In this document: positions 1 through 64,000 of the stretch, piece after piece
Position numbering within the stretch: position 1 is the first letter of the stretch
Layout of the letters: each line of letters begins with the position of its first letter
Origin: an uncultured Ilyobacter sp.
Lineage (GTDB): Bacteria; Fusobacteriota; Fusobacteriia; Fusobacteriales; Fusobacteriaceae
Length of the DNA: 64,000 bases
NCBI RefSeq assembly: GCF_963668085.1
Contig: NZ_OY764059.1
Location: 1,364,001-1,428,000 of the forward strand
Direction: 5' to 3'
Made by a program: the position numbers and the translations under genes
Notes under the pieces: model-generated
What the model was told of the DNA's origin: nothing
Seen by the model: the letters and a program-made list of their open reading frames with translations, nothing else
Databases searched by the model: none

Positions 1-704
1 ATGGCAACTGCCTGAGGTGTAACACCGCATGCCCAAAACACAGGTATTTCACCATTTTTTATATTCACAGCATCCCCAAAATCAGGGGTGTTTATATCCC
101 CTATACCTATGGCTTCTGGATCACCAATATGTATAGGCGCCCCGTGAACACCTGGATATCTAGAAGTTATCTGGACAGCTCTCACCACCTCAGAAGTTGG
201 AAGTGGTCTCATACTTACCACTGTAGGCCCCTCAAATATTCCGGACTTTTCACACTTTATATCAGTAATATACATGGGAACATTTTTCCCCTCAGATATA
301 TGTCTGACTTCCATCCCCTCATCTATCATGGCAGACTCGAAGGTAAAGCTGCACCCTATAAGAAAAGACACAAAGTCATCTTTCCAGAAGGATTTTATAT
401 CTTCAAACTCTCCATAAAGTTCTCCATTCTTATAAACTCTGTATTTGGGGATATCTGTTGTTATGTCTGAGCCTGGAGCCATTTTACAAAACTCCTTGCT
501 GCCCATATCTGCCACTTCTAATATAGGGCACTGCTTTGGGTTCCTCTGGGCAAAAAGGAGAAAATCATAGGCATGGCTCTTTGGAAGTATCACTAGATTC
601 CCTTGTACATAACCGTGACACATCCCAGCAGTGTTGCTTTTTATTTTTCCACCCCTTATCATTTGTCGAACTTTCAAAGGATCTGCATTTTTAAAATTTT
701 CCAT
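1..704 (-). CDS. DUF1445 / YcsI-family putative hydro-lyase (C-terminal part outside window)
   Basis: The reading frame starts at ATG 704 and stays open to the window edge, giving 234 codons. An AGGAG-like site (GGAG, about 10 bases upstream) supports the start. The visible protein includes PVFWACGVTPQAVA near the edge, a hallmark of the DUF1445 family (B. subtilis YcsI, sometimes annotated as putative hydro-lyase or D-glutamate cyclase family). In B. subtilis the same gene lies in the ycsFGI-kipI-kipA-kipR cluster, and every member of that cluster is present here. This gene follows the NRAMP-like gene by 79 bases on the same strand and is probably co-transcribed with it. Its exact reaction is not established; a role in pyroglutamate/glutamate metabolism is inferred from context. 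Confidence 0.9.
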   Translation of the reverse strand, partial: MENFKNADPLKVRQMIRGGKIKSNTAGMCHGYVQGNLVILPKSHAYDFLLFAQRNPKQCPILEVADMGSKEFCKMAPGSDITTDIPKYRVYKNGELYGEFEDIKSFWKDDFVSFLIGCSFTFESAMIDEGMEVRHISEGKNVPMYITDIKCEKSGIFEGPTVVSMRPLPTSEVVRAVQITSRYPGVHGAPIHIGDPEAIGIGDINTPDFGDAVNIKNGEIPVFWACGVTPQAVA

Positions 705-783
705 ACCACCATCTCCAAATCTAACTTTTTTAAAAATTGGACGTGCTTTTTTATAATCTTACCGTGCCTGAACCTTATTTATT

Positions 784-2028
784 TTACATTACTCCTAATA
801 CTCTCAATATGCCTCTTAGTCCAAGACCACATGCCACTAACACTACTATTCCACCTAAAATATTTGTAAGCGGTGAGTTAACATATTTTCCAAGTCTCTT
901 TTTGTTGTTCATAGCATATAATAGGAAGATGGCAATTACAGGAAGAAGTATTCCATTTGCCGCCTGGGCGAATATAATTGCAGAAAGAGGTTTTAGACCA
1001 ACTGCTGAAAATATTATTCCTATTAAAATAACTGTTGTCCAAATAGCCTCAAATTTCTTGTCTTTAAAGTCAGATTTCCATCCCATTGCTCCTGCCGTTG
1101 CATAGGCTGCCGCTAAAGGTGCCGTTATTGTAGAAGAAAGTCCTGCTGCAAAGAGTCCAAAGGCAAAGAAGTACTTGGCCCAAGAACCAAGAAGCGGTTC
1201 CACTGATTTTGCCATATCTCCTGCATTATTTATGGCTATATTTGTTCCAAAGAATGCTGCAGATGCTGTTATTATTACTGCAATGGAGATTAGTCCACCT
1301 AAAATAATAGAGAGAAAAATATCAGATCTAGACTCTTTTAACCCACTTGCATCTTTCCATCTTTCCTGAACTGCAGAAGAATGAAGGAAAAGATTATAAG
1401 GAACTACAGTTGTTCCAACTAAAGCCATTATAAGAAATACAGAACCCTTAGGAACACTAGGAATAAACATTCCTTTTAATATCTCACTCCAGTCAGGAGC
1501 TACAACTATAGCCGTAGTAATAAAGGTAGCACTCATAAGTACAACTAGTCCGATCAGAAACTTCTCAACAAACTTATAGTTTCCAGTTTTTAAAAGGATA
1601 TAACCTCCAATTCCCATTATAGGACCCCATACATTCATAGATATCCCGCTTATAGCCTCTAGACCGAGAGCTCCTCCTAAAATATTCCCAGTTTCATAGG
1701 CTGCACATCCTATCCCTATTGCAGAAACAACCAAAAATATACTTCCATATTTTGCAATGGGATTGGTAAATTGTTCTCTCAAGGCTGACCCTAGACCTTT
1801 TCTAGTGACAATACCTATTCTTGCTGACATCTCCTGTAAAACCACTGTGGCAAAGATGGAAAATACCATGGCCCAGATAAGTGAATAGCCAAATTTTGCA
1901 CCTGCTATTGATGCGGTAGTGATAGTTCCCGGACCTATAAATGCTGCAGTAACAATGGCAGCAGGTCCCATGGTTTTCAATTTTTGTAGAAACCCCTTTT
2001 TTTCGACTTGTACAGTTGCTGATTCCAT
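784..2028 (-). CDS. NRAMP-family transporter, YcsG-like
   Basis: A 414-residue membrane protein with about 11 hydrophobic segments. Its N-terminal region (MGPAAIVTAAFIGPGT) aligns with TM1 of the NRAMP/MntH fold. In Mn/Fe transporters TM1 carries DPGN and TM6 carries MPH. Here the matching residues are GPGT (32-35) and VPY (209-211), so the Asp, Asn, Met and His used for metal binding are all missing. This matches YcsG-type relatives in 5-oxoproline clusters better than true metal pumps. An organic substrate such as 5-oxoproline is a reasonable inference, not shown. It is the first gene of the leftward arm, with a GGGGGG-rich ribosome site. A palindrome about 40 bases upstream suggests control by the neighbouring IclR regulator. 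Confidence 0.9.
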   Translation of the reverse strand: MESATVQVEKKGFLQKLKTMGPAAIVTAAFIGPGTITTASIAGAKFGYSLIWAMVFSIFATVVLQEMSARIGIVTRKGLGSALREQFTNPIAKYGSIFLVVSAIGIGCAAYETGNILGGALGLEAISGISMNVWGPIMGIGGYILLKTGNYKFVEKFLIGLVVLMSATFITTAIVVAPDWSEILKGMFIPSVPKGSVFLIMALVGTTVVPYNLFLHSSAVQERWKDASGLKESRSDIFLSIILGGLISIAVIITASAAFFGTNIAINNAGDMAKSVEPLLGSWAKYFFAFGLFAAGLSSTITAPLAAAYATAGAMGWKSDFKDKKFEAIWTTVILIGIIFSAVGLKPLSAIIFAQAANGILLPVIAIFLLYAMNNKKRLGKYVNSPLTNILGGIVVLVACGLGLRGILRVLGVM

Positions 2029-2066
2029 ATTTATTCCCCCCTTTTAAATTTAAATGTTTCATATAT

Positions 2067-2081
2067 TAAACCGATGGTTTA
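2067..2081. promoter_or_regulatory. candidate KipR (IclR-type) operator, left copy
   Basis: The 15-mer TAAACCGATGGTTTA has perfect 6-bp arms (TAAACC/GGTTTA) around GAT. It lies 39 bases before the start of the NRAMP-like gene. A close match, TAAACCGTCGGTTCG, stands before pxpA at 3430-3444; the two agree at 11 of 15 positions and both are palindromic. IclR proteins bind short palindromes of this size, and the regulator gene sits between the two sites. Confidence 0.6.
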
Positions 2082-2098
2082 TTTAACTTGTATGATTA

Positions 2099-2222
2099 AA
2101 GTTCCCTTGCCAGATCTTATAAAATCCTCTTGGCTAACAGGAACTTATGTGTTCTTAATTGTGAATATAATAAAAAGTCGCTATACTTTCAAGGTAACAG
2201 TTTTGAAAGTAAAACGACTTTT
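2099..2222. other. two hairpins in the divergent spacer between the NRAMP-like gene and kipR
   Basis: The 497-base spacer 2029-2525 has no convincing gene. It holds two inverted repeats. 2099-2156 has arms AAGTTCC/GGAACTT with an inner GCCA/TGGC. 2172-2222 has outer arms AAAAGTCG/CGACTTTT and inner arms CTTTCAA/TTGAAAG, with T-rich sequence on both sides like a bidirectional terminator. A terminator-like hairpin upstream of both divergent genes is unusual. It could end a small RNA or belong to a leader. No known riboswitch consensus was recognised. Confidence 0.4.
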
Positions 2223-2525
2223 AACTTTTCTAGTTTAAGAATAAAGGGTTACTTTATTCTTGCCAGTAAGATGCCATTTACCCTGTTTATGATCTTTTTA
2301 GTTTCTATGTCTGAAGTATATGATATTTTTCTTTTTCTGTCAATTTTTTTTGTGATTTTTTTTAATTTGATTTTTTTGAAATTCAATTTTTAATAATTTT
2401 AATCTGATCTCTTTTAAAAGTTTTTCATAAAAATCCATTGTTTACGGGCTTACTTTGACATTCTCTCCCTTCATATGATATCTTATATTTAAAGGCAAAA
2501 AATAATAGGAGATGATGAATATATT

Positions 2526-3308
2526 ATGACTATTAATGATAATAGCATTAATCAGAGCTTGGATAAGGCTTTGAGCCTGCTAGAATATTTTGATGCTGAA
2601 AACCCAACTAGGGGGCTAAGTGAAATCTCACGTCTTTCCTCTATTCCCAAGGCAACTGTGTACAGGTTATTAAACACCTTTGAAAAAAACGGATATCTCG
2701 TAAAAGTGGATACCGATGGTAAACAGGGGCAGTACAAGCTTGGAATGAAATTTTTAGAAATGGGAACTGTGGTTTCAGAATCTATAGAGTTAAAAGAGAT
2801 AGCTTTCCCTCATATGAAAAATCTAAGAGATGAAATAAATGAAGATGTACAGCTAGTGGTTAGAGACAAAAACCATGCAATCTATGTGGAAAAACTAATT
2901 AGCAAACATCCAGTGAGACTCTATACAAAGATAGGTCGGACTGCCTCCCTAAATGCAGGTGCCTGTCCAAGGGCCATTCTTTCTTTTTTGAAAGATGACG
3001 AAATACAAGCCATTATTGAAAATACAGAATTCATAAAATATACCGAAAATACCATTATGGACAGGGAAAAACTCTGGGAATCAATAAAAGATAGCAGAAA
3101 AAACGGATTTACAATAAGCTATAGTGAGATGGAGATGCAGACTATAGGTATAGGGGCGCCTATCTTTGACTACAGGAAAAAGGTAATCGGAGCACTCAGT
3201 ACTGCCGGTCCTGATCAGCGATTTACAGCTGATAAATTCCCAGATATAATCAAAAAAGTAAAAGATACTGCAATGAAAATTTCTAGAGAACTAGGTTACA
3301 AAGGATAA
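2526..3308 (+). CDS. kipR: IclR-family transcriptional regulator (KipR-like)
   Basis: A 260-residue protein with an N-terminal winged helix (about 10-75; the recognition region contains SRLSSIPKATVYRLLNTF) and a C-terminal IclR effector domain (about 85-255, with GACPRAILSFL and GIGAPIFDYRKKVIGALS). Both domains are typical in length. The gene lies between the leftward DUF1445/NRAMP arm and the rightward pxpABC arm. In B. subtilis KipR represses the equivalent operon. Two similar palindromes (2067-2081 and 3430-3444) are its likely targets here. The start is the ATG at 2526, preceded by TAGGAG. The link to 5-oxoproline is inferred from position. Confidence 0.9.
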   Translation: MTINDNSINQSLDKALSLLEYFDAENPTRGLSEISRLSSIPKATVYRLLNTFEKNGYLVKVDTDGKQGQYKLGMKFLEMGTVVSESIELKEIAFPHMKNLRDEINEDVQLVVRDKNHAIYVEKLISKHPVRLYTKIGRTASLNAGACPRAILSFLKDDEIQAIIENTEFIKYTENTIMDREKLWESIKDSRKNGFTISYSEMEMQTIGIGAPIFDYRKKVIGALSTAGPDQRFTADKFPDIIKKVKDTAMKISRELGYKG

Positions 3309-3333
3309 TGGAGGGTTTTCCCTTCATTTTTTT
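3308..3333 (+). terminator. intrinsic terminator after kipR
   Basis: Arms ATGGAGGG/CCCTTCAT (one G-U pair) around TTTT, followed by seven T. The hairpin begins at the last base of the kipR stop codon and separates kipR from pxpA. Confidence 0.75.
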
Positions 3334-3429
3334 ATATTTAAGCCATATTTTGTTGTATAATGTAAAATATATTACATAAACTTTCTAGACATCTGGATTT
3401 TTTTGTGTTATCATTCAGAAAATAAATAA

Positions 3430-3444
3430 TAAACCGTCGGTTCG
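3430..3444. promoter_or_regulatory. candidate KipR operator, right copy
   Basis: TAAACCGTCGGTTCG contains the perfect 11-bp palindrome AACCGTCGGTT and matches the left copy at 2067-2081. It lies 37 bases before pxpA. A weak promoter (TTGTGT at 3403-3408, AATAAT at 3425-3430) would place the site over the transcription start, which fits repression. The promoter itself is uncertain. Confidence 0.6.
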
Positions 3445-3481
3445 ATATTTAAAACGAATGATAAGTTAGGGGGAAGTTAAA

Positions 3482-4252
3482 ATGTTTCAAGTCGACCTCA
3501 ATAGTGATCTTGGAGAAAGTTTTGGAAATTATAAAATAGGAATGGATGAAGAAATATTGCAGTATGTCTCTTCTGCAAACATCGCCTGTGGATGGCACGG
3601 AGGCGATGCTATGGTTATGGATAAAACTGTGGAAATGGCTAAGAAGTACAGTATCGGCATCGGTGCTCATCCTGGATTTTTTGATCTAATGGGATTTGGA
3701 AGAAGAAACATCGATGCATCTCCCGAAGAGATAAAAAATTATGTAAAGTACCAGTTGGGGGCACTTATGGCATTTGCCCGGTCTCACGGGGAAAAGGTTC
3801 AGCATGTGAAGGTTCACGGGGCTATGTATAACATGGCAGCAAAAAATGAAAAATATGCAGATTCCATAGCTCAAGCCATATACGAAGTGGATAAAAATAT
3901 CATCCTTTTAGGACTGGCAGGCAGTGAAATGATAAAATCAGGAAAAAAATTAGGCCTAAAAACTGCCAATGAAGTTTTTGCTGACAGAACTTATAACAGT
4001 GACGGAACACTTGTTCCAAGAGGTATAGAGGGGGCAGTTATACACGATGCGGAGCTTGCTATCTCTAGGGTAATCAAGATGATAAAAACTGGAAAAATAA
4101 CTTCCATAACGGGAGATGAGATATCAATAAAGGCTGACTCAGTATGTGTCCACGGAGACAACCCAAAAGCCCTGGATTTTGTAAAAAAAATTCGAAAAGA
4201 GTTGGAAAAAGAGAATATTACAGTAACTTCCATTTCAAATTTCATAAAATAA
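3482..4252 (+). CDS. pxpA: 5-oxoprolinase subunit A (LamB/YcsF family)
   Basis: A 256-residue LamB/YcsF-family protein and first gene of the rightward operon. The N-terminus [12 protein letters not shown] and the segment [13 protein letters not shown] are the family signatures, followed by GIGAHPGF. With PxpB and PxpC it forms the ATP-dependent 5-oxoprolinase that hydrolyses 5-oxo-L-proline to glutamate in the cytoplasm. Length is normal for the family. The ATG follows an AGGGGGAAG ribosome site. The order pxpA-pxpB-pxpC is the usual bacterial one, and the candidate KipR palindrome lies directly upstream. Confidence 0.95.
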
Positions 4253-4282
4253 TTTTTTTACTTTTGTGAAAGCAAGAGGAGA

Positions 4283-5032
4283 GTGATTAAAATTTATAAA
4301 AAAACTAGATATCTCAATTCAGGGGAAAAAGCCCTTGTAATAGAATTTGGAAATAAAATCTCTGAAGAGGTGAATTCTAAGGTCAGATCTATGACTATTG
4401 CCATAGAAAAAGAGGGTATAGAGGGGATCATCGAGGTCACCCCCACCTACCGGTCCATAACTGTTCACTATGATCCCATGAAAATAACATATACCTATTT
4501 ACTAGAGCAGTTTCAATCTTTAGAAAATAACATTGGGAAAATAGATATTCCCCTTCCAGAAATTATAGAGATCCCGACTTTTTATGGTGGCAGTTTAGGA
4601 CCAGATATCGCCAACGTGGCCCAACACAACTCTATTTCAATTGATGAGGTAATAAGCATCCACTCTTCAAAAGAATATTTAATCTATATGCTGGGATTTA
4701 CACCTGGATTTCCATATCTTGGGGGGATGGATGAAAAAATATCCACTCCGAGACTTGGAACACCGAGAACAAAAATTAAAAAAGGATCTGTTGGAATCGC
4801 AGGAAGCCAGACAGGAATCTATCCTACAGAAAGTCCTGGAGGATGGCAAATTATTGGAAAAACCCCTTTGGAATTGTATAATGCCTTTAATGATTCCCCT
4901 ATACTTTTAGACTCAGGAAACTATATTAAATTTGTCCCTATTGACTGGGATGAATATGAAAAAATTGAAAAAGCCGTCAAAGAAAATAGATATCAGATAA
5001 AAAAATATCCAAAAAAAGGAGGGGTCATATGA
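4283..5032 (+). CDS. pxpB: 5-oxoprolinase subunit B (KipI family)
   Basis: A 249-residue protein of the KipI / allophanate-hydrolase-subunit-1 fold. The signature MLGFTPGFPYLGGMDEKI and the downstream GSVGIAGSQTGIYPTESPGGWQ are clear. It works with PxpA and PxpC in 5-oxoproline hydrolysis; in B. subtilis the homologue KipI also inhibits the sporulation kinase KinA, a role not expected here. The start used is GTG 4283. The AGAGGAG stretch lies unusually close to it, and the next ATG is more than 100 bases inside the gene. The 3' end overlaps pxpC by ATGA, indicating translational coupling. Confidence 0.93.
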   Translation: MIKIYKKTRYLNSGEKALVIEFGNKISEEVNSKVRSMTIAIEKEGIEGIIEVTPTYRSITVHYDPMKITYTYLLEQFQSLENNIGKIDIPLPEIIEIPTFYGGSLGPDIANVAQHNSISIDEVISIHSSKEYLIYMLGFTPGFPYLGGMDEKISTPRLGTPRTKIKKGSVGIAGSQTGIYPTESPGGWQIIGKTPLELYNAFNDSPILLDSGNYIKFVPIDWDEYEKIEKAVKENRYQIKKYPKKGGVI

Positions 5033-6048
5033 AGAAATTTGAAATTTTGAACCCTGGACCCTTTACCCTTATTCAAGATTCTGGTAGGTATGGATATCAA
5101 AAATCTGGTGTTCCTGTTTCAGGTGCCATGGACAGTTTTTCACACAAGATTTCCAATATACTCTTAGGAAATAAGGAAGATGAAGCTGTCCTTGAATTCA
5201 CCATGCTAGGACCAAAAATCAAGTTCGCCTCCAACTGCACAATAGCTATAACAGGGGGAGACTCTTCTCCAAAGTTAAATGGAAATCCTGTTTCTCTCTG
5301 GGAAACTATAAGAGTAAATCCCCAGGATGAACTGTCTTTTGGAATAATGAATAAGGGATGCCGTGGATATATCTCATTTGCAGGTGGGATCGACGTACCA
5401 GAAGTTATGGGAAGTAAATCCACTTATATAAAGGGAAAAATCGGGGGCCTTGAAGGAGGACCTCTAAAAGCTGGGGATATCTTAAAATTAAAAAACCCAA
5501 AGTCTTTCCCGACAGAAAAAAAACTACCACAAAAATACAGACCCCTATACTCCAATCATTATGAACTTCGTGTAATATTGGGTCCCCAAGATGATTATTT
5601 CACCTCTGCAGGTATGGATACTTTCCTATCAGGTAAGTACACCGTCACCAATGAATGTGACAGAATGGGAATAAGATTAGAGGGAGAAAAAATAGAGCAT
5701 ATCTCTGGAGGTGATATCCTGTCAGACGGGATTGTTCCTGGTTCTATTCAGGTTCCCGGACAGGGAAAGCCAATCATTATGATGGCTGACTGCCAGACGA
5801 CAGGGGGATATACAAAAATAGCCACCGTTATAAGCTCAGACCTAAAAAATCTAGCTCAGGCAAGACCAGGAGACATCTTAACTTTTAAAAAAGTCACTGT
5901 TGACCACGGACAAAAAATATTAAAAGAAAATATGGAACTTATAAAAAAAATTAAAAGTGAAATGTCTTTAAAAACTAATGATTCTGGAAAAACTTTTAGA
6001 GTTACTGTAAATTCCAAAATCTACAACATTGAAGTTTTTGAGGTGTAA
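5029..6048 (+). CDS. pxpC: 5-oxoprolinase subunit C (KipA family)
   Basis: A 339-residue protein of the KipA / allophanate-hydrolase-subunit-2 family (often labelled biotin-dependent carboxyltransferase). Visible signatures are LIQDSGRYGYQKSGVPVSGAMD near the N-terminus, ITGGDSSPKLNG, RGYISFAGGIDVP and GSIQVPGQGKPIIMMADCQTTGGY. It is the partner of PxpB in the 5-oxoprolinase complex. Its ATG overlaps the pxpB stop, with an AGGAGG site inside pxpB. It is the last gene of the operon and is followed by a strong hairpin. Length is normal for the family. Confidence 0.95.
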   Translation: MKKFEILNPGPFTLIQDSGRYGYQKSGVPVSGAMDSFSHKISNILLGNKEDEAVLEFTMLGPKIKFASNCTIAITGGDSSPKLNGNPVSLWETIRVNPQDELSFGIMNKGCRGYISFAGGIDVPEVMGSKSTYIKGKIGGLEGGPLKAGDILKLKNPKSFPTEKKLPQKYRPLYSNHYELRVILGPQDDYFTSAGMDTFLSGKYTVTNECDRMGIRLEGEKIEHISGGDILSDGIVPGSIQVPGQGKPIIMMADCQTTGGYTKIATVISSDLKNLAQARPGDILTFKKVTVDHGQKILKENMELIKKIKSEMSLKTNDSGKTFRVTVNSKIYNIEVFEV

Positions 6049-6076
6049 ATATATAAAGATAATTATCATATTGAAA

Positions 6077-6120
6077 AAGAGTGTGTCCCAAGTAGAAGAA
6101 CTACTATAGGACACACTCTT
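6077..6120. terminator. two-tier terminator between pxpC and the convergent transporter gene
   Basis: Perfect 12-bp outer arms AAGAGTGTGTCC/GGACACACTCTT enclose an inner hairpin AGTAG/CTACT. A-rich sequence lies on the left and T-rich sequence on the right, so it can serve both convergent genes. Confidence 0.8.
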
Positions 6121-6169
6121 TATTTATTTTTGTTATAGTGTGTATATGGGTTTAGATAAATCCTCTATA

Positions 6170-7711
6170 CTAAATAGTTAAAAGTGAATATATTACCCCT
6201 ATAGACCCGGCTATAGTAAGTCCAAGAACAATTTTAGTAGACATCTTTCCTTCATTTTCTGCAGCTTTACCAAACATTCCAAATACCAACGGATGAACTA
6301 GGAAAGGCATTGCAAAGATAAATGCTATCAGACCTGCTGCTGTTCCTCCAAACATTCCTCCCTGTACTGCTGCAAATAAACCAAAGTGAGAAAGTGCTGA
6401 AGACACTGCTATTGAAACTTGATCCAAAGGCATCCCTGCAACGTTTAGCATAGTAAAACTTCCAAATACTGCTACTACCTGCCATCCAAATGCAAACTGC
6501 ATAAGACCCTTTACTTCTTTCCCGTCGTCACCATCTGCTTTTCTTAGAGTTCCTATAGCAAATGCTACTATTACAAGACCTACACATATAAGGGGCAGGG
6601 TCCAGGCAACTATTATACTCCCTCGCTCTGCACTAGCAGCAAGGATAGAAAATACAAATACATGTCCAAAGAATGGGATATTTATCATTATAGGGGCTCT
6701 TGAAGCCGCCTTTTCTCCTAAGTCTCCACCGGTACAAGCACCAGTTAATCCAGAGTGGGAGAGTGCTCCTGCCATTCCCGGAGCCAGATTTCTTATATTA
6801 TTTGATTTACAAAGGAATATGAGTATGGCTAATCCAGAGAACATCCAGAATACCTGACCTGAAAATCCATAGATCATGACATTCTTGACACCTGCTATTT
6901 TAAAGGCGTCAGACATTCTAGATCCACCTACTAGGAAACTTCCAGCCAACACCACTGGAATCCCGGCGAATAAAAGTGCATTTAAGGTAGGTCCAAATTT
7001 CCAGTTAGAAAATATCATCCCTAGACCTGCCGATAATAGCATGGCAAAGAAAATCTGAGGAAGCGCTATAAAAGGCTTAACCGTTGATGCTATTTTAAGA
7101 GAAAGCATCAGGATACCTAATATTGCCAACATCTCAACAAATCCTTTTCTTATATAGACCTGTTTACTTGATATTTTGGCCTTGTTATCAATAAAAATTA
7201 TAGCCAGTACAATACTCAGGTAAGCCAAGAGCATGTATGATTTTCCAAATACGCTGTCTCCCTGAACACCGACTATCAGACTATGTGTAGTTTGTATACC
7301 TATCAAAATAAAGAATGCTCTTATCAAAAAGAAAATCTGTGTACTGTTTGTTCCGAGAATTGTCTCATCCTTAGACGGTATCATAATATCGTCTACTTTG
7401 AGATCCTCTTTACAGAATATCTTTTTTATCTCTTGCCCCCCTACAAAGAAAGATGCTATAAGGGCTATAACCGTCGTTTTACTAGCCAATACCACCATAG
7501 GGAATTCAGCCAATCCCGGAGTTGCCATTTGACTTTTTACCAATAGGAATCCCATTGCCAGTCCAAATACAACTATTATAAGTATCGAAGAATATTTAGT
7601 CCCCGCTACAACTGTCCTTGACACCAATACCATAGTTATTAGTATTAGCATAGTGATAAAAAAATGATTCAGAGCTGAAATGTGTGCAATTTGATCCATT
7701 ACTTGTTCCAA
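6170..7711 (-). CDS. unrecognised multi-pass membrane protein, probable transporter
   Basis: I do not recognise the family. The protein is about 513 residues, strongly hydrophobic, with roughly 13-14 membrane segments and a soluble loop near 93-120 (KKIFCKEDLKVDDIMIPSKD). Two 21-residue segments are alike: 316-336 and 439-459 share the pattern ALSHxGLxxAxxGGxxGxxAA (12 of 21 identical). This suggests an internal duplication, as in many secondary transporters. The start chosen is TTG 7711, 10 bases after AAGGAGG; ATG 7699 is the alternative. The frame is open further upstream to 7861, but that part crosses a terminator hairpin. A good promoter lies about 300 bases upstream (8022-8050), so the leader is long and possibly regulatory. 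Confidence 0.75.
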   Translation of the reverse strand: MEQVMDQIAHISALNHFFITMLILITMVLVSRTVVAGTKYSSILIIVVFGLAMGFLLVKSQMATPGLAEFPMVVLASKTTVIALIASFFVGGQEIKKIFCKEDLKVDDIMIPSKDETILGTNSTQIFFLIRAFFILIGIQTTHSLIVGVQGDSVFGKSYMLLAYLSIVLAIIFIDNKAKISSKQVYIRKGFVEMLAILGILMLSLKIASTVKPFIALPQIFFAMLLSAGLGMIFSNWKFGPTLNALLFAGIPVVLAGSFLVGGSRMSDAFKIAGVKNVMIYGFSGQVFWMFSGLAILIFLCKSNNIRNLAPGMAGALSHSGLTGACTGGDLGEKAASRAPIMINIPFFGHVFVFSILAASAERGSIIVAWTLPLICVGLVIVAFAIGTLRKADGDDGKEVKGLMQFAFGWQVVAVFGSFTMLNVAGMPLDQVSIAVSSALSHFGLFAAVQGGMFGGTAAGLIAFIFAMPFLVHPLVFGMFGKAAENEGKMSTKIVLGLTIAGSIGVIYSLLTI

Positions 7712-7841
7712 TTTTCCTTTACCTCCTTGAAGTTTTATGTTTAAGAAAGTTTTAATCAATACTAGGTTTTCAGCTATCGTATTCTTCATTCGAATAATGA
7801 AAAAATACTTTTTCACTGATGTTTTTTTTGAAAAACCGCAT

Positions 7842-7915
7842 AAAAAAATAGGCCAACACAAAGAGATTACTTTGTAGTGGTCTATTAAAGTCTTGGCAAA
7901 CGCCTTCTCTAATCT
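7842..7915 (-). promoter_or_regulatory. candidate leader attenuator or riboswitch before the unknown transporter
   Basis: Read on the minus strand, 7884-7849 forms a 15-position stem (12 Watson-Crick pairs, one G-U, two mismatches) with a 6-base loop, then seven T at 7848-7842: an intrinsic terminator inside the leader. Its loop TAATCT (7869-7864) is perfectly complementary to AGATTA at 7915-7910. That alternative helix would enclose two small hairpins, GGC-GTTT-GCC (7904-7895) and CTTT/AAAG (7890-7870), the second using the terminator's 5' arm. Mutually exclusive folds of this kind are typical of riboswitches and attenuators. No known riboswitch consensus or leader peptide was recognised. 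Confidence 0.5.
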
Positions 7916-8002
7916 TTACCGACAAAACAATATACTATAATTAGATTATTAAAATTCTTCTATTGCTACAAAAGGAACAAATAGTTTCTGACTTATTTGA
8001 CC

Positions 8003-8050
8003 TTATAATTAAAATCGATTAATTATAACTTAATTTTTGTATAATGTCAA
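8003..8050 (-). promoter_or_regulatory. promoter with overlapping palindromic operator for the unknown transporter
   Basis: On the minus strand TTGACA (8050-8045), a 17-base spacer and TATAAT (8027-8022) form a consensus promoter. The -10 box lies in one arm of a 26-bp palindrome at 8003-8028, with 10-bp arms TTATAATTAA/TTAATTATAA around AATCGA, centred near the expected start of transcription. A repressor site is a likely reading. The regulator is unknown. Confidence 0.65.
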
Positions 8051-8077
8051 CGCATTTTTATATTTATTGGCCTTATT

Positions 8078-8110
8078 AGGACAAGATCCTTTTCAAAAAA
8101 GGATCTGTCC
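8078..8110 (-). terminator. intrinsic terminator after the CstA-family gene
   Basis: Arms built on AGATCCTTTT/AAAAGGATCT, extended by GGACA/TGTCC. It lies 13 bases past the stop of the CstA-family gene in its reading direction. Confidence 0.75.
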
Positions 8111-8122
8111 CAATATAACCGA

Positions 8123-9529
8123 TTAAGCTTTTTTTAAGTATCCAGTATTTTTAGAAACTTTATTTTTATTAATAACTACAACAAGGGAAACTATTGCTGC
8201 TATTACTCCTAGATAATAAGGAATGGATCCTGTCATTCTAAGCCCTTCTGGAGCCATTAGAATATAACAAGTCATTACTCCTGTCATAAAGGCAGCAGGA
8301 AGTCCAGTTACCAGCATATTTTTCTTGTTCTTAATCAAGAAGTATGTACACATCCACAGGGTAAATGTTGCCAGTATCTGATTTGTAAAAGCTACATATC
8401 TCCAAAGAGTTGTAAACCCAAGCTGAGACATGAAACCTGCTACTAGAAAAAGAGGAGCAGAAACCAAAATACGGTTTTTAAATGATTTTTGCTCAATACC
8501 AACTGCATCTGCTATAGTTAATCTCGCACTTCTAAAAGCAGTATCTCCTGTGGAAATAGGTAGCGCAATTACTCCAAATCCAACCAGAACAATTCCGGCT
8601 TTTCCAAGAAGTGACTTGGATATCTCGCTTATAGCTACCATTCCTCCACCACTTTGTGCCAGCCCCTCTGTACCTCCGAAGAAGGCTATGGCTATGGCAG
8701 CCCATGTAAGAGCCACTATTCCTTCTATGATCATCGCCCCGTAAAAAGCCTTCCTTCCAGAAAACTCGCTCTTGAGACATCTCCCCATAAGTACACTCTG
8801 AGTCGAGTGAAAACCTGAGATAGCTCCACATGATATTACCACAAACATAAATGGAAAAATTGGCTTTCCTGCAGGGTGAAGGTTCTGAAGTGACACCTCA
8901 GGAATGCTGTATCCCTTACTCAAGAGTGATCCCATTAGAGCCACTACCATTATTATCAAAGAAGCCCCAAAAATCGGGTATATTTTCCCGATTATTTTAT
9001 CAATTGGAAGCATAGTAGCAATAATATAGTATACCGCTATCAGCAGAAGCCATATCTCCTTAGATATACCTGTATAGCTTTTCATTATTTCTGCAGGACC
9101 TGTTATAAAAGCTATCCCAACTATTATTAGTAATATTACAGTAACAATTTTTATAAATCTCTCTGCACCCTTTCCAAGGTACTTTCCTATAAGTTCAGGA
9201 ATATTTTTTCCAGAATGTCTCATGGATATGAGTCCTGCATAATAATCATGTACAGACCCGGCAAAAATACACCCGAATACTATCCAGAGAAAGGCAGCAG
9301 GCCCCCACATAGCTCCTGCTATAGCACCAGTTACAGGACCTAAACCTGCTATATTCAAAAACTGAATAAGCAGAGCTTTTTTCCAGTTTATCTCCACATA
9401 GTCTACTCCATCATTCATCGTCGTTACCGGCGTATCTCTAGAATCCACTCCAAAGTTCTTCTCAAGATATTTCCCATAGATAAAATATGCTGAAATCAGC
9501 ATTGCAACACTTATAAAATAACTAAACAT
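8123..9529 (-). CDS. cstA: CstA-family carbon starvation / pyruvate or peptide transporter
   Basis: A 468-residue multi-pass protein of the CstA family. The signature FLNIAGLGPVTGAIAGAMWGP and the following GSVHDYYAGLISMRHSGKNIPE are diagnostic. Family members import pyruvate or peptides under carbon limitation. The protein is shorter than E. coli CstA (about 700 residues), like many Firmicute and fusobacterial versions. The ATG is preceded by a GGGGGAG site. Upstream lies the terminator-like hairpin of the ilv-leu operon, and the gene has its own terminator, so it is probably a single-gene unit. The substrate is not predictable from sequence alone. Confidence 0.88.
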   Translation of the reverse strand: MFSYFISVAMLISAYFIYGKYLEKNFGVDSRDTPVTTMNDGVDYVEINWKKALLIQFLNIAGLGPVTGAIAGAMWGPAAFLWIVFGCIFAGSVHDYYAGLISMRHSGKNIPELIGKYLGKGAERFIKIVTVILLIIVGIAFITGPAEIMKSYTGISKEIWLLLIAVYYIIATMLPIDKIIGKIYPIFGASLIIMVVALMGSLLSKGYSIPEVSLQNLHPAGKPIFPFMFVVISCGAISGFHSTQSVLMGRCLKSEFSGRKAFYGAMIIEGIVALTWAAIAIAFFGGTEGLAQSGGGMVAISEISKSLLGKAGIVLVGFGVIALPISTGDTAFRSARLTIADAVGIEQKSFKNRILVSAPLFLVAGFMSQLGFTTLWRYVAFTNQILATFTLWMCTYFLIKNKKNMLVTGLPAAFMTGVMTCYILMAPEGLRMTGSIPYYLGVIAAIVSLVVVINKNKVSKNTGYLKKA

Positions 9530-9596
9530 ATTTCTCCCCCTTTGATAAATCTGTAGATTTTCGCTTTTTAATTTTGAAGCACTGAGAATAGTATAA

Positions 9597-9637
9597 GGCA
9601 GTTGCTAAGAAGGATAAAACCATCCTTAGCAACTGCC
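9597..9637 (-). terminator. hairpin ending the leu-ilv operon
   Basis: Perfect 13-bp arms GGCAGTTGCTAAG/CTTAGCAACTGCC with a 15-base loop, about 30 bases after the ilvC stop in the reading direction. The following sequence is only moderately T-rich, so termination efficiency is uncertain. Confidence 0.6.
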
Positions 9638-9667
9638 CGTCAAACCTTATAAATATTTTTTCTCAGC

Positions 9668-10660
9668 TTATTTTTTAAGCCAAGACATCATTCCTCTTAA
9701 CTCATTTCCTACTTTTTCTAATTGGTGTTCTTGCTCAGTTTTTCTCTTTTCATTCATAAATTCCATAGTTTCGCATTCTTTTATGAAGTTTTTGGCAAAA
9801 GTTCCGTCTTGGATATCTTTTAATACTTCCTTCATTCCTTCTCTAGACTCTTTAGTTATAACTTTAGTTCCAGTGATGTAGTCTCCGTATTCAGCTGTGT
9901 TTGAGATAGAGTCTCTCATAGATGTGAATCCACCGTCTATGATCATATCAACGATAAGCTTCATCTCATGTACACACTCAAAGTATGCCATCTCAGGCTC
10001 GTATCCAGCCTCTACAAGAGTTTCAAATCCTGCTTTCATTAGCTCTGTAACTCCACCGCAAAGAACTGCCTGCTCTCCAAAAAGGTCAGTTTCAGTTTCT
10101 TCTTTAAATGTAGTTTCGATTACTCCAGCTCTTGCTCCTCCAAATCCTTGAGCCCACGCAAGTGCGATCTCTTTTGTGTTTCCTGAAGGATCTTGCTCTA
10201 TTGCAATAAGTCCTGGCGTCCCTGTACCTTCAACGAAAGTTCTTCTAACCATGTGTCCTGGTCCTTTAGGTGCTGCTAAGAATACGTTTAGGTCTGGTCT
10301 TAAGTTTACGATATTGTAAAGGACATTGAATCCGTGTCCGAATCCTAGGTACGCTCCCTCTTTAAGATTTGGTTCAATCTCTTCAGCATAGATTTTACCT
10401 TGAGACTCGTCTGGGATAAGTATCATTACAACATCTGCATCTTTTACTGCATTTGCTATTGTGTCTGCCTTTAGACCTGCAGCTCTTACTTTTTCCATTG
10501 TCTTAGAACCTTCTCTTAGTCCTACTGTAACATCTACCCCTGAATCAAAAAGGTTTAAAGCATGTGCATGTCCTTGGCTTCCAAAACCAACTACTACTAT
10601 TTTTTTCCCCTTTAAGATATCGATGTTACAATCCTTTTCTGTGTATACAGTTACTGCCAT
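9668..10660 (-). CDS. ilvC: ketol-acid reductoisomerase
   Basis: A 330-residue class I enzyme. The N-terminal Rossmann motif [15 protein letters not shown] binds NADPH. The segment [14 protein letters not shown] and the metal-binding helices in the C-terminal half ([19 protein letters not shown]) are conserved. It converts acetolactate or acetohydroxybutyrate to the dihydroxy acid, the second common step of valine and isoleucine synthesis. It is the last gene of the operon, 51 bases after ilvN, with an AAGGGGG ribosome site. Length is standard for the class. Confidence 0.97.
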
Positions 10661-10711
10661 TTTTTTATTCCCCCTTATTTATTTTTGATTTATTTTAATG
10701 GTGTTGAAAAC

Positions 10712-10948
10712 TTATCTTATCTCTACACTTACTATATCGACTATTTTATATAAATTTATTTTTATCTGTTCTAAGAGAGCTTGATCACTTTTGACGACGG
10801 CGAGAGTCATTTTTATATTTTCGGGATCTTCCTTACAGGTGTGTGCTACAACACTTTCTAGACTATATCCCTTCTTGTTAAATAAATTGTAAATTCTTGA
10901 ATGAGTACTTATTTTATTTTTCGCCGTTATCAAAAGTTCTCTTTTCAT
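10712..10948 (-). CDS. ilvN: acetolactate synthase small (regulatory) subunit
   Basis: A short ACT-domain protein of 78 residues starting at ATG 10948, preceded by AAGGAG. The frame is open 18 codons further upstream but lacks a ribosome site there. The single ACT domain (MKRELLITAKNKISTHSRIYNLFNKKG) fits the short IlvM/IlvN type rather than the 160-residue two-domain type. It would modulate IlvB activity and valine feedback. It begins 19 bases after the ilvB stop. Identification rests on the ACT pattern plus position between ilvB and ilvC. Confidence 0.8.
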   Translation of the reverse strand: MKRELLITAKNKISTHSRIYNLFNKKGYSLESVVAHTCKEDPENIKMTLAVVKSDQALLEQIKINLYKIVDIVSVEIR

Positions 10949-10967
10949 ATCTTCGCTCCTTATTTTT

Positions 10968-12626
10968 TTATATATTTGGATGAACCAGTGTCTGATATAC
11001 ATTCTTTTTTCTATCTAAGACACATTCTATTATTACAGGTTCCTCTGTGTTAATATTTTCATCACAGGCTTTCACAAGTTCTTCTTCATTTGTTACTTTT
11101 ACACCCTTTAAACCATAGGCTTTTGCTATCTGGATAAAGTCAGGATTGACATCTAGATATACTCCAAAATGTTTCCCCCCTTTAAATGTATCCTGAAGCT
11201 GTTTTACCATTCCTAGGGTGCTGTTATTTATAACAAAAATTTTCACAGGAAGCTTATACTGTTTTAGCATTATTATTTCCCCTACACTCATCTGGAAGCC
11301 ACCGTCTCCTACAACGGATATAACTGTGGTATCAGGTTTTTTAATCTTGGCAGCTATTGCTGCTGGGATACCAAATCCCATTGCCCCAGCTCCCCCTGAA
11401 GTGATAAAGGTTTTTGGCTTTCTAAACTTGTAATATTGAGCTACCCACATCTGATGTTGTCCTACGTCTGTAGTTATTATAGCATTTTCATCAGTCTTTT
11501 GGCTCAAAATTTCAAAAATTCTTCTTGGCTCTAGAGAATACTTCTCACTAAACTTTGTAGGTGAGTATTTACCTCTAAGTTCCTCTACTCTGTCTAACCA
11601 ACGTTGTTCTATTTTCCCGGTACTCATCTCAGACATTTTACTCAAAGCTTCCTTTGCATCACCTTGAATAAATACATCTGCTACAATTATTTTTTTATTT
11701 TCCGCAGGGTCAATATCTATATGAACCACTTTTGCCTGATCTAAAAAACCTTCGGTATCACACGTAAGTCTGTTGTCTAGTCTGGTTCCCACTGCCAATA
11801 CGAAATCAGCTTCCTGAATTATTATATTTGTGGCTATACTTCCGTGGACTCCTCCCATTCCTAGAAAAAGTTTGTTGTCTCCTGGAAATCCTCCCAATCC
11901 CAATAAGGAAGATGTTACCGGTATGTTGTTTTTGGTGGCAAATTCATAAAGTTCATCTGCTGCACCACTTCGTATTACCCCGGCTCCAGAAATAATCAAA
12001 GGTCTTTTGGATTTTTTAAGAAGCTCTACTGCTTCTTCTACCTTGGTCATATCTAACTTTGGAATATGAAGAGACGGAAAAAGATCTAACTCCTGATCCA
12101 AAAGTATCTTGAACCTCTCTTCACTCATTTCCTCATTTTGAATATCAGCAGGAAGATCTATAAGAACTGGACCTGGTCTACCTGTTGTAGCGATATGAAA
12201 AGCCTCTCTCAGTATTACAGGCAGCTCTTCGATAGATTCTACACTGTAGTTGTGTTTTGTTATAGGAAGAGTAACTCCTACAATATCCACTTCTTGAAAT
12301 ACATCCTTACCCTTATTAGACCTAGATACCTGGCCTGTTATGGCTATCATTGGAGAAGAATCCATATAGGCAGTCATTATCCCTGTAACCAAGTTGGTCG
12401 CTCCAGGACCTGAGGTGGCCAAACAGACCCCCGGGATACCTGTAAGCCTTCCAGATGCATCTGCTGCATGAGATGCTCCTTGTTCGTGCCTTGGGAGGAT
12501 AAATTTAATATCATTGTCCTCTCGAAGAGCTTCAAAAATTGAAAGTACTGCTCCTCCAGGATATCCAAAAATCTCCTTTATTCCCAAGTGTTTCAGAGTC
12601 TCTAACAGAATCTGTGCCCCTTTCAC
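10968..12626 (-). CDS. ilvB: acetolactate synthase large subunit
   Basis: About 552 residues with the full thiamine-diphosphate enzyme layout. The N-terminal domain has GYPGGAVLSIFEAL and the catalytic Glu region LPRHEQGASHAADA; the C-terminal domain has the ThDP motif GDGGFQMSVGEI ending in NN. It condenses two pyruvates, or pyruvate with 2-oxobutyrate. The start chosen is GTG 12626, placed 9-10 bases after AGGGGGTG; TTG 12647 would lie upstream of that site and is less likely. It sits between ilvD and ilvN, with a 29-base gap after ilvD. Confidence 0.95.
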   Translation of the reverse strand: MKGAQILLETLKHLGIKEIFGYPGGAVLSIFEALREDNDIKFILPRHEQGASHAADASGRLTGIPGVCLATSGPGATNLVTGIMTAYMDSSPMIAITGQVSRSNKGKDVFQEVDIVGVTLPITKHNYSVESIEELPVILREAFHIATTGRPGPVLIDLPADIQNEEMSEERFKILLDQELDLFPSLHIPKLDMTKVEEAVELLKKSKRPLIISGAGVIRSGAADELYEFATKNNIPVTSSLLGLGGFPGDNKLFLGMGGVHGSIATNIIIQEADFVLAVGTRLDNRLTCDTEGFLDQAKVVHIDIDPAENKKIIVADVFIQGDAKEALSKMSEMSTGKIEQRWLDRVEELRGKYSPTKFSEKYSLEPRRIFEILSQKTDENAIITTDVGQHQMWVAQYYKFRKPKTFITSGGAGAMGFGIPAAIAAKIKKPDTTVISVVGDGGFQMSVGEIIMLKQYKLPVKIFVINNSTLGMVKQLQDTFKGGKHFGVYLDVNPDFIQIAKAYGLKGVKVTNEEELVKACDENINTEEPVIIECVLDRKKNVYQTLVHPNI

Positions 12627-12655
12627 GTATAATGCACCCCCTATCAATTAACTGA

Positions 12656-14305
12656 CTACCCCTCTATTGCTCCACTGTAAGCCGATTTAACTTTTTCAGA
12701 ATACTTCTTTAAATATCCGCTAGCCTCTTTTTCAACTATGACTAATTTTGATTTTCTTTTTTCTAGTTCTTCCTCACCTATTACAAAATCAAGAGTTCCC
12801 TCATTTATATCAATTTTTATAGTATCTCCTTCTTCTATAAGAGCTATCGGTCCGCCTTCTGCCGCCTCAGGAGAAACATGTCCTATCGCTGCTCCCCTTG
12901 TAGCTCCGGAGAATCTACCGTCAGTAATAAGGGCCACTGTCTTGTCTAGACCTAGTCCCACAAGTATAGAGGTCGGAGTGAGCATCTCTCTCATTCCAGG
13001 TCCTCCCTTAGGACCTTCGTATCTTATTATGATTACATCTCCATCTTTTATCTTTCCGCCCATAAGAGCTGCTACTGTATCTTCCTCACTGTTAAATACC
13101 CTTGCAGGTCCGCTGTGAACCTTCATCTCTTCCACAACTCCACCTGATTTTACAACTGCTCCAAGAGGTGCGATGTTACCTTTTAGGACAGTTAGTCCTC
13201 CTCTTTTAGTATAGGGGTCAGAGAGTTCTCTTATTACAACTTTATCGGTTACTCTATGTCTCTTTAGTACTTCTGATAATTTCCCGTTTACTGTTGTTTC
13301 ATCTTCTAGTATTTCTCCATCTATAAGCTCTCTCATTACAGCATATACCCCTCCTGCACGGTCGAGGTCCTCTATAAAGTGGCTTCCTGCTGGAGAAAGT
13401 TTAGATATCTGAGGAACACCTTTACTCACTTCATCAAAATCATCTAGAGTAAGGTCTACATCGGCATCATTTGCAATAGCCAAAAGATGAAGTACCGTAT
13501 TTGTAGATCCTCCTAGAGCCATGTCCACTCTAACGGCGTTCATAAATGCTTTTTTAGTCATTATATCTCTAGGTTTAACACCTTTTTCAAGGAGTTCTAA
13601 GACTCTCATTCCGGCTTCTTTTGCCATCTCCATTCTTTTTGAGAATACTGCAGGAACCGTTCCGTTTCCAGGAAGAGCCATACCCAATGCTTCTGTCAAG
13701 CAGTTCATTGTGTTTGCAGTGTACATTCCTGCACAAGAACCACATGTAGGGCAAGCCTTTCCTTCTACTTCTGTAAGTTCATCTTCTGATATTTCTCCAG
13801 CCTGATATTTCCCTACATATTCAAAAACATCACTAAGAGCGATTTTTTTACCTTTGTGAACCCCTGCTAACATAGGTCCACCACTTATAAAGATAGCAGG
13901 TATATTCAACCTTGCTGCAGCCATAAGCATTCCAGGAACTACCTTATCACAGTTAGGTATAAAAACCAGAGCATCTAAGGCTGCGCCTCTTACCTGAACC
14001 TCTATAGTATCAGCGATTATATTTCTAGACGGCAGTGAGTATCTCATTGCATCATTATTCATAGCCAGTCCGTCACATACTGCAATTGTAGAGAATTCAA
14101 AAGGAACTCCCCCACCCATTCTTATTCCATTTTTTACTGAATCAATTATTGTTTTTAGATGTACATGTCCAGGTACAAGTTCATTGAAAGAACCTACAAC
14201 CCCTATAAACGGAGCCTGTATCTCTCTCTCTGTAAGACCTAGAGCTTTTAAAAGACTTCTATGTGGCGATCTTGCCACTCCTTTTTTTACTACATCACTT
14301 TTCAT
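12656..14305 (-). CDS. ilvD: dihydroxy-acid dehydratase
   Basis: A 549-residue IlvD/Edd-family enzyme. Cysteines of the Fe-S cluster are visible in [11 protein letters not shown] and [20 protein letters not shown], together with [16 protein letters not shown] and the C-terminal [22 protein letters not shown]. It dehydrates dihydroxy-isovalerate and dihydroxy-methylvalerate to the keto acids for valine, leucine and isoleucine. Length is typical. It lies 53 bases after leuB and joins the leucine-specific and common branched-chain blocks of the operon. Confidence 0.97.
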
Positions 14306-14358
14306 GCTTTCCCCTTCCCTTTATCAATATGAATTACCTATATTCACGAAAGATTTTT

Positions 14359-15459
14359 CTACTTTTGTAGAAGAACCTCAATCTCTTCCATTATTTTTTC
14401 TACTACCTCTTTTGTCCCTACAAGTTTTTCAGTTCCACTATAGATGTCACCAGTTCTGTATCCTTTTTCAAGTACAAGCTCCACGGCTTTTTCTATGACT
14501 TTTGCAGCTTCTTCCATATCGAAAGAGTGTCTTAGCATCATAGCACCAGACAATATTGTAGCCATAGGGTTAACCTTATCCTGACCCGCGATATCTGGAG
14601 CCGATCCGTGAATAGGCTCGAAAAGTCCTACGCCCTTTCCAATACTCGCCGAAGGAAGCATTCCTATAGAACCAGAGATCACGCTAGCTTCATCTGATAA
14701 TATATCTCCAAACATGTTGCTTGTAAGTATAACATCAAACTGTCTAGGGTTTATTACAAGCTGCATGGCAGCATTGTCTACATACAGATGGCTGAGCTCT
14801 ACCTCAGGATATTTCTTAGCCACTTTTTCCACTGTTTCTCTCCAGAGTTTTGAACTTTCTAGTACGTTTGCTTTATCTACACTTGTTACCCTTTTGTCTC
14901 TTTTAGAAGCCGCTTGGAATGCGATTTCCGCAATTCTCTCAACTTCTTCAGCAGAATAAGACATTACATCATATGCCTTGTCTCCCTCTCTGCCTTTTTC
15001 TCCAAAGTAGATACCCCCTATAAGCTCTCTCACTATAAGAATATCAAGGTTTTCTCCGATAATACTCTCTTTTAGCGGGCTCTTGTCTCTTAGAGAACTA
15101 TGTATTTTTACAGGTCTTAAGTTTGCAAAAACTCCCAGTTCCTTACGTATCTCAAGAAGTCCTCTTTCAGGTCTTAAGTTAGAAGCTACATCATCCCATT
15201 TAGGTCCCCCTACAGCTCCCAAAAATACTGCATCACTTTCCTTACATATGTTTTTTGTCGCCTCTGGAAAAGGATGTCCTGCTTCGTCAAGACCTGCTCC
15301 CCCTATAGCCCCTCTTGTAAACTGAAGATCTACTCCATAGGCCTTCCCTACTCTCTCCATTATCTTTACAGCTCCTGAAGTTATCTCTTCTCCTATATAA
15401 TCTCCAGGTAAAAGTGCTATTTTATATGTTTTTGTATCATTACATTTTGTTTTTTGCAT
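14359..15459 (-). CDS. leuB: 3-isopropylmalate dehydrogenase
   Basis: A 366-residue member of the isocitrate/isopropylmalate dehydrogenase family. Seen are [13 protein letters not shown], the substrate loop [46 protein letters not shown] and [13 protein letters not shown]. It oxidises and decarboxylates 3-isopropylmalate with NAD in leucine synthesis. The usual start of the dehydrogenase core lies about 10 residues after the ATG. The 5' end overlaps the 3' end of leuD by 20 bases. Confidence 0.97.
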
Positions 15460-15979
15460 ACTTAAATATCCCCCCGGCTTTTACTATTTCATAGGCATCA
15501 CCCATAGATTTCAAAGAGAACTCTTCTCCTGTTGTTAAGTTCTTTATTATGCTATTCTCACCATCTAGTTCGATCTCATCCCCAGTGGAGAACTTATCAA
15601 ATATTTTAGCTGCAGATTCATATGGTATTAAAAATGCACCATCTATAGCATTTCTATAAAATATTCTGGCATAACTTTCAGCTATTACAGCCTTAACTCC
15701 TGCTTTTTCAAGGCACAGTGGTGCATGTTCTCTAGAAGATCCGCACCCGAAGTTTTTTCCTGCGATTACAACTGTGTAGTCACTTGTAAATTCTCCCTCT
15801 TTTACAAAAGGACTGACTTTTTTTATCTCAGTAGGAAGTCCCGAAAGTGCATATTTACCATAAAGCTTTGATTCCTCAGGGTCATCTACTCTGTATACAA
15901 GATATGAAGCCGGTATTATTTGATCTGTATCTATATCGTCTCCTAGTACGTAAACTTTTCCTCTTATAATATCACTCAT
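15440..15979 (-). CDS. leuD: 3-isopropylmalate dehydratase small subunit
   Basis: A 179-residue protein with the swivel-domain signature of aconitase-like small subunits: [15 protein letters not shown] at the N-terminus and [14 protein letters not shown] in the middle. It pairs with LeuC to isomerise 2- to 3-isopropylmalate. It starts 3 bases after the leuC stop and overlaps leuB, so the three genes are tightly coupled. It belongs to the short archaeal/clostridial type of about 165-180 residues. Confidence 0.96.
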
Positions 15980-15982
15980 CTC

Positions 15983-17287
15983 TTACTCCCCCTCTATGAA
16001 CTTTCTCGGATCCGTAATGTAGCCTGTGACAGCAGATGCAGCTGCTGTATATGGCGATGCAAGATATACTTTTGATTCCATCGATCCCATTCTTCCATGG
16101 AAGTTTCTGTTTGTAGTAGAGATTACTACCTCATCTGCATGTGTTCTTCCAAAGGTATCTTCAGGTCCTCCAAGACATGCCCCGCATGAAGGTGGCCCTA
16201 TTAAGCATCCTGCTTTTTCTAGTATTTCCATAAGTGTTTCGTCACCAATTTTTATTTCATTCAGATCTTTTTCTACCTTGGTAGTAGCAGGTACTATATA
16301 AGTATCAACAACTGTTTTTCTACCTTTTAATATTTCCGCAGCTGCATAAAAGTCAGTAGTCTTCCCTCCTGTACAAGACCCTATATAAGATCTTGTAATT
16401 TTTACGTCTTCCAAATTTTTAGCCTTTTCAACATTTGCCGGTGAATAAGGCTGAGCTACTACAGGTTCCATCTCTGATGCGTCGTAAATGAGCTCACTTT
16501 TATAAGTTGCATCTGCATCTGAGTGAAATACTTCAAAAGAGGCGTCTGTTCTGGCTTTCACATAATCTATAGTTGTCTGATCAGGTTCGATTATCCCGCA
16601 TTTACCTCCAGCCTCTATAGCCATGTTGCAGATAGTCATCCTTTCGTCCATATTGAGATCACCTATAGCTTCTCCGTCATACTGCATACAACAGTAAGTT
16701 GCACCGTCAAATCCGACATCCCCTATAGTCTGAAGTACAATGTCTTTTCCCATTACATATTTAGGGAATTTACCGTTAAAAGTGAACCTTATTGTTTCAG
16801 GAACCTTTACCCAAAGTCTTCCGGTTCCCAATATAAATCCGGCATCTGTATTTCCTATTCCTGTGGCAAATTGTCCGAAAGCTCCTGCAGTACATGTATG
16901 AGAATCTGTTCCAAACATTACCTTTCCAGGCATTGCATGTCCCTCTTCAGCATAGGCTATATGACATACACCTTTGTAGTCTGATGTAAAGGGCTCATAG
17001 TAGTATTTAAGATCTTGTTCTTTCGCAAAATCTTTCACTATTTCAAGGTTTCTCATGGCATATTTATCTTTTGTAAAAATATAGTGGTCAGGAATAAGTA
17101 TAACCTTCTCTTTATCCCATACCTTTGCATTTTCACCAAATTCACGTTTGAATATGGAAGCTGCTCCAGGACCGCAAACGTCATGAGTTAGCAGGTTATC
17201 AACATCTACCCAAATGTTTTCACCTGGACTTACTTTTTCTTTGTTTGATTTTTTAGCAAGAATTTTTTCAACAATTGTCATTCCCAC
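15983..17287 (-). CDS. leuC: 3-isopropylmalate dehydratase large subunit
   Basis: A 434-residue aconitase-family protein. The Fe-S cysteines are visible in SYIGSCTGGKTTDF and GPPSCGACLGGPEDTF, and HTCTAGAFGQFATGIG is conserved. At about 430 residues it is the shorter LeuC type found in clostridia and archaea. It works with LeuD. The start is GTG 17287 (6 bases after GGGGGG) or ATG 17281; both give essentially the same product. It follows leuA with an 11-base gap. Confidence 0.96.
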   Translation of the reverse strand: MGMTIVEKILAKKSNKEKVSPGENIWVDVDNLLTHDVCGPGAASIFKREFGENAKVWDKEKVILIPDHYIFTKDKYAMRNLEIVKDFAKEQDLKYYYEPFTSDYKGVCHIAYAEEGHAMPGKVMFGTDSHTCTAGAFGQFATGIGNTDAGFILGTGRLWVKVPETIRFTFNGKFPKYVMGKDIVLQTIGDVGFDGATYCCMQYDGEAIGDLNMDERMTICNMAIEAGGKCGIIEPDQTTIDYVKARTDASFEVFHSDADATYKSELIYDASEMEPVVAQPYSPANVEKAKNLEDVKITRSYIGSCTGGKTTDFYAAAEILKGRKTVVDTYIVPATTKVEKDLNEIKIGDETLMEILEKAGCLIGPPSCGACLGGPEDTFGRTHADEVVISTTNRNFHGRMGSMESKVYLASPYTAAASAVTGYITDPRKFIEGE

Positions 17288-17298
17288 AGTTTTCCCCC

Positions 17299-18813
17299 CT
17301 ATTTATTTGCATTTATTAAACTTCTGTTTATGGCATCTATATAAGCTATGGCACTTGCCTCTATTATATCAGTTTTGATACCTTTACCGATATACACTTT
17401 TCCGTCTATTTCCACTTCTACCCTTGCCTCACCTTGAGCATCAGAAGCACTAGTTATACTTTTTATAGAATAGTCCTTAAGGGTACAATTTTTGCATCCA
17501 GTTATTGTATTGATGGCGTTGTAAACCGCACTTACCGGTCCGTCACCCTCTGCAATTGCAGTTCTTATCTCACTTTTAGCTACCATTTTTACTTCTGCCT
17601 GGGTAGTATGTCCAGGAACTCTTATTATGTTGAAACTTGTAAGGTCATAAGATTTTTCTACGGTTCTAAGTCCCCCAAGAGCTAGAGATTCAATATCCTC
17701 ATCTAAAATTTCTTTCTTAATATCTGTTAGCTTTTTGAATTTTTTGAAAATGTCATCTATCTTTTCGTCAGACAGTTCATATCCAAGCTCAATTAATTTA
17801 TCTTTAAATGCGTGTTTTCCAGAGTGCTTTCCAAACACAAGTTTATTTTTTGTTCTTCCTATACTCTCTGGAGTCATTATCTCATAAGTACTGCTGTTTT
17901 CCAACACTCCATGTTGGTGTATACCAGATTCGTGAGCAAATGCGTTTTCACCTACCACAGCTTTATTTGGCTGAATATCCACTCCTGTAAGTTTGCTTAC
18001 TGTCTTACTTACATGATAAATTTTACTGTGATTTATTCCACACTCAGCTTCGTAACCTTCTGGTCTCACCTTAAGTGTCATGGCAAGTTCTTCTATAGCA
18101 GTGTTACCTGCTCTCTCTCCTAGTCCATTTACAGTACACTCTATCTGTTCCGCTCCTGCACGAATTGCAGCCAAGGCATTTGCTGTAGCAAGTCCAAGGT
18201 CATTATGGCAGTGAACTGCGATTTCAGCCTTATCTATATTTGGTACATTTTCTTTTATCCCCTTTATTATCTCATAAAATTCCTCAGGATATGTGAATCC
18301 AACTGTATCAGGGATATTAACAACTACAGCCCCAGCATCGATTACTCCTTCTAAAACTCTATATAGAAATTCAGCTCTTGTTCTAGAAGCATCTTCACAT
18401 GAAAACTGAACTTCACACCCTTTGGACTTTGCATATTTAACCATCTCTACAGCTTGATTATATACCTCGTCTTCTGACATCTTAAGCTTGTATTTCATAT
18501 GAATATCAGATGTTGCTATAAAAGTATGTATTCTCGGATGCTTGGCTTCTTTTACTGCATCCCATGCTCTGTCTATATCTTTTACAGTTGCCCTGGCTAG
18601 AGATGCAACTTTACATTTTTTTATGGTCTTAGCCACTTCTTTTATTGCATCAAAGTCAGCTTGAGAAGCTATGGCGAATCCAGCCTCTATAACATCCACA
18701 TTCAGTTCTTCCAAATTCTTTGCAATTGTTATCTTTTCTTCGATTGAAAGGTTTACCCCTGGTGTCTGCTCTCCGTCCCTAAGAGTTGTGTCAAAAATCT
18801 TAACTTTTCTCAT
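17299..18813 (-). CDS. leuA: 2-isopropylmalate synthase
   Basis: A 504-residue enzyme and first structural gene of the operon. The N-terminal TIM barrel starts KIFDTTLRDGEQTPGVNLS and contains EIAVHCHNDLGLATANALAA and VNGLGERAGNTAIEELAM. The C-terminal LeuA dimer domain (about 380-500) carries the leucine feedback site. It condenses acetyl-CoA with 2-oxoisovalerate, the first committed step to leucine. A GGGGGAA site precedes the ATG. An attenuator terminator lies 31 bases upstream, and the leucine-rich leader peptide lies before that. Confidence 0.97.
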   Translation of the reverse strand: MRKVKIFDTTLRDGEQTPGVNLSIEEKITIAKNLEELNVDVIEAGFAIASQADFDAIKEVAKTIKKCKVASLARATVKDIDRAWDAVKEAKHPRIHTFIATSDIHMKYKLKMSEDEVYNQAVEMVKYAKSKGCEVQFSCEDASRTRAEFLYRVLEGVIDAGAVVVNIPDTVGFTYPEEFYEIIKGIKENVPNIDKAEIAVHCHNDLGLATANALAAIRAGAEQIECTVNGLGERAGNTAIEELAMTLKVRPEGYEAECGINHSKIYHVSKTVSKLTGVDIQPNKAVVGENAFAHESGIHQHGVLENSSTYEIMTPESIGRTKNKLVFGKHSGKHAFKDKLIELGYELSDEKIDDIFKKFKKLTDIKKEILDEDIESLALGGLRTVEKSYDLTSFNIIRVPGHTTQAEVKMVAKSEIRTAIAEGDGPVSAVYNAINTITGCKNCTLKDYSIKSITSASDAQGEARVEVEIDGKVYIGKGIKTDIIEASAIAYIDAINRSLINANK

Positions 18814-18843
18814 ATTTCCCCCTTTATTCTTGTCAAACTGTAT

Positions 18844-18869
18844 AAAAAAAGCAGCCTAGTAGGCTGCTT
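18844..18869 (-). terminator. attenuator terminator of the leu-ilv operon
   Basis: Read leftward: perfect 9-bp arms AAGCAGCCT/AGGCTGCTT around a 3-base loop, then seven T. It lies between the leader peptide stop (18919) and leuA (18813), exactly where an attenuator belongs. The upstream segment GCTTAA (18971-18966) is complementary to TTAAGC at 18871-18866, which includes the base of the terminator stem and could act as antiterminator. An 8-bp hairpin (18954-18961 with 18983-18990) is a candidate pause structure. Confidence 0.85.
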
Positions 18870-18918
18870 AATAATCCCAAATTCTCAATTTTCCCCACTC
18901 ATCAAAACCATTATCTGG

Positions 18919-19077
18919 TTATAACGAAACAAACCCTCTGTTTAAAAGGGCTGGAGATAAATGACTTAAGCTCCCAACACTGTTTATCTCTATTCTACTT
19001 TGTTGATTTAGGACTAGCAGTAGTACCAGCAGCAGAGATAGCAGTAGAGATATTGTAATAGTGTGTGCTATTATCAT
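18919..19077 (-). CDS. leucine-rich leader peptide of the leu-ilv operon
   Basis: A 52-codon ORF begins with ATG 19077, seven bases after AAGGAGG. Codons 11-23 read LLLSLLLVLLLVL, ten leucines in thirteen positions using CTA and CTG, with valines between and isoleucines just before (MIIAHTITIS). It ends at TAA 18919. Ribosome stalling on this run when charged tRNA-Leu is scarce would change pairing in the following RNA and prevent the terminator at 18844-18869. The sequence shows promoter, leader ORF, pause hairpin and terminator in classic order. The mechanism is inferred by analogy with enteric leu and ilv attenuation. Confidence 0.85.
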   Translation of the reverse strand: MIIAHTITISLLLSLLLVLLLVLNQQSRIEINSVGSLSHLSPALLNRGFVSL

Positions 19078-19124
19078 TTTTCTTCCTCCTTTTCGTTAAT
19101 TGCCTTTGCTTCATGTTATGTAGA

Positions 19125-19153
19125 ATTTTAGCAAAATGGCGTTATAATGTCAA
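19125..19153 (-). promoter_or_regulatory. promoter of the leu-ilv operon
   Basis: On the minus strand TTGACA (19153-19148), a 17-base spacer and TAAAAT (19130-19125). Transcription would start near 19118, about 40 bases before the leader peptide ATG. Confidence 0.8.
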
Positions 19154-19428
19154 CTAAAATAATTAACTACAGTCAAACTTTTTCCCCTAAATTAAGAGCG
19201 CCCAAGGATAAAATTACATAGTCTTTATACAAATATTTCGGACAAAGCTTTTATTTAAAATGCACAAAACTTTTATAAACAAAAATAAAATTACACAATT
19301 AAAGTTTATACAATCCTTTTTTTATAATTTTGTATTATATTTTTTCAACACTTGTTTATCCCAAAAGAACTTTTCTATTTTTTTATCCGAGCTTATTCCT
19401 ATAATTAATTTTAAGGGAACTCTTCCAA

Positions 19429-20322
19429 TTAATATTTATCGGTTTTTCTTTTCGTTCCAAGCTCTTCATTTTTTTCATTTATAACTATATATTTAAAATG
19501 AGGTTTTATGCCTAATTTTCTAAGCTCCTTATAAAACTTCAGTCTGAACTCATTCTTAAATGACCAACCGTTGGCAGGAGTGTCTGTAAGAGCTGCTACC
19601 CAGCACTTTATGTTTTCAGAGCTCATTTCCATCACCCAAAAATGTGGTTCGCTTGTGAGATTTATATGTGGATTTTCCTTAGCCACCCTTAGGGACAGCT
19701 CTTTAACTACACTTATATCAGCTTCATAGGAAACCCAAAATTCTACCTTAGACCACTGGGATTGGTCCACAAGGGAGTAGTTTATAAAATTCTCTTTGAG
19801 CATGTTCACATTGGGTATTACAAATCTTTGCCAATCCCACAACTTTACTATGGTATGTGTCATATTTATATCTTCCACCACACCATATTGATCCTTTATA
19901 ACTATAGTGTCTCCTACATTAAATTGTTTCGAAAGGGTTATTACCATTCCGGCTATGATGTTTTCTATAAAAGGTTTGGCTGCAAATCCTAAAAATATAG
20001 TTCCAGTAGATGCAAACACAGAAAAGACACCCTTTGAAAAATTCCCCATAAAAGGATAAAGTAATAAAAATAACATTATTAAAAACCAAAAAAGAAAAAG
20101 TGACCTTCTTATGATTGTAAATCTAGCCCCTATATTTTTGAGAGCCTTTTCCTTAGACCTTTTGAGAGTTTTTTTAAAAATAGTCGATCCATTTCTCATG
20201 GCACCAAAATTTTTATTTTCCTCGACATTTCCCTTAAAATGATTCTCTAAGGTTCTAAGCCTAAATAAAAGATAAATCAAAGTAAATAGCAAAACTAAAA
20301 TCAAAGCAACATAATATACCAT
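19429..20322 (-). CDS. mscS: MscS-family small-conductance mechanosensitive channel
   Basis: A 297-residue membrane protein. One N-terminal helix and a basic linker are followed by two hydrophobic segments and the MscS pore region (FASTGTIFLGFAAKPFIENIIAGMVITLSKQFNVGDTIVI). The beta domain follows with VVEDINMTHTIVKLWDWQRFVIPN, then a C-terminal alpha/beta domain. It would open at the inner membrane under osmotic downshock. It lies alone between the leu promoter region and the next leftward gene. Residues from the pore helix to VIPN match the family closely. Confidence 0.9.
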   Translation of the reverse strand: MVYYVALILVLLFTLIYLLFRLRTLENHFKGNVEENKNFGAMRNGSTIFKKTLKRSKEKALKNIGARFTIIRRSLFLFWFLIMLFLLLYPFMGNFSKGVFSVFASTGTIFLGFAAKPFIENIIAGMVITLSKQFNVGDTIVIKDQYGVVEDINMTHTIVKLWDWQRFVIPNVNMLKENFINYSLVDQSQWSKVEFWVSYEADISVVKELSLRVAKENPHINLTSEPHFWVMEMSSENIKCWVAALTDTPANGWSFKNEFRLKFYKELRKLGIKPHFKYIVINEKNEELGTKRKTDKY

Positions 20323-20428
20323 TAAATATATACACCACCTAAATACTTTATAATTTTATTCATTATGATTGTAACATATTAATCTTTATCTGACCAACTG
20401 CAAAAAATGTATTTTCCTTGTGCTAAAG

Positions 20429-21286
20429 TTAGTATTTTTTTATTAACTGCTGCTTTTCTATATTGAATTCTTCTTGGGAAACAAGTTCTTCCTCTATAAG
20501 TTTTTTCTTTATTTTTTCATAGCATTTTTCCCCAAATGAATTTTTTATAGTATCTTCATAGGAAACAATAAGAGGTTTATAATCTTTTTCATGGAAGCCT
20601 TCTGGATTAGTTCTTTTAAAAGAAGAGCTGGTACCATAGTCCATATTTATGCAAGCTTTGTTATAATAGTCTTCAATTGTAAAACTATTTGTAAAGTCAT
20701 CTGGAAGAGTGATATAAAGCATCGAAAGGTCATCCTCAGCTAAAACTTCTATGGGCCAGAGATTGCATATAAGCGGTTTATGCTTCAATATCTCTTGGGC
20801 TTCCATACCCTTGTCTAGGCATATAGAATGCGCCGCACACAAAGTCGTGCTGTTCTTTGGTCTAAAGGCACAGGTGCATAGTTCTATCTCTTCCTCTATA
20901 TGCTCCTCTGGTATCATGAGCTCGTCCTCTGATATGCTTTCCTCTATACTTTTCCTATCATAGCCTAGCTCTTCAAGGATGTCTATATTTTTAGTCAAAT
21001 TATTATATTCATCTATATTTTCTAAAATAAGCTTTCTTGTAGCATCACTGAATTTTGACGGTGCATCTCCACAGCAGGTATCCAAACAGTTAAAACAGTC
21101 AAAATTGGTCATGGCAGAAAAAACCTTATAATCTATCCTTGCCATATAGGTTTTTCCTTTTATCTCTACCTGGCTCTCTAGCATATCTCCACTAGAAAAA
21201 TACCTCCTGGCCATTTTTTCCTTCTCAGAAGGCATTTTATACAATTTTTCTCCCTTAGGATGGTCTAAAAATAAAAAATAAATCAT
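20429..21286 (-). CDS. YkgJ/DUF3109-type cysteine-cluster protein
   Basis: A 285-residue soluble protein. The segment CFNCLDTCCGDAP near residue 65 has the CxxCxxxCC pattern of the YkgJ family, thought to bind Zn or an Fe-S cluster. Further cysteines occur in CTCAFRP, CAAHSICLDKG and KPLICNLWPIE, the pattern seen in DUF3109 proteins. Function is unknown. The ATG at 21286 follows AGAGAGG with good spacing. It lies between mscS and a leftward tRNA cluster; no functional link is evident. Confidence 0.75.
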   Translation of the reverse strand: MIYFLFLDHPKGEKLYKMPSEKEKMARRYFSSGDMLESQVEIKGKTYMARIDYKVFSAMTNFDCFNCLDTCCGDAPSKFSDATRKLILENIDEYNNLTKNIDILEELGYDRKSIEESISEDELMIPEEHIEEEIELCTCAFRPKNSTTLCAAHSICLDKGMEAQEILKHKPLICNLWPIEVLAEDDLSMLYITLPDDFTNSFTIEDYYNKACINMDYGTSSSFKRTNPEGFHEKDYKPLIVSYEDTIKNSFGEKCYEKIKKKLIEEELVSQEEFNIEKQQLIKKY

Positions 21287-21348
21287 AAGTTTACCTCTCT
21301 TAAAATAAATCGTTTTTCATATATCCCGCTTTGCTCTAATTATAAATT

Positions 21349-21374
21349 AAAAAAACAGCTCCGAAAAGCTGCTT
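21349..21374 (-). terminator. terminator of the tRNA cluster
   Basis: CAGCT/AGCTG arms with a short loop followed on the minus strand by a run of T. It lies just past tRNA-Leu in the reading direction. Confidence 0.6.
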
Positions 21375-21385
21375 TAAGTCCTTAT

Positions 21386-21469
21386 TGGTGCGGAGGGGGA
21401 GACTTGAACTCCCACGTCAAAGACACTAGATCCTAAGTCTAGCGCGTCTGCCAATTCCGCCACCCCCGC
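21386..21469 (-). tRNA. tRNA-Leu (anticodon TAG)
   Basis: An 84-base gene on the minus strand, GCGGGGG at the 5' end and encoded CCA at the 3' end, with the anticodon stem CTAGA/TCTAG around CTTAGGA and a long variable arm typical of type II tRNAs. It reads the CUN leucine codons used heavily in the leader peptide at 18919-19077. Confidence 0.95.
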
Positions 21470-21489
21470 GTAGATAAGTATAAAATTGT

Positions 21490-21565
<76 letters not shown>

Positions 21566-21569
21566 AAAA

Positions 21570-21646
21570 TGGTCGGAACAGCAAGATTTGAACTTGCGAC
21601 CCCCTGCTCCCAAGGCAGGTGCGCTACCGGGCTGCGCTATGCTCCG
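21570..21646 (-). tRNA. tRNA-Pro (anticodon TGG)
   Basis: A 77-base cloverleaf with CGGAG at the 5' end, anticodon stem CCTGC/GCAGG around CTTGGGA, T-loop GTTCAAA and encoded CCA. It is the first gene of the three-tRNA cluster. Confidence 0.95.
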
Positions 21647-21876
21647 TTATATTTTTGTCTTCCGACAGAAATAATAATAACATAACAAAAAAACTTTTGC
21701 AAGAGTTTTTTTGTTTTTTCTTTTATTACTGCCATTTACAACCACGATCAATTACTCCGAAGCTATTAATTCCAAGGAATTTTAAAGTAAAAAAAATACT
21801 CACTTCTAAAAACTTGAAAAATAATTATCTTTATGTTATTTTGTATATATATACTTTACAAAATTAGGAGCTTAAT

Positions 21877-22029
21877 ATGTTAGGACTTTTTATCATCACC
21901 TTTATAATTATGGCTTTAATATTTAGAGATTATTTCATTTATGTAGTATTATTCTTTGTCTCTTTAATCGCTGCAGACTGTTTTTTCTATAACTACATGA
22001 TCAAACCTTGTCTCGGGAAGTTTTTTTAG
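21877..22029 (+). CDS. possible 50-residue membrane protein
   Basis: An ATG placed 6 bases after TTAGGAG opens a 50-residue frame ending at TAG 22027-22029. The product is hydrophobic throughout, with MLGLFIITFIIMALIF at the start and a second segment YVVLFFVSLIAA, so one or two membrane spans are likely. It resembles no family I recognise. It lies alone between the tRNA cluster and a repeat element. The ribosome site and hydrophobic pattern are the only support. Confidence 0.45.
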   Translation: MLGLFIITFIIMALIFRDYFIYVVLFFVSLIAADCFFYNYMIKPCLGKFF

Positions 22030-22127
22030 AAATTTTTTCCTAAATATACTCACTGATGATACTTAATTTAAATTTAGATAAAAGTTTAAAATAAATAGAC
22101 TGGATTGCTCTCTTTACTTAAAATTAA

Positions 22128-22620
22128 GTATTGAATTTATCCAAACTTCCGTTACTTTTCTCTTGAAAGAAAAGCACCCCAAGGGCATTTCCTCCCTTCG
22201 GTCAGGGCATAACCAAAAGTTCAAGCCTGTGAAAAATCAGCTAAATAACCTTGAAAATCCAATAGCAATAATGAAACTCAGAAAACAAGTTTCTGAGAAC
22301 CAAAAAATATACTCACACAACTCGTTATTTTCTGGTCACTCGCTACGCTCAGGCAGTCGATTTTTTCTAAGGATTTTACTACGGTTATTCTTAACGCTGA
22401 TTTTGTCAATGGCAAGGGAAAAGAGACAGAAAACCTCTCGCAAAAGAGAGTATTTATAGTTTAGGTTTTAACTCTGTGAAACTCTTTCTTTTCCTCTGTG
22501 CTCTCTGTGGCCAAAATCTTTTGTCCTTATTCGTTTTAATTTTTTTTGAATTTTATCGTTTTTCATTCGTGACAAAATCCCTTGACTCTAATATTCTTGT
22601 AAATTCAGTAATTTATTTTA
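22128..22620. repeat. interspersed repeat, copy A (partial)
   Basis: Begins with the shared end sequence TATTGAATTTATCC and GTTAC, then about 290 bases nearly identical to the reverse of 51560-51852. After 22421 it diverges and holds three CTCTGTG heptamers (22472, 22494, 22503) and one ATTCGTG (22565). It closes with AAATTCAGTAATTTATTT, which matches the right end of copy D. No transposase is present. It fills most of the 770-base gap before the BMP gene. Confidence 0.75.
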
Positions 22621-22739
22621 AGCATCAACTTTTGTAAATAACTAACCTAATTTATTGTCACTTTTCTTTGAAAGATAATCTTCCAGTATATTCATAATCA
22701 TTGTTTAAAAATTAGAAAAAATTTAATTGAATAAATATA

Positions 22740-22790
22740 AAAGAGAGGATTGAGATCACTTTAAGTTAAGTGATTCCACATCCTCTCTTT
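22740..22790. terminator. two-tier terminator after the BMP-family gene
   Basis: Outer arms AAAGAGAGGAT/ATCCTCTCTTT enclose an inner hairpin ATCACT/AGTGAT. It lies 8 bases past the stop of the leftward BMP gene and has the same two-tier layout as the terminator at 6077-6120. Confidence 0.75.
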
Positions 22791-22798
22791 TTAAAAAA

Positions 22799-23770
22799 CT
22801 ATTCTGAAACTTTTATCTTCCCTTTAATAATATCATTTTTTATCTTATTAAGTTTAGCTATTCTTTCTTTACCTATGATATCTTTTGTGTATCTGAAGTC
22901 TGTAAGGGATACCCCGTTGCTCGCAAGATTCGCCTGAGTGTATCCAGGTGAAAACTTACCTTTTATCAGGTCGGATACAAGGCTGTACACAGCGTTATCT
23001 ATTCTGACTCTCACAGAGGTCAAGATAGTCCCTGGAAGGACACCATCCTCATCTACATCACAGCCTATAGCATACACGCCTCTTTCTTTTGCAGCTTGAA
23101 AAAGACCTCTTCCTGTTCCTTCTGCAACGTGCATAATAACATCTGCTTTTCTATCCATCATCATAAGTGAGATATTTTTACCAGTAGCCGGATCGTTGAA
23201 GGGGTTGCTGCTTGTAGTAGGCATATAAGTATTATATACCTTCACCTTTGGATTGACATACTGTGCCCCTTGTCTGAACCCGTTTTTAAATCTGTTAAAA
23301 GATCTGTTATCCATGGCAGGAATAGTCCCTACAACTCCTGTCTTACTAATCATTGCAGATAATGCCCCTGCTAAAAATGACATCTCCTGCTCAGCAAAGT
23401 CTATAGTGACAGTATTAGGTATCTCTATCGTAGCTCCCACAAGTCCAAATTTTTGTTCTGGATACTCTTTTGCAGCTACCTTCATCGATTCAGCCACCAC
23501 TGTTCCCATCCCGATAACAATATCATAATCTCCGGTACTTGCAAAATCCCTCAAATACTGAAGATCTTCGTTTATATTTGACGGTTCAACATACTTAAAC
23601 TCAATTTTACCCTCATCCTGCAACTTTGTCAGAGCCTTATAAGCCATATGGTTAAATCCTGTACCTAAACCTCCAGAGGACAACACCAGCCCCACCTTTG
23701 TTTTTTCTGCTCCAAAGGCTGTAAAAGTAAAAATAATAATTCCTGCTATAACACCCAATAATCTCTTCAT
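22799..23770 (-). CDS. BMP-family (PnrA/Med-like) periplasmic substrate-binding protein
   Basis: A 323-residue exported protein. A signal peptide (MKRLLGVIAGIIIFTFTAFGA) without a lipobox cysteine precedes the BMP domain, with VGLVLSSGGLGTGFNHMAYK, YDIVIGMGTVVAESM and VIMHVAEGTGRGLFQAAKERG. Family members bind nucleosides for ABC uptake. No ABC permease or ATPase gene is adjacent, so the partner must be elsewhere or the protein is a sensor. Two palindromes lie upstream (23815-23834 and 23848-23873). The gene has its own terminator. Confidence 0.9.
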   Translation of the reverse strand: MKRLLGVIAGIIIFTFTAFGAEKTKVGLVLSSGGLGTGFNHMAYKALTKLQDEGKIEFKYVEPSNINEDLQYLRDFASTGDYDIVIGMGTVVAESMKVAAKEYPEQKFGLVGATIEIPNTVTIDFAEQEMSFLAGALSAMISKTGVVGTIPAMDNRSFNRFKNGFRQGAQYVNPKVKVYNTYMPTTSSNPFNDPATGKNISLMMMDRKADVIMHVAEGTGRGLFQAAKERGVYAIGCDVDEDGVLPGTILTSVRVRIDNAVYSLVSDLIKGKFSPGYTQANLASNGVSLTDFRYTKDIIGKERIAKLNKIKNDIIKGKIKVSE

Positions 23771-23814
23771 GAAAATTCCCCACCTCTTAAATTAAATTTA
23801 GACCTTTAATTTAT

Positions 23815-23873
23815 CATATTTTTTAAAAAATATGCAGTTCTAAAAATCCAAATTGTTTCGGTACAATTATTGG
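23815..23873. promoter_or_regulatory. palindromes upstream of the BMP gene
   Basis: 23815-23834 is a perfect 20-bp palindrome (CATATTTTTT/AAAAAATATG). 23848-23873 has CCAA...TTGG and AATTGT/ACAATT arms. They lie 45 and 78 bases upstream of the BMP start and could be operator sites. No regulator is implied by the neighbours. Confidence 0.35.
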
Positions 23874-23946
23874 TTTTTAATAATCGATACTAGAGATGAG
23901 GGATACAAAAATAGTAAAACAATAAAATTTAACATAATTTTTGCAC

Positions 23947-23972
23947 AAAAAAACCCGCCTTGAGGCGGGTTT
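23947..23972. terminator. terminator after fprA
   Basis: AAACCCGCC/GGCGGGTTT with a 4-base loop, flanked by A's and T's. It ends just before the fprA stop codon. Confidence 0.9.
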
Positions 23973-23975
23973 TAA

Positions 23976-25184
23976 TTATCTATGAGATTTTATCTTTTCA
24001 GCCATTGCTCTTGCAATATCTTCAAGTTTTTCATAATCTTCTAATGTAGGATTTCCCCTAACTTCTACAGCTTCTGCTACAATTTCATTTCCGTTTAATG
24101 CATCGGCGAAAGCCTGGATTCCTCTAACTCCTCCGCCACTCCACATCATATTTCCAAATATACCTAAATATCTGTTTTTCAGTCCGTAATTCTGGAGTTT
24201 GTGAAGTAAAGGCTGTACTTTTGGATAAAGGGCGTTGTTGTGTGAGCACGAACCGATAATAAGCCCTTTATATTTCCATATGTCACTTATAATAAAAGAG
24301 TGATCTGTTTTTGAAGCATCATAAACTTTTATCTCTTTTATTCCTTGAGCACTTAACTCTCTGGCTATGGCATTTGCCTGCTTTGCCGTATTACCGTACA
24401 TAGTTCCATATACGATAACTACACCTTCTGATTCTGGTTCAAGTCTAGACCAGTAGTCATAATGTTTTATAACTCTGTTTATGTCACTTCTCCATACTAT
24501 ACCGTGTGACGGGCATATATACTTGATCTCAAGAGGACCTAATTTTTTTATGGCATTTTGCACCTGCATACCATACTTTCCAACTATGTTGGCATAATAT
24601 CTTCTCATCTCATCTTCGTAGAAATCAAAGTTTACTTCATCGTCAAAAATTCCGCCATCTAAAGCTCCGAAACTTCCAAAGGCGTCATTTGAGAAAAGGA
24701 TTTTTTCAGTTGTATCATAGGTAGCCATACTTTCAGGCCAGTGTACCATAGGCATCATAGCAAAAGTAAGTTTGTGATGCCCTAAATCTAAAATATCCCC
24801 CTCTTTTACAGGATAAAAATTATCTTCATTTGCATCGTGGAAGAAGGCTTTGATCATAGGGAATGTTTTGGCATTTCCTACTACTTTTGCATTTGGATAT
24901 TTTTTCATAAGGTCTTTCAGACCACCTGAATGGTCAGGCTCCATATGATTTACTATGATGTAGTCAAGATCTTTTCCATCTAAAACATACTCAAGTTTTT
25001 CCATGAAAAGTCCCTCTACTCCAAATTCTACAGTGTCGATAACACAAGTCTTCTCATCGTTAATAACATATGAATTGTATGCTACTCCCATAGGAAGAGG
25101 CATGTAATTTTCGAATCTTTCAGTTTTTCTATCATTTGCTCCAACCCAATAAACATTATCGGTTACATTTACTAAATTATGCAT
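23976..25184 (-). CDS. fprA: FprA-type flavodiiron protein
   Basis: A 402-residue A-type flavoprotein. The N-terminal metallo-beta-lactamase-like domain carries the diiron ligand motif NHMEPDHSGGL (near 79-85). The C-terminal flavodoxin domain (about 255-400) has the FMN loop YGTMYGNTAKQANAIA. Such proteins reduce O2 to water or NO to N2O and protect anaerobes. No rubredoxin domain or neighbouring rubredoxin gene is present, so the electron donor is encoded elsewhere. Length is the usual 390-410. The gene is monocistronic by its flanking terminator. Confidence 0.95.
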   Translation of the reverse strand: MHNLVNVTDNVYWVGANDRKTERFENYMPLPMGVAYNSYVINDEKTCVIDTVEFGVEGLFMEKLEYVLDGKDLDYIIVNHMEPDHSGGLKDLMKKYPNAKVVGNAKTFPMIKAFFHDANEDNFYPVKEGDILDLGHHKLTFAMMPMVHWPESMATYDTTEKILFSNDAFGSFGALDGGIFDDEVNFDFYEDEMRRYYANIVGKYGMQVQNAIKKLGPLEIKYICPSHGIVWRSDINRVIKHYDYWSRLEPESEGVVIVYGTMYGNTAKQANAIARELSAQGIKEIKVYDASKTDHSFIISDIWKYKGLIIGSCSHNNALYPKVQPLLHKLQNYGLKNRYLGIFGNMMWSGGGVRGIQAFADALNGNEIVAEAVEVRGNPTLEDYEKLEDIARAMAEKIKSHR

Positions 25185-25376
25185 TCTTACCTCCTTATAA
25201 AATCATTACAGATGGTTTATTTAATTACAATAATAACAAATTTATATTTTTTTCACAAGATTTTTTTGTAAAACATAGCTTTACAAAACTACTCTTTCAC
25301 TCTTAAAATTATACTTTTATATCACAGAAATTTCAAGTTTTTAAAAAATAGTTTCAATTAATGATTTCTTTTGCTA

Positions 25377-25404
25377 TTGTCACTTTGTTATTTTATGATA
25401 TAAT
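25377..25404 (+). promoter_or_regulatory. promoter of lgt
   Basis: TTGTCA, a 16-base spacer and TATAAT, ending 31 bases before the lgt ATG. Confidence 0.6.
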
Positions 25405-25435
25405 CTTTGTAAAGTCTATATTTCAGGAGGACAGA

Positions 25436-26299
25436 ATGGATCCAATACTATTTGAAATCGGAGGCTTCCAGCTAAGATATTACGGCCTCATGTACGCACT
25501 TGCATTTTTTATAGGAATAGAGATAGCAAAACACGAAGCAAAAAGAATGAATATGTCACCAGCCCTTTTAGAAAACTTTGCTATAACTGCTATGGTGTCT
25601 GGGCTCATCGGAGGAAGACTTTATTATGTACTCTTTAATCCTCATTATTACTTTAATAATCCAATGGAGATCCCTGCCGTCTGGAACGGGGGAATGGCCA
25701 TTCATGGAGGTATCATCGGAGGAATTATCGGTACCTTTATCTTTGCCCATCGAAACAAGGTCAGCCCTTGGAAACTAGGTGATATTGCCGCAGCTCCATT
25801 TATCCTAGGACAGGGTATTGGAAGATTCGGTAACCTTATGAACGGAGAGATTCACGGAGTACCGACATTTACTCCTTGGAAGGTTATTTTTACATTAAAG
25901 CCTGGATTTTATACTTGGTATGATCAGTACAGAGCCATGAGTATAGAGGCTCAGATGAAGTACAAGGAGCTAGTTCCCTGGGGGATTGTCTTCCCGGAAT
26001 CTTCTCCTGCAGGAAGTGAATTTCCAAATCTTCCACTGCACCCAGCCATGCTATATGAGATGTTTTTAAACTTCACAGCTTTTTTTCTTATCTGGTTTTA
26101 TTTCAGAAAAAAAGATTATGCTGCCGGTACTGTTTGGTGGATTTATGTGATTATGTACAGTCTCATAAGAGTTTTTGTAAGTTTTTTCAGAGCAGAAGAC
26201 CTTATGATAGTTGGGTTCAGAGCCCCCCATGCAATTAGCATCATCTTCGTTGCTGTTTCTATTATTATGATTAAATATCTAAATAGAAAGAAAATCTAA
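25436..26299 (+). CDS. lgt: prolipoprotein diacylglyceryl transferase
   Basis: A 287-residue inner-membrane enzyme. It transfers diacylglyceryl from phosphatidylglycerol to the lipobox cysteine of prolipoproteins such as MetQ in this window. Conserved Lgt elements are FQLRYYGLMYALAFF, GGRLYYV, HGGIIGGIIG and the signature GRFGNLMNGEIHG. The start is ATG 25436, five bases after AGGAGG; the frame is open further upstream but without a ribosome site and across the promoter. A terminator follows directly, so the gene stands alone. Confidence 0.95.
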   Translation: MDPILFEIGGFQLRYYGLMYALAFFIGIEIAKHEAKRMNMSPALLENFAITAMVSGLIGGRLYYVLFNPHYYFNNPMEIPAVWNGGMAIHGGIIGGIIGTFIFAHRNKVSPWKLGDIAAAPFILGQGIGRFGNLMNGEIHGVPTFTPWKVIFTLKPGFYTWYDQYRAMSIEAQMKYKELVPWGIVFPESSPAGSEFPNLPLHPAMLYEMFLNFTAFFLIWFYFRKKDYAAGTVWWIYVIMYSLIRVFVSFFRAEDLMIVGFRAPHAISIIFVAVSIIMIKYLNRKKI

Positions 26300-26322
26300 G
26301 AGGGATAATTATCCCTCTTTTT
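26298..26322 (+). terminator. terminator after lgt
   Basis: AAGAGGGAT/ATCCCTCTT around AATT, followed by T's. It starts at the lgt stop codon. Confidence 0.85.
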
Positions 26323-26465
26323 AATTTATTTTAAACTCTTAAACTGACAGGTTTTAGCTTTTAATAAAAAAAATTATAACTAAAAGATTTAAATTTGAAA
26401 AAATTTCTAATTAGTAGTATAATTTTCTTAAAAAATTACTGCTATTATTGATGAGGTGAAATTCT

Positions 26466-27638
26466 ATGAAAAAAAACGTATTATTGGGAGTTACAGGAGG
26501 GATAGCTGCATATAAGGCTGCAAATATAATCTCTCTCCTAAAAAAGAGTGGATGCAATGTCAGAGTTATCATGACAAAAAGCGCCACCGAAATAATAACC
26601 CCTCTTACCCTTGAGACCCTTGCAAGAGACAGGGTTATAGTAGACATGTGGGAAAAAAAGCCCAACCTTGAAGTAGAGCACATCTCTTTCGGAGAATGGG
26701 CTGATGTGGTTTTAATTGCCCCAGCTACATATAACATGGTGGGTAAGGTAGCAAACGGAATCGCAGATGATATGCTCTCTACAGTTATCTCTGCCACAAA
26801 GGCACCTGTTTATTTTGCCCTTGCAATGAATGTAAATATGTATGAAAACCCTATTTTAAAGGACAACATAAATAAGTTAAAAAAATACGGGTATAAGTTT
26901 ATAGAGGCTGACGAAGGATTCCTTGCATGCAATGTAAATGCTAAAGGGAGACTAAAAAAAGAAGAGGATATTGTGGATATCATTAAAAACCAATTAAACC
27001 CATTAGAAAGGTCACTTGAGGGTAAAAAAATCCTTATCACTGCAGGAAGAACAGAAGAAGCAGTAGATCCTGTAAGATATTTATCAAACAGATCTACCGG
27101 TCAGATGGGATACTCCCTAGCTTCAGCTGCAGTACAGCTAGGTGCAGAGGTAACTCTAGTTTCAGGCCCTACAAATATTCCTGTCCCTGAAGGCCTACAA
27201 AACTTTTTACAAGTCAGAAGTGCACAGGAGATGTTTGACACAGTCATGGAATATTACGACAGTCAGGATGCGGCTATAGCCTGTGCTGCTGTGGCAGACT
27301 ATAAGATAAAAGAATATTCTCAGCATAAAATAAAGAAAAAAGATGGAGACATGATCTTAGTTCTTGACCGAAACCCAGATATACTTTATGAAATGGGTCA
27401 GAGAAAAAATAAACAGTTTCTTATAGGGTTTGCAGCAGAAAGTGAAAATTTAATAGAAAATGCAACGAGGAAACTTCAAAAGAAAAACTTAGATCTCATC
27501 GTTGGAAACCTTGTGACATACATGCAAAGCTCAAATAATCAGGTAACACTATTGAAAAAAGACGGCTCAAAAACAGAGCTACCTGAAATGAAAAAGCAGG
27601 AACTTGCATTTAATATATTGAAAGAGATCAAATTCTAA
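26466..27638 (+). CDS. coaBC: bifunctional phosphopantothenoylcysteine decarboxylase / phosphopantothenate-cysteine ligase
   Basis: A 390-residue two-domain enzyme of coenzyme A synthesis. The N-terminal flavoprotein CoaC domain (1-185) starts LLGVTGGIAAYKAANI and has the catalytic-region motif AMNVNMYENP. The CoaB ligase domain (about 186-390) begins GKKILITAGRTEEAVDPVRYLSNRSTGQMG. Both domains are complete. The ATG follows a GAGGTG site. It is transcribed alone. Pantothenate-side neighbours are absent; the ketopantoate reductase at 35267-36190 belongs to the same overall pathway. Confidence 0.96.
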   Translation: MKKNVLLGVTGGIAAYKAANIISLLKKSGCNVRVIMTKSATEIITPLTLETLARDRVIVDMWEKKPNLEVEHISFGEWADVVLIAPATYNMVGKVANGIADDMLSTVISATKAPVYFALAMNVNMYENPILKDNINKLKKYGYKFIEADEGFLACNVNAKGRLKKEEDIVDIIKNQLNPLERSLEGKKILITAGRTEEAVDPVRYLSNRSTGQMGYSLASAAVQLGAEVTLVSGPTNIPVPEGLQNFLQVRSAQEMFDTVMEYYDSQDAAIACAAVADYKIKEYSQHKIKKKDGDMILVLDRNPDILYEMGQRKNKQFLIGFAAESENLIENATRKLQKKNLDLIVGNLVTYMQSSNNQVTLLKKDGSKTELPEMKKQELAFNILKEIKF

Positions 27639-27690
27639 TAAGACAATTACATATATTAATATTTTGAAACAAGATTTACTAAAAAACATA

Positions 27691-27719
27691 TTGTTTATAG
27701 AATATAAAAATGTTATAAT
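27691..27719 (+). promoter_or_regulatory. promoter of the cold-shock gene with long 5' leader
   Basis: TTGTTT, a 17-base spacer and TATAAT. The start would be near 27726, giving a leader of about 140 bases before the cold-shock ATG. Long leaders are typical of csp genes, where they act as thermosensors. I could not identify a cold-box sequence. Confidence 0.6.
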
Positions 27720-27864
27720 AAGCATGCTTTAATTCTTCAGGTTCACAAATAAAATATCTTATGGCTTAACGCCTACCGCATATACAAGCATCAGATTGTA
27801 AGACTGGTTTTAAAAAGGTATTTTAGCCTAGAGTTATAAGCACAATAATTTTGGAGGTGCTAAA

Positions 27865-28068
27865 ATGCTAAAAGGAACAGTAAAATGGTTTAACTCAGAA
27901 AAGGGATTCGGATTCATCACTTCAGAAGAAGGAAACGACTTATTCGTACACTTCTCTGAAATCAACAAGCCTGGATTCAAAACTCTTGAAGAGGGAGAAG
28001 AAGTTACATTTGACGTAGTAGAAGGTCAAAAAGGTCCACAAGCTGCTAACGTAACTCCTGTAAACTAA
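27865..28068 (+). CDS. csp: cold-shock protein (CspA family)
   Basis: A 67-residue single cold-shock domain. RNA-binding motifs [10 protein letters not shown] (RNP1-like) and LFVHFSEI (RNP2-like) are intact. It acts as an RNA chaperone. The ATG follows TTGGAGGTG. It is flanked by its own promoter and terminator. The protein is nearly the canonical length and has no unusual residues. Confidence 0.96.
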
Positions 28069-28076
28069 TAAGTTCA

Positions 28077-28114
28077 GAATAGCCTCAAAGCGATTGCTTT
28101 GGGGCTATTTTTTA
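28077..28114 (+). terminator. terminator after the cold-shock gene
   Basis: AATAGCCTCAAAGC/GCTTTGGGGCTATT arms with a 4-base loop and a T run. Confidence 0.85.
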
Positions 28115-28149
28115 TTATTATACAAAATTAAACTTTACATACTTTTTGC

Positions 28150-28998
28150 CTATATATAAATTTCTCCCTTTAATGTTATTATAAAATCCCCTATAATCTC
28201 CAGCCTCTTATCTTTTTTTAACCTAAGCATCAGCTCTCCGCCTCTTTTTGAAGCCTGATAAGCACTCAAATGATTTTTTCCTAATATCTCACACCAGTAG
28301 GACGCTAGCAGAGTGTGGACAGAGCCTGTAACAGGGTCTTCATTTATACCGTCCCAGGGATTGAAGTATCTAGAGATAAAGTCATAATCTCCCTCTATAC
28401 CTGCAGTTACAGCAAGTCCTTTTATCCCACTAACATCTATCTGCTTCATCATTTCAAAGTTTGGATTTAACTTTGAAACTTCATCATGATTTTTCAAGTG
28501 GATTACAAGTTTTTTTGTGTCTTCGCCTAAAAAAATATTCTTATACTCTGATATACCCACAGCTTCAAGTAGTTTTTTATTTATGGAAAAGCCGTCAAAT
28601 ACAGGTGTATCCAACGGAAAATCTAAAACAATTTTATTTTCTTCTTTTCTGGCAGTTAATTTCCCAGATTTGGTTACATATATTATTTCATCGGATTGCA
28701 CATGAAATTCTTCAAACAAGACTGCCGACGCTGCAAGGGTGGCATGTCCGCACATTGAAACCTCTACTTCTGGGGTAAACCAACGCAATGAAAAAACATT
28801 TGAATTTTTTACAAAATTATTTTTTTCAGGAATCAAAAATGCTGTTTCAGAAAGATTCATCTCTGAAGCTATAGCCAGCATCACCTCATCTTCCATTGAT
28901 TCTTCTAATATGCATACTCCTGCAGGATTTCCATGAAAGGCTTTATTTGTAAATGCGTCCACCTGATAAATTTTTAATGCTTTTATTTTTAAACTCAT
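28150..28998 (-). CDS. PhzF-family isomerase
   Basis: A 282-residue PhzF/YddE-family protein with diaminopimelate-epimerase fold. Typical segments are YQVDAFTNKAFHGNPAGVCIL, the catalytic Glu region MNLSETAFL, FTPEVEVSMCGHATLAASAVL and the C-terminal NEDPVTGSVHTLLASYW. In phenazine producers PhzF isomerises a dihydroanthranilate; most members, including this one, have no known substrate and no phenazine genes are nearby. It starts a leftward group of small accessory genes. Confidence 0.92.
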   Translation of the reverse strand: MSLKIKALKIYQVDAFTNKAFHGNPAGVCILEESMEDEVMLAIASEMNLSETAFLIPEKNNFVKNSNVFSLRWFTPEVEVSMCGHATLAASAVLFEEFHVQSDEIIYVTKSGKLTARKEENKIVLDFPLDTPVFDGFSINKKLLEAVGISEYKNIFLGEDTKKLVIHLKNHDEVSKLNPNFEMMKQIDVSGIKGLAVTAGIEGDYDFISRYFNPWDGINEDPVTGSVHTLLASYWCEILGKNHLSAYQASKRGGELMLRLKKDKRLEIIGDFIITLKGEIYI

Positions 28999-29036
28999 TT
29001 TTTCTCCCTTTTATATACTAAAGGATTTTTTGTCTT

Positions 29037-29240
29037 TTATTTTAGCGAGACGACTCCAAGTGCCCCTAATATCCCTATAATTGAAACTGACAAACCTATA
29101 AGATAATACAGCACCACAGTACCATTATCGCCGATCAATTTTCTCATGCTCTTGGCCTTCCTGCTCTCCCAGTAAAACGAGGGCTTATAGAAGGTACAAA
29201 CCAGCGTAAATATTCCTAAAACTACAAATAAAAAACCCAT
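29037..29240 (-). CDS. small two-helix membrane protein, Imm17-like
   Basis: A 67-residue protein with one hydrophobic segment at each end (MGFLFVVLGIFTLVCTF and YYLIGLSVSIIGILGALGVV) and a basic middle (WESRKAKSMRKLIGDNG). The spacing resembles the Imm17 family of two-helix proteins, named from toxin clusters but also found alone. No toxin gene is adjacent. It is encoded between the PhzF and GNAT genes on the same strand. Family assignment is tentative. Confidence 0.45.
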   Translation of the reverse strand: MGFLFVVLGIFTLVCTFYKPSFYWESRKAKSMRKLIGDNGTVVLYYLIGLSVSIIGILGALGVVSLK

Positions 29241-29310
29241 TCCTACCCCCTGTTATATATCTAATTTTTTCAATTTAGGTATACACTTATCTTTCATCCT
29301 TGTTTCATTT

Positions 29311-29829
29311 TTATAACTCTAAATAGATCCAGTGTCTCAGGGTTGTTTCCCCTTCAAGTTCGATTTTATCATATAAAATCCCGTTGGCACTTTCTATTGT
29401 TTTTGCCGAAGCTGTATTGCCTTCATCACAGGTTATTAAGATCTTTTTATACCCCTTTGCTTTAACAGTATCTAGCAGCGTAACCAGCATCTTAGTCGCA
29501 TATCCCTTTTTTCGTTCTGAAGGTCGGATGCCGTACCCGATATGTCCGCCGTTATACTGCAAACTTTCATTGAGCTCATGTCTAAAATGTATGGCTCCCA
29601 GAACTTTTTTCTTATGAACTAAAAAATAGAGTGTCGCCGGAACAAAACTCTTCTTGTAAACCTCATCTGTTTCATCCTTTGACCACTTAGCAAGTAAATC
29701 TTCGAAGCTCTCGCCTCTTCTCTCTGAGGCCATGGGTACGATTTTTTCTCCTGAAAGTTCCCATTCCTTTATATATTCTAAATAACCAGTCTCAGGTACC
29801 TTGTCGTATTTTACTATTTTCAGTCTCAT
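29311..29829 (-). CDS. GNAT-family N-acetyltransferase
   Basis: A 172-residue acetyltransferase. The acetyl-CoA loop is visible as GYGIRPSERKKGYATKML (R/Q-x-x-G-x-A type), with FRHELNESLQYNGGHIG before it and KILITCDEGNTASAKTIE after it, the usual motif order. The substrate is unknown; similar proteins acetylate small molecules or protein N-termini. It ends 82 bases before the Imm17-like start. It follows the methyltransferase gene with a 39-base gap and may share a transcript with it. Confidence 0.88.
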   Translation of the reverse strand: MRLKIVKYDKVPETGYLEYIKEWELSGEKIVPMASERRGESFEDLLAKWSKDETDEVYKKSFVPATLYFLVHKKKVLGAIHFRHELNESLQYNGGHIGYGIRPSERKKGYATKMLVTLLDTVKAKGYKKILITCDEGNTASAKTIESANGILYDKIELEGETTLRHWIYLEL

Positions 29830-29868
29830 GATCTTCCTCCAAATATGCCCGATTCTTACTAGAGTAAA

Positions 29869-30630
29869 TTATTTCTCTGCAATGACCAGCATCTCAAAAT
29901 CTTCAGTTGTAAGTTTATCTTTTCTGCTAAAGACTCCTAATTTTGCTCCGTAAATATCGACAGTTTTAAAATCCAGTGATTTTAAAAGCCAGGTTATTTC
30001 AGAAGGCACGTAATATCTCTCATTGCAGTGAAGTTCCATTTTATTCCCAGAATCATCTTCTAAAGATGTAATATTATGTTCACGAAAGGTCATTAGATCG
30101 AAGGAACTTGCTTCACAGTTTGAATTCCCATCTTGCTTTTGGGACTCTATAAAATCTTTTACCGAGTGGTATAGGGGAAACAGTGCATTCAAGGTTGTAA
30201 ATATTAGTTTCCCATTTTTCTTTAGTGATTTGGCAGCATTTTGAAGTATCTGATAATTCATCTCATCGGTCTCCATAAGAGAGAAGCCCCCTTCACACAG
30301 CATAATAGCCAGGTCAAACTCCTCTTCATATAGTAGACTTCTTGCATCTGCTTTCTTAAAATCAATATTTACCTTTTGTTCTTTCGCCTTCTCTTTTGCC
30401 CTTTTTAGCATGGATTCTGACAGATCAATCCCAGTTATACAATAACCACGCTTTGCCAGCTCTATAGAATGGCGTCCAGTACCGCATCCGATATCCAAAA
30501 TTCTGATATTTTTATTATGACCAATTTCATCTTCAATAAAGTCACATTCTCCAATAGTTCCCTTTGTAAAGCTTTCACTATCATACTTTTTACCATAGTT
30601 TTCAAATAAAGTTTCATACCACTGCTTCAT
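29869..30630 (-). CDS. class I SAM-dependent methyltransferase
   Basis: A 253-residue protein. Motif I for S-adenosylmethionine binding is IRILDIGCGTGRHSIELAKRG; the acidic residue after strand 2 is in GIDLSESML, and a later segment is FDLAIMLCEGGFSLME. The start is ATG 30630 after AGGGGGG; upstream codons in frame lack a ribosome site. The substrate is unknown; the layout fits small-molecule methyltransferases. It lies 62 bases after rlmF and is probably read with it. Confidence 0.88.
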   Translation of the reverse strand: MKQWYETLFENYGKKYDSESFTKGTIGECDFIEDEIGHNKNIRILDIGCGTGRHSIELAKRGYCITGIDLSESMLKRAKEKAKEQKVNIDFKKADARSLLYEEEFDLAIMLCEGGFSLMETDEMNYQILQNAAKSLKKNGKLIFTTLNALFPLYHSVKDFIESQKQDGNSNCEASSFDLMTFREHNITSLEDDSGNKMELHCNERYYVPSEITWLLKSLDFKTVDIYGAKLGVFSRKDKLTTEDFEMLVIAEK

Positions 30631-30692
30631 GATTCCCCCCCTATACTGAAACTGTGCTGTCCGAAGATTTCTAGGAAATCTCAACAAATAAT

Positions 30693-31592
30693 TTAACCTT
30701 TAGCTTTAAAGGTCCAGGCCAGAACTCTGCTGATCTTTTGTCCCTGGCTCATCTCCAGTATTTTTATCTTTTTAGCCCCTAGTTTATCCAACAACTTCTG
30801 AGTGGGCTTTATATTGTCCTTATTGGAAATTAAGGATGTAAACCAGGTAACCTGCGATGAAAACCTAGCACTTTCCTCCGCCATTTTTTTCAGAAAAAGA
30901 CGCTCTCCCCCAGGACACCATAATTCAGCTTTCTGTCCGCCGAAATTAAGTCCTTTTTTTACATTTTTATTTTCTTTATTTAGATTATTAACTTTTCTTT
31001 TATTTGCCTTTAGGGCATCCTCTAAAGAAGCGTGAAATGGAGGGTTGCACATAGTCAGATCAAATTTATCATTTTTTTCTATTATACCTTCAAAAATATT
31101 ATCCCTGTTCTTTTGAAGCTTTAGAATTATTTTATTTTTCAAAACCTTATTTGATTCCACTATTTTTTTAGCATTATCAATGGATTTAGGATCTATATCT
31201 GAAGCTACAAAGTCCCATTTATAACTTTGACTACCTATAATAGGGTATATGCAATTGGCCCCGGTTCCTATATCCAGAACTTTTACACCTTTTTTTCTGC
31301 CCCCTAGCAACTCTGCTATATAGTGTATATAATCTGCCCTTCCAGGGATAGGGGGACATAAAAATCCCTTAGGGATATCCCAGTTCTCTATGTTATAATA
31401 AGTTTTTAACAATGCTTTATTTAAAAGAATTACAGCCTTGCTGTCACTAAAATCTATCGTTTCTTCCCCTCTTGGATTTTTTCTCAGGTATATTTTCAAT
31501 TCCGGTAGATTTTTTACAAGTAATTTAAAATTATATCTGCCTTTATGGGGATTATTAGGGTGTAATTCTCCCTTTTTCTTTATCTCCTTCAA
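30693..31592 (-). CDS. rlmF: 23S rRNA (adenine-1618 N6)-methyltransferase
   Basis: A 299-residue RlmF/METTL16-family enzyme. The N-terminal LHPNNPHKGRYNF is the family signature; VLDIGTGANCIYPIIG is SAM motif I and MCNPPFHASLEDA is the NPPF catalytic motif of N6-adenine methyltransferases. It would modify A1618 of 23S rRNA. Length matches E. coli RlmF (about 308). It is followed by the second methyltransferase gene on the same strand. Confidence 0.93.
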   Translation of the reverse strand: MKEIKKKGELHPNNPHKGRYNFKLLVKNLPELKIYLRKNPRGEETIDFSDSKAVILLNKALLKTYYNIENWDIPKGFLCPPIPGRADYIHYIAELLGGRKKGVKVLDIGTGANCIYPIIGSQSYKWDFVASDIDPKSIDNAKKIVESNKVLKNKIILKLQKNRDNIFEGIIEKNDKFDLTMCNPPFHASLEDALKANKRKVNNLNKENKNVKKGLNFGGQKAELWCPGGERLFLKKMAEESARFSSQVTWFTSLISNKDNIKPTQKLLDKLGAKKIKILEMSQGQKISRVLAWTFKAKG

Positions 31593-31767
31593 TTTAATTT
31601 CTCCTTAATTATATAATAGTTGATACCAATAGATTAAATTTTATCATGCTTAATTATTTTAGACAATGAATAAAGAACATTCTTAAAAAGACTAAAATAA
31701 CCATTTATAATAAATATATCCAAATGCCACTCACAATTATTTACATTCCTGCATATGAGTTCTAATA

Positions 31768-33027
31768 TTATTCAATTATAGTTTGTAAAGATTCAATTAT
31801 TTTTTCTTTTGAAAAAGGTGAGTGTTCAATATAATTTTTAACATAATCCAAAATTTTATATACATCATTCAACTGCTTATATTTTTTCAACTTATCTTCT
31901 CTTTCGATACCTAAAGCTTCTGCAATTAAAGAAATATAATTAACAACAGAATAATTATAATTTTGTTCTTTATCTGTAAAAACTTCATGACAATAATGAC
32001 ATACATTGACTAATAAGTCTGCTTTTGTTTCTGCAGCCTCATCCATCCGCTCCCTTCTTACTATATCAAAGCTGTCTTTAAAAAAAGTTACTGCTCCGCT
32101 GCCGCAACAAGATGTATTTTTACCATGCCGCGGCATTTCCACCAAAGAAACCCCTGGAAGCTTTTTCAGAATATCCCTAGTACCATTTAAATCCAATCCC
32201 GTAAAAGCTGATTTACAAGCTTCATGTAAAGTAACTGTTTTATTTAGTTCTTTTTTAAATGACAGGCTATCTAAATTTTCTCTTAAAAATTCTGGAAATG
32301 ATATCATTTTAAAAGGAATATCCATTGCAGGAGCTAATGTTTTCTCAAAACGGCATAGACAAGTGGGACACCAAAAAATAACTGCTTTAGGAGTATAAGA
32401 TGCTAGTTTATCAATTAATTCGGCAGATATACTATCAGCTTCTTCTATTGCACCTGCTCCTATATGAGATTCTCCACAACAAAAATCCAGCCCTGACACA
32501 AAAGCCCACTCCTTATCAATAATATCTAAGATATCTAAACCACTTAAAAGTTTCTCAGGCTGAAAGTAGACGTTACATCCCGGGAAAAAGACATAATCAG
32601 ATTTTGAAGAAGGGGAAGAGGTTAATAATTTATCGTAGTCTTCATGGTTTATCTGTACACTGGCTATAATTCTATGCAAAGAATTTTTGTCCTTGGGATC
32701 ACTGTACTCACAGTTAATAAGGTTGTGGCGTCTGTAATCCCATTTTATCATTTCATTAATAAGCATAGGATTTAATCTTTGGGGACAACAATCATCAATG
32801 CACCCAAAACACTCCATACAAGAAAATCCTCTGTTATATACTATTTCATTTGGAATACCTTCTTGCAAAAATTTAATAACTTCTTTCTGTATATTTTCAG
32901 GGTCAATATTTTTCAGTTCAGTATTTTTTATAATTGGACATTTTTTGATACATAAGCCACATTGAGTACATTTTTTTAAAATATTTCTACGTTCACTGTT
33001 CATATAGTTAACTAATAAGTCTTTCAT
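31768..33027 (-). CDS. HdrD/GlpC-like iron-sulfur oxidoreductase subunit
   Basis: A 419-residue protein. Two 4Fe-4S motifs occur at the N-terminus: CTQCGLCIKKCP and CMECFGCIDDCCP. Two CCG domains follow: GC...CCGES...CPTC near 150-235 and HEAC...CCGSG...CHYC near 275-360, the pattern that binds the special 4Fe-4S cluster of heterodisulfide reductase HdrB/D. No flavin, HdrA or dehydrogenase partner gene is adjacent. A role in thiol-disulfide or lactate/glycolate-type electron transfer is possible, but the partner is unknown. Confidence 0.85.
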   Translation of the reverse strand: MKDLLVNYMNSERRNILKKCTQCGLCIKKCPIIKNTELKNIDPENIQKEVIKFLQEGIPNEIVYNRGFSCMECFGCIDDCCPQRLNPMLINEMIKWDYRRHNLINCEYSDPKDKNSLHRIIASVQINHEDYDKLLTSSPSSKSDYVFFPGCNVYFQPEKLLSGLDILDIIDKEWAFVSGLDFCCGESHIGAGAIEEADSISAELIDKLASYTPKAVIFWCPTCLCRFEKTLAPAMDIPFKMISFPEFLRENLDSLSFKKELNKTVTLHEACKSAFTGLDLNGTRDILKKLPGVSLVEMPRHGKNTSCCGSGAVTFFKDSFDIVRRERMDEAAETKADLLVNVCHYCHEVFTDKEQNYNYSVVNYISLIAEALGIEREDKLKKYKQLNDVYKILDYVKNYIEHSPFSKEKIIESLQTIIE

Positions 33028-33211
33028 AAATTTAGCTCCTTTGAAAATCTCTTTATTATATCAACGGTATATAAGTGCTACGTACTACTTAAAACATTTA
33101 GAAAAAAAATTTAAATCATTATCTTTTGATTTAAAATACGCTTAATTTTTCATAGTTTGAGTCTGTCCTTTTTTTAGTACTGAGTGTGAAATATCAATTA
33201 TTCAAAAAATT

Positions 33212-34612
33212 TCATGTTTCTCTTTCCTCGAGAACTGCATTGTATTCTAGACAGTCTTCATTTTGAAAAAATTCTGTTCTTTTGACCATAATAAGAAACC
33301 ATCCCACTAGAATTACACCCTTTAAAATACTTGTTATAGTGAGAGTCCACCACACTCCGTTTAGACCTAGCAGAGATTCAGAGGAGAGAAAGATAGACAT
33401 GGGTATCCTCAGAGCATTAAATGCTATACTGACTATAGAGGGTGGTGATGTCTTACCAAGACCATTGAATGCCCCTGCTGTAACTATCTCTATACACATA
33501 AACAACTGAGAATATCCCAGTATTTTCAGATACTCCACTCCAAATTTTACGGCTTCTCCCTCTGGTATAAAAATTGAAAATATCGGTTTTGCAAATATAA
33601 TCAAAAGAAGAGTGGCAAAAACACCAACTACAGAAATAATGGCAATTCCTGTGGCATATCCTTTTTTTATACGTTTTGGCTGTTTTGCTCCGTAATTCTG
33701 TCCCACAAAGGTAGAAACTGCAACCTGAAATCCACTGGCTGTCATCCAGGATATGGCTTCTATCTGAGAGCCCACCTTTTGTACTGCCATGGGAAGAGGC
33801 CCCCACTGTGCTATTATTCTGGCTATTACCATTGTAAAAAATGTAAAAAGTCCGTTATGAAGAGCCACAGGTAGTCCCAGCTTTATATACTCTTTCATAA
33901 TATAGAGTTCAGGTTTATGATGAAGATCCAGAGCTTTCACCACCCCTTTTCCCCTATTTATATATATGAGAAAGGTCGTAAATACCGTAAAATGTGCCAA
34001 AACTGTCGCAATAGCGGCTCCTTGTATTCCCATTGCGGGAATAGGTCCTATTCCAAATATGAGAAGAGGGTCTAGCACGAGATTAACCCCTATACCGATT
34101 GTATTTATATAAAATGGTGTCTTACTGTCGCCGTATCCGTTAAAAATCCCTGTAAAAACAGGATTTGAAAAACTAAATACCATCCCTAAAACTATGATCT
34201 TGAGATAGGATACTGCCATGGATATTACTCCCTGATCTCCCAAGTTAAAAAATCCTATGAGTTTATCACTGAAAAAATAAACCAGTGTTCCATAAAAAAT
34301 AGAAAGCATAAAATTCATCTGAAGTGCGTTCCTGGCGTACTCTCTTGCTCGGGAAAAATTCTTTCCCCCTATACTCTGGGAGACTCTCACTTCTGCTCCT
34401 ATTTTTGATACAAGTATAAATGCAAAACTAAACCACACATAAAACCCTGCACTTCCAACTGCTGCCACAGAACTACTCCCAGTCCTTCCTATCCAAAACA
34501 TATCAGTAAGGTTATAGGCCATCTGAAGAAAAGATGTTGCCATTACAGGAAAGGCCATTTTCAATAGCCCCTTTGAGATGCTTCCCTGTGTCATATCTAT
34601 TTTTGATTTCAT
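33212..34612 (-). CDS. MATE-family efflux transporter
   Basis: A 466-residue protein with 12 hydrophobic segments in two similar halves. The first half starts GLLKMAFPVMATSFLQMAYNLTDMFWIGRTGSSSVAAVG and the second around LGLPVALHNGLFTFFTMVIARIIAQWG. These are MATE signatures. It would export cationic compounds using a Na or H gradient. The start is ATG 34612 after AAAGGGG; the extra upstream codons overlap the promoter region. A 20-bp palindrome 70 bases upstream suggests repressor control. Confidence 0.92.
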   Translation of the reverse strand: MKSKIDMTQGSISKGLLKMAFPVMATSFLQMAYNLTDMFWIGRTGSSSVAAVGSAGFYVWFSFAFILVSKIGAEVRVSQSIGGKNFSRAREYARNALQMNFMLSIFYGTLVYFFSDKLIGFFNLGDQGVISMAVSYLKIIVLGMVFSFSNPVFTGIFNGYGDSKTPFYINTIGIGVNLVLDPLLIFGIGPIPAMGIQGAAIATVLAHFTVFTTFLIYINRGKGVVKALDLHHKPELYIMKEYIKLGLPVALHNGLFTFFTMVIARIIAQWGPLPMAVQKVGSQIEAISWMTASGFQVAVSTFVGQNYGAKQPKRIKKGYATGIAIISVVGVFATLLLIIFAKPIFSIFIPEGEAVKFGVEYLKILGYSQLFMCIEIVTAGAFNGLGKTSPPSIVSIAFNALRIPMSIFLSSESLLGLNGVWWTLTITSILKGVILVGWFLIMVKRTEFFQNEDCLEYNAVLEERET

Positions 34613-34682
34613 TATTACCCCTTTCAAAACAACATAAAAAAAAGATATCACATCATACAACCTTTGCATAGCCATTTTTTCT

Positions 34683-34702
34683 AACTGTAAATTGTTACAG
34701 TT
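34683..34702. promoter_or_regulatory. palindromic operator candidate upstream of the MATE gene
   Basis: AACTGTAAATTGTTACAGTT has perfect 8-bp arms around ATTG. It lies 71 bases before the MATE start codon. Drug-pump genes are often controlled from such sites by MarR or TetR proteins. No regulator gene is adjacent. Confidence 0.5.
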
Positions 34703-34830
34703 TAAAGTCAGCTGTTTTTAGATCTATATGGGATACCTTTAATTTATTTACTTGTCATATTTTTATTTTTTATAAAGGGAATATGATTCTTCTATACCCT
34801 AACTTGAATAGCTACTAACCTTTTCGATTA

Positions 34831-35260
34831 AATTAATGAATTTACAAGAATATTAAAGTTAAAAGATTTTGGCCACAGAGCATCATAAAAGTATATGTTG
34901 CACAGAGAAAAAAAATGAGTCTCACAGAGATAAAATAATTTTTTTAATTTTTGGACTAATTTCCCCTTTAAAAAATGCCGTTAAGAAATAATCTTGTGAA
35001 ATCCACTTTCATTGAAATAAGGAGGTTTACCGACTATATTTCAATAGAAAGTTAGTTCAGAAGTGATTTGACTTAGAAAATAATGAGTAAAACGAATATA
35101 TTTTCTAGTTCTTGTAAATTTTTTTACAAGTTTCATTAATTTTAATTGGGTGCCTTTTCTTTGGTTACTTTTGCCCTGACCAAAGGGAGGAAATGCCCTT
35201 GGGGTACTTTGGGCAAGCAAAGAAAGTAACAGAAGCTTTTGGATAAATTCAATAATTTAT
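34831..35260. repeat. interspersed repeat, copy B (rearranged)
   Basis: The left end (TTAATGAATTTAC) mirrors the right end of copy A and carries CACAGAG heptamers at 34874, 34901 and 34923 (CTCTGTG reversed). 34978-35085 is the reverse complement of about 51413-51512 of copy C. The right part holds the shared CCAAAGGGAGGAAATGCCC core and the end GGATAAATTCAATAATTTAT. The internal order differs from copies C and D. The 654-base gap before panE holds no gene. Confidence 0.75.
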
Positions 35261-35266
35261 ATTAAT

Positions 35267-36190
35267 TTAGTACCCTGCTTCTAACTCAATAAAATACCTA
35301 TAAAATTCCGTATTCACAGGAACAGGGACACTGTGTTTTTTTCCAAGTCTTACAACCGTACCTGCAAACAACTGTACTTCGCTAAAACGTTTTGCTTTTA
35401 CATCTTGTGCCATAGATGGCATCCCTTCTGGATTAAGTCCATCCATAATATTCAGCCAATAATCAATCTCTCTATCTTCAAGTATAATACCCTCTTTTTG
35501 AGCAACCATCTGTACCTCTTTCATGGCTGCTATCATCATCTCTCTCTCAGAGCCTTCTTGCTGAATAGTTTGATTCGTTGTATTAAAATATGCAACTGTC
35601 TGATTTACTCCCACATTTATCATCAGTTTACTCCAAAGCTTTACTGCCATTTGATTATTTATCTCATAGGGCATCTCCACCTTGTCAAAAAACCTTTTCA
35701 GACATTCTACTTTTTCTTTATTTCTATTTTCATTTAGTTCACCGAAACACAGCATACCCTTGTGCTTATAAGCCATCTGGTTACCAATTTTAGCAGCTGT
35801 CATCCCCTGGGCCACACAGTATAAATTATGATCTTCTCCGTAAACCTTTGCAATATCCCTTTCACTTTCAATACCATTCAGTACCGAGAGAATAATTGTG
35901 TTCTCACCAACGTGATGTCTGACTGCCTCGATAGCCTCTTGAAGATGAGTATATTTTACAGCGAATATAAGAAGATCAGCTGGTTCAACTATTACATCTG
36001 GAGCAACATAATTAAACTGACATTTTTTACCATTGCAATATATTCCCTCTTCTTTATAACGGTCTATCCTCTTTTGATCTGCTATGATCCTTAGGTCTTC
36101 AAATTTCATTTTCTGAGACAGGTGTTCTGCGTACATTACACCTAAAGCCCCTAAACCGATTATCGAAACTTTTTTAATAGAATGATTCAT
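35267..36190 (-). CDS. panE: 2-dehydropantoate 2-reductase (ketopantoate reductase)
   Basis: A 307-residue ApbA/PanE-family protein. The N-terminal NADPH-binding motif is VSIIGLGALGVMYAEHL; the family segments FAVKYTHLQEAIEAV, SVLNGIESERDIA and the catalytic Lys region KLWSKLMINVGVNQTVA are present. It reduces ketopantoate to pantoate for coenzyme A, although some family members act on other 2-keto acids. The start is ATG 36190. It stands alone, with repeat copy B abutting its 3' end. Confidence 0.88.
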   Translation of the reverse strand: MNHSIKKVSIIGLGALGVMYAEHLSQKMKFEDLRIIADQKRIDRYKEEGIYCNGKKCQFNYVAPDVIVEPADLLIFAVKYTHLQEAIEAVRHHVGENTIILSVLNGIESERDIAKVYGEDHNLYCVAQGMTAAKIGNQMAYKHKGMLCFGELNENRNKEKVECLKRFFDKVEMPYEINNQMAVKLWSKLMINVGVNQTVAYFNTTNQTIQQEGSEREMMIAAMKEVQMVAQKEGIILEDREIDYWLNIMDGLNPEGMPSMAQDVKAKRFSEVQLFAGTVVRLGKKHSVPVPVNTEFYRYFIELEAGY

Positions 36191-36268
36191 AATTCCCCCA
36201 CTTTTATTATCTTAATACCAGTTATTTCTTACCATTAATTTATATATAGTATCAACTTACTCCAGCTA

Positions 36269-37213
36269 TCAAAATAACCTTTGCTTTATATATCTTTTGC
36301 CAGCAATAACGTGCTTTTCTTTTCTCAATGTTATCTTTTCATCCCCCTTGACATTACCAATCAGCAAGGGAGAATTTATATCGTGTAGTTTAACATTTTT
36401 ATCTGCCAATTCGCAACTAAAGTTTGCATAGCAATATACGCATTTATTAGGGCAAGAATTATAAACACCTATATCAACTGATTTTATACAGCGGCATTCT
36501 TCTCTCTGACTTTTATCTTTCTGAGCATATATTTCTTTTCCCAATACCTCTCCAATTAGTTTATCGTCTATACATTTAGTGTGTTCAATGCCATATTTTG
36601 ACAAGTCAATTTTTTCAGCACAAGTCTCTATTTTTATATTGTATTTTTCTCCAATTTCTTTTATATGTTCTGCCAGACGAAACTTTTCTTTCTCTGTTAG
36701 TTCTCTTATATTTTTTCCACTACAATTCTTTTTAGTTTTAGAATACATATCGATAAAACTGATTATACATTTTTCTGTGTAGTCTGATAATTCTTTTGCG
36801 ATTTTTTCAAAATATATTTTATGATAATTTATATCTATTTTATCATTTATAAGAATCGGATCGTATCTCCAAATAACCCTTTTTTTGCCAATTTTTCTAG
36901 AAAGTTCTTTAAAACTCTTAATAATAATATTTTTTTTAGGCACTTCAGGTTCAATCTCTTTATCGTAAGGGTTAACTGTAAATTGAAAATAATAATTATA
37001 TCCTTCTAACTTTTCAAGTTTATTTATCATTGGAGCAGGATTTTTTGTCCAGAATACAATAAATTCAGTTTCTTCAGGTGATATAATAACCTTGCTGATC
37101 TGTTTGGGATTCATGGGATTTCTAACATAAAGAAATCCCTCTTCCACCCTTTTAAAAAACCATTTACTATAAAATGCTGGAATGTCAGTTCTTCTGCTTA
37201 CACTTAAAATCAT
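36269..37213 (-). CDS. DUF1848 family protein
   Basis: A 314-residue protein starting MILSVSRRTDIPAFYSKWF, the DUF1848 signature, followed by GFLYVRNPMNPKQISKV and FIVFWTKNPAPM. The C-terminal CRCIKSVDIGVYNSCPNKCVYCYANF carries a cysteine cluster reminiscent of radical-SAM or Fe-S proteins. Function is unknown. The start is ATG 37213; the longer frame above has no ribosome site. It follows the MORN gene in the same direction, but with a 220-base gap. Confidence 0.85.
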   Translation of the reverse strand: MILSVSRRTDIPAFYSKWFFKRVEEGFLYVRNPMNPKQISKVIISPEETEFIVFWTKNPAPMINKLEKLEGYNYYFQFTVNPYDKEIEPEVPKKNIIIKSFKELSRKIGKKRVIWRYDPILINDKIDINYHKIYFEKIAKELSDYTEKCIISFIDMYSKTKKNCSGKNIRELTEKEKFRLAEHIKEIGEKYNIKIETCAEKIDLSKYGIEHTKCIDDKLIGEVLGKEIYAQKDKSQREECRCIKSVDIGVYNSCPNKCVYCYANFSCELADKNVKLHDINSPLLIGNVKGDEKITLRKEKHVIAGKRYIKQRLF

Positions 37214-37433
37214 CCTATTACCTTTCTGAATTATAATTAACAAATACTTAGAATTATTGAAGCCAAATTATTTCAGAGTTGAATTTTACTGAACCGTGTA
37301 TTCTGAAATATTAAAACCGATGTAATTTAGTATAATAAATCACTCTATAAAAATACTGACTATATATATAATTAGGAAATTAGCGTAAATAAATTAAGAT
37401 TTTTATTTTTATATTACCCGGTAATTAAGCTTA

Positions 37434-38753
37434 TTACTCCCCTATATACTCACCGTATTTCCAGGTTCCTACTTTTTTGCTCCCGTCTGAATAATAGTAA
37501 GTTCCCTGCCCATGCTTTTTGCCGTCCTTCCATTTTCCTTTATAGATATTTCCATTAAAATAATAATAAGTACCATTTCCGTCTAAACTACCATCTTTAA
37601 AGTCACCCCTATACTTAGCTCCATTAGACCAAGTATAGGTTCCTTTTCCCGTTCTGCTGTTATCCTTCCAGTCGCCTTCATATTTTGCTCCGTCTGACCA
37701 GGTATAAGTCCCTTTCCCGTGCTGGTTGCCATTCTTCCAGTCGCCTTCATACTTTGATCCGTCAGACCAAATATAAGTCCCGTATCCATTCCTCTTGTCG
37801 TGGTCATTTACCTTTCCAAAATAGTATCCGTTATTATATTCTATTCTTTTCTCCCTTTCCCCCTTTTCCCATATGCCAGTTACTACTTTACCCTCTGCTA
37901 AAGTAACTGTTCCTCCTCCATGCCTCATGTTATTTTCCCAGCTGCCTTCGTATTTGTCGCCGTTTAAATAATAATAGGTGCCGTATCCACTCGCATTACC
38001 ATCTTTCCAGTCACCTTCATATTTTTCTCCGTTAAGAAGAGTAATGGTCCCGTATCCATCTATTTTATCATCCTTAAAGCTACCTTTATATTTACCACCT
38101 ATAGCTAGAGTCAAAGTCCCTTCTCCATTGGCTTTGCCAAACTTCCAGTCACCTTCGTATTTATCTCCGTTAGCTAAAATTATTGTACCGTATCCGTGAT
38201 GATAACCATCTTTAAAATCACCTTCATATTTAGTCCCATCAGTTAAAATTAGGACACCGTATCCGTGATAATAACCACCTTTAAAGTTACCCTCATATTT
38301 ATTACCGTTAGCTGAAGTCAGTATACCATATCCATTTATTTTATCGTCCTTCCACTCACCTTCATACTTCCCACCATCTGACCAGACATAAGTCCCTTTT
38401 CCTTGGTGTATATTTTCCTTTTCACTCTTTACTTCACCTATGTAGTAGCCGTTATCATAAATCCAATAGGCTTTTTCAGATTTAATTTTTTTACCCTTTT
38501 CCCAGTAAGCCTCTATCCAGCTTCCATCCCTAAGAATGAGTTTACCATTTCCATTGGCTAAACCGCTGAATACTTCACCTTCGTATAAGGCAATCCCCTC
38601 ATGCTCATCGATTAGTTGTTGCCTTTCTGGAGAAAGTTTAAAATATTTCTCCACATTATTTCCCCTAGTTAATCTAACAACATCAGAAGCCGATATAGTT
38701 AAATTCAAAAGAACAAAAACCAATAAAACCAAAATAACAATTTTTTTCTTCAT
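37434..38753 (-). CDS. exported MORN-repeat protein
   Basis: A 439-residue protein. A signal peptide (MKKKIVILVLLVFVLLNLTISA) is followed by about 15 MORN repeats of the type KYEGDWKDGNxHGYGT, spanning roughly 55-435. No catalytic domain is present. MORN repeats form extended beta-hairpin strips that often bind lipids or proteins; the target here would be periplasmic or surface-located. The repeats are very regular, so recombination could change copy number. A 32-codon ORF ends 13 bases before its start and may be co-translated. Confidence 0.88.
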   Translation of the reverse strand: MKKKIVILVLLVFVLLNLTISASDVVRLTRGNNVEKYFKLSPERQQLIDEHEGIALYEGEVFSGLANGNGKLILRDGSWIEAYWEKGKKIKSEKAYWIYDNGYYIGEVKSEKENIHQGKGTYVWSDGGKYEGEWKDDKINGYGILTSANGNKYEGNFKGGYYHGYGVLILTDGTKYEGDFKDGYHHGYGTIILANGDKYEGDWKFGKANGEGTLTLAIGGKYKGSFKDDKIDGYGTITLLNGEKYEGDWKDGNASGYGTYYYLNGDKYEGSWENNMRHGGGTVTLAEGKVVTGIWEKGEREKRIEYNNGYYFGKVNDHDKRNGYGTYIWSDGSKYEGDWKNGNQHGKGTYTWSDGAKYEGDWKDNSRTGKGTYTWSNGAKYRGDFKDGSLDGNGTYYYFNGNIYKGKWKDGKKHGQGTYYYSDGSKKVGTWKYGEYIGE

Positions 38754-38765
38754 CTCTTCCCCCTT

Positions 38766-38864
38766 CTAAAATTTATTTTGTCTAACGCCTTTAATATCAA
38801 TAATTACATCTGATAAAAGCATGAAAACATACACAACTAGAGCTAAATTCAAAAAAAAATTCAA
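38766..38864 (-). CDS. possible 32-residue membrane peptide upstream of the MORN gene
   Basis: TTG 38864 lies 7 bases after a perfect AGGAGG (38877-38872) and opens a 32-codon frame ending at TAG 38766. The product, beginning MNFFLNLALVVYVFMLLSDV, is one hydrophobic helix followed by a basic tail (DIKGVRQNKF), the usual shape of small membrane proteins. It ends just before the ribosome site of the MORN gene, so the two could form an operon. No family is recognised. Confidence 0.5.
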   Translation of the reverse strand: MNFFLNLALVVYVFMLLSDVIIDIKGVRQNKF

Positions 38865-38946
38865 AAAAAATCCTCCTATATACACGAGATTACCACAATC
38901 CTAAGAAAATTTCACCTCTATCATATTATTTTTTATAAAATAAAAT

Positions 38947-38976
38947 TTGACATTTCTATCTTTTGGGTATTATAAT
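38947..38976 (+). promoter_or_regulatory. promoter of the thiamine operon
   Basis: TTGACA (38947-38952), an 18-base spacer and TATAAT (38971-38976), about 34 bases before the TPP riboswitch. Confidence 0.8.
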
Positions 38977-39009
38977 CTGAAAAGAAAAACTGAATTTTAT
39001 ATAGCGAAT

Positions 39010-39092
39010 GTTGCTAGGGGAGCCTTTTGGCTGAGAGGAGAATTCCGACCCTTAGAACCTGATCTGGATAATACCAGCGTAGGGAAGCGGCG
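39010..39092 (+). promoter_or_regulatory. TPP riboswitch (THI element)
   Basis: The conserved pieces occur in order: GGGGAGC, CTGAGAGG, ACCCTT, GAACCTGATCTGGATAATACC and GTAGGGAA (the long piece is at 39056-39076). It binds thiamine diphosphate. A terminator at 39151-39179 completes the expression platform. The regulated gene thiC starts only at 39578 because about 400 bases of repeat sequence lie between. Confidence 0.95.
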
Positions 39093-39150
39093 GAACTCTT
39101 TTTATATGAACACTGGGAAAGTCTCATCTTTCTATCAGTTGGATTCTGCT

Positions 39151-39179
39151 GCTCTGTACTTTGGTACAGGGCTTTTTTT
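39151..39179 (+). terminator. terminator of the TPP riboswitch expression platform
   Basis: 9-bp stem GCTCTGTAC/GTACAGGGC (one G-U pair) with loop TTTG and seven T. It would stop transcription when thiamine diphosphate is bound. Confidence 0.85.
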
Positions 39180-39234
39180 ATTTCCCTGAAAAAATTCAAA
39201 TCAATTTCAGAGATCAAAGATTAGAAGATTTCAT

Positions 39235-39501
39235 CACGAATGCACACTAATGAAAATAATAAATTAACACGAATAAAACCTATAAAATAAAAAAGAGAAC
39301 ATCCTTTACTAAAGAGTGCACAGAGAAAAAGCACGGCTATCAGGACAAAGAGAGAAATTCCAAAATAAAAGAAATCTTATCTCTGTTTCAATTTTAACTT
39401 TTAAATGTACCTCACACTTTTATGATGCTCTGTGACCAAAATATTTTAGATTTTACTCTTTATTCGTGATATGTTCTTTCCTCTATTCGTGTTCATTCGT
39501 G
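39235..39501. repeat. CTCTGTG / ATTCGTG repeat block, large imperfect inverted repeat
   Basis: The left half carries CACGAAT at 39235 and 39268 and CACAGAG at 39319. The right half carries the complements CTCTGTG at 39428 and ATTCGTG at 39462, 39485 and 39495. The flanking sequence is also similar: CACGAATG-CACACTAATG on the left, CACGAATG-AACACGAAT on the reversed right. The block lies between the riboswitch terminator and thiC and contains no gene. The same heptamers occur in repeat copies A and B. Confidence 0.7.
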
Positions 39502-39577
39502 GAAAAATATTTTGAATCTGTATTTATTCATTAAGTTAAAAACTCAAATTAAAATATAATTTTACAGGAGGATTAAA

Positions 39578-40858
39578 ATGTCTTATATGACTCAGATGGA
39601 AGCTGCAAGAAAGGGTATCTTCACTAAGGAGATGGAGATCGTATTGAAGGAGGAATCAATCTCTAAAAAAGATCTCATGGAAAAAATGGCTCAGGGAAAG
39701 ATAGTCATCCCTGCGAATAAAAATCACAAATCTCTTTCGCCTAAGGGTATAGGGGAGGGACTCAAGACCAAAATAAACGTAAACCTAGGAGTTTCAGAAG
39801 ACTGCTGCGACCAGGAACTAGAACTTGAAAAGGTTATGAATTCAATAAAACTCGGAGCAGATGCAATAATGGATTTAAGTACATTTGGGGACACAAGAGG
39901 TTTCAGAAGAAAGCTGGCAGATATGTCTCCCGCAGCCTTAGGGACTGTGCCCATGTACGATGCCGTTGCAAAATACGGAAAAAATATAGCATCTATGACT
40001 GTAGAAGATCTTTTCAAAGTAGTAGAGGAACACTGCGAAGACGGTATGGACTTTCTTACAATACACGCCGGTTTAAACCTCACCTGTGTAGAGAGACTAA
40101 AAAAGAATAACAGGCTTACAAAAATTGTCAGCAGAGGGGGATCTATCTTATATGAATGGATGATAAAAAATAATAAAGAAAACCCATTCTATGAGCATTA
40201 TGACAGGCTTCTCGATATATGCAGAAAGTATGACGTAACCCTTAGTCTAGGAGACGGTCTTAGACCTGGAAGTCTAAAGGATGCAACAGATGCACCTCAG
40301 ATCCAAGAACTTATTATCTTAGGAGAGCTCACAAAGGCAGCTTGGGAAAAAGATGTACAGGTTATGATCGAAGGTCCCGGTCATGTCCCACTCAATGAGA
40401 TAGCTACCAATATGCAGCTAGAGAAAAAACTATGCCACGGGGCCCCTTTCTACGTTTTAGGCCCAATTGTCACAGATATAGCTCCAGGTTATGATCACAT
40501 CACATCTGCAATTGGGGGAGCGATAGCTGCTTCTAACGGAGCTGATTTCCTCTGCTATGTAACTCCTGCAGAACACCTTAGACTTCCTACGGCTGAAGAT
40601 GTAAAAGAGGGAATAATAGCCTCAAAAATTGCTGCCCATGTAGGGGATATTTCCAAGGGAATCAAAGGATCCATCGACTGGGACCATGCAATGAGTGAAG
40701 CCAGAGGAACTCTCAACTGGCAAAAAATGTTTGACCTCTGCATAGACCGTGAAAAGGCCATAGAATATCGTCGTTCTGTAATAGAGTCTTCAAAAGGAGA
40801 GGCATGTACAATGTGTGGAGATCTCTGTCCAATCAAAAGATGCAATGAAATTGCCTAG
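39578..40858 (+). CDS. thiC: phosphomethylpyrimidine synthase
   Basis: A 426-residue radical-SAM-like enzyme that converts aminoimidazole ribotide to HMP phosphate. Visible are [30 protein letters not shown] and the C-terminal Fe-S motif [15 protein letters not shown] (CxxCxxxxC). This is the short form typical of anaerobes. The ATG follows ACAGGAGG. It is the first gene of the operon, controlled by the upstream TPP riboswitch. Confidence 0.97.
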
Positions 40859-40955
40859 GGATATCCTCGCCGATAAAGTCACAAATAGAGAGTTTTAAAT
40901 ATTTTAAACCCTCTGAAAAAGGCTGGGAACAGGAAAAAATTTACGAGGAGGTCTT

Positions 40956-41168
40956 ATGGAGATAATATTAAACGGAGAAAAGACAAAAATATCCCCTAAA
41001 GAAAATCTTATGCAGTATGTGAAAGAATTAGGAAAGCAATGGGATATCGATTTAGATGGAGCAGTGGTTCTGATAAATGAGCAAATTGTAAAAAAAGACA
41101 GTTGGGGAAATACATTGATCAATGATGGCGATCTATTGGAAGTTTTATCATTTGTTTCAGGAGGATAA
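40956..41168 (+). CDS. thiS: sulfur carrier protein ThiS
   Basis: A 70-residue ubiquitin-fold protein ([12 protein letters not shown] at the start) ending in the required Gly-Gly (FVSGG). ThiF adenylates this terminus, and the thiocarboxylate supplies sulfur to ThiG. GAGGAGG precedes the ATG. It starts 97 bases after thiC and is followed by thiG after 17 bases. Confidence 0.93.
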
Positions 41169-41185
41169 AAAAGGAGTTTATAAAT

Positions 41186-41968
41186 ATGGACAACAAACTT
41201 ATTTTAGGTGGGCATGTTTTCGAAAGCAGACTTCTCACAGGAACTGGAAAATTTTCTGATAAAAATCTTATTGAACCTATGTTAGATTCCAGCAATTCAC
41301 AGATAATAACAATGGCACTGAGAAGAATCGACTTTAAAAATCCAAAGGAAAATATATTAAATTACATTCCTAAAAATGTAAGGCTTTTACCAAACACCTC
41401 AGGGGCTAGGACTGCTGAAGAGGCAATCAAAATAGCCCGTATAGCAAGGGAAGCAGGATGCGGGGATTTCATAAAAATAGAGATCATAAACGATATGAAA
41501 TACCTCATGCCTGATAACCAAGAGACCATAAAAGCCACAAAGGTTCTTGCAGATGAAGGCTTCATAGTACTTCCATACATGATGCCAGACCTCATAGCGG
41601 CAAAAAAATTAGAGGATGCCGGGGCAGCAGCAGTTATGCCTCTAGGGGCTCCTATAGGTTCTAACAGAGGACTGGAAACAAGGGCTCTTATCGAGATGTT
41701 AAATGACAACAAGAGAGTCCCTATAATCGTAGACGCTGGGATAGGAAAACCCTCCCACGCTGCTGAGGCCATGGAGATGGGATGCGATGCTGTACTTGTA
41801 AATACTGCCATTGCCACTGCCCATGATCCTGTAAAAATGGGAAGAGCATTTTCTCTGGCTGTAGAAGCCGGTCGTGAAGCTCACCTCGCCAAAATGGCAG
41901 AAGAAAAAAAATACGCAAGTGCCAGCTCTCCCCTAACGGGATTTCTTTTTAGAGGTGAAGAAAAATGA
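41186..41968 (+). CDS. thiG: thiazole synthase
   Basis: A 260-residue TIM-barrel enzyme. Family segments are [50 protein letters not shown] and [18 protein letters not shown]. It forms the thiazole phosphate from deoxyxylulose phosphate, dehydroglycine and ThiS thiocarboxylate. Its stop overlaps the thiH start by ATGA, indicating coupled translation. Length is standard. Confidence 0.97.
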
Positions 41969-43068
41969 GTTTCTACGACTTAATGAAAGAGTGGGAGGAT
42001 TTTGACTTTGAAGCTTATTTTTCTAGAGTTTCTCATGAGGATATAAAAAAAACTCTTCAAAAAGAAAAGATGGAAGAGTTGGACCTTTTGAACCTCCTAT
42101 CTCCACAGGCACAGAATTTTCTAGAAGAGATAGCTAAAAAATCTTATGCTGTCACAAGGCAGCACTTTGGAAATATAATATCACTTTATATTCCCCTATA
42201 CGTCTCAAACTACTGTACAAATCACTGTATTTATTGTGGATTCAATAAGGAGAATAAGATCGTAAGAAAACACCTCTCCTTAGAAGAGGTGGAAAAAGAA
42301 CTCATCGCCATATCCGAGACTGGGATGTCCCATATAATCCTCCTTACAGGCGAGGCAAAGGGACTTATCGACATAGATTATCTCAAGGGAATTGTTGAAA
42401 AGGCGGGTAAATACTTCCCATCTGTGTCTATAGAGGTACTTCCTCTAGAAACCGCCGATTACAAACTTTTAAAAAAATCCGGATTAGACGGTTTAACTGT
42501 ATACCAAGAAGTTTATGATGAAAAAATCTATGACCAGGTTCATATTTCAGGAGGTAAGAAGAATTATAGATTCCGTTTAGATACCCCAGAAAGAGGTGGA
42601 AAGGCAGGTCTAAGAAATATAAATATAGCTCCTCTTTTTGGTCTAGGGGAGATAAAAAAAGAAGCCTTTTTCGCAGGCCTGCACTTGAGATACCTCACAG
42701 ACAAATATCTAAACACAGAATTTGGAGTATCCCTTCCTAGAATAAATAGTGCAGAAGGAGGATTCAAAGCTTTTCATAAAATGGATGATGCTGCCTTTAT
42801 TCAGGTGATGATGGCCTACAGACTGTTTCAGCCAAAGGCGGGAATAACAGTATCTACAAGGGAAAGTCATGAATTCAGAAATAATATAATGCCACTGGGG
42901 GTTACAAAATTTTCTGCAGGATCAAAAACAGGTGTGGGGGGATATGCAAAAGGGGACAAGTCAACATGCCAGTTTGAAATAAGTGACAAGAGCAGTATAG
43001 AGGAAACTGAAAAAGCCATAAGAGAAAGGGGGTTTCAGCCTGTCTACAAAGACTGGCACACAATATGA
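41965..43068 (+). CDS. thiH: 2-iminoacetate synthase (tyrosine lyase)
   Basis: A 367-residue radical SAM enzyme. The cluster motif [10 protein letters not shown] has the CxxxCxxC spacing, and the BATS domain lies in the C-terminal third. It cleaves tyrosine to dehydroglycine and p-cresol for ThiG. ThiH, rather than the oxygen-dependent ThiO, fits an anaerobe. It overlaps thiG at the 5' end and thiF at the 3' end by four bases each. Confidence 0.97.
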
Positions 43069-43607
43069 AAATAGGTATAGCAGGAGCCGGAGGAATAGGG
43101 TCAAATGTTGCAGTCCACCTTGTAAGAACGGGAATATCAGAGCTGAAAATAGCAGATTTTGACATTATAGAAAAATCAAATCTAAACAGGCAGTTCTACT
43201 TTCACCATCAGATAGGTGCCTCTAAGGTAGAAACTCTGAAAAAAAATCTGTTGGATATAAACCCCGATGGTAATTTTTGTGTTGAGAATATAAAGCTTAA
43301 CAGGGAAAATATGTCAGATTTTTTTAAAGGTTGTGATATTGTGGTAGAAGCCTTCGATAAATCAAAATATAAGACCATGCTTATAGAGGAGATATACCCT
43401 CTAGGTAAGTTAATTGTCTCAGCATCGGGAATAGCCCACTGGGATCTCGGAAATATAAATATAAAAGAAGTAATGCCAAACCTTTTTGTGGTGGGAGATT
43501 TTGAGAAGGGAATCGAAAATTTTAAGACATATTCTCCTAAGGTATCCATTGCAGCTGCAATGATGGCGGGTATTGTCCTTGAAAAAGGAGGTTTTTATGA
43601 GAAGTAG
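43065..43607 (+). CDS. thiF: ThiS adenylyltransferase (short ThiF)
   Basis: A 180-residue E1-like protein. The ATP-binding motif is IGIAGAGGIGSNVAVHLVRTG, followed by KIADFDIIEKSNLNRQF with the conserved Arg. It is shorter than E. coli ThiF (251) and lacks the C-terminal zinc-binding CxxC part; short forms occur in thiamine operons of clostridia and fusobacteria. It activates ThiS. ATGA overlap with thiH and a 10-base overlap with thiE show tight coupling. Confidence 0.92.
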   Translation: MKIGIAGAGGIGSNVAVHLVRTGISELKIADFDIIEKSNLNRQFYFHHQIGASKVETLKKNLLDINPDGNFCVENIKLNRENMSDFFKGCDIVVEAFDKSKYKTMLIEEIYPLGKLIVSASGIAHWDLGNINIKEVMPNLFVVGDFEKGIENFKTYSPKVSIAAAMMAGIVLEKGGFYEK

Positions 43608-44232
43608 AATAACTATCCCGACAGGTCTCTACGGGATCACAGGAGAGGCCTTTTCCAATGGAAAGAGCAATCTGCAGTGCGTAGAAAGCATGATCAAAGC
43701 AGGGATAAAGATAATACAGTATAGAGAAAAAGATAAACCTCTAAGAGATAAGATCAATGACATAAAAAAGATAAGAGAGCTCTGCAGAGAAAATGAGGTT
43801 CTTTTCATCATAAACGACCATGTGGATATGGCAATATTAGTAGATGCAGATGGTGTACATATTGGACAGGAGGATATGCATCCTTCAGACGTCAGACAGC
43901 TTATTGGACCTGATAAAATCATAGGTCTTTCTACCCACTCACAAGAAGAGGGACTAGCATCTCTAGAAGAAGATATCGACTATATCGGTGTGGGGCCAAT
44001 ATTTCCTACTACCACAAAGGACAGAAAAGCTGTGGGACTTGACTATTTGGACTTTGCAGTGAAAAACTTAGATATTCCCTTCGTGGCTATAGGGGGAATA
44101 AAAGAACATAATATTGAGAAGATAGTAAAGGCAGGGGCAGACAGGATATGTCTCGTGAGCGAGGTTATAGGGGCTCAAGATATAGCTAAAAAAGTTCAAA
44201 GGCTGAATGAGATAGTAGAAAAAAAAGATTGA
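43597..44232 (+). CDS. thiE: thiamine phosphate synthase
   Basis: A 211-residue TIM-barrel enzyme joining HMP diphosphate and thiazole phosphate. Typical segments are IIQYREKDKPLRDK, FIINDHVDMAILVDADGVHIGQEDM, IGLSTHSQEEG and YIGVGPIFPTTTK. The start is ATG 43597, which follows AAAGGAGG and lies inside the end of thiF; an upstream TTG in frame would precede that site. It is the last operon gene, followed by a terminator. thiD and thiM are not in this window. Confidence 0.95.
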   Translation: MRSRITIPTGLYGITGEAFSNGKSNLQCVESMIKAGIKIIQYREKDKPLRDKINDIKKIRELCRENEVLFIINDHVDMAILVDADGVHIGQEDMHPSDVRQLIGPDKIIGLSTHSQEEGLASLEEDIDYIGVGPIFPTTTKDRKAVGLDYLDFAVKNLDIPFVAIGGIKEHNIEKIVKAGADRICLVSEVIGAQDIAKKVQRLNEIVEKKD

Positions 44233-44247
44233 TTTTTGTATTTTACT

Positions 44248-44280
44248 AAAAAAGTCCCGATAAGTTTCGGGACTTTTTTA
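44248..44280 (+). terminator. terminator of the thiamine operon
   Basis: AAAGTCCCGA/TCGGGACTTT with flanking A and T runs. It may also end the converging min operon, whose last stop is at 44286. Confidence 0.9.
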
Positions 44281-44285
44281 CAGTA

Positions 44286-44543
44286 TTAAATTTTTGTATT
44301 TTTTATTGGTATATTTGCTATCAAAGCTGTCTTTCTGCTCTGCTTATCATCCTCTGATATCTCTATATTCAGACTATCTGTATCAATGTCCACATACTTG
44401 GAAATTACAGTTATCAGATCATTTTTCATATCATCGAGAATTCTTGGAGATAGCATAGCTCTGTCATGAATCAAAACAAGCTTCAATCTATCTTTGGCCA
44501 CATTCTTAGATCCGTTCTTCTTAAACATATCGAAAAAACTCAT
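44286..44543 (-). CDS. minE: cell division topological specificity factor MinE
   Basis: An 85-residue protein with the MinE layout. A short membrane-targeting N-terminus (MSFFDMFKK) is followed by the MinD-contact strand VAKDRLKLVLIHDRAMLSP and the dimer domain with DMKNDLITVISKYVDID. It drives MinD off the membrane to produce pole-to-pole oscillation. It is the last gene of minC-minD-minE, starting 8 bases after the minD stop. Confidence 0.93.
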   Translation of the reverse strand: MSFFDMFKKNGSKNVAKDRLKLVLIHDRAMLSPRILDDMKNDLITVISKYVDIDTDSLNIEISEDDKQSRKTALIANIPIKNTKI

Positions 44544-44551
44544 CTTTCCAC

Positions 44552-45343
44552 CTACCTCTTAAAGATTCCTCTTAATTTATTAAAAATCCCATTTCTTGAC
44601 GGGAGCTCTAAAAAACTTACCTCATTGCCTATAACCCTCTGGGATATATTACTATAGGCTTTAGCCGCCAATGAACTTCCTTTAAATATAAGAGGTTCCC
44701 CTTTATTTGTAGATATTATAATATTTTCATCATCTGGAATTATACCCATTACGTCCACTGCCAGAATATCAACTATATCTGATATATCAAGCATATTTCC
44801 CTCTTTTACCATATCAATCTTTATACGGTTTACTATAAGTTTAGAATCTTTTATCTCGTTGGCATCTAAAAGTCCAATAATTCTATCTGCATCTCTCACC
44901 GCTGATATTTCGGGAGTTGTCACAATCAGAGCCTGGTCTGCCGCTGAAATTGCGTTTTTGAATCCCTGCTCTATTCCTGCTGGGCAATCTATTATAATAA
45001 AATCAAAATCTTCTTTTAAAGCCTCTATAAGAGTCTTCATCTGTTCAGGGTTAACCGAGTTTTTATCCTTTGTCTGAGCCGCAGGGAGTAAAAATAGGTT
45101 GTCACATCTCTTATCCTTTATTAGAGCCTGCCTTATCCTGCAGTGGCCCTCTACTACATCTACCAAATCATAAACTATCCTGTTTTCAAGGCCCATAACC
45201 ACATCTAAATTTCTTAATCCGATATCAGCATCAATAAGAAGAGTTTTCTTTCCCTGAAGAGCAAGTCCCACACCCAAATTTGCTGTTGTGGTAGTCTTTC
45301 CCACTCCACCTTTACCAGAAGTTATAACAATTACTTTTGCCAT
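44552..45343 (-). CDS. minD: septum site-determining ATPase MinD
   Basis: A 263-residue ParA/MinD ATPase. The deviant Walker A motif SGKGGVGKTTTTANLG, the switch region DADIGLRNLDVVMGLENR and DCPAGIEQGF are present. A C-terminal amphipathic helix (GIFNKLRGIFKR) serves for membrane binding. It recruits MinC and MinE to the membrane. The start is ATG 45343 after GGGAGTG; six in-frame codons upstream overlap that site and are excluded. Confidence 0.97.
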   Translation of the reverse strand: MAKVIVITSGKGGVGKTTTTANLGVGLALQGKKTLLIDADIGLRNLDVVMGLENRIVYDLVDVVEGHCRIRQALIKDKRCDNLFLLPAAQTKDKNSVNPEQMKTLIEALKEDFDFIIIDCPAGIEQGFKNAISAADQALIVTTPEISAVRDADRIIGLLDANEIKDSKLIVNRIKIDMVKEGNMLDISDIVDILAVDVMGIIPDDENIIISTNKGEPLIFKGSSLAAKAYSNISQRVIGNEVSFLELPSRNGIFNKLRGIFKR

Positions 45344-45364
45344 TTTTATCACTCCCAAAAATAA

Positions 45365-46036
45365 CTAGATTTTCATCATGTCTCTCAGTGTTATCTTGTT
45401 AAAATCCTCTATATGCATCTTCCCGTCTTTTATATATGCCACTTCCAAGCTGCCTTCCTTTTTCACCCTATTTGTGACAAGCATATCCTCTGCTGGATTT
45501 CTGGCTATATTTTTACCTATTCTCAGCTGGATAGGATTCATTTTAAGGGCACTTATAAAGGCCTCATCTTCATCCTCTATACCTGCGTGGGCTGTACCGT
45601 TCAGATAGCCCAGAACTACTATGTTTCCCTTTGCAGTTACTATGGCTCCCGGATTTATGTCCCCTAGAACAACCAAATTTCCTTCATAATGTACACTTTG
45701 ACCGGACCTCAGGTTTCCCTTATAAAATTTTGTCACACCTTCATCTATTACAGTTTCAGGCATAATAAAGCTTCCTATAAAGGATTTACCATTTGACATA
45801 ATATAAGTTATTCGGATATCACTTTCCCTTCTGATTATTTCAACAAGCTGATTTTCCTCATTCTCTGAAAGACTTCTATTTGAAAACTCTATGGCAACCT
45901 TTGCATTTTTCAAAAATTTCTCTGCTTCTCTGAGTTTTTCTTCAAGATTTTTCTTCAGTGTCTCATAATCAATTTCAGCGTCTAAATGAATTACCAGTCT
46001 GTCCTCTTTTCCCTTTAAAATAACATAATTATCCAT
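45365..46036 (-). CDS. minC: septum site-determining protein MinC
   Basis: About 223 residues. The C-terminal MinC domain (about 100-200) has the beta-helix signature LRSGQSVHYEGNLVVLGDINPGAIVTAKGNI (in part), followed by NGTAHAG. The N-terminal FtsZ-interaction domain is less conserved. It blocks FtsZ ring assembly away from mid-cell. The start may be ATG 46036 (8 bases after AAGGG) or GTG 46045. First gene of the min operon. Confidence 0.93.
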   Translation of the reverse strand: MDNYVILKGKEDRLVIHLDAEIDYETLKKNLEEKLREAEKFLKNAKVAIEFSNRSLSENEENQLVEIIRRESDIRITYIMSNGKSFIGSFIMPETVIDEGVTKFYKGNLRSGQSVHYEGNLVVLGDINPGAIVTAKGNIVVLGYLNGTAHAGIEDEDEAFISALKMNPIQLRIGKNIARNPAEDMLVTNRVKKEGSLEVAYIKDGKMHIEDFNKITLRDMMKI

Positions 46037-46174
46037 CGGCTCCACCCTTCATAAAGTGTGTTCAATTTAAGTATAGCATACCATTTTTGCCTTATCAACT
46101 AAAGGCTTTAAAAAAAATGGCTTTTTTCTCCCTTTTTTGATATGATTTTATTTAATAGACAAAGGAGGTAATCT

Positions 46175-46918
46175 ATGCGTGGTATTTATCTGGCAGGTGA
46201 ATCTTTTTTTGAAGCTTTTTCCGTTATCAAAACCGGTAAAATGAAAAAGTTTTATCTCTTACCTGGTGTTATAAACCTCATACTTATTAATCTTCTTTAT
46301 AGATTAAGTAAATATGTCTCGTTTAATATTTTTTCACAACTTGAGACTTACTTCAACCTACGAACTTATGAAAACATTGCTTTTATAATTATAAAGGTTA
46401 TAATCATCCTTCTGTCATTCTTACTTTATTTTTTAGTTTATAAGGCTCTTCTTCTTATCGTTCTTTCACCATTTCTGAATTATATCTCAGAAAGAACCGA
46501 GAGAACACTGGAAAATCGAAAATTTGAATTTTCCTTCAGGGACAATATGAGGTTCATCTGGAGAGGCATCGTAATTTCCTGTAAAAGTTTTTCAAAAGAG
46601 ATTATAGGGACACTGATACTTCTGCTTCTGGGAATGATACCGTTTTTAAGTCTTACGGTTCCTTTTTTAATTTTCCTTCTTCAGGCATATTATATTGGTT
46701 TTTCATTTATGGATTACACCCTTGAAAGACACAATTATTCTTCAGAGGAAAGTCTGATTTTTTTAAAAAAAAATTGGGTTTTTTCAGCCTTCAGCGGGGC
46801 TCTGTTTACCATGGTATTTCTGATACCACTTATAGGGGTATTTATAGCACCCTTGGTGTCATGTGTAGCCGTAACCCTTGGAACCTTAAAAATCATAGAC
46901 AGTGAAAAATCTAATTAA
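46175..46918 (+). CDS. EI24/CysZ-like membrane protein
   Basis: A 247-residue protein with about five membrane segments. The N-terminal FEAFSVIKTGKMKKFYLLPGVINLILI and later LIVLSPFLNYISERTERTLENR and AYYIGFSFMDYTLERH resemble the EI24 (CysZ/YpmT-like) family, which includes the sulfate permease CysZ. No sulfur-assimilation genes are adjacent, so the substrate is open. AAAGGAGG precedes the ATG. Divergent from minC. Confidence 0.75.
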   Translation: MRGIYLAGESFFEAFSVIKTGKMKKFYLLPGVINLILINLLYRLSKYVSFNIFSQLETYFNLRTYENIAFIIIKVIIILLSFLLYFLVYKALLLIVLSPFLNYISERTERTLENRKFEFSFRDNMRFIWRGIVISCKSFSKEIIGTLILLLLGMIPFLSLTVPFLIFLLQAYYIGFSFMDYTLERHNYSSEESLIFLKKNWVFSAFSGALFTMVFLIPLIGVFIAPLVSCVAVTLGTLKIIDSEKSN

Positions 46919-46926
46919 TTTGTTAG

Positions 46927-46968
46927 AAATGTAAAACTTCCCTCTTTAAAGAGGGAAGTTTTACATTT
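46927..46968. terminator. perfect 42-bp palindrome between convergent genes
   Basis: Two 21-bp arms with no unpaired base; the central part (CTTCCCTCTTTAAAGAGGGAAG) forms a strong hairpin followed by TTTT on both strands. It lies 9 bases after the CysZ-like stop and touches the stop of the converging NhaC-family gene, so it should end both transcripts. Confidence 0.85.
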
Positions 46969-48292
46969 AGGCCAGGTTTTCATTTAATTCAGTTTTTATT
47001 TCCCTATCCCTCACTATGTAGACAAAGGCAAAAACAGCCAAAAGGTGTTGATACCAGAGAAGAGGTATAACCTCAAAAGGCGTTAGGCTTCCCTTTGAAA
47101 AGCTAAGAAGTATGAGCATCTGAGCCCCGTATGGTATAAGTCCCTGTACTATACATGAAAATATATCCAAGAGGGCAGCACTTCTCTTGCCTTCTACACC
47201 ATATTTTTCAGAAACCTCCTTGGCCAGGGGGCCGTTTATAATAATAGCTACAGTGTTATTGGCAACAGCCGCATCAGTCAGGGAGACCAAGGCCGCCACT
47301 CCAAATTGAGCACTTCTTCTACCAGTAATTTTTTTCTGTATAAACTCTAAAAGCCACTGTATTCCCCCTGCCTTGGTTACCATCTGTGCCAATCCACCTG
47401 TAAGAAGGGACAATAAAAATATTTCCTGCATCCCAGAAAAGCCCTTATAAATTTCATTGGCAAAACTAAGAACTGTAAAGTCCCCTTTTAGAAGTCCTAT
47501 GAAACCAGAAAGAAGAATACCTCCTGTAAGTACCGCAAAAACATTTACCCCTGCAATAGCTAAAACCAAAACCACAAGATATGGAATTACCTTTACTATA
47601 TCATAGTTATAACTTGCAGCCATATCCACCACGCCATCAGGACTTCCCAAAACAATTAGCATTATTATGGTTATTATGGCTGCAGGAAGAGCAAGAGATA
47701 TATTCGCCTTAAATTTATCTCTCATCTCTACACCTTGAGTTCTTGTTGCGGCTATGGTAGTGTCTGATATTACCGACAGATTGTCTCCAAACATTGATCC
47801 GCCCATTACCGCTGCCAGAGTCAGTGCCATAGAGATACCAGACGCCTCAGCTAGCCCTACGGCAACTGGTGCTATGGCAACTATAGAGCCTACAGAGGTT
47901 CCTGTAGATGTAGATATAAACGCCCCTATAACAAAGAGCCCTGCGGGGATAAATTGGGCCGGTATAAATGTCAGACCCATATTCACAACTGAGTCTACTC
48001 CACCCATAGCCTTTGATACTCCCCCAAATGCTCCAGCCAAGAGATATATTATGCACATCACCATTATATCTTCGTGACCACATCCTTTTATAAAATCTCT
48101 AAATTTTTCCTCTATACTTCCCTTAAATAAAATAAAGGCAGATATTATCCCTACAAATGCTGCTATGGGAGCCGGAAGTTGGTAAAAACTCATTTCTACC
48201 CCAGCTATCCCTAGTACAATACCACTTCCTAGGTATATAGTTACAAATATTATAAAAGGTATCAGACCTTTAAATTCCCCTTTGGTTTTCAT
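46967..48292 (-). CDS. NhaC-family Na+/H+ antiporter-type transporter, possibly MetT-like
   Basis: A 441-residue membrane protein with about 11-12 segments. Typical NhaC segments are FISTSTGTSVGSIVAIAPVAVGLAE, GGSMFGDNLSVISDTTIAATRTQG and LTDAAVANNTVAIIINGPLAKEV. Some NhaC-family proteins in SAM-riboswitch regulons (MetT) are predicted methionine carriers. This gene follows metNIQ on the same strand, but a terminator lies between, so a methionine role is only suggested. The start is ATG 48292 after AAAAGGAG; the longer upstream frame crosses the terminator. Confidence 0.85.
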   Translation of the reverse strand: MKTKGEFKGLIPFIIFVTIYLGSGIVLGIAGVEMSFYQLPAPIAAFVGIISAFILFKGSIEEKFRDFIKGCGHEDIMVMCIIYLLAGAFGGVSKAMGGVDSVVNMGLTFIPAQFIPAGLFVIGAFISTSTGTSVGSIVAIAPVAVGLAEASGISMALTLAAVMGGSMFGDNLSVISDTTIAATRTQGVEMRDKFKANISLALPAAIITIIMLIVLGSPDGVVDMAASYNYDIVKVIPYLVVLVLAIAGVNVFAVLTGGILLSGFIGLLKGDFTVLSFANEIYKGFSGMQEIFLLSLLTGGLAQMVTKAGGIQWLLEFIQKKITGRRSAQFGVAALVSLTDAAVANNTVAIIINGPLAKEVSEKYGVEGKRSAALLDIFSCIVQGLIPYGAQMLILLSFSKGSLTPFEVIPLLWYQHLLAVFAFVYIVRDREIKTELNENLA

Positions 48293-48317
48293 CTTTACTC
48301 CTTTTTTTATTTTCATC

Positions 48318-48346
48318 ATAAAAAAAAGCTGCAACGCAGCCTTTTT
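48318..48346 (-). terminator. terminator between metQ and the NhaC-family gene
   Basis: On the minus strand GGCTGC and GCAGC arms around a short loop, followed by a run of T's and preceded by A's. It abuts the metQ stop codon. Confidence 0.75.
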
Positions 48347-49153
48347 TTAGAATATAGGCACTACTCCGCCTTGGTACTTCTCTTGGATAAACGTCTTTAC
48401 TTTTTCACTCTTTAAAGCTGTCATAAGAGCAGTTATCTTTTCAGATTTTTCTTCCCCAGTTTTTACAGCAACTATATTTACATAAGGAGATTCTGCTCCC
48501 TCTATAATAAGTGCGTCTTTTACAGGGTTCAGTCCGCTCTCTATAGCGTAGTTCCCGTTTATAACTGCTGCATCCACATCTGAAAGAACTCTAGGAAGTT
48601 GTGCTGCCTCTAAAGCTTCAAACTTAAAGTTTCTGGAATTTTCTGTTATATCATACTCGGTAGCTTTTAATCCTGCACTTGGGTCTAACTTGATAAGACC
48701 GTTTGTTTGTAGAAGAATAAGGGCTCTAGCACCATTTGAAGGATCGTTTGGTATTGCTATTACAGATCCGTCTTTAAGGTCTGCAAAATCTTTAATTTTT
48801 TCTGAGTAAAGACCCATAGGCTCTACATGCACTCCACCAGCAGAAACAAGATCAAGATTTCTCTCCTTAGCAAATTCTTCTAAATAAGGAATGTGCTGAA
48901 AGAAGTTTGCATCTATTTCTCCGTCTGACAGGGCAAGGTTTGGTGTAACATAATCTGTAAACTCTACTACTTCAAGGGAATATCCTTTTTCAGCTAATTC
49001 TTCTTTTGCCACCTCAAGGATCTCTGCGTGAGGTACAGGAGTAGCTCCTACCTTTATTTCTAGTGATTTTTCATCAACTTTCTTTTCACCACAAGAAGTT
49101 AATCCTACGATAAATAAAATTGAAACTGCAACTAAACTAATAATTTTTTTCAT
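48347..49153 (-). CDS. metQ: D-methionine-binding lipoprotein MetQ
   Basis: A 268-residue NlpA/MetQ-family protein. A signal peptide with lipobox LTSCGEKK places the lipid-modified Cys at about residue 21. The binding domain has VGATPVPHAEILEVAKEELAEKG, DYVTPNLALSDGEIDANFFQHIPYLEEF and IAIPNDPSNGARALILLQ. It delivers methionine to MetN-MetI. It lies 13 bases after metI. Lgt (25436-26299) is the enzyme that would lipidate it. Confidence 0.95.
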   Translation of the reverse strand: MKKIISLVAVSILFIVGLTSCGEKKVDEKSLEIKVGATPVPHAEILEVAKEELAEKGYSLEVVEFTDYVTPNLALSDGEIDANFFQHIPYLEEFAKERNLDLVSAGGVHVEPMGLYSEKIKDFADLKDGSVIAIPNDPSNGARALILLQTNGLIKLDPSAGLKATEYDITENSRNFKFEALEAAQLPRVLSDVDAAVINGNYAIESGLNPVKDALIIEGAESPYVNIVAVKTGEEKSEKITALMTALKSEKVKTFIQEKYQGGVVPIF

Positions 49154-49166
49154 ATTACTCTCCTTT

Positions 49167-49823
49167 TTATCCTCTTTTTTTTCTTATATTATAAACTATT
49201 TTATCGCCTAAAAACTGTATTCCCTGAACAAGGAATATTATAGATGCCACTGAAACTATCATAATGTCTAACTTAAATCTCTGGTATCCATATCTTATGG
49301 CAAGGTCTCCTAGACCTCCTCCACCTATTGCCCCGGCCATAGCAGAATATCCCACTAAGGTTATTACTGTTATTGTTAACCCATGAATCAGTGATGGCAG
49401 GGATTCAGGTATAAGCACCTTCAGTATTATATCTTTTCTCGATGCTCCCAGAGATATAGAGGCTTCTAAAAGACCTCTGTCCACCTCTTTTACAGCCCCT
49501 TCTACGATTCTAGCCACAAAGGGAGCTGCAGCTATGGAAAGAGGCACTATACTGGCCGTAGATCCTATGGTTGTTCCGACTATAAATCTCGAAAGTGGAA
49601 GTACTAGTATCATCAATATAATAAAAGGTATCGATCTAAAGATGTTTATAAGACCATCTAACACCTTATTTAACTTTGGCATTTCCATTATATGATTTTT
49701 ATCAGTTATTACTGCAAGTAAACCTATTGGTAATCCCATAATTGTTGCAAATACAGTAGACAATATAACCATGTATATGGTTTCTACCATGGCAGGTATC
49801 AGCAAAGCTATTATCTTATCCAT
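49167..49823 (-). CDS. metI: methionine ABC transporter permease MetI
   Basis: A 218-residue permease with five membrane segments. The EAA loop is LEASISLGASRKDIILKVLIPESLPSLIHG. The N-terminus (ETIYMVILSTVFATIMGLPIGLLAVIT) is typical of MetI. It overlaps the metN 3' end by 8 bases. Two copies with MetN dimers form the importer in the inner membrane. Confidence 0.96.
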   Translation of the reverse strand: MDKIIALLIPAMVETIYMVILSTVFATIMGLPIGLLAVITDKNHIMEMPKLNKVLDGLINIFRSIPFIILMILVLPLSRFIVGTTIGSTASIVPLSIAAAPFVARIVEGAVKEVDRGLLEASISLGASRKDIILKVLIPESLPSLIHGLTITVITLVGYSAMAGAIGGGGLGDLAIRYGYQRFKLDIMIVSVASIIFLVQGIQFLGDKIVYNIRKKRG

Positions 49824-50823
49824 TGTATATCACCTCTACCTCTACATCCTCTTTTTTTATCCAGTCTAATGCCTCTCCCTGTCTTTCTCCAGAAAGTTCT
49901 AGAATCAGATGTCCTACATTTTGTGTAACAAGCTTATCTATACTTCCTGACACTATATTGGCATCTATATCAAACATTCTTATCATCTGTGATATAACAG
50001 GTTTTTCAACTGTCTGTCCTATATAGGAAAGTTTTATAATTTTTTTCCCTGGACTTTTTACAAAATCTATCTCCTCTGTTTCGTCAGGTATCAAGTGAGA
50101 TATAAATTCCTTGGCCATCTCTGTTCTTGGGTTTGAAAAAATTCTGTCCACACTTCCCTCTTCTATAACCTCACCCTTATCCATTATAGCGGCTCTGTTG
50201 CATACACTTCTTATAACTTCCATCTGATGTGTTATGAGTACTATTGTAAGGCCAAGTTTTTTCTGAAGATCTTTCAAAAGATCCAGTATTGACTTGGTAG
50301 TCTTAGGATCAAGTGCACTCGTCGCCTCGTCAGATAAGAGTATCTTAGGATTATTGGCAAGGGCTCTCGCTATGGCAACTCTTTGCTTTTGACCGCCTGA
50401 AAGCTGACTTGGAAAAGCTTTTTCTTTGTCCTCGAGTTCTACAAGGGTCAGAAGTTCCTTTACTCTTGAGGGAATATCTTTTTTATCCCAACCTGCAATC
50501 TCTAGTGCAAAGGCAATATTACCAAACACATCTCTCGACTGGAGAAGGTTGAAATGTTGAAATATCATGCCTGTTTTCTTTCTATACTCTTTTAGTTCCG
50601 TATCACTGAACTTGAGAATATTATTCCCCTCTACGAGAATCTCACCGCTGCTCGGTTCTTCTAGTCTATTCAAAAGTCTTATAAGGGTAGATTTACCAGC
50701 ACCACTTAGACCCATTATCCCGTATATATCATCCTCTTTTATGTGTAAATTAACATTTTTTACAGCAAGGACATCTCCGATGGCACTACTGTAAAGTTTA
50801 TTGAGATCTTTTATCTCTATCAT
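49816..50823 (-). CDS. metN: methionine ABC transporter ATP-binding protein MetN
   Basis: A 335-residue ATPase. Walker A GLSGAGKSTLIRLLNRLE, signature LSGGQKQRVAIARAL, Walker B ILLSDEATSALDP and the His switch (LITHQMEVI) are intact. A C-terminal NIL domain (about 255-335) senses methionine and inhibits transport. It is the first gene of the SAM-riboswitch operon, about 130 bases downstream of the riboswitch terminator. Confidence 0.96.
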   Translation of the reverse strand: MIEIKDLNKLYSSAIGDVLAVKNVNLHIKEDDIYGIMGLSGAGKSTLIRLLNRLEEPSSGEILVEGNNILKFSDTELKEYRKKTGMIFQHFNLLQSRDVFGNIAFALEIAGWDKKDIPSRVKELLTLVELEDKEKAFPSQLSGGQKQRVAIARALANNPKILLSDEATSALDPKTTKSILDLLKDLQKKLGLTIVLITHQMEVIRSVCNRAAIMDKGEVIEEGSVDRIFSNPRTEMAKEFISHLIPDETEEIDFVKSPGKKIIKLSYIGQTVEKPVISQMIRMFDIDANIVSGSIDKLVTQNVGHLILELSGERQGEALDWIKKEDVEVEVIYNG

Positions 50824-50954
50824 CCATTACCACTCCTCAATTGTATGTAAAAAATCCCTTTTAAAACATCATGTGTAAAGATCTATTAATTGTCATATAA
50901 ATTCAATCTCTATATGCTGTTTACCAGTTTTTTTTAGAATTTCATTTCATAAAT

Positions 50955-50986
50955 AAAAAAACTCTTCCTTTTAGAGAAGAGGTTTA
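50955..50986 (-). terminator. terminator of the SAM-I riboswitch
   Basis: On the minus strand CTCTTC/GAAGAG with an 8-base loop, followed by a run of T's. It directly follows the aptamer and precedes metN. Confidence 0.8.
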
Positions 50987-50993
50987 CTGTAAT

Positions 50994-51094
50994 CTTATTG
51001 AAGATTAGCCTCATCTCGCTGGAATTAGCACCACACCCCTCACGGCAGGTTGCTGAGGTTTCAAAGGGCCAGTCCCTCCACCTCTCTTGATAAG
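50994..51094 (-). promoter_or_regulatory. SAM-I riboswitch (S-box)
   Basis: On the minus strand the conserved S-box parts occur in order: CTTATCAAGAGAGGTGGAGG, GACTGGCCC, GAAACCTCAGCAACC, GGTGCTAATTCCAGC and the closing ATAAG of P1. It binds S-adenosylmethionine and, with the terminator at 50955-50986, switches off metNIQ when SAM is plentiful. Confidence 0.95.
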
Positions 51095-51115
51095 TAATTC
51101 ATTTATACAAGAAAA

Positions 51116-51144
51116 AGTATATTACTTTTGACTAGCTCTGTCAA
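51116..51144 (-). promoter_or_regulatory. promoter of the metNIQ operon
   Basis: On the minus strand TTGACA (51144-51139), a 17-base spacer and TATACT (51121-51116), 22 bases before the riboswitch. Confidence 0.8.
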
Positions 51145-51317
51145 GAATTTTTTCATTATTGTTTCATTATCAATAGAATATTCTCTGAGTATTAGTTTAG
51201 ACTACAATCTGAAATTTCTATTAGATGTTAGATTTCTAAGAATTCATCCATTTTCTCTCAAAATAAATTACACTAGAAAAATTAATTAACTCGAATTGCT
51301 ATTTTAGGAAATTAAGA

Positions 51318-51852
51318 TAAATTACTGACTTTATCCAAAAGCTGTGTTACTTTCTTTGCTTGTCCAAAGAAAGTAACCAAAGAAAAGGCACCCCTAAAAA
51401 ATACCTAAAATCACTTCTGAACTAACTTTCTATTGAAATATAGTCGGTAAACCTCCTTATTTCAATGAAAGTGGATTTCACAAGATGATTTCTTAACGGC
51501 ATTTTTTAAAGGGGAATTTAAAATCTTAAATGATTTTTTTTAAATCTTTTGAAATTCTTTTGGCCATTGATAAAATAAGCGTTAAGAATGACTGAGAGAA
51601 ATCTCTAGAAAAAATCAACTGTCTGAGCGAAGCGAGTGACCAGAAAATAACGAGTTGTGCGAGTATATTTTCTGGTTCTCAGAAACTTGTTTTCTGAGTA
51701 TCCTTATTGCTATTGGATTTTCAAGGTTATTTAGCTGATTTTTCACAGGCTTGAACTTTTGGTTATGCCCTGACCGAAGGGAGGAAATGCCCTTGGGGTG
51801 CTTTTCATCAAGGAAAAGTAACGGAACTTTAGAGAAATTCAACACTTTATTC
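51318..51852. repeat. interspersed repeat, copy C (longest)
   Basis: About 535 bases. Ends are inverted copies of each other: left TGACTTTATCCAAAAGCTGTGTTAC, right (reversed) TTGAATTTCTCTAAAGTTCCGTTAC, compared only in part here. Inside are a 13-bp inverted repeat GTTACTTTCTTTG/CAAAGAAAGTAAC and the core GAAGGGAGGAAATGCCC. Copies A, B and D share these parts. There is no transposase. It lies between the metNIQ promoter and the glycosyltransferase gene; nothing else is seen in 51145-52056. Confidence 0.8.
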
Positions 51853-52056
51853 AAACAACTTAACTCAATTATTCAAGATAAACATTAATTTAGAAATTTA
51901 ACTTGCTTCTTTTTCTAAAAAATTGACAAACTAAGATAAAAGCTTTAAAATATATTAAAATATTTTTGGTATGTTTTTTAGTCTATGAAAAATAGATAGA
52001 ATATCAATTTTCGAAAGGGGGCACTGCATATCTTCCTATAGATATTGCAGGAATAG

Positions 52057-53847
52057 ATGAATATATTGATGGCTTTATCTCAGCTCGAAGTTACAGGAGC
52101 AGAGGTTTATGCCGCTACTTTAAGTGACAGGCTTATAAAGAAGGGGCACAAAGTTTTCATTGTATCTGATACTTTTACCAAAGAAACCAATGGAGAGTTC
52201 CACAAATTAGAATTTAATAAACGTAGTCTTAGAAGACGAATATCACAGGTTAAATTTTTAGTAGATTTTATCAAAAAAAATGATATCCAAGTGGCTCATG
52301 CCCATTCTAGGGCTTCTTCATGGAGCACATCTATAGCTTGTGCTATGACAGGTATACCTCTTATCACCACAGTTCATGGAAGACAGCCTGTTCATCTGAG
52401 CAGAAAGATTTTTAAAGCTTTTGGAGACTATTCTTTTGCTGTATGTGAAAATATAAGAGATCACTTAATAAAAGATTTAGGAGTAAACGAAGATAAGATA
52501 GAGATCCTGAGAAACGGTATTGATATAAACTCATATGTTGAAACTCCCCTTCCTGAAAATGAGAAAAAAATAATCTCTATCATAGGAAGACTTTCAGGGC
52601 CAAAGGGAGAAGTTACTTATAAATTATTAGAAAAGGCACTAGACCCTGAAATATATCACATAAGGATAATCGGGGGGAAAAATATTCCAGATAAATTTAA
52701 GAAATTTACTGATAAGGTGGAATTTCTGGGATATGTGAATAACATCCCTGAATACATCAAAAAATCTGACCTTGTAATAGGAGCAGGAAGAGTCGCTGTA
52801 GAGGCCATTCTTTCCGGAAGGCCCGTATTAGCAATAGGTGAGGCAAAGTCCATAGGGCTCATAACCAAGGATAATATAGCAGAGGCTCTCAGCTCAAACT
52901 TCGGGGATATAGGGGTGAAGTTAGAAGAAAGCTTCAACTGGGACAAGATGTTAGATGACGTAAAGGAAGCTTTTGAACTAAATGAAAATGAGCTTCATGA
53001 AATCAGACATAAAGTAAAAAAAGAATTTGATCTAAAAAAAATAGTTCGAAATCTAGAGATCGCTTATCAAAGGCAGATTGTACTAAAGAAAAAATATGAA
53101 ATGCCTATTCTCATGTATCACAGGGTAATAAAGGATGAGAGCGAAAAAGGAATTCATGGAACCTATGTAACAGTTGATCAGTTTGATGAACATATGAATA
53201 TTTTAAAAGATAGAGGCTATGAAACTGTCGTATTTGAAGACCTTCTTAAAAACAAATTTAAGCAGAGATTTGACAAAAATAAAAAACAGATTATGATAAC
53301 TTTTGATGATGGATACGAAGATAACTATAACTATGCTTTCCCTATCTTAAAAAAATACGGGTTCAAAGCCGTAGTATATCTTGTTTCACACCTTGATTAC
53401 AATAAATGGGATGTGGAAAACATCAACAACCCTGAAAAAAAATACATGTTGATGACCACAGAGCAACTATTGGACATGCAAAAAAACGGCATTGAATTTG
53501 GTGGTCATACGAAGACACATGCAAAACTTTCCCGTATCGAGCCTGAAGAGGCGAGGGAAGAGATTTTTGAATCAAAAGAAAGCCTTGAGAATATTCTAGA
53601 TAAAAAACTTATATCCTTTGCTTATCCCTACGGTGACTTGAACGACAGGGTAAAACAGATGGCAGAAGAGGCTGGGTATAAATTTGCAGTGGCCACAGAT
53701 TCTGGAAGTGCTTGCTTCTCTGATGATCTTTTTCAGATAAGAAGAATCGGCATATTCCCCACAATAAATTCCCTTGGTTTCAAAAGAAAAATTAAAGGAA
53801 ACTATAATTTCATTAAGATTAAAAGAGAGCAAAAGAATGAGAGATGA
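52057..53847 (+). CDS. fusion of GT4 glycosyltransferase and NodB-type polysaccharide deacetylase
   Basis: A 596-residue two-domain protein. Residues 1-345 are a GT-B glycosyltransferase (group 4): HAHSRASSWSTSIACAMTGIP, TTVHGRQPVH, the nucleotide-binding IIGRLSGPKGE and GAGRVAVEAILSGRPVLAIG with the EX7E-type Glu. Residues 350-590 are a CE4 deacetylase: PILMYHRV, metal Asp motif TFDDGY (415-420), HTKTH (484-488) and FAYPYGD. There is no signal peptide or membrane helix, so both activities would act in the cytoplasm, probably on a lipid-linked sugar. The substrate is unknown. Confidence 0.9.
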   Translation: MNILMALSQLEVTGAEVYAATLSDRLIKKGHKVFIVSDTFTKETNGEFHKLEFNKRSLRRRISQVKFLVDFIKKNDIQVAHAHSRASSWSTSIACAMTGIPLITTVHGRQPVHLSRKIFKAFGDYSFAVCENIRDHLIKDLGVNEDKIEILRNGIDINSYVETPLPENEKKIISIIGRLSGPKGEVTYKLLEKALDPEIYHIRIIGGKNIPDKFKKFTDKVEFLGYVNNIPEYIKKSDLVIGAGRVAVEAILSGRPVLAIGEAKSIGLITKDNIAEALSSNFGDIGVKLEESFNWDKMLDDVKEAFELNENELHEIRHKVKKEFDLKKIVRNLEIAYQRQIVLKKKYEMPILMYHRVIKDESEKGIHGTYVTVDQFDEHMNILKDRGYETVVFEDLLKNKFKQRFDKNKKQIMITFDDGYEDNYNYAFPILKKYGFKAVVYLVSHLDYNKWDVENINNPEKKYMLMTTEQLLDMQKNGIEFGGHTKTHAKLSRIEPEEAREEIFESKESLENILDKKLISFAYPYGDLNDRVKQMAEEAGYKFAVATDSGSACFSDDLFQIRRIGIFPTINSLGFKRKIKGNYNFIKIKREQKNER

Positions 53848-53931
53848 CTTTGTCATCTCTTTATTTTTTAGTTGATTAAATAGTTTTATTTGATTATAAT
53901 TTAGATATAATTTTACACAGGGGGAAGAGAT

Positions 53932-54678
53932 ATGAAAAAAATTTTAACTGCCATTCTAATTTTAGCTGCGGCCCCAATTAGCCTTTTGGCTTCTGAAAAC
54001 AACCTCAGTATAGGTGGTGGAGCAGGAATAGGTACAAGTCCATACAAAGGGGTTGATTATGATGATTTCTTTGTTCCATATTTTGATATCACATATAATG
54101 ATTTTTACCTTAGAGGCGTAGAGCTTGGATATAATATGTATCAAGAAGATGCCTTCGCCTTGTCTCTTTTTGCAAATCCCATGGGAGGGTACAAAGTAGA
54201 TGCTTCTGATTTAAGCAGCGGTTATGATAATATTGATGACAGGGATTATCAGATTGAAGGCGGAATAAAAATGGTGTATGATACAAGCTGGTATGATCTC
54301 AAATTAGGGGGCTTTGCTTCTTTAGGAGAAGAGGGAGGAAGTCTAGGGGCTTTTGCCTTTAAATCTTACTTTTTAACTGACCGTTTTACAATTATACCTA
54401 AGGTGTATATAAAATATCTAAGTGAAGAATACACAGACTATTACTTTGGAGTAACCCAAACAGAAGCCAATAGAAATTCAAAAATCAGCAGTTCTTATTC
54501 GCCAGAACAGAGCTATACCTTCGGTATAGATTTGGGAGCTGAATATATTGTCACTGAGCACCTATCTCTTATCGGATTTTTCGGAATGGAAAAACTTTCA
54601 GAGGAAATTTGCGACTCTCCTATAGTAGAAGAAGATATCCTTTACAAGGTGGGAGTGGGAGCAAAGTATACATTCTAA
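53932..54678 (+). CDS. MipA/OmpV-family outer membrane protein
   Basis: A 248-residue protein. A signal peptide (MKKILTAILILAAAPISLLA) is followed by a beta-rich domain: YKGVDYDDFFVPYFDITYNDFYLRG, alternating aromatic strands, and a C-terminal Phe (VGVGAKYTF), the outer-membrane insertion signal. The pattern fits MipA/OmpV. It supports a diderm host. GGGGGAAGAG precedes the ATG. The TetR gene follows after 34 bases and may share its transcript. Confidence 0.85.
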   Translation: MKKILTAILILAAAPISLLASENNLSIGGGAGIGTSPYKGVDYDDFFVPYFDITYNDFYLRGVELGYNMYQEDAFALSLFANPMGGYKVDASDLSSGYDNIDDRDYQIEGGIKMVYDTSWYDLKLGGFASLGEEGGSLGAFAFKSYFLTDRFTIIPKVYIKYLSEEYTDYYFGVTQTEANRNSKISSSYSPEQSYTFGIDLGAEYIVTEHLSLIGFFGMEKLSEEICDSPIVEEDILYKVGVGAKYTF

Positions 54679-54712
54679 TGTTCATAAAACTGTTACTCAG
54701 GAGGTGCTATTT

Positions 54713-55318
54713 TTGCAAGTAAAGAAAGAATCAGTCTATAAAGATATCTACAACTCCGCTTTAAATGAGTTTTGGAAAAATGGTTATGAAAAAACTACCA
54801 TGAGAAGTATTGCAGAAAGTTCAGGCATAACCCTGGGAAATATATATAGATATTTCCCGAATAAAGCCTCGCTTTTTGAGACAATTATTGGTGCTACTTA
54901 TGTTAATTTTTTAAATATTTTTGACTCATATCACAATAAATTATCAAAAATGACTCATGAACAAAAACTTTCATTTTATGTAGAATTAATCTCAAATTTT
55001 CTCATATACAACAAAAAAAAGCTTGCTATACTTTTTGCAGGTAGTAAGGGGACAAAATTTGAAGATTTCGAGCATAAAATTATAGAAAATTTTAAAAATA
55101 TCTCTATAAAAAGAGCCGAAATCTTAAAAACTGAAGAGGGAATTATTATTGAAGATCAGGAGATACACTCATTTATAGCTGAAAGTTTGTTCTTTTCTCT
55201 AAAAAAAATTGCCTTTATCTTTGAGGAAGAGGAGAAAATAAGAAAATATTTGAAAAAAATAATCCCAGGTTCCTATACAGATCTTCTTAGGAAGATGGGA
55301 AGTAAAAGCAGCGATTAA
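54713..55318 (+). CDS. TetR/AcrR-family transcriptional regulator
   Basis: A 201-residue regulator. The N-terminal helix-turn-helix is ALNEFWKNGYEKTTMRSIAESSGITLGNIYRYFPNKASLFETII, a standard TetR DNA-binding domain shown here in part by its key turn GITLGNIYRYF. The C-terminal ligand domain is not identifiable. The start chosen is TTG 54713, 8 bases after AGGAGG; GTG 54704 overlaps that site. It may regulate the upstream outer-membrane protein gene. Confidence 0.88.
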   Translation: MQVKKESVYKDIYNSALNEFWKNGYEKTTMRSIAESSGITLGNIYRYFPNKASLFETIIGATYVNFLNIFDSYHNKLSKMTHEQKLSFYVELISNFLIYNKKKLAILFAGSKGTKFEDFEHKIIENFKNISIKRAEILKTEEGIIIEDQEIHSFIAESLFFSLKKIAFIFEEEEKIRKYLKKIIPGSYTDLLRKMGSKSSD

Positions 55319-55356
55319 AAATACCCCTATAGGGGTATTTAATCGCTGCTTTTTTT
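55305..55356. terminator. strong terminator at the end of the TetR gene
   Basis: AAAGCAGCGATTA/TAATCGCTGCTTT outer arms continue into the inner hairpin AATACCCC/GGGGTATT, with T's on the right and A's on the left. It overlaps the TetR stop and nearly touches the converging iron-ADH-like stop. Confidence 0.9.
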
Positions 55357-56314
55357 AATACATTATTACACTTTCATCTTTTCTTGAACCAGGATCCACT
55401 TTTATCATATTAGAGAGTCTTTTTATCTCTTCCATAACCCCTATACTAATCTTTTCATCCTTAGACTCTATCTCCAGGATTTCAGCAATATCCTTCATTT
55501 TTGTATCTATTGCCTCCATATCAAAGGCAGGTGTGTGAAATCCACTTGTCCTTTCTACCTGACCAGGAACTACGGCAATATTATTAAATGCCATATTGGC
55601 AAGATAATTGGCATAAGTCAGCTGTTCCCTTATCTCTTTGGAATTCTTTCCTTTTATAAACTCCTCCAAGTTTTTCTTCAGAATTTTTATCGCCTCAAAG
55701 GCAAAGGTATCACTGATAAGGGTTGCACCTGTAGATACCAGCGCTTCCACAGAATAGGTTAAAGAGTCTATCCCTACTGATGCCATGGCGTCTGTGGGGA
55801 GGTTTCTTATTAGTTCAGAATCTATCACTACCATAAAAGGATTCACCGTCTTATTGAGTTTCACCTTATGACGGTGATACTGATATACACTGTTGTCATC
55901 ATTTATCCATGAATTTATAACTACTGCTGCAAAAGGTATTTCTGCATTTATATAGCAGTTTATGGAGTTATTCTCTTCATAACATTTCAAGCCCATAGCT
56001 ATCCCCTTGGCACATTTTCCAGTATCTCTGCCTCCGAAGGAAATTATAAAGTCACAGTTACTTCCTGAAAACTCCTTTATCCCACCTTCTATTATATCCA
56101 GATCTGGGTTTATATTTTCTACAGCATAGACCATATACTCCAAAGAATTTTCATCAAATATATCAGTTAAGTTTTTCAACAAACCCTTTTCAAATAGAGC
56201 TTTTGATATAACTATGAATCCCTTTTTTAGCCCAAGTTTTTTAAGCTCTTCCCCGGCCTCCTTAAGTGCCCCTGAACCAATAAGACTTATTGGTGACATT
56301 AGCTGTTTTCCCAT
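55355..56314 (-). CDS. degenerate iron-containing alcohol dehydrogenase-like protein
   Basis: A 319-residue protein with the overall dehydroquinate-synthase/iron-ADH fold pattern: FIVISKALFEKGLLKNL, CDFIISFGGRDTGKCAKGIA, MASVGIDSLTYSVEALVS and DTFAFEAI. Normal members have four metal ligands, D-x3-H followed by two more His. Here the Asp (183) remains, but the next His is Tyr187, and the usual HAMAH segment reads VVPGQVERTSGFH (about 248-260). The glycine-rich GGGSxxD motif is also altered. It is probably not a normal metal-dependent dehydrogenase. The start is ATG 56314 after GGAGG. Confidence 0.75.
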   Translation of the reverse strand: MGKQLMSPISLIGSGALKEAGEELKKLGLKKGFIVISKALFEKGLLKNLTDIFDENSLEYMVYAVENINPDLDIIEGGIKEFSGSNCDFIISFGGRDTGKCAKGIAMGLKCYEENNSINCYINAEIPFAAVVINSWINDDNSVYQYHRHKVKLNKTVNPFMVVIDSELIRNLPTDAMASVGIDSLTYSVEALVSTGATLISDTFAFEAIKILKKNLEEFIKGKNSKEIREQLTYANYLANMAFNNIAVVPGQVERTSGFHTPAFDMEAIDTKMKDIAEILEIESKDEKISIGVMEEIKRLSNMIKVDPGSRKDESVIMY

Positions 56315-56340
56315 AATCTTACCTCCGCAGTCCCATGACC

Positions 56341-56610
56341 TCAATATTCTATGTTGAAATCATCATATTTTTTACTGTCAAAAACATCTTCCTCTATACT
56401 CTTGACTCTCGAAGACGGGGGCCCCTCCTCTATAAGTTTCTTAAATACATCCATATACTTTGGCTCCCCTTGGGCTACTATCTCCACATTCCCGTTCCAG
56501 AGATTTTTCACCCATCCCTTTATCTTATATTCATTGGCTATATGGTAGGTAAAAAATCTAAACCCTACCCCTTGTACACGGCCTTTCACTATAAAGTGGT
56601 GCGTAAGCAT
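56341..56610 (-). CDS. acyP: acylphosphatase
   Basis: An 89-residue protein with the complete acylphosphatase fold signature: VKGRVQGVGFRFFTYHIA (catalytic Arg) and IKGWVKNLWNGNVEIVAQGE (catalytic Asn), then GPPSSRVKSIE. It hydrolyses acyl phosphates. It lies between the AroB-Ppx fusion and the iron-ADH-like gene on the same strand with short gaps (17 and 26 bases), so the three probably form one operon. Confidence 0.95.
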   Translation of the reverse strand: MLTHHFIVKGRVQGVGFRFFTYHIANEYKIKGWVKNLWNGNVEIVAQGEPKYMDVFKKLIEEGPPSSRVKSIEEDVFDSKKYDDFNIEY

Positions 56611-56627
56611 ATTACCACACTCCTTTT

Positions 56628-58610
56628 TTAGCTTTCCATCATCCCCTCTAAAATATCATTTTCAGATACTAATATCTCATCTCTTCCGAGGGTTTCCATT
56701 ATCCATTTCAAAATAAAAGTCCCTGCAATTATTACTTCGGCACGTTTAGGGGGAAGTCCTTTTATTTTTTTTCTTTCCTCTATATTTTTTGATAAATAGA
56801 GCTTTATATTTTCCTCTACATTGGGCATTGTGAGATTGTACATGTGCACCTTTTCAGAATCATAATCAACCATTTCTTCATGAACAGTTACATTAGTTGT
56901 AACTGTCCCGGCAACTCCTACAAGGATAAAGTCTCTTTGACTTAACTCCTTTGCCTCTTTTATCTCATTTTTGACCCATTCCTCAGCCAATTTTATATTT
57001 TCTTCACTATGATCATCGTTTACAAAGAATTTCTCTGTTACCCTTACAGCCCCTATATCAAAACTTTTCATAAAGTTTATATCATCTCTAGAACCATTTA
57101 TAAACTCTGTGCTCCCTCCTCCTATATCAACTAAGAGAAGCTCACCTTCTATATCGTCTGAGGCTCCTTTGAAACTTAGCCTTGCCTCTTCATCTCCTGT
57201 GATGCATTTTATTTCAAGACCCGACTCGGTCTTTACCTTTTCTATAAAATCTTCTCTGTTTGATGAGTCTCTAGTAGCAGAAGTAGCACATACCAGTTTT
57301 TCTACAACTCCATAGCTAGCCATTTTTTCAGCATAATTTTTTAGCACATCCACGGTTCTATTTATTGCACTGTCTAAAAGATAGCCATTTTGATTAACAT
57401 CTTCCCCGAGTTTTGTTATTTCAAGATATTTACGAAATTTTCTTTTAATAGAATATTTATTTTCGATTTTCTCAACTTCAGATATAAATAATCTGCATGA
57501 GTTCGTCCCTATATCCACTACCCCTTTTATGGCCCTTTTGTCTATTTCCTGGTTTACCTCTCTTATTATATCTTCAGATACATCCTCTACAGACACCGTT
57601 CCCCTGCCTGTAGGCAGTACAAACTTTATTTTTCCACCTTTATTTTTCTTATCTTTTTTCATGAGGGCAATGAGTCTTTCAATCTCCATTTTTACAGGCT
57701 CACAATCAATCTCATACTTATCAAATATAGTTTTTCCTCTATCTAAAAATTCTTTTTCTACATAACCTAGCTTCTGAGACAGTAATATCTCATAGATTAT
57801 CCCCTTTGCAACAGCTTCTCCGTGGGAATATCCCTTGTACTCAGTAGCTGTCTCTAAGGCATGGGCATAGGTATGACCTAGATTTACTATTGCCCTTATC
57901 CCCTTTTCTTTTTCATCCTCTTCTACTATATTCTTCTTTATTATACAAGATCTTTTTATTACCTCGATGATTTCTTCTGGTCGCAGGTCTTTTACAGCCT
58001 GTGCATTCTCAACTAGATAATCAAAATAGTCATCATCCTTTAAAAATGAATGCTTTATAATTTCCCCCATTCCTGCCTTAAACTCTTTTTCAGGAAGAGT
58101 TTTCAGAAATTCCACATCGATTAAGACGAGTTTTGGCTGATAAAAAGCCCCTATAAGATTCTTGGCTTTAGGATGGTTTACAGCTACCTTCCCCCCTATA
58201 CTTGCATCTACCTGTGAGAGCAAAGATGTAGGAATCTGTATAAAATCAATTCCTCTCATATAAGTTGCAGCTACGTATCCTCCTAGATCTGTTATTACAC
58301 CACCCCCAAGGCTTATTACAAGAGAGCTTCTGTCAAAATCATTTTCCACCATAAAATCATATATTCCAAAGGCACTCTCTATACTCTTGTGTTCTTCTCC
58401 GTCACTTATCTCAAAATAACTTATATTTTTTCCAGTGTTTTCCAGAATATCCAGAACTTTTTCAGAATAAAGGGCCCCTACTTTTGTATTTGATATCAAA
58501 ATTATCTTTTCATATTTAGATACATAATTTTTGAGTTCACCTATTATTCCTTTATCTATAAGTATCGGATAGCTCCTATCCCCCAAGTCCATTCTTATTT
58601 CTTTCATCAT
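56628..58610 (-). CDS. aroB: fusion of 3-dehydroquinate synthase (AroB) and Ppx/GppA phosphatase
   Basis: A single 660-codon frame. Residues 1-350 are AroB: SLGGGVITDLGGYVAATYMRG, IPTSLLSQVDASIGGK and metal ligands Glu183 (MGEIIKH), His246 (LGHTYAH) and His263 (HGEAVA), all conserved. A short linker (351-361) leads to a Ppx/GppA domain (362-655): VVDIGTNSCRLFI, CATSATRDSSNREDF, LLLVDIGGGSTEF, GVAGTVTTN and PPKRAEVIIAGTFIL. Both halves look intact, with no frameshift at the joint. AroB makes dehydroquinate in the shikimate pathway; Ppx/GppA hydrolyses polyphosphate or pppGpp. Other aro genes are not nearby. Confidence 0.92.
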   Translation of the reverse strand: MMKEIRMDLGDRSYPILIDKGIIGELKNYVSKYEKIILISNTKVGALYSEKVLDILENTGKNISYFEISDGEEHKSIESAFGIYDFMVENDFDRSSLVISLGGGVITDLGGYVAATYMRGIDFIQIPTSLLSQVDASIGGKVAVNHPKAKNLIGAFYQPKLVLIDVEFLKTLPEKEFKAGMGEIIKHSFLKDDDYFDYLVENAQAVKDLRPEEIIEVIKRSCIIKKNIVEEDEKEKGIRAIVNLGHTYAHALETATEYKGYSHGEAVAKGIIYEILLSQKLGYVEKEFLDRGKTIFDKYEIDCEPVKMEIERLIALMKKDKKNKGGKIKFVLPTGRGTVSVEDVSEDIIREVNQEIDKRAIKGVVDIGTNSCRLFISEVEKIENKYSIKRKFRKYLEITKLGEDVNQNGYLLDSAINRTVDVLKNYAEKMASYGVVEKLVCATSATRDSSNREDFIEKVKTESGLEIKCITGDEEARLSFKGASDDIEGELLLVDIGGGSTEFINGSRDDINFMKSFDIGAVRVTEKFFVNDDHSEENIKLAEEWVKNEIKEAKELSQRDFILVGVAGTVTTNVTVHEEMVDYDSEKVHMYNLTMPNVEENIKLYLSKNIEERKKIKGLPPKRAEVIIAGTFILKWIMETLGRDEILVSENDILEGMMES

Positions 58611-58972
58611 TTACCATCCCTTCCCATAAAAGTTTCCTTAAATTATACACCAATAAACCTGCCATTACAACGGAACAAAAAAAAATACAGACACCCGACT
58701 TAACCCAGTTTTTTTAGTATCCTACATAATATTTACCCTACTTTTAAAAACTTTTTTACAATTTTATCTCTATAGTCCATTTGTATTTTCTAAAATGCCA
58801 ACAGTTCCACATAGTTTACATTGTTTTTCGTTCTATTTTTAATCACCATTTAATCTAATTTTTGTCCTTAAAAAATTTCAAACAGATGCTATAATTGTGT
58901 ATACTTAAATATGGTTAGTCAAGACTGCTGATAACAAATTCTAAAAATACTTTTCAAAAGGAGAAGAAAATA
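58611..58972. other. spacer without gene between aroB-ppx and the aldose-epimerase gene
   Basis: 362 bases of very AT-rich divergent spacer. A TATAAT at 58890-58895 with a poor TTAAAA -35 (16-base spacing) may be the promoter of the rightward gene. No ORF with a ribosome site, hairpin or repeat of note was seen. Confidence 0.4.
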
Positions 58973-59845
58973 ATGATAACATCACTCAAAAATGAAAATA
59001 TTACCATTCATGTAAAATCACTTGGTGGAGAATTGACAAGTCTAAAGAAAAACGGATCTGAATATGAATACATCTGGACTGGAGATTCGAAATATTGGTC
59101 AGGTCAATCACCAGTGCTTTTCCCGATAATAGGATCTCTATCTGGAGGAACCACGAGTATAGAGGGTAACAGCTACTCCATGGGAAACCACGGATTTGCC
59201 CGTCGGGAAGAGTTTCAGCTAGTAGAACAAAAAGAAGACCAATTGGTATATTCTTTAAAATATAATGAAAAAACTCTGGCTATGTATCCCTATAAATTTG
59301 AGCTGCAGATTATATATACCCTTGAAAATTCAAGTGTAAAAATCTCTTACAGGGTAATAAATCTCGATGAAAAGACAATATATTTTCAGCTCGGAACTCA
59401 CCCAGGTTTCAACTGTCCAATGAAAAACAACCTTAATTTTTCAGATTATTTCCTTGAATTTGATCAAGTAGAAACAGCAAAAAGGCATTACTGTGACGCA
59501 AACAACCTTCTAATTGAAAATCGTGAAGAACTCTTTATAAAAAATTCCAAAAGAATGAACCTAAGTCATGAAATTTTTTATGAAGGAGCTCATTTCCTGA
59601 GAGATATAAAATCAAAGGATATTACTTTGAAAACTGAAAAAGATTCAAAATTCATAAAGGTTTCCCGTGAAAATTTCCCTTACCTAGGTATCTGGCAGCC
59701 AAAGGATGCTCCCTTTTTGTGTATAGAACCATGGCACGGATTAGCAGAACCTGCTAATTTCTCTGGAAATTTTATCGAAAAGGAACTGATTATCTCATTA
59801 GGTAAAGGTCAAGTTCACTCAGCATCACTGACATTTACTGTATAA
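58973..59845 (+). CDS. aldose 1-epimerase family protein (LacX-like)
   Basis: A 290-residue beta-rich protein of the galactose-mutarotase superfamily. Segments LGGELTSLKKNGSEYEYIW, SPVLFPIIGSLSGG, GNHGFARREEF (catalytic His region), QLGTHPGFNCP (second His) and CIEPWHGLAEP are typical of the LacX/YphB group. It may convert anomers of a sugar or sugar phosphate. AAAGGAG precedes the ATG. It stands alone with its own terminator. Confidence 0.88.
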   Translation: MITSLKNENITIHVKSLGGELTSLKKNGSEYEYIWTGDSKYWSGQSPVLFPIIGSLSGGTTSIEGNSYSMGNHGFARREEFQLVEQKEDQLVYSLKYNEKTLAMYPYKFELQIIYTLENSSVKISYRVINLDEKTIYFQLGTHPGFNCPMKNNLNFSDYFLEFDQVETAKRHYCDANNLLIENREELFIKNSKRMNLSHEIFYEGAHFLRDIKSKDITLKTEKDSKFIKVSRENFPYLGIWQPKDAPFLCIEPWHGLAEPANFSGNFIEKELIISLGKGQVHSASLTFTV

Positions 59846-59865
59846 AAATCATCAAAAATTTTTAC

Positions 59866-59896
59866 AAAAAAACTCCGGAAAATTCCGGAGTTTTTA
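59866..59896. terminator. terminator between the epimerase-like gene and metK
   Basis: AACTCCGG/CCGGAGTT around AAAATT with flanking A and T runs. It serves both convergent genes. Confidence 0.9.
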
Positions 59897-59904
59897 CTTT
59901 TATT

Positions 59905-61053
59905 CTATACAAGTTTTTTTATATCTTCTACTTTGTTCGTTCTTTCCCAAGGAAGATCTATGTCTGTTCTTCCTATATGACCAAAGGCTGCCAAATCCTG
60001 ATACTTAAAGTTTCCTGATCTGAGCTCTAAGGCTAGCTCTATTCCTCTAGGACTTAGGTCAAATACCTTTTGCACTATTTCTGCTAGTTTAGTCTCTTCT
60101 ATTTTTCCTGTTCCAAAGGTATCTACCTTTACAGATGTAGGTTCCACCACTCCTATAGCATAAGATAGCTGTATCTCACACTTTTCTGCAAGTTCTGCAG
60201 CTACTATATTCTTAGCTACCCATCTCGCTGCATAGGCTGCCGATCTATCTACCTTCGAAGGATCCTTTCCTGAGAAAGCTCCCCCACCGTGTCTGAAGTA
60301 TCCACCATAGGTATCTACTATTATCTTTCTTCCTGTAAGTCCTGCATCTCCGTGAGGTCCGCCGATTACGAATCTTCCTGTTGGATTTATATGGTAATGT
60401 TTTACCCTTCCAGGATTCATCTTGTATTTTTCAAGGACAGGTTTTACAACCTTCTCGATTATTGTCTCATGGATCTCTTCCTGGCTCACTTCAGGGTTAT
60501 GCTGTACAGACACTACTACTGTATCTACATGATCTACTGTTCCGTTTTTATTGTATGCCAAAGTTACCTGAGATTTTGCATCTGGTCTTCCCCAGATTAT
60601 ATCTTTAGATCTCGCCATTCTTGTATATTTTACGATTATCTCCCTTGCAAGAACAAGGGCTAAAGGCATAAGTTCAGGAGTTTCTTTTACAGCTCCTCCG
60701 AACATTATTCCCTGGTCTCCTGCTCCACCGATATCTACACCCATGGCTATGTCAGGTGACTGTGAGTGAATTGCATTAAGAACCCCGCAGTCTGAGTCAA
60801 ATCCCATACCCTGCTTGTATCCGATCTCATCTATCTTGTCTCTTACTATCTTTTGTACATCTACATATGTATTGGTAGTTATCTCTCCTCCTACCACTAC
60901 CTGACCTGTTGTACAGAATACTTCGCAGGCTACCCTAGAATTTGGGTCTTCTGCTATGCAGGCGTCTAGCACCGCATCTGATACCTGGTCGGCTATCTTA
61001 TCTGGATGGCCTGGTGAAACACATTCTGAAGTAAAGAATATTTTGTTTTCCAT
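59905..61053 (-). CDS. metK: S-adenosylmethionine synthetase
   Basis: A 382-residue enzyme making AdoMet from methionine and ATP. Family signatures are [23 protein letters not shown], the loop [23 protein letters not shown] (in part), [26 protein letters not shown] (in part) and [19 protein letters not shown]. All are intact. It ends next to a shared terminator. speE and speD lie upstream on the same strand, separated by repeat copy D. AdoMet feeds SpeD and is also sensed by the metN riboswitch. Confidence 0.97.
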
Positions 61054-61111
61054 TTATGATAATCCTCCTGATTTTTTCATAATTTGATTTTCCACTTATT
61101 GCTTAATTAAA

Positions 61112-61580
61112 GTATTGAATTTATCGGAAAACCTGTGTTACTTTCTTTGCTTGCCCAAAGAAAGTAACCAAAGAAAAGGCACCCCTAAAAAATACCTAAA
61201 ATCCCTTCTGAACTAACTTTCTATTGAAATATAGTCGGTAAACCTCCTTATTTCAATGAAAGTGGATTTCACAAGATGATTTCTTAACGGTATTTTTTAA
61301 AGGGGAATTAAAAATCTTTAAATAATTTTTTTAAATCTTTTGAAATTCTTTTGGCCATTGACAAAATAAGCGTTAAGAATGACTGAGAGAAATCTCTAGA
61401 AAAAATCAACTGTTTGAGCGAAGCGAGTTTTGATTTTTACTTAGATTTCCGAAGGCATTTAGCTTATTTTTCACAGGCCTTGATTTTTGGTTATGCCCTG
61501 ACCGAAGGGAGGAAATGCCCTTGGGGTGCTTTTCATCAAGGAAAAGTAACGGAACTTTGGGTAAATTCAGTAATTTATTT
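61112..61580. repeat. interspersed repeat, copy D
   Basis: About 470 bases. The left 320 bases match copy C almost base for base (for example GTTACTTTCTTTGCTTG and ATAGTCGGTAAACCTCCTTA). After GAGCGAAGCGAG about 100 bases are missing or replaced, and the match resumes from the TTTCACAGG core to the end. Terminal inverted repeats are visible (TTGAATTTATCGG... against AAATTCAGTAATTTAT). It separates metK from speE, which otherwise look like one operon. No gene is seen in 61054-61625. Confidence 0.8.
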
Positions 61581-61625
61581 AAATTTCTTTCCAGTAACAA
61601 CTTAAGTTAAAAAATCTAAAAAATT

Positions 61626-62483
61626 TCACTCAGACTCTTCAAGCATATCCTTCACAAAAGTAGGCAGTGCAAAAGAAGCCTTGTGAATCTCAGAGTTGTA
61701 ATATTTAGTTTTAAGTCCAAATTTTTCCCACTCTTCAGGCTTATGATCTGCTACAGGATCATATTTCTTAGATGCAAATCCAAAAAGCCAGTGTCCTGAA
61801 GGATAAGTTGGAATATGAAATTGATATACCTTGGAAATTGGAAAAAGGTCTTTTATTCTCTTGTGAGCCCTTTTCATCTGCCCAGCTTCTTTATCAAAAT
61901 AAGGACTTTCATGCTGGTTTATAAGAATCCCGTCGTCAGATAGGGCTCTAAAACAGTTTTCGTAAAATTCCTTTGTAAAGAGTCCCTCTCCAGGACCTAT
62001 AGGGTCTGTAGAGTCAACAAGTATCAGGTCATAACTTTTTTCTTCTGCATCTTCTACAAACTTTAGCCCGTCTTGAAAATAAAGATTTACCCTTGGGTCC
62101 TCTAATTTGCAAGATGTCTGTACAAGATATTTCTGACAAAGTCTCACTACTCTTTCATCTATCTCTACCATGTCGATTTTCTCTATGTGAGGATATCTGG
62201 TTATCTCCCTCACAGTTCCTCCGTCTCCACCACCGATAACAAGGACCTTTTTTATATCAGGATTAGTTGCAAGGGCAACATGGGAGATCATATCATGATA
62301 TACAAACTCATCCTTTTCATTGGCCATCATAATCCCGTCAAGGGTAAAGAACTTTCCAAATTCATAAGAATCAAAAAAATCCAACTGCTGAAAGGGACTT
62401 TTTTCTGTATGAAGGTGTTCCTTTATTTTTATAGAAAATCTACACTCTGGTGTCCAATCCTCTGTAAACCAAAGATTAAGCAT
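61626..62483 (-). CDS. speE: spermidine synthase
   Basis: A 285-residue aminopropyltransferase. It has the nucleotide-binding motif VLVIGGGDGGTVREITRYP, the acidic residue in DMVEIDERVV, and the family segment YDLILVDSTDPIGPGEGLFTKEFY. It uses decarboxylated AdoMet, made by the neighbouring SpeD, to convert putrescine to spermidine. GGAGG precedes the ATG. It starts 43 bases after the speD stop. The normal N-terminal W-x-T/D region (LWFTEDWTPECRFSIKI) is present. Confidence 0.96.
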   Translation of the reverse strand: MLNLWFTEDWTPECRFSIKIKEHLHTEKSPFQQLDFFDSYEFGKFFTLDGIMMANEKDEFVYHDMISHVALATNPDIKKVLVIGGGDGGTVREITRYPHIEKIDMVEIDERVVRLCQKYLVQTSCKLEDPRVNLYFQDGLKFVEDAEEKSYDLILVDSTDPIGPGEGLFTKEFYENCFRALSDDGILINQHESPYFDKEAGQMKRAHKRIKDLFPISKVYQFHIPTYPSGHWLFGFASKKYDPVADHKPEEWEKFGLKTKYYNSEIHKASFALPTFVKDMLEESE

Positions 62484-62526
62484 TAAGTTACCTCCTGATT
62501 TTTTTCATTGATGTAATTTTTTTTAC

Positions 62527-62949
62527 TTATTCAGCATCTGGCTTGAATACTATTTTACCCAGTTCCTCTCCATTTGGATGGAATTTTTTTATCTTTTCAG
62601 TCATACCTCTTGGTACCTCTATAGATTCACTTCTGCTGGCTCCAAACATTTCTTCAAGATAATCAAAAGCCGTCCAAGGATTGATCTTATCCCCACATGT
62701 AAAAACGTCTACAGCTGCATAGCCGTACTCTGGCCAAGTATGAATTGCCAAGTGTGATTCAGATATTATTACCGCTCCAGAAACCCCGTAAGGATTGAAA
62801 TGATGAAACACGGAATTCACTATGGTTGCATTTGCAATTCTAGCCGCTTCATTCATGTATTTTTCAATAAGTTCAGGGCTTTTCAATACTTCTTCATCAC
62901 AGTTGTAGTACTCTATCAAAATGTGTCTCCCTAAAGTTTCTAATTTCAT
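62527..62949 (-). CDS. speD: S-adenosylmethionine decarboxylase (prokaryotic class 1B)
   Basis: A 140-residue proenzyme. The self-cleavage site lies in SESHLAIHTWPEYGYAAVD: cleavage before Ser65 produces the pyruvoyl group. The catalytic Cys is in DVFTCGDK. It decarboxylates AdoMet to supply SpeE. Length is slightly above the usual 120-130 residues because of a C-terminal tail. It is the first gene of the speD-speE pair, with GGAGG before the ATG. Confidence 0.96.
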   Translation of the reverse strand: MKLETLGRHILIEYYNCDEEVLKSPELIEKYMNEAARIANATIVNSVFHHFNPYGVSGAVIISESHLAIHTWPEYGYAAVDVFTCGDKINPWTAFDYLEEMFGASRSESIEVPRGMTEKIKKFHPNGEELGKIVFKPDAE

Positions 62950-63216
62950 AATTTCCCTCCTAGCCTATTCTTCAGACATAAATTTATTTTTTATATTAAC
63001 TCCCTGATCCAGGGGCTATTTACAGATGAAACAAACATACTTTCTTTATATATTTCCGTCTACTCACATTAAATTAACTATAAAAGTTAATATTAGTAAA
63101 CTTATTTTTAAAAAAAATACATATTTTTATGATTTTTAAAGATCGTTTTCCCAAGGCTAATTTCTCCCGTAGAGAGCCTGTATTTATTAGAATACATGAC
63201 ATTTGAATATTTGGAA

Positions 63217-63246
63217 TTGACAACGTAAAGTTTACTATATTTAAAT
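63217..63246. promoter_or_regulatory. palindrome within a possible promoter in the speD/XRE divergent spacer
   Basis: TTGACA (63217-63222) and TTAAAT (63241-63246) with 18-base spacing enclose the perfect 11-bp palindrome GTAAAGTTTAC (63225-63235). A related sequence, TTAGTAAACTTA, lies at 63093-63104 near speD. These could be sites for the XRE-cupin regulator, linking it with polyamine genes. The functional promoter of the regulator may instead be 63286-63314. Confidence 0.4.
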
Positions 63247-63285
63247 TTTTATGTCAATTATTTTTTTACCTGTTATCTGGAAAAC

Positions 63286-63314
63286 TTGATTTTTTCAAAA
63301 GGAGATTATATAAT
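63286..63314 (+). promoter_or_regulatory. promoter of the XRE-cupin regulator gene
   Basis: TTGATT (63286-63291), 17-base spacer, TATAAT (63309-63314), about 49 bases before the ATG. Confidence 0.7.
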
Positions 63315-63362
63315 GTACCGGTGAAACACTTTAGATAATAAAATTAAAGGGGTTTGAACTAT

Positions 63363-63902
63363 ATGATAATTGGTGAAAAAATAAAGAGGCTGCGACAGGG
63401 GAAGCTGCTCACACAAGAGGAGTTGGCCGACAGGTGCGAACTTTCTAAGGGATTCATATCCCAGTTAGAAAGAGATCTTACATCTCCGTCTATTGCTACC
63501 CTTGTAGATATATTAGAAAGTCTTGGGACAAACTTAAAGGAATTTTTTAATGAAGAGGAAGACGAGAAAATCGTATTCTCAAATGACGACTTTTTTGAAT
63601 ATGAAGATAACGACCTCAAGTACAGAATCGACTGGATAGTTCCAAATGCACAAAAAAATGCCATGGAACCTATTCTCGTAACCCTGGCTCAGGGAGGTTC
63701 CTACAAACTAGAATCTGCCCACGAGGGAGAAGAGTTTGGTTATGTTTTAAAGGGTAATATATACGTTCATTTAGGAGATAAGAAACACAAGGCTAAAAAA
63801 GGGGAAAGTTTTTATTATAAGGCCAAAAAAGACCATTATATATCCAATGCAGGAAAGGTGGAAGCCAAGGTAATATGGGTAAGTACACCTCCATCATTTT
63901 AA
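63363..63902 (+). CDS. XRE-family regulator with C-terminal cupin domain
   Basis: A 179-residue protein. The N-terminal helix-turn-helix (about 1-65: GEKIKRLRQGKLLTQEELADRC, then SKGFISQLERDLTSPSIATL) is of XRE type. The C-terminal cupin (about 105-178) has the LESAHEGEEFGYVLKGNIYVHLG and KKGESFYYKAKKDHYISN patterns, each given here as family marks. Such regulators (PuuR-like) often sense polyamines and precede potABCD; here it faces speD-speE. The start is ATG 63363, 10 bases after AAAGGGG. TTG 63354 is too close to that site. Confidence 0.9.
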   Translation: MIIGEKIKRLRQGKLLTQEELADRCELSKGFISQLERDLTSPSIATLVDILESLGTNLKEFFNEEEDEKIVFSNDDFFEYEDNDLKYRIDWIVPNAQKNAMEPILVTLAQGGSYKLESAHEGEEFGYVLKGNIYVHLGDKKHKAKKGESFYYKAKKDHYISNAGKVEAKVIWVSTPPSF

Positions 63903-63905
63903 AAT

Positions 63906-63932
63906 AAAAAACCAGCCTAGGCTGGTTTTTTA
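63906..63932. terminator. terminator after the XRE-cupin gene
   Basis: AAAACCAGCC/GGCTGGTTTT around TA with flanking A and T runs. It also fits the end of a leftward gene entering from the window edge. Confidence 0.85.
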
Positions 63933-63998
63933 TTTTAAATCTTTATTAGGAATCTTGTATGATCCCGGTTGTCCTTTTTCAGCTTTATGAATAAGGTA
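63930..63998 (-). CDS. possible C-terminal end of a leftward gene (rest outside window)
   Basis: A frame open to the window edge ends at TAA 63930, inside the terminator. The visible residues are YLIHKAEKGQPGSYKIPNKD plus LK, charged and plausible as a protein tail. A second frame on this strand is also open for 21 codons, so the choice is uncertain. No family can be assigned from so few residues. Confidence 0.35.
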   Translation of the reverse strand, partial: YLIHKAEKGQPGSYKIPNKDLK

Positions 63999-64000
63999 TC

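Follow-up and report, generated by a model that had tools for sequence, protein, structure and literature searches.

The fused gene and its surroundings

On the minus strand of the 64,000-nucleotide stretch of DNA analysed here (the window), a single open frame encodes a protein in which 3-dehydroquinate (DHQ) synthase, AroB, is joined to a short phosphatase of the Ppx/GppA family. The earlier note had described such a single-frame fusion at 56628-58610, and both the coordinates and the length of 660 codons are correct. The open frame runs from 58610 to 56628, and the plus strand across this interval contains many stops. The features of the locus are:

56628..58610, minus strand: aroB-ppx/gppA fusion gene, 660 codons plus stop in one frame with an ATG start
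57576..58610, minus strand: AroB (3-dehydroquinate synthase) half, residues 1-345 (TIGR01357, 380 bits; catalytic residues; DHQS fold)
57537..57575, minus strand: joint, residues 346-358 (predicted structure and joint alignment of 40 proteins)
56631..57536, minus strand: short Ppx/GppA phosphatase half, residues 359-660 (PF02541, 190 bits; motif residues; Aquifex Ppx/GppA structures 2j4r and 1t6c)
56341..56610, minus strand: acylphosphatase gene, directly downstream of the fusion (PF00708, 96 bits)

Three Pfam domains, DHQ_synthase (residues 67-178), DHQS_C (180-323) and Ppx-GppA (397-658), are recognized in the window protein. The score of the N-terminal half with the NCBIfam aroB model (residues 14-347) is well above the cut-off of 305 bits, and that of the C-terminal half with PF02541 lies far above the cut-off of 27 bits. 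The best NCBIfam match of the latter half is exo_poly_only (TIGR03706, residues 363-658), which at 234 bits remains below its cut-off of 307, and a gap of 15 residues (348-362) separates it from the aroB match. The C-terminal region of about 150-200 residues found in GppA and PPX of the E. coli type is absent, as the Ppx-GppA match ends at residue 658 of 660; accordingly, the match of the Ppx half to 1u6z covers that chain only up to residue 302 of 513. No other shikimate domain was detected in the chain by Pfam, and it does not qualify as an AROM protein.

The predicted structure of the window protein has a mean pLDDT of 92.8 and a pTM of 0.88, and the best Foldseek match of the AroB half is 3okf (E = 2.9e-34). 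At the joint, a helix (346-355) leads into the first Ppx strand at residue 359, with pLDDT of 95-96 in the blocks that span residues 341-370. Given that a pTM of 0.88 is high for two domains, a fixed arrangement is suggested, i.e., the two halves are predicted to be packed as one rigid unit.

The acylphosphatase gene, which the earlier note had also placed directly downstream, starts 17 bases past the stop codon of the fusion, and a relative of it is found 3' of ppx, fused as well as free, in several other genomes. It is followed by a frame of the iron-alcohol-dehydrogenase family, with a 4-base overlap between the two as listed. The family matches of this latter frame (55355-56344, minus strand) end at about residue 257 of 329 (PF25137, positions 2-71 of 194), so that its C-terminal part is divergent or degenerate; the frame is of equal length in two other genomes (G042 and G043). 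Elsewhere in the window, a family-4 glycosyltransferase and a polysaccharide deacetylase share one frame of 596 residues (52057-53847, plus strand), and a gene row at 59905-62949 (minus strand) encodes S-adenosylmethionine synthetase, spermidine synthase and S-adenosylmethionine decarboxylase.

Distribution, active sites and origin of the fusion

Both halves are encoded in a single open frame in 40 of the 98 Fusobacteriota genomes surveyed (with at most 12 candidates scored per genome), which represent 13 genera of two families, f1 and f2. In 39 of these, the fused protein was recovered as one match, and in the remaining one (G051) as two matches inside one frame of 690 residues. The earlier note had conceded that its case would fall if the two genes were always separate in relatives and the join were an assembly error; the 40 genomes that carry the fused form dispose of this concern. 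The other 39 fused proteins are 31-97% identical to that of the window and contain no internal stop. Because 39 other genomes contain the same frame, an assembly join or a chance event is ruled out, and the probability that the joint reflects an assembly or frameshift artefact is negligible. Two known enzyme families are genuinely combined in this protein.

The short Ppx is free in 20 further genomes of the window's family and in three genomes of family f4, and a free AroB match is present in 45 of the 98 genomes. One genome (G063), with only a Ppx fragment at a contig edge, was counted as neither fused nor free. The sole other match in the window's own genome is a long Ppx paralogue on a different contig. 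One genome (G039) has a second, free AroB (L098; 353 residues, 354 bits with TIGR01357) beside the fused one. In the plasmid collection, one of the 182 matched records covers at least 80% of the query; it comes from Fusobacterium vincentii, which carries the fused form (97% of the query, 49% identity).

In the search for the fusion elsewhere, the genome-contig scan yielded 14 loci, with matches that reach residue 388 at most, and in five genomes outside the phylum the halves are apart or AroB is present alone. In the phylum of the Tissierella locus (398 genomes, 112 of them matched at E <= 1e-82) and in that of the Spirochaetia locus (392 genomes, 19 matched at E <= 1e-70), no match among those listed covers both halves, and all of these end by residue 390. 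Nine AroB proteins of these two phyla were listed with open frames of more than 530 residues, and their sequences were fetched. Among the seven that were scanned with Pfam, five combine AroB with shikimate kinase and two carry an N-terminal extension that matches no family; Ppx was detected in none of the seven. The frames of the remaining two, when read from the middle of AroB, have 381 and 372 residues, with almost nothing after AroB, which disagrees with their original listing at 611 (with a stop inside) and 582 residues. The AroB-Ppx/GppA fusion has so far been seen only in Fusobacteriota, and no paper on it was found in the open-licence PMC literature.

In all 37 fused proteins outside genus g12 (see below), the AroB residues R119, D135, K141, N151, E183, K186, R239, N243, H246, H250, H263 and K321 are present. 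These positions, which comprise the metal ligands and catalytic residues, were mapped by motif to their A. nidulans equivalents. Positions 226 and 236 were considered as the equivalent of A. nidulans K250 and rejected, both being variable; K225 is near-invariant. In the Ppx half, R447, E475, D495, E502, D366, N370, R373, G499 and S500 are present in all 40 proteins, and T569 is replaced by Ser in two of them, with the other motif residues unchanged. The roles of these motifs, likewise mapped by motif here (Arg and Glu in hydrolysis, Asp and Glu in metal binding), are as given for MTB-PPX1 in PMC3411833. The structure alignments included 34 and 30 of the 40 fused proteins. Judging from these residues, both active sites are intact in 37 of the 40 proteins, among them that of the window, in which the earlier note had seen a complete AroB and a complete Ppx/GppA domain.

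The AroB tree was built from 72 rows (40 fused, 19 free from Fusobacteriota and 13 outgroup, several of the latter long-branched; L005 was left out). All 40 fused AroBs fall on one side of a branch that has a support of 100/99 and is present in 100% of 200 bootstrap trees, and the quick tree gave the same result. In the Ppx tree (59 rows, with the long paralogue L002 of the first tree removed and 17 of the 20 free f1 Ppx included), fused and free rows are mixed, with 6 changes, and a single clade of fused rows is rejected (p-AU 4.4e-47). Both trees are probably accounted for by a single fusion event and some five later losses of the AroB half (in g14, g6, G046, G030 and the other free g5). Repeated fusion of one AroB lineage is a possible alternative, albeit a less economical one.

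The gene order agrees with one fusion and subsequent losses, given that an aroK-family gene lies upstream of fused genes and of one free ppx alike. Specifically, it immediately precedes the fused gene in four genomes (G044 and G062, identified by Pfam, and G045 and G041, by clustering), and in G046 an aroK-family frame ends 18 bases before the free ppx. The Ppx of G046 is the sister of the Ppx of the fused G045 (100/100), and a free AroB fragment of G046 is located at the edge of another contig. The fusion would probably have arisen from a row of aroK, aroB and ppx genes, no later than in the common ancestor of f1 and f2. Furthermore, in genus g5, the fused gene (G019 and G020) and the free ppx (G026-G030) are flanked by members of the same families, with an M48 peptidase encoded at one end and a selD-like/selA/selB cluster at the opposite end (families named from representatives in G003).

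Several other features of these neighbourhoods were observed. In many relatives (L050, L052, L105, L067 and others), ppx, fused or free, is located just upstream of a selenium cluster that comprises a selD-like protein of the AIRS family, selA, selB, a TusA/DsrE-like protein and a Se/S carrier (Pfam on the L050 copies). The free Ppx in part of g5 (L067, L069, L070, L074 and L076) has a C-terminal tail of 88 residues, and in six other g5 genomes and one g11 genome, relatives of this tail are encoded immediately 3' of the fused gene (tblastn). In g14 (L066, L068, L071, L073 and L077), a gene with a RelA_SpoT domain, identified by Pfam on the L066 copy, adjoins the free ppx and faces it, with the acylphosphatase gene between them in four of the five loci.

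The same neighbourhoods bear on an alternative in which the fusion is neutral, i.e., two independent enzymes in a gene row were joined by loss of a stop codon and are harmlessly co-translated, without structural or regulatory coupling. The aroK-aroB/ppx order in the four genomes, the repeated loss of the AroB half and the occurrence of other fusing at the locus, such as the 88-residue stretch on some of the free g5 proteins, are all consistent with this possibility. Retention of the fused form in 13 genera and the rigid packing predicted from the pTM of the window model argue against it, as does the case described next.

The AroB half in genus g12

Genus g12 is represented by three genomes (G050, G051 and G052, with a completeness of 99, 92 and 97%, respectively), and the AroB half of their fused proteins has lost most of the residues listed above: R119, D135, K141, R239, N243, H246, H250 and K321 are missing from all three and H263 from two, with E183 and K186 kept. 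The loss of R119 is the least certain because the preceding column contains an Arg in G050 and G051. Outside g12, 60 AroB sites are near-invariant (in at least 36 of the 37 proteins); 21 of them are kept in all three g12 proteins, and 20 carry one and the same substitute residue in all three; the corresponding count for Ppx sites is 42 kept out of 44. With TIGR01357, the three proteins score 135-165 bits against the cut-off of 305, and since this is far below the AroB threshold, they should not be annotated as DHQ synthases.

The other genes of the pathway that were searched for are aroC, EPSP synthase, shikimate kinase and AroE. The 98-genome survey revealed no other AroB in G050, G051 or G052, and chorismate synthase (aroC) was found in none of the three. 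EPSP synthase (aroA) was not found in them either: the aroA model gives 75-82 bits against a cut-off of 287, and the sole EPSP-family protein of each genome is MurA (NCBIfam, 528-544 bits against 392.7). For comparison, seven of eight other genomes encode two EPSP-family proteins and one (G036) encodes a single one. Shikimate kinase was detected in none of the three, but one G052 match of 21.2 bits was marked as barely attaining the cut-off of 22.1 when taken together with its frame neighbours. Two of the three genomes have an AroE above the TIGR00507 cut-off of 200.2 bits (217 and 220 bits):

L118, 282-1148: shikimate dehydrogenase of G050 (TIGR00507)
L119, 657-1523: shikimate dehydrogenase of G052 (TIGR00507)

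These observations suggest that the shikimate pathway has been mostly lost in g12, although not necessarily completely because AroE remains in two of the three genomes.

Despite its decay, the AroB half of g12 is constrained. Between G050 and G051, the one g12 pair of three that is not saturated, dN/dS is 0.171 for the AroB half, close to the 0.177 of the Ppx half, at dS of 1.3-1.5, and the AroB fold is still predicted, with TM-scores (by target length) of 0.77-0.90 to solved DHQ synthases. Such constraint may serve a function or may act only against misfolding. The model of the G050 protein has a pLDDT of 88.0, a pTM of only 0.55 and a disordered linker (373-382), so that a fixed arrangement of the halves is not predicted in g12.

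The retention of a dead half suggests that the phosphatase benefits from the AroB fold itself and not from its chemistry alone. We tentatively propose, with confidence that stops somewhat short of even, that Ppx/GppA has acquired the fold of DHQ synthase as a module without catalytic function, the g12 AroB being a pseudoenzyme, kept by selection, that perhaps binds a new ligand, in line with the 20 shared substitutions, or sets the oligomeric state. Purifying selection on this half is also at odds with the neutral fusion described above, which we consider rather unlikely. The dead half in g12 and the repeated loss of the AroB half elsewhere both go beyond the earlier note.

Function and relation to known systems

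Taken together, we favour, at somewhat better than even confidence, a bifunctional enzyme whose AroB fold has in addition become a structural module of the phosphatase. Judging from the families and the intact residues, the N-terminal half would convert DAHP to 3-dehydroquinate in the shikimate pathway, and the C-terminal half would hydrolyse a terminal phosphoanhydride. The AroB fold might serve the phosphatase through effects on its stability, its oligomeric state or the accessibility of its active site, and under this bifunctional scheme such a structural role is the reason why g12 keeps a dead AroB half after the loss of most of the pathway. The history would be that of a single fusion with several later losses of the AroB half, as supported by the comparison of genomes. 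On the other hand, the roughly five inferred losses show that in other lineages Ppx/GppA can do without the AroB half, and the Ppx of G036, a genome from which both aroC and aroB are missing, is free.

With respect to the substrate, the distribution of polyphosphate kinases is informative. PPK1 is present in 28 of the 98 genomes and in 16 of the 40 with the fusion, including that of the window; PPK2 exceeds its cut-off in 19 of the 98. Neither has a match over the cut-off in 23 of the 40 fused genomes, 19 of which are at least 90% complete. A second Ppx (E <= 1e-20) is encoded in 18 genomes, all with PPK1, and lies no more than about 3.5 kb from PPK1 in 15 of these and about 1 kb from PPK2 in the other three; this PPK-adjacent protein is a different paralogue from the fused-type Ppx. 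A RelA_SpoT match was obtained in 96 of the 98 genomes and in all 40 with the fusion. The absence of PPK, the second Ppx beside PPK and the presence of RelA_SpoT favour an alarmone or nucleotide, with conversion of pppGpp to ppGpp foremost, as a more likely substrate than PPK-made polyphosphate. This preference is tempered by the short mycobacterial PPX-GppA proteins Rv0496 and Rv1026, for which PMC3411833 reports no hydrolysis of pppGpp.

The phosphatase half could instead be an ordinary exopolyphosphatase that acts on PPK-made polyphosphate, which is compatible with any of the readings of the fusion itself. The best NCBIfam match (exo_poly_only), the PPK1 genes of the 16 fused genomes and the description of Rv0496 as a short-chain exopolyphosphatase in PMC3411833 are in line with this assignment, but the sub-threshold score of that match, the 23 fused genomes without PPK1 and PPK2, and the location of the second Ppx next to PPK1 or PPK2 in 18 genomes make it rather doubtful. 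Hence the link to polyphosphate suggested in the earlier note is weakened by the genomes without PPK and by the separate PPK-adjacent paralogue, and retains some support from the genomes with PPK1, that of the window among them.

Regulatory coupling, in which the phosphatase half would bind (p)ppGpp and tune DHQ synthase, as the earlier note had considered, or the shikimate flux would tune the hydrolysis of alarmone or polyphosphate, appears improbable. RelA_SpoT accompanies the fusion in every genome and is encoded by the facing near neighbour of the free ppx in g14, but this co-occurrence says little because the match is nearly universal, and g12 presumably has no remaining AroB activity that could be regulated.

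In this protein, a biosynthetic enzyme has been joined, probably in a single event, to a phosphatase of the alarmone/polyphosphate family. The intact fusions, the lineages that shed the AroB half and the one genus that retains this half in a dead form are a natural comparison series; they allow a direct test of whether phosphatases of this type can take on a metabolic enzyme as a structural or regulatory component. In our view, the retained pseudo-AroB is the most interesting part of the AroB-Ppx/GppA fusion.

Among known proteins, fungal AROM (PDB 6hqv and 7u5s, matching residues 81-379 and 73-363) similarly has DHQ synthase at the N-terminus of a multi-enzyme chain. The partner domains of AROM are shikimate enzymes, whereas AroB of the window protein is joined to a Ppx/GppA phosphatase, with no other shikimate domain matched. 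The bacterial AroK-AroB proteins (NF010627 and NF010556), to which the five kinase fusions in the samples of other phyla correspond, also combine AroB with another domain in one frame. The window protein, by contrast, scores 229.6 and 167 bits with these models against cut-offs of 565 and 560, lacks a kinase domain and has AroB at its N-terminus. The C-terminal half resembles the short Ppx/GppA of Aquifex aeolicus (1t6c and 2j4r) in length, fold and motif residues, but the solved chain of the latter, of 308-315 residues, stands alone, without AroB. Rv0496 and Rv1026 of M. tuberculosis are not known to be fused either. They are similar to the C-terminal half in being short PPX-GppA proteins; according to PMC3411833, they align with the E. 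coli enzymes in the N-terminal region of the latter.
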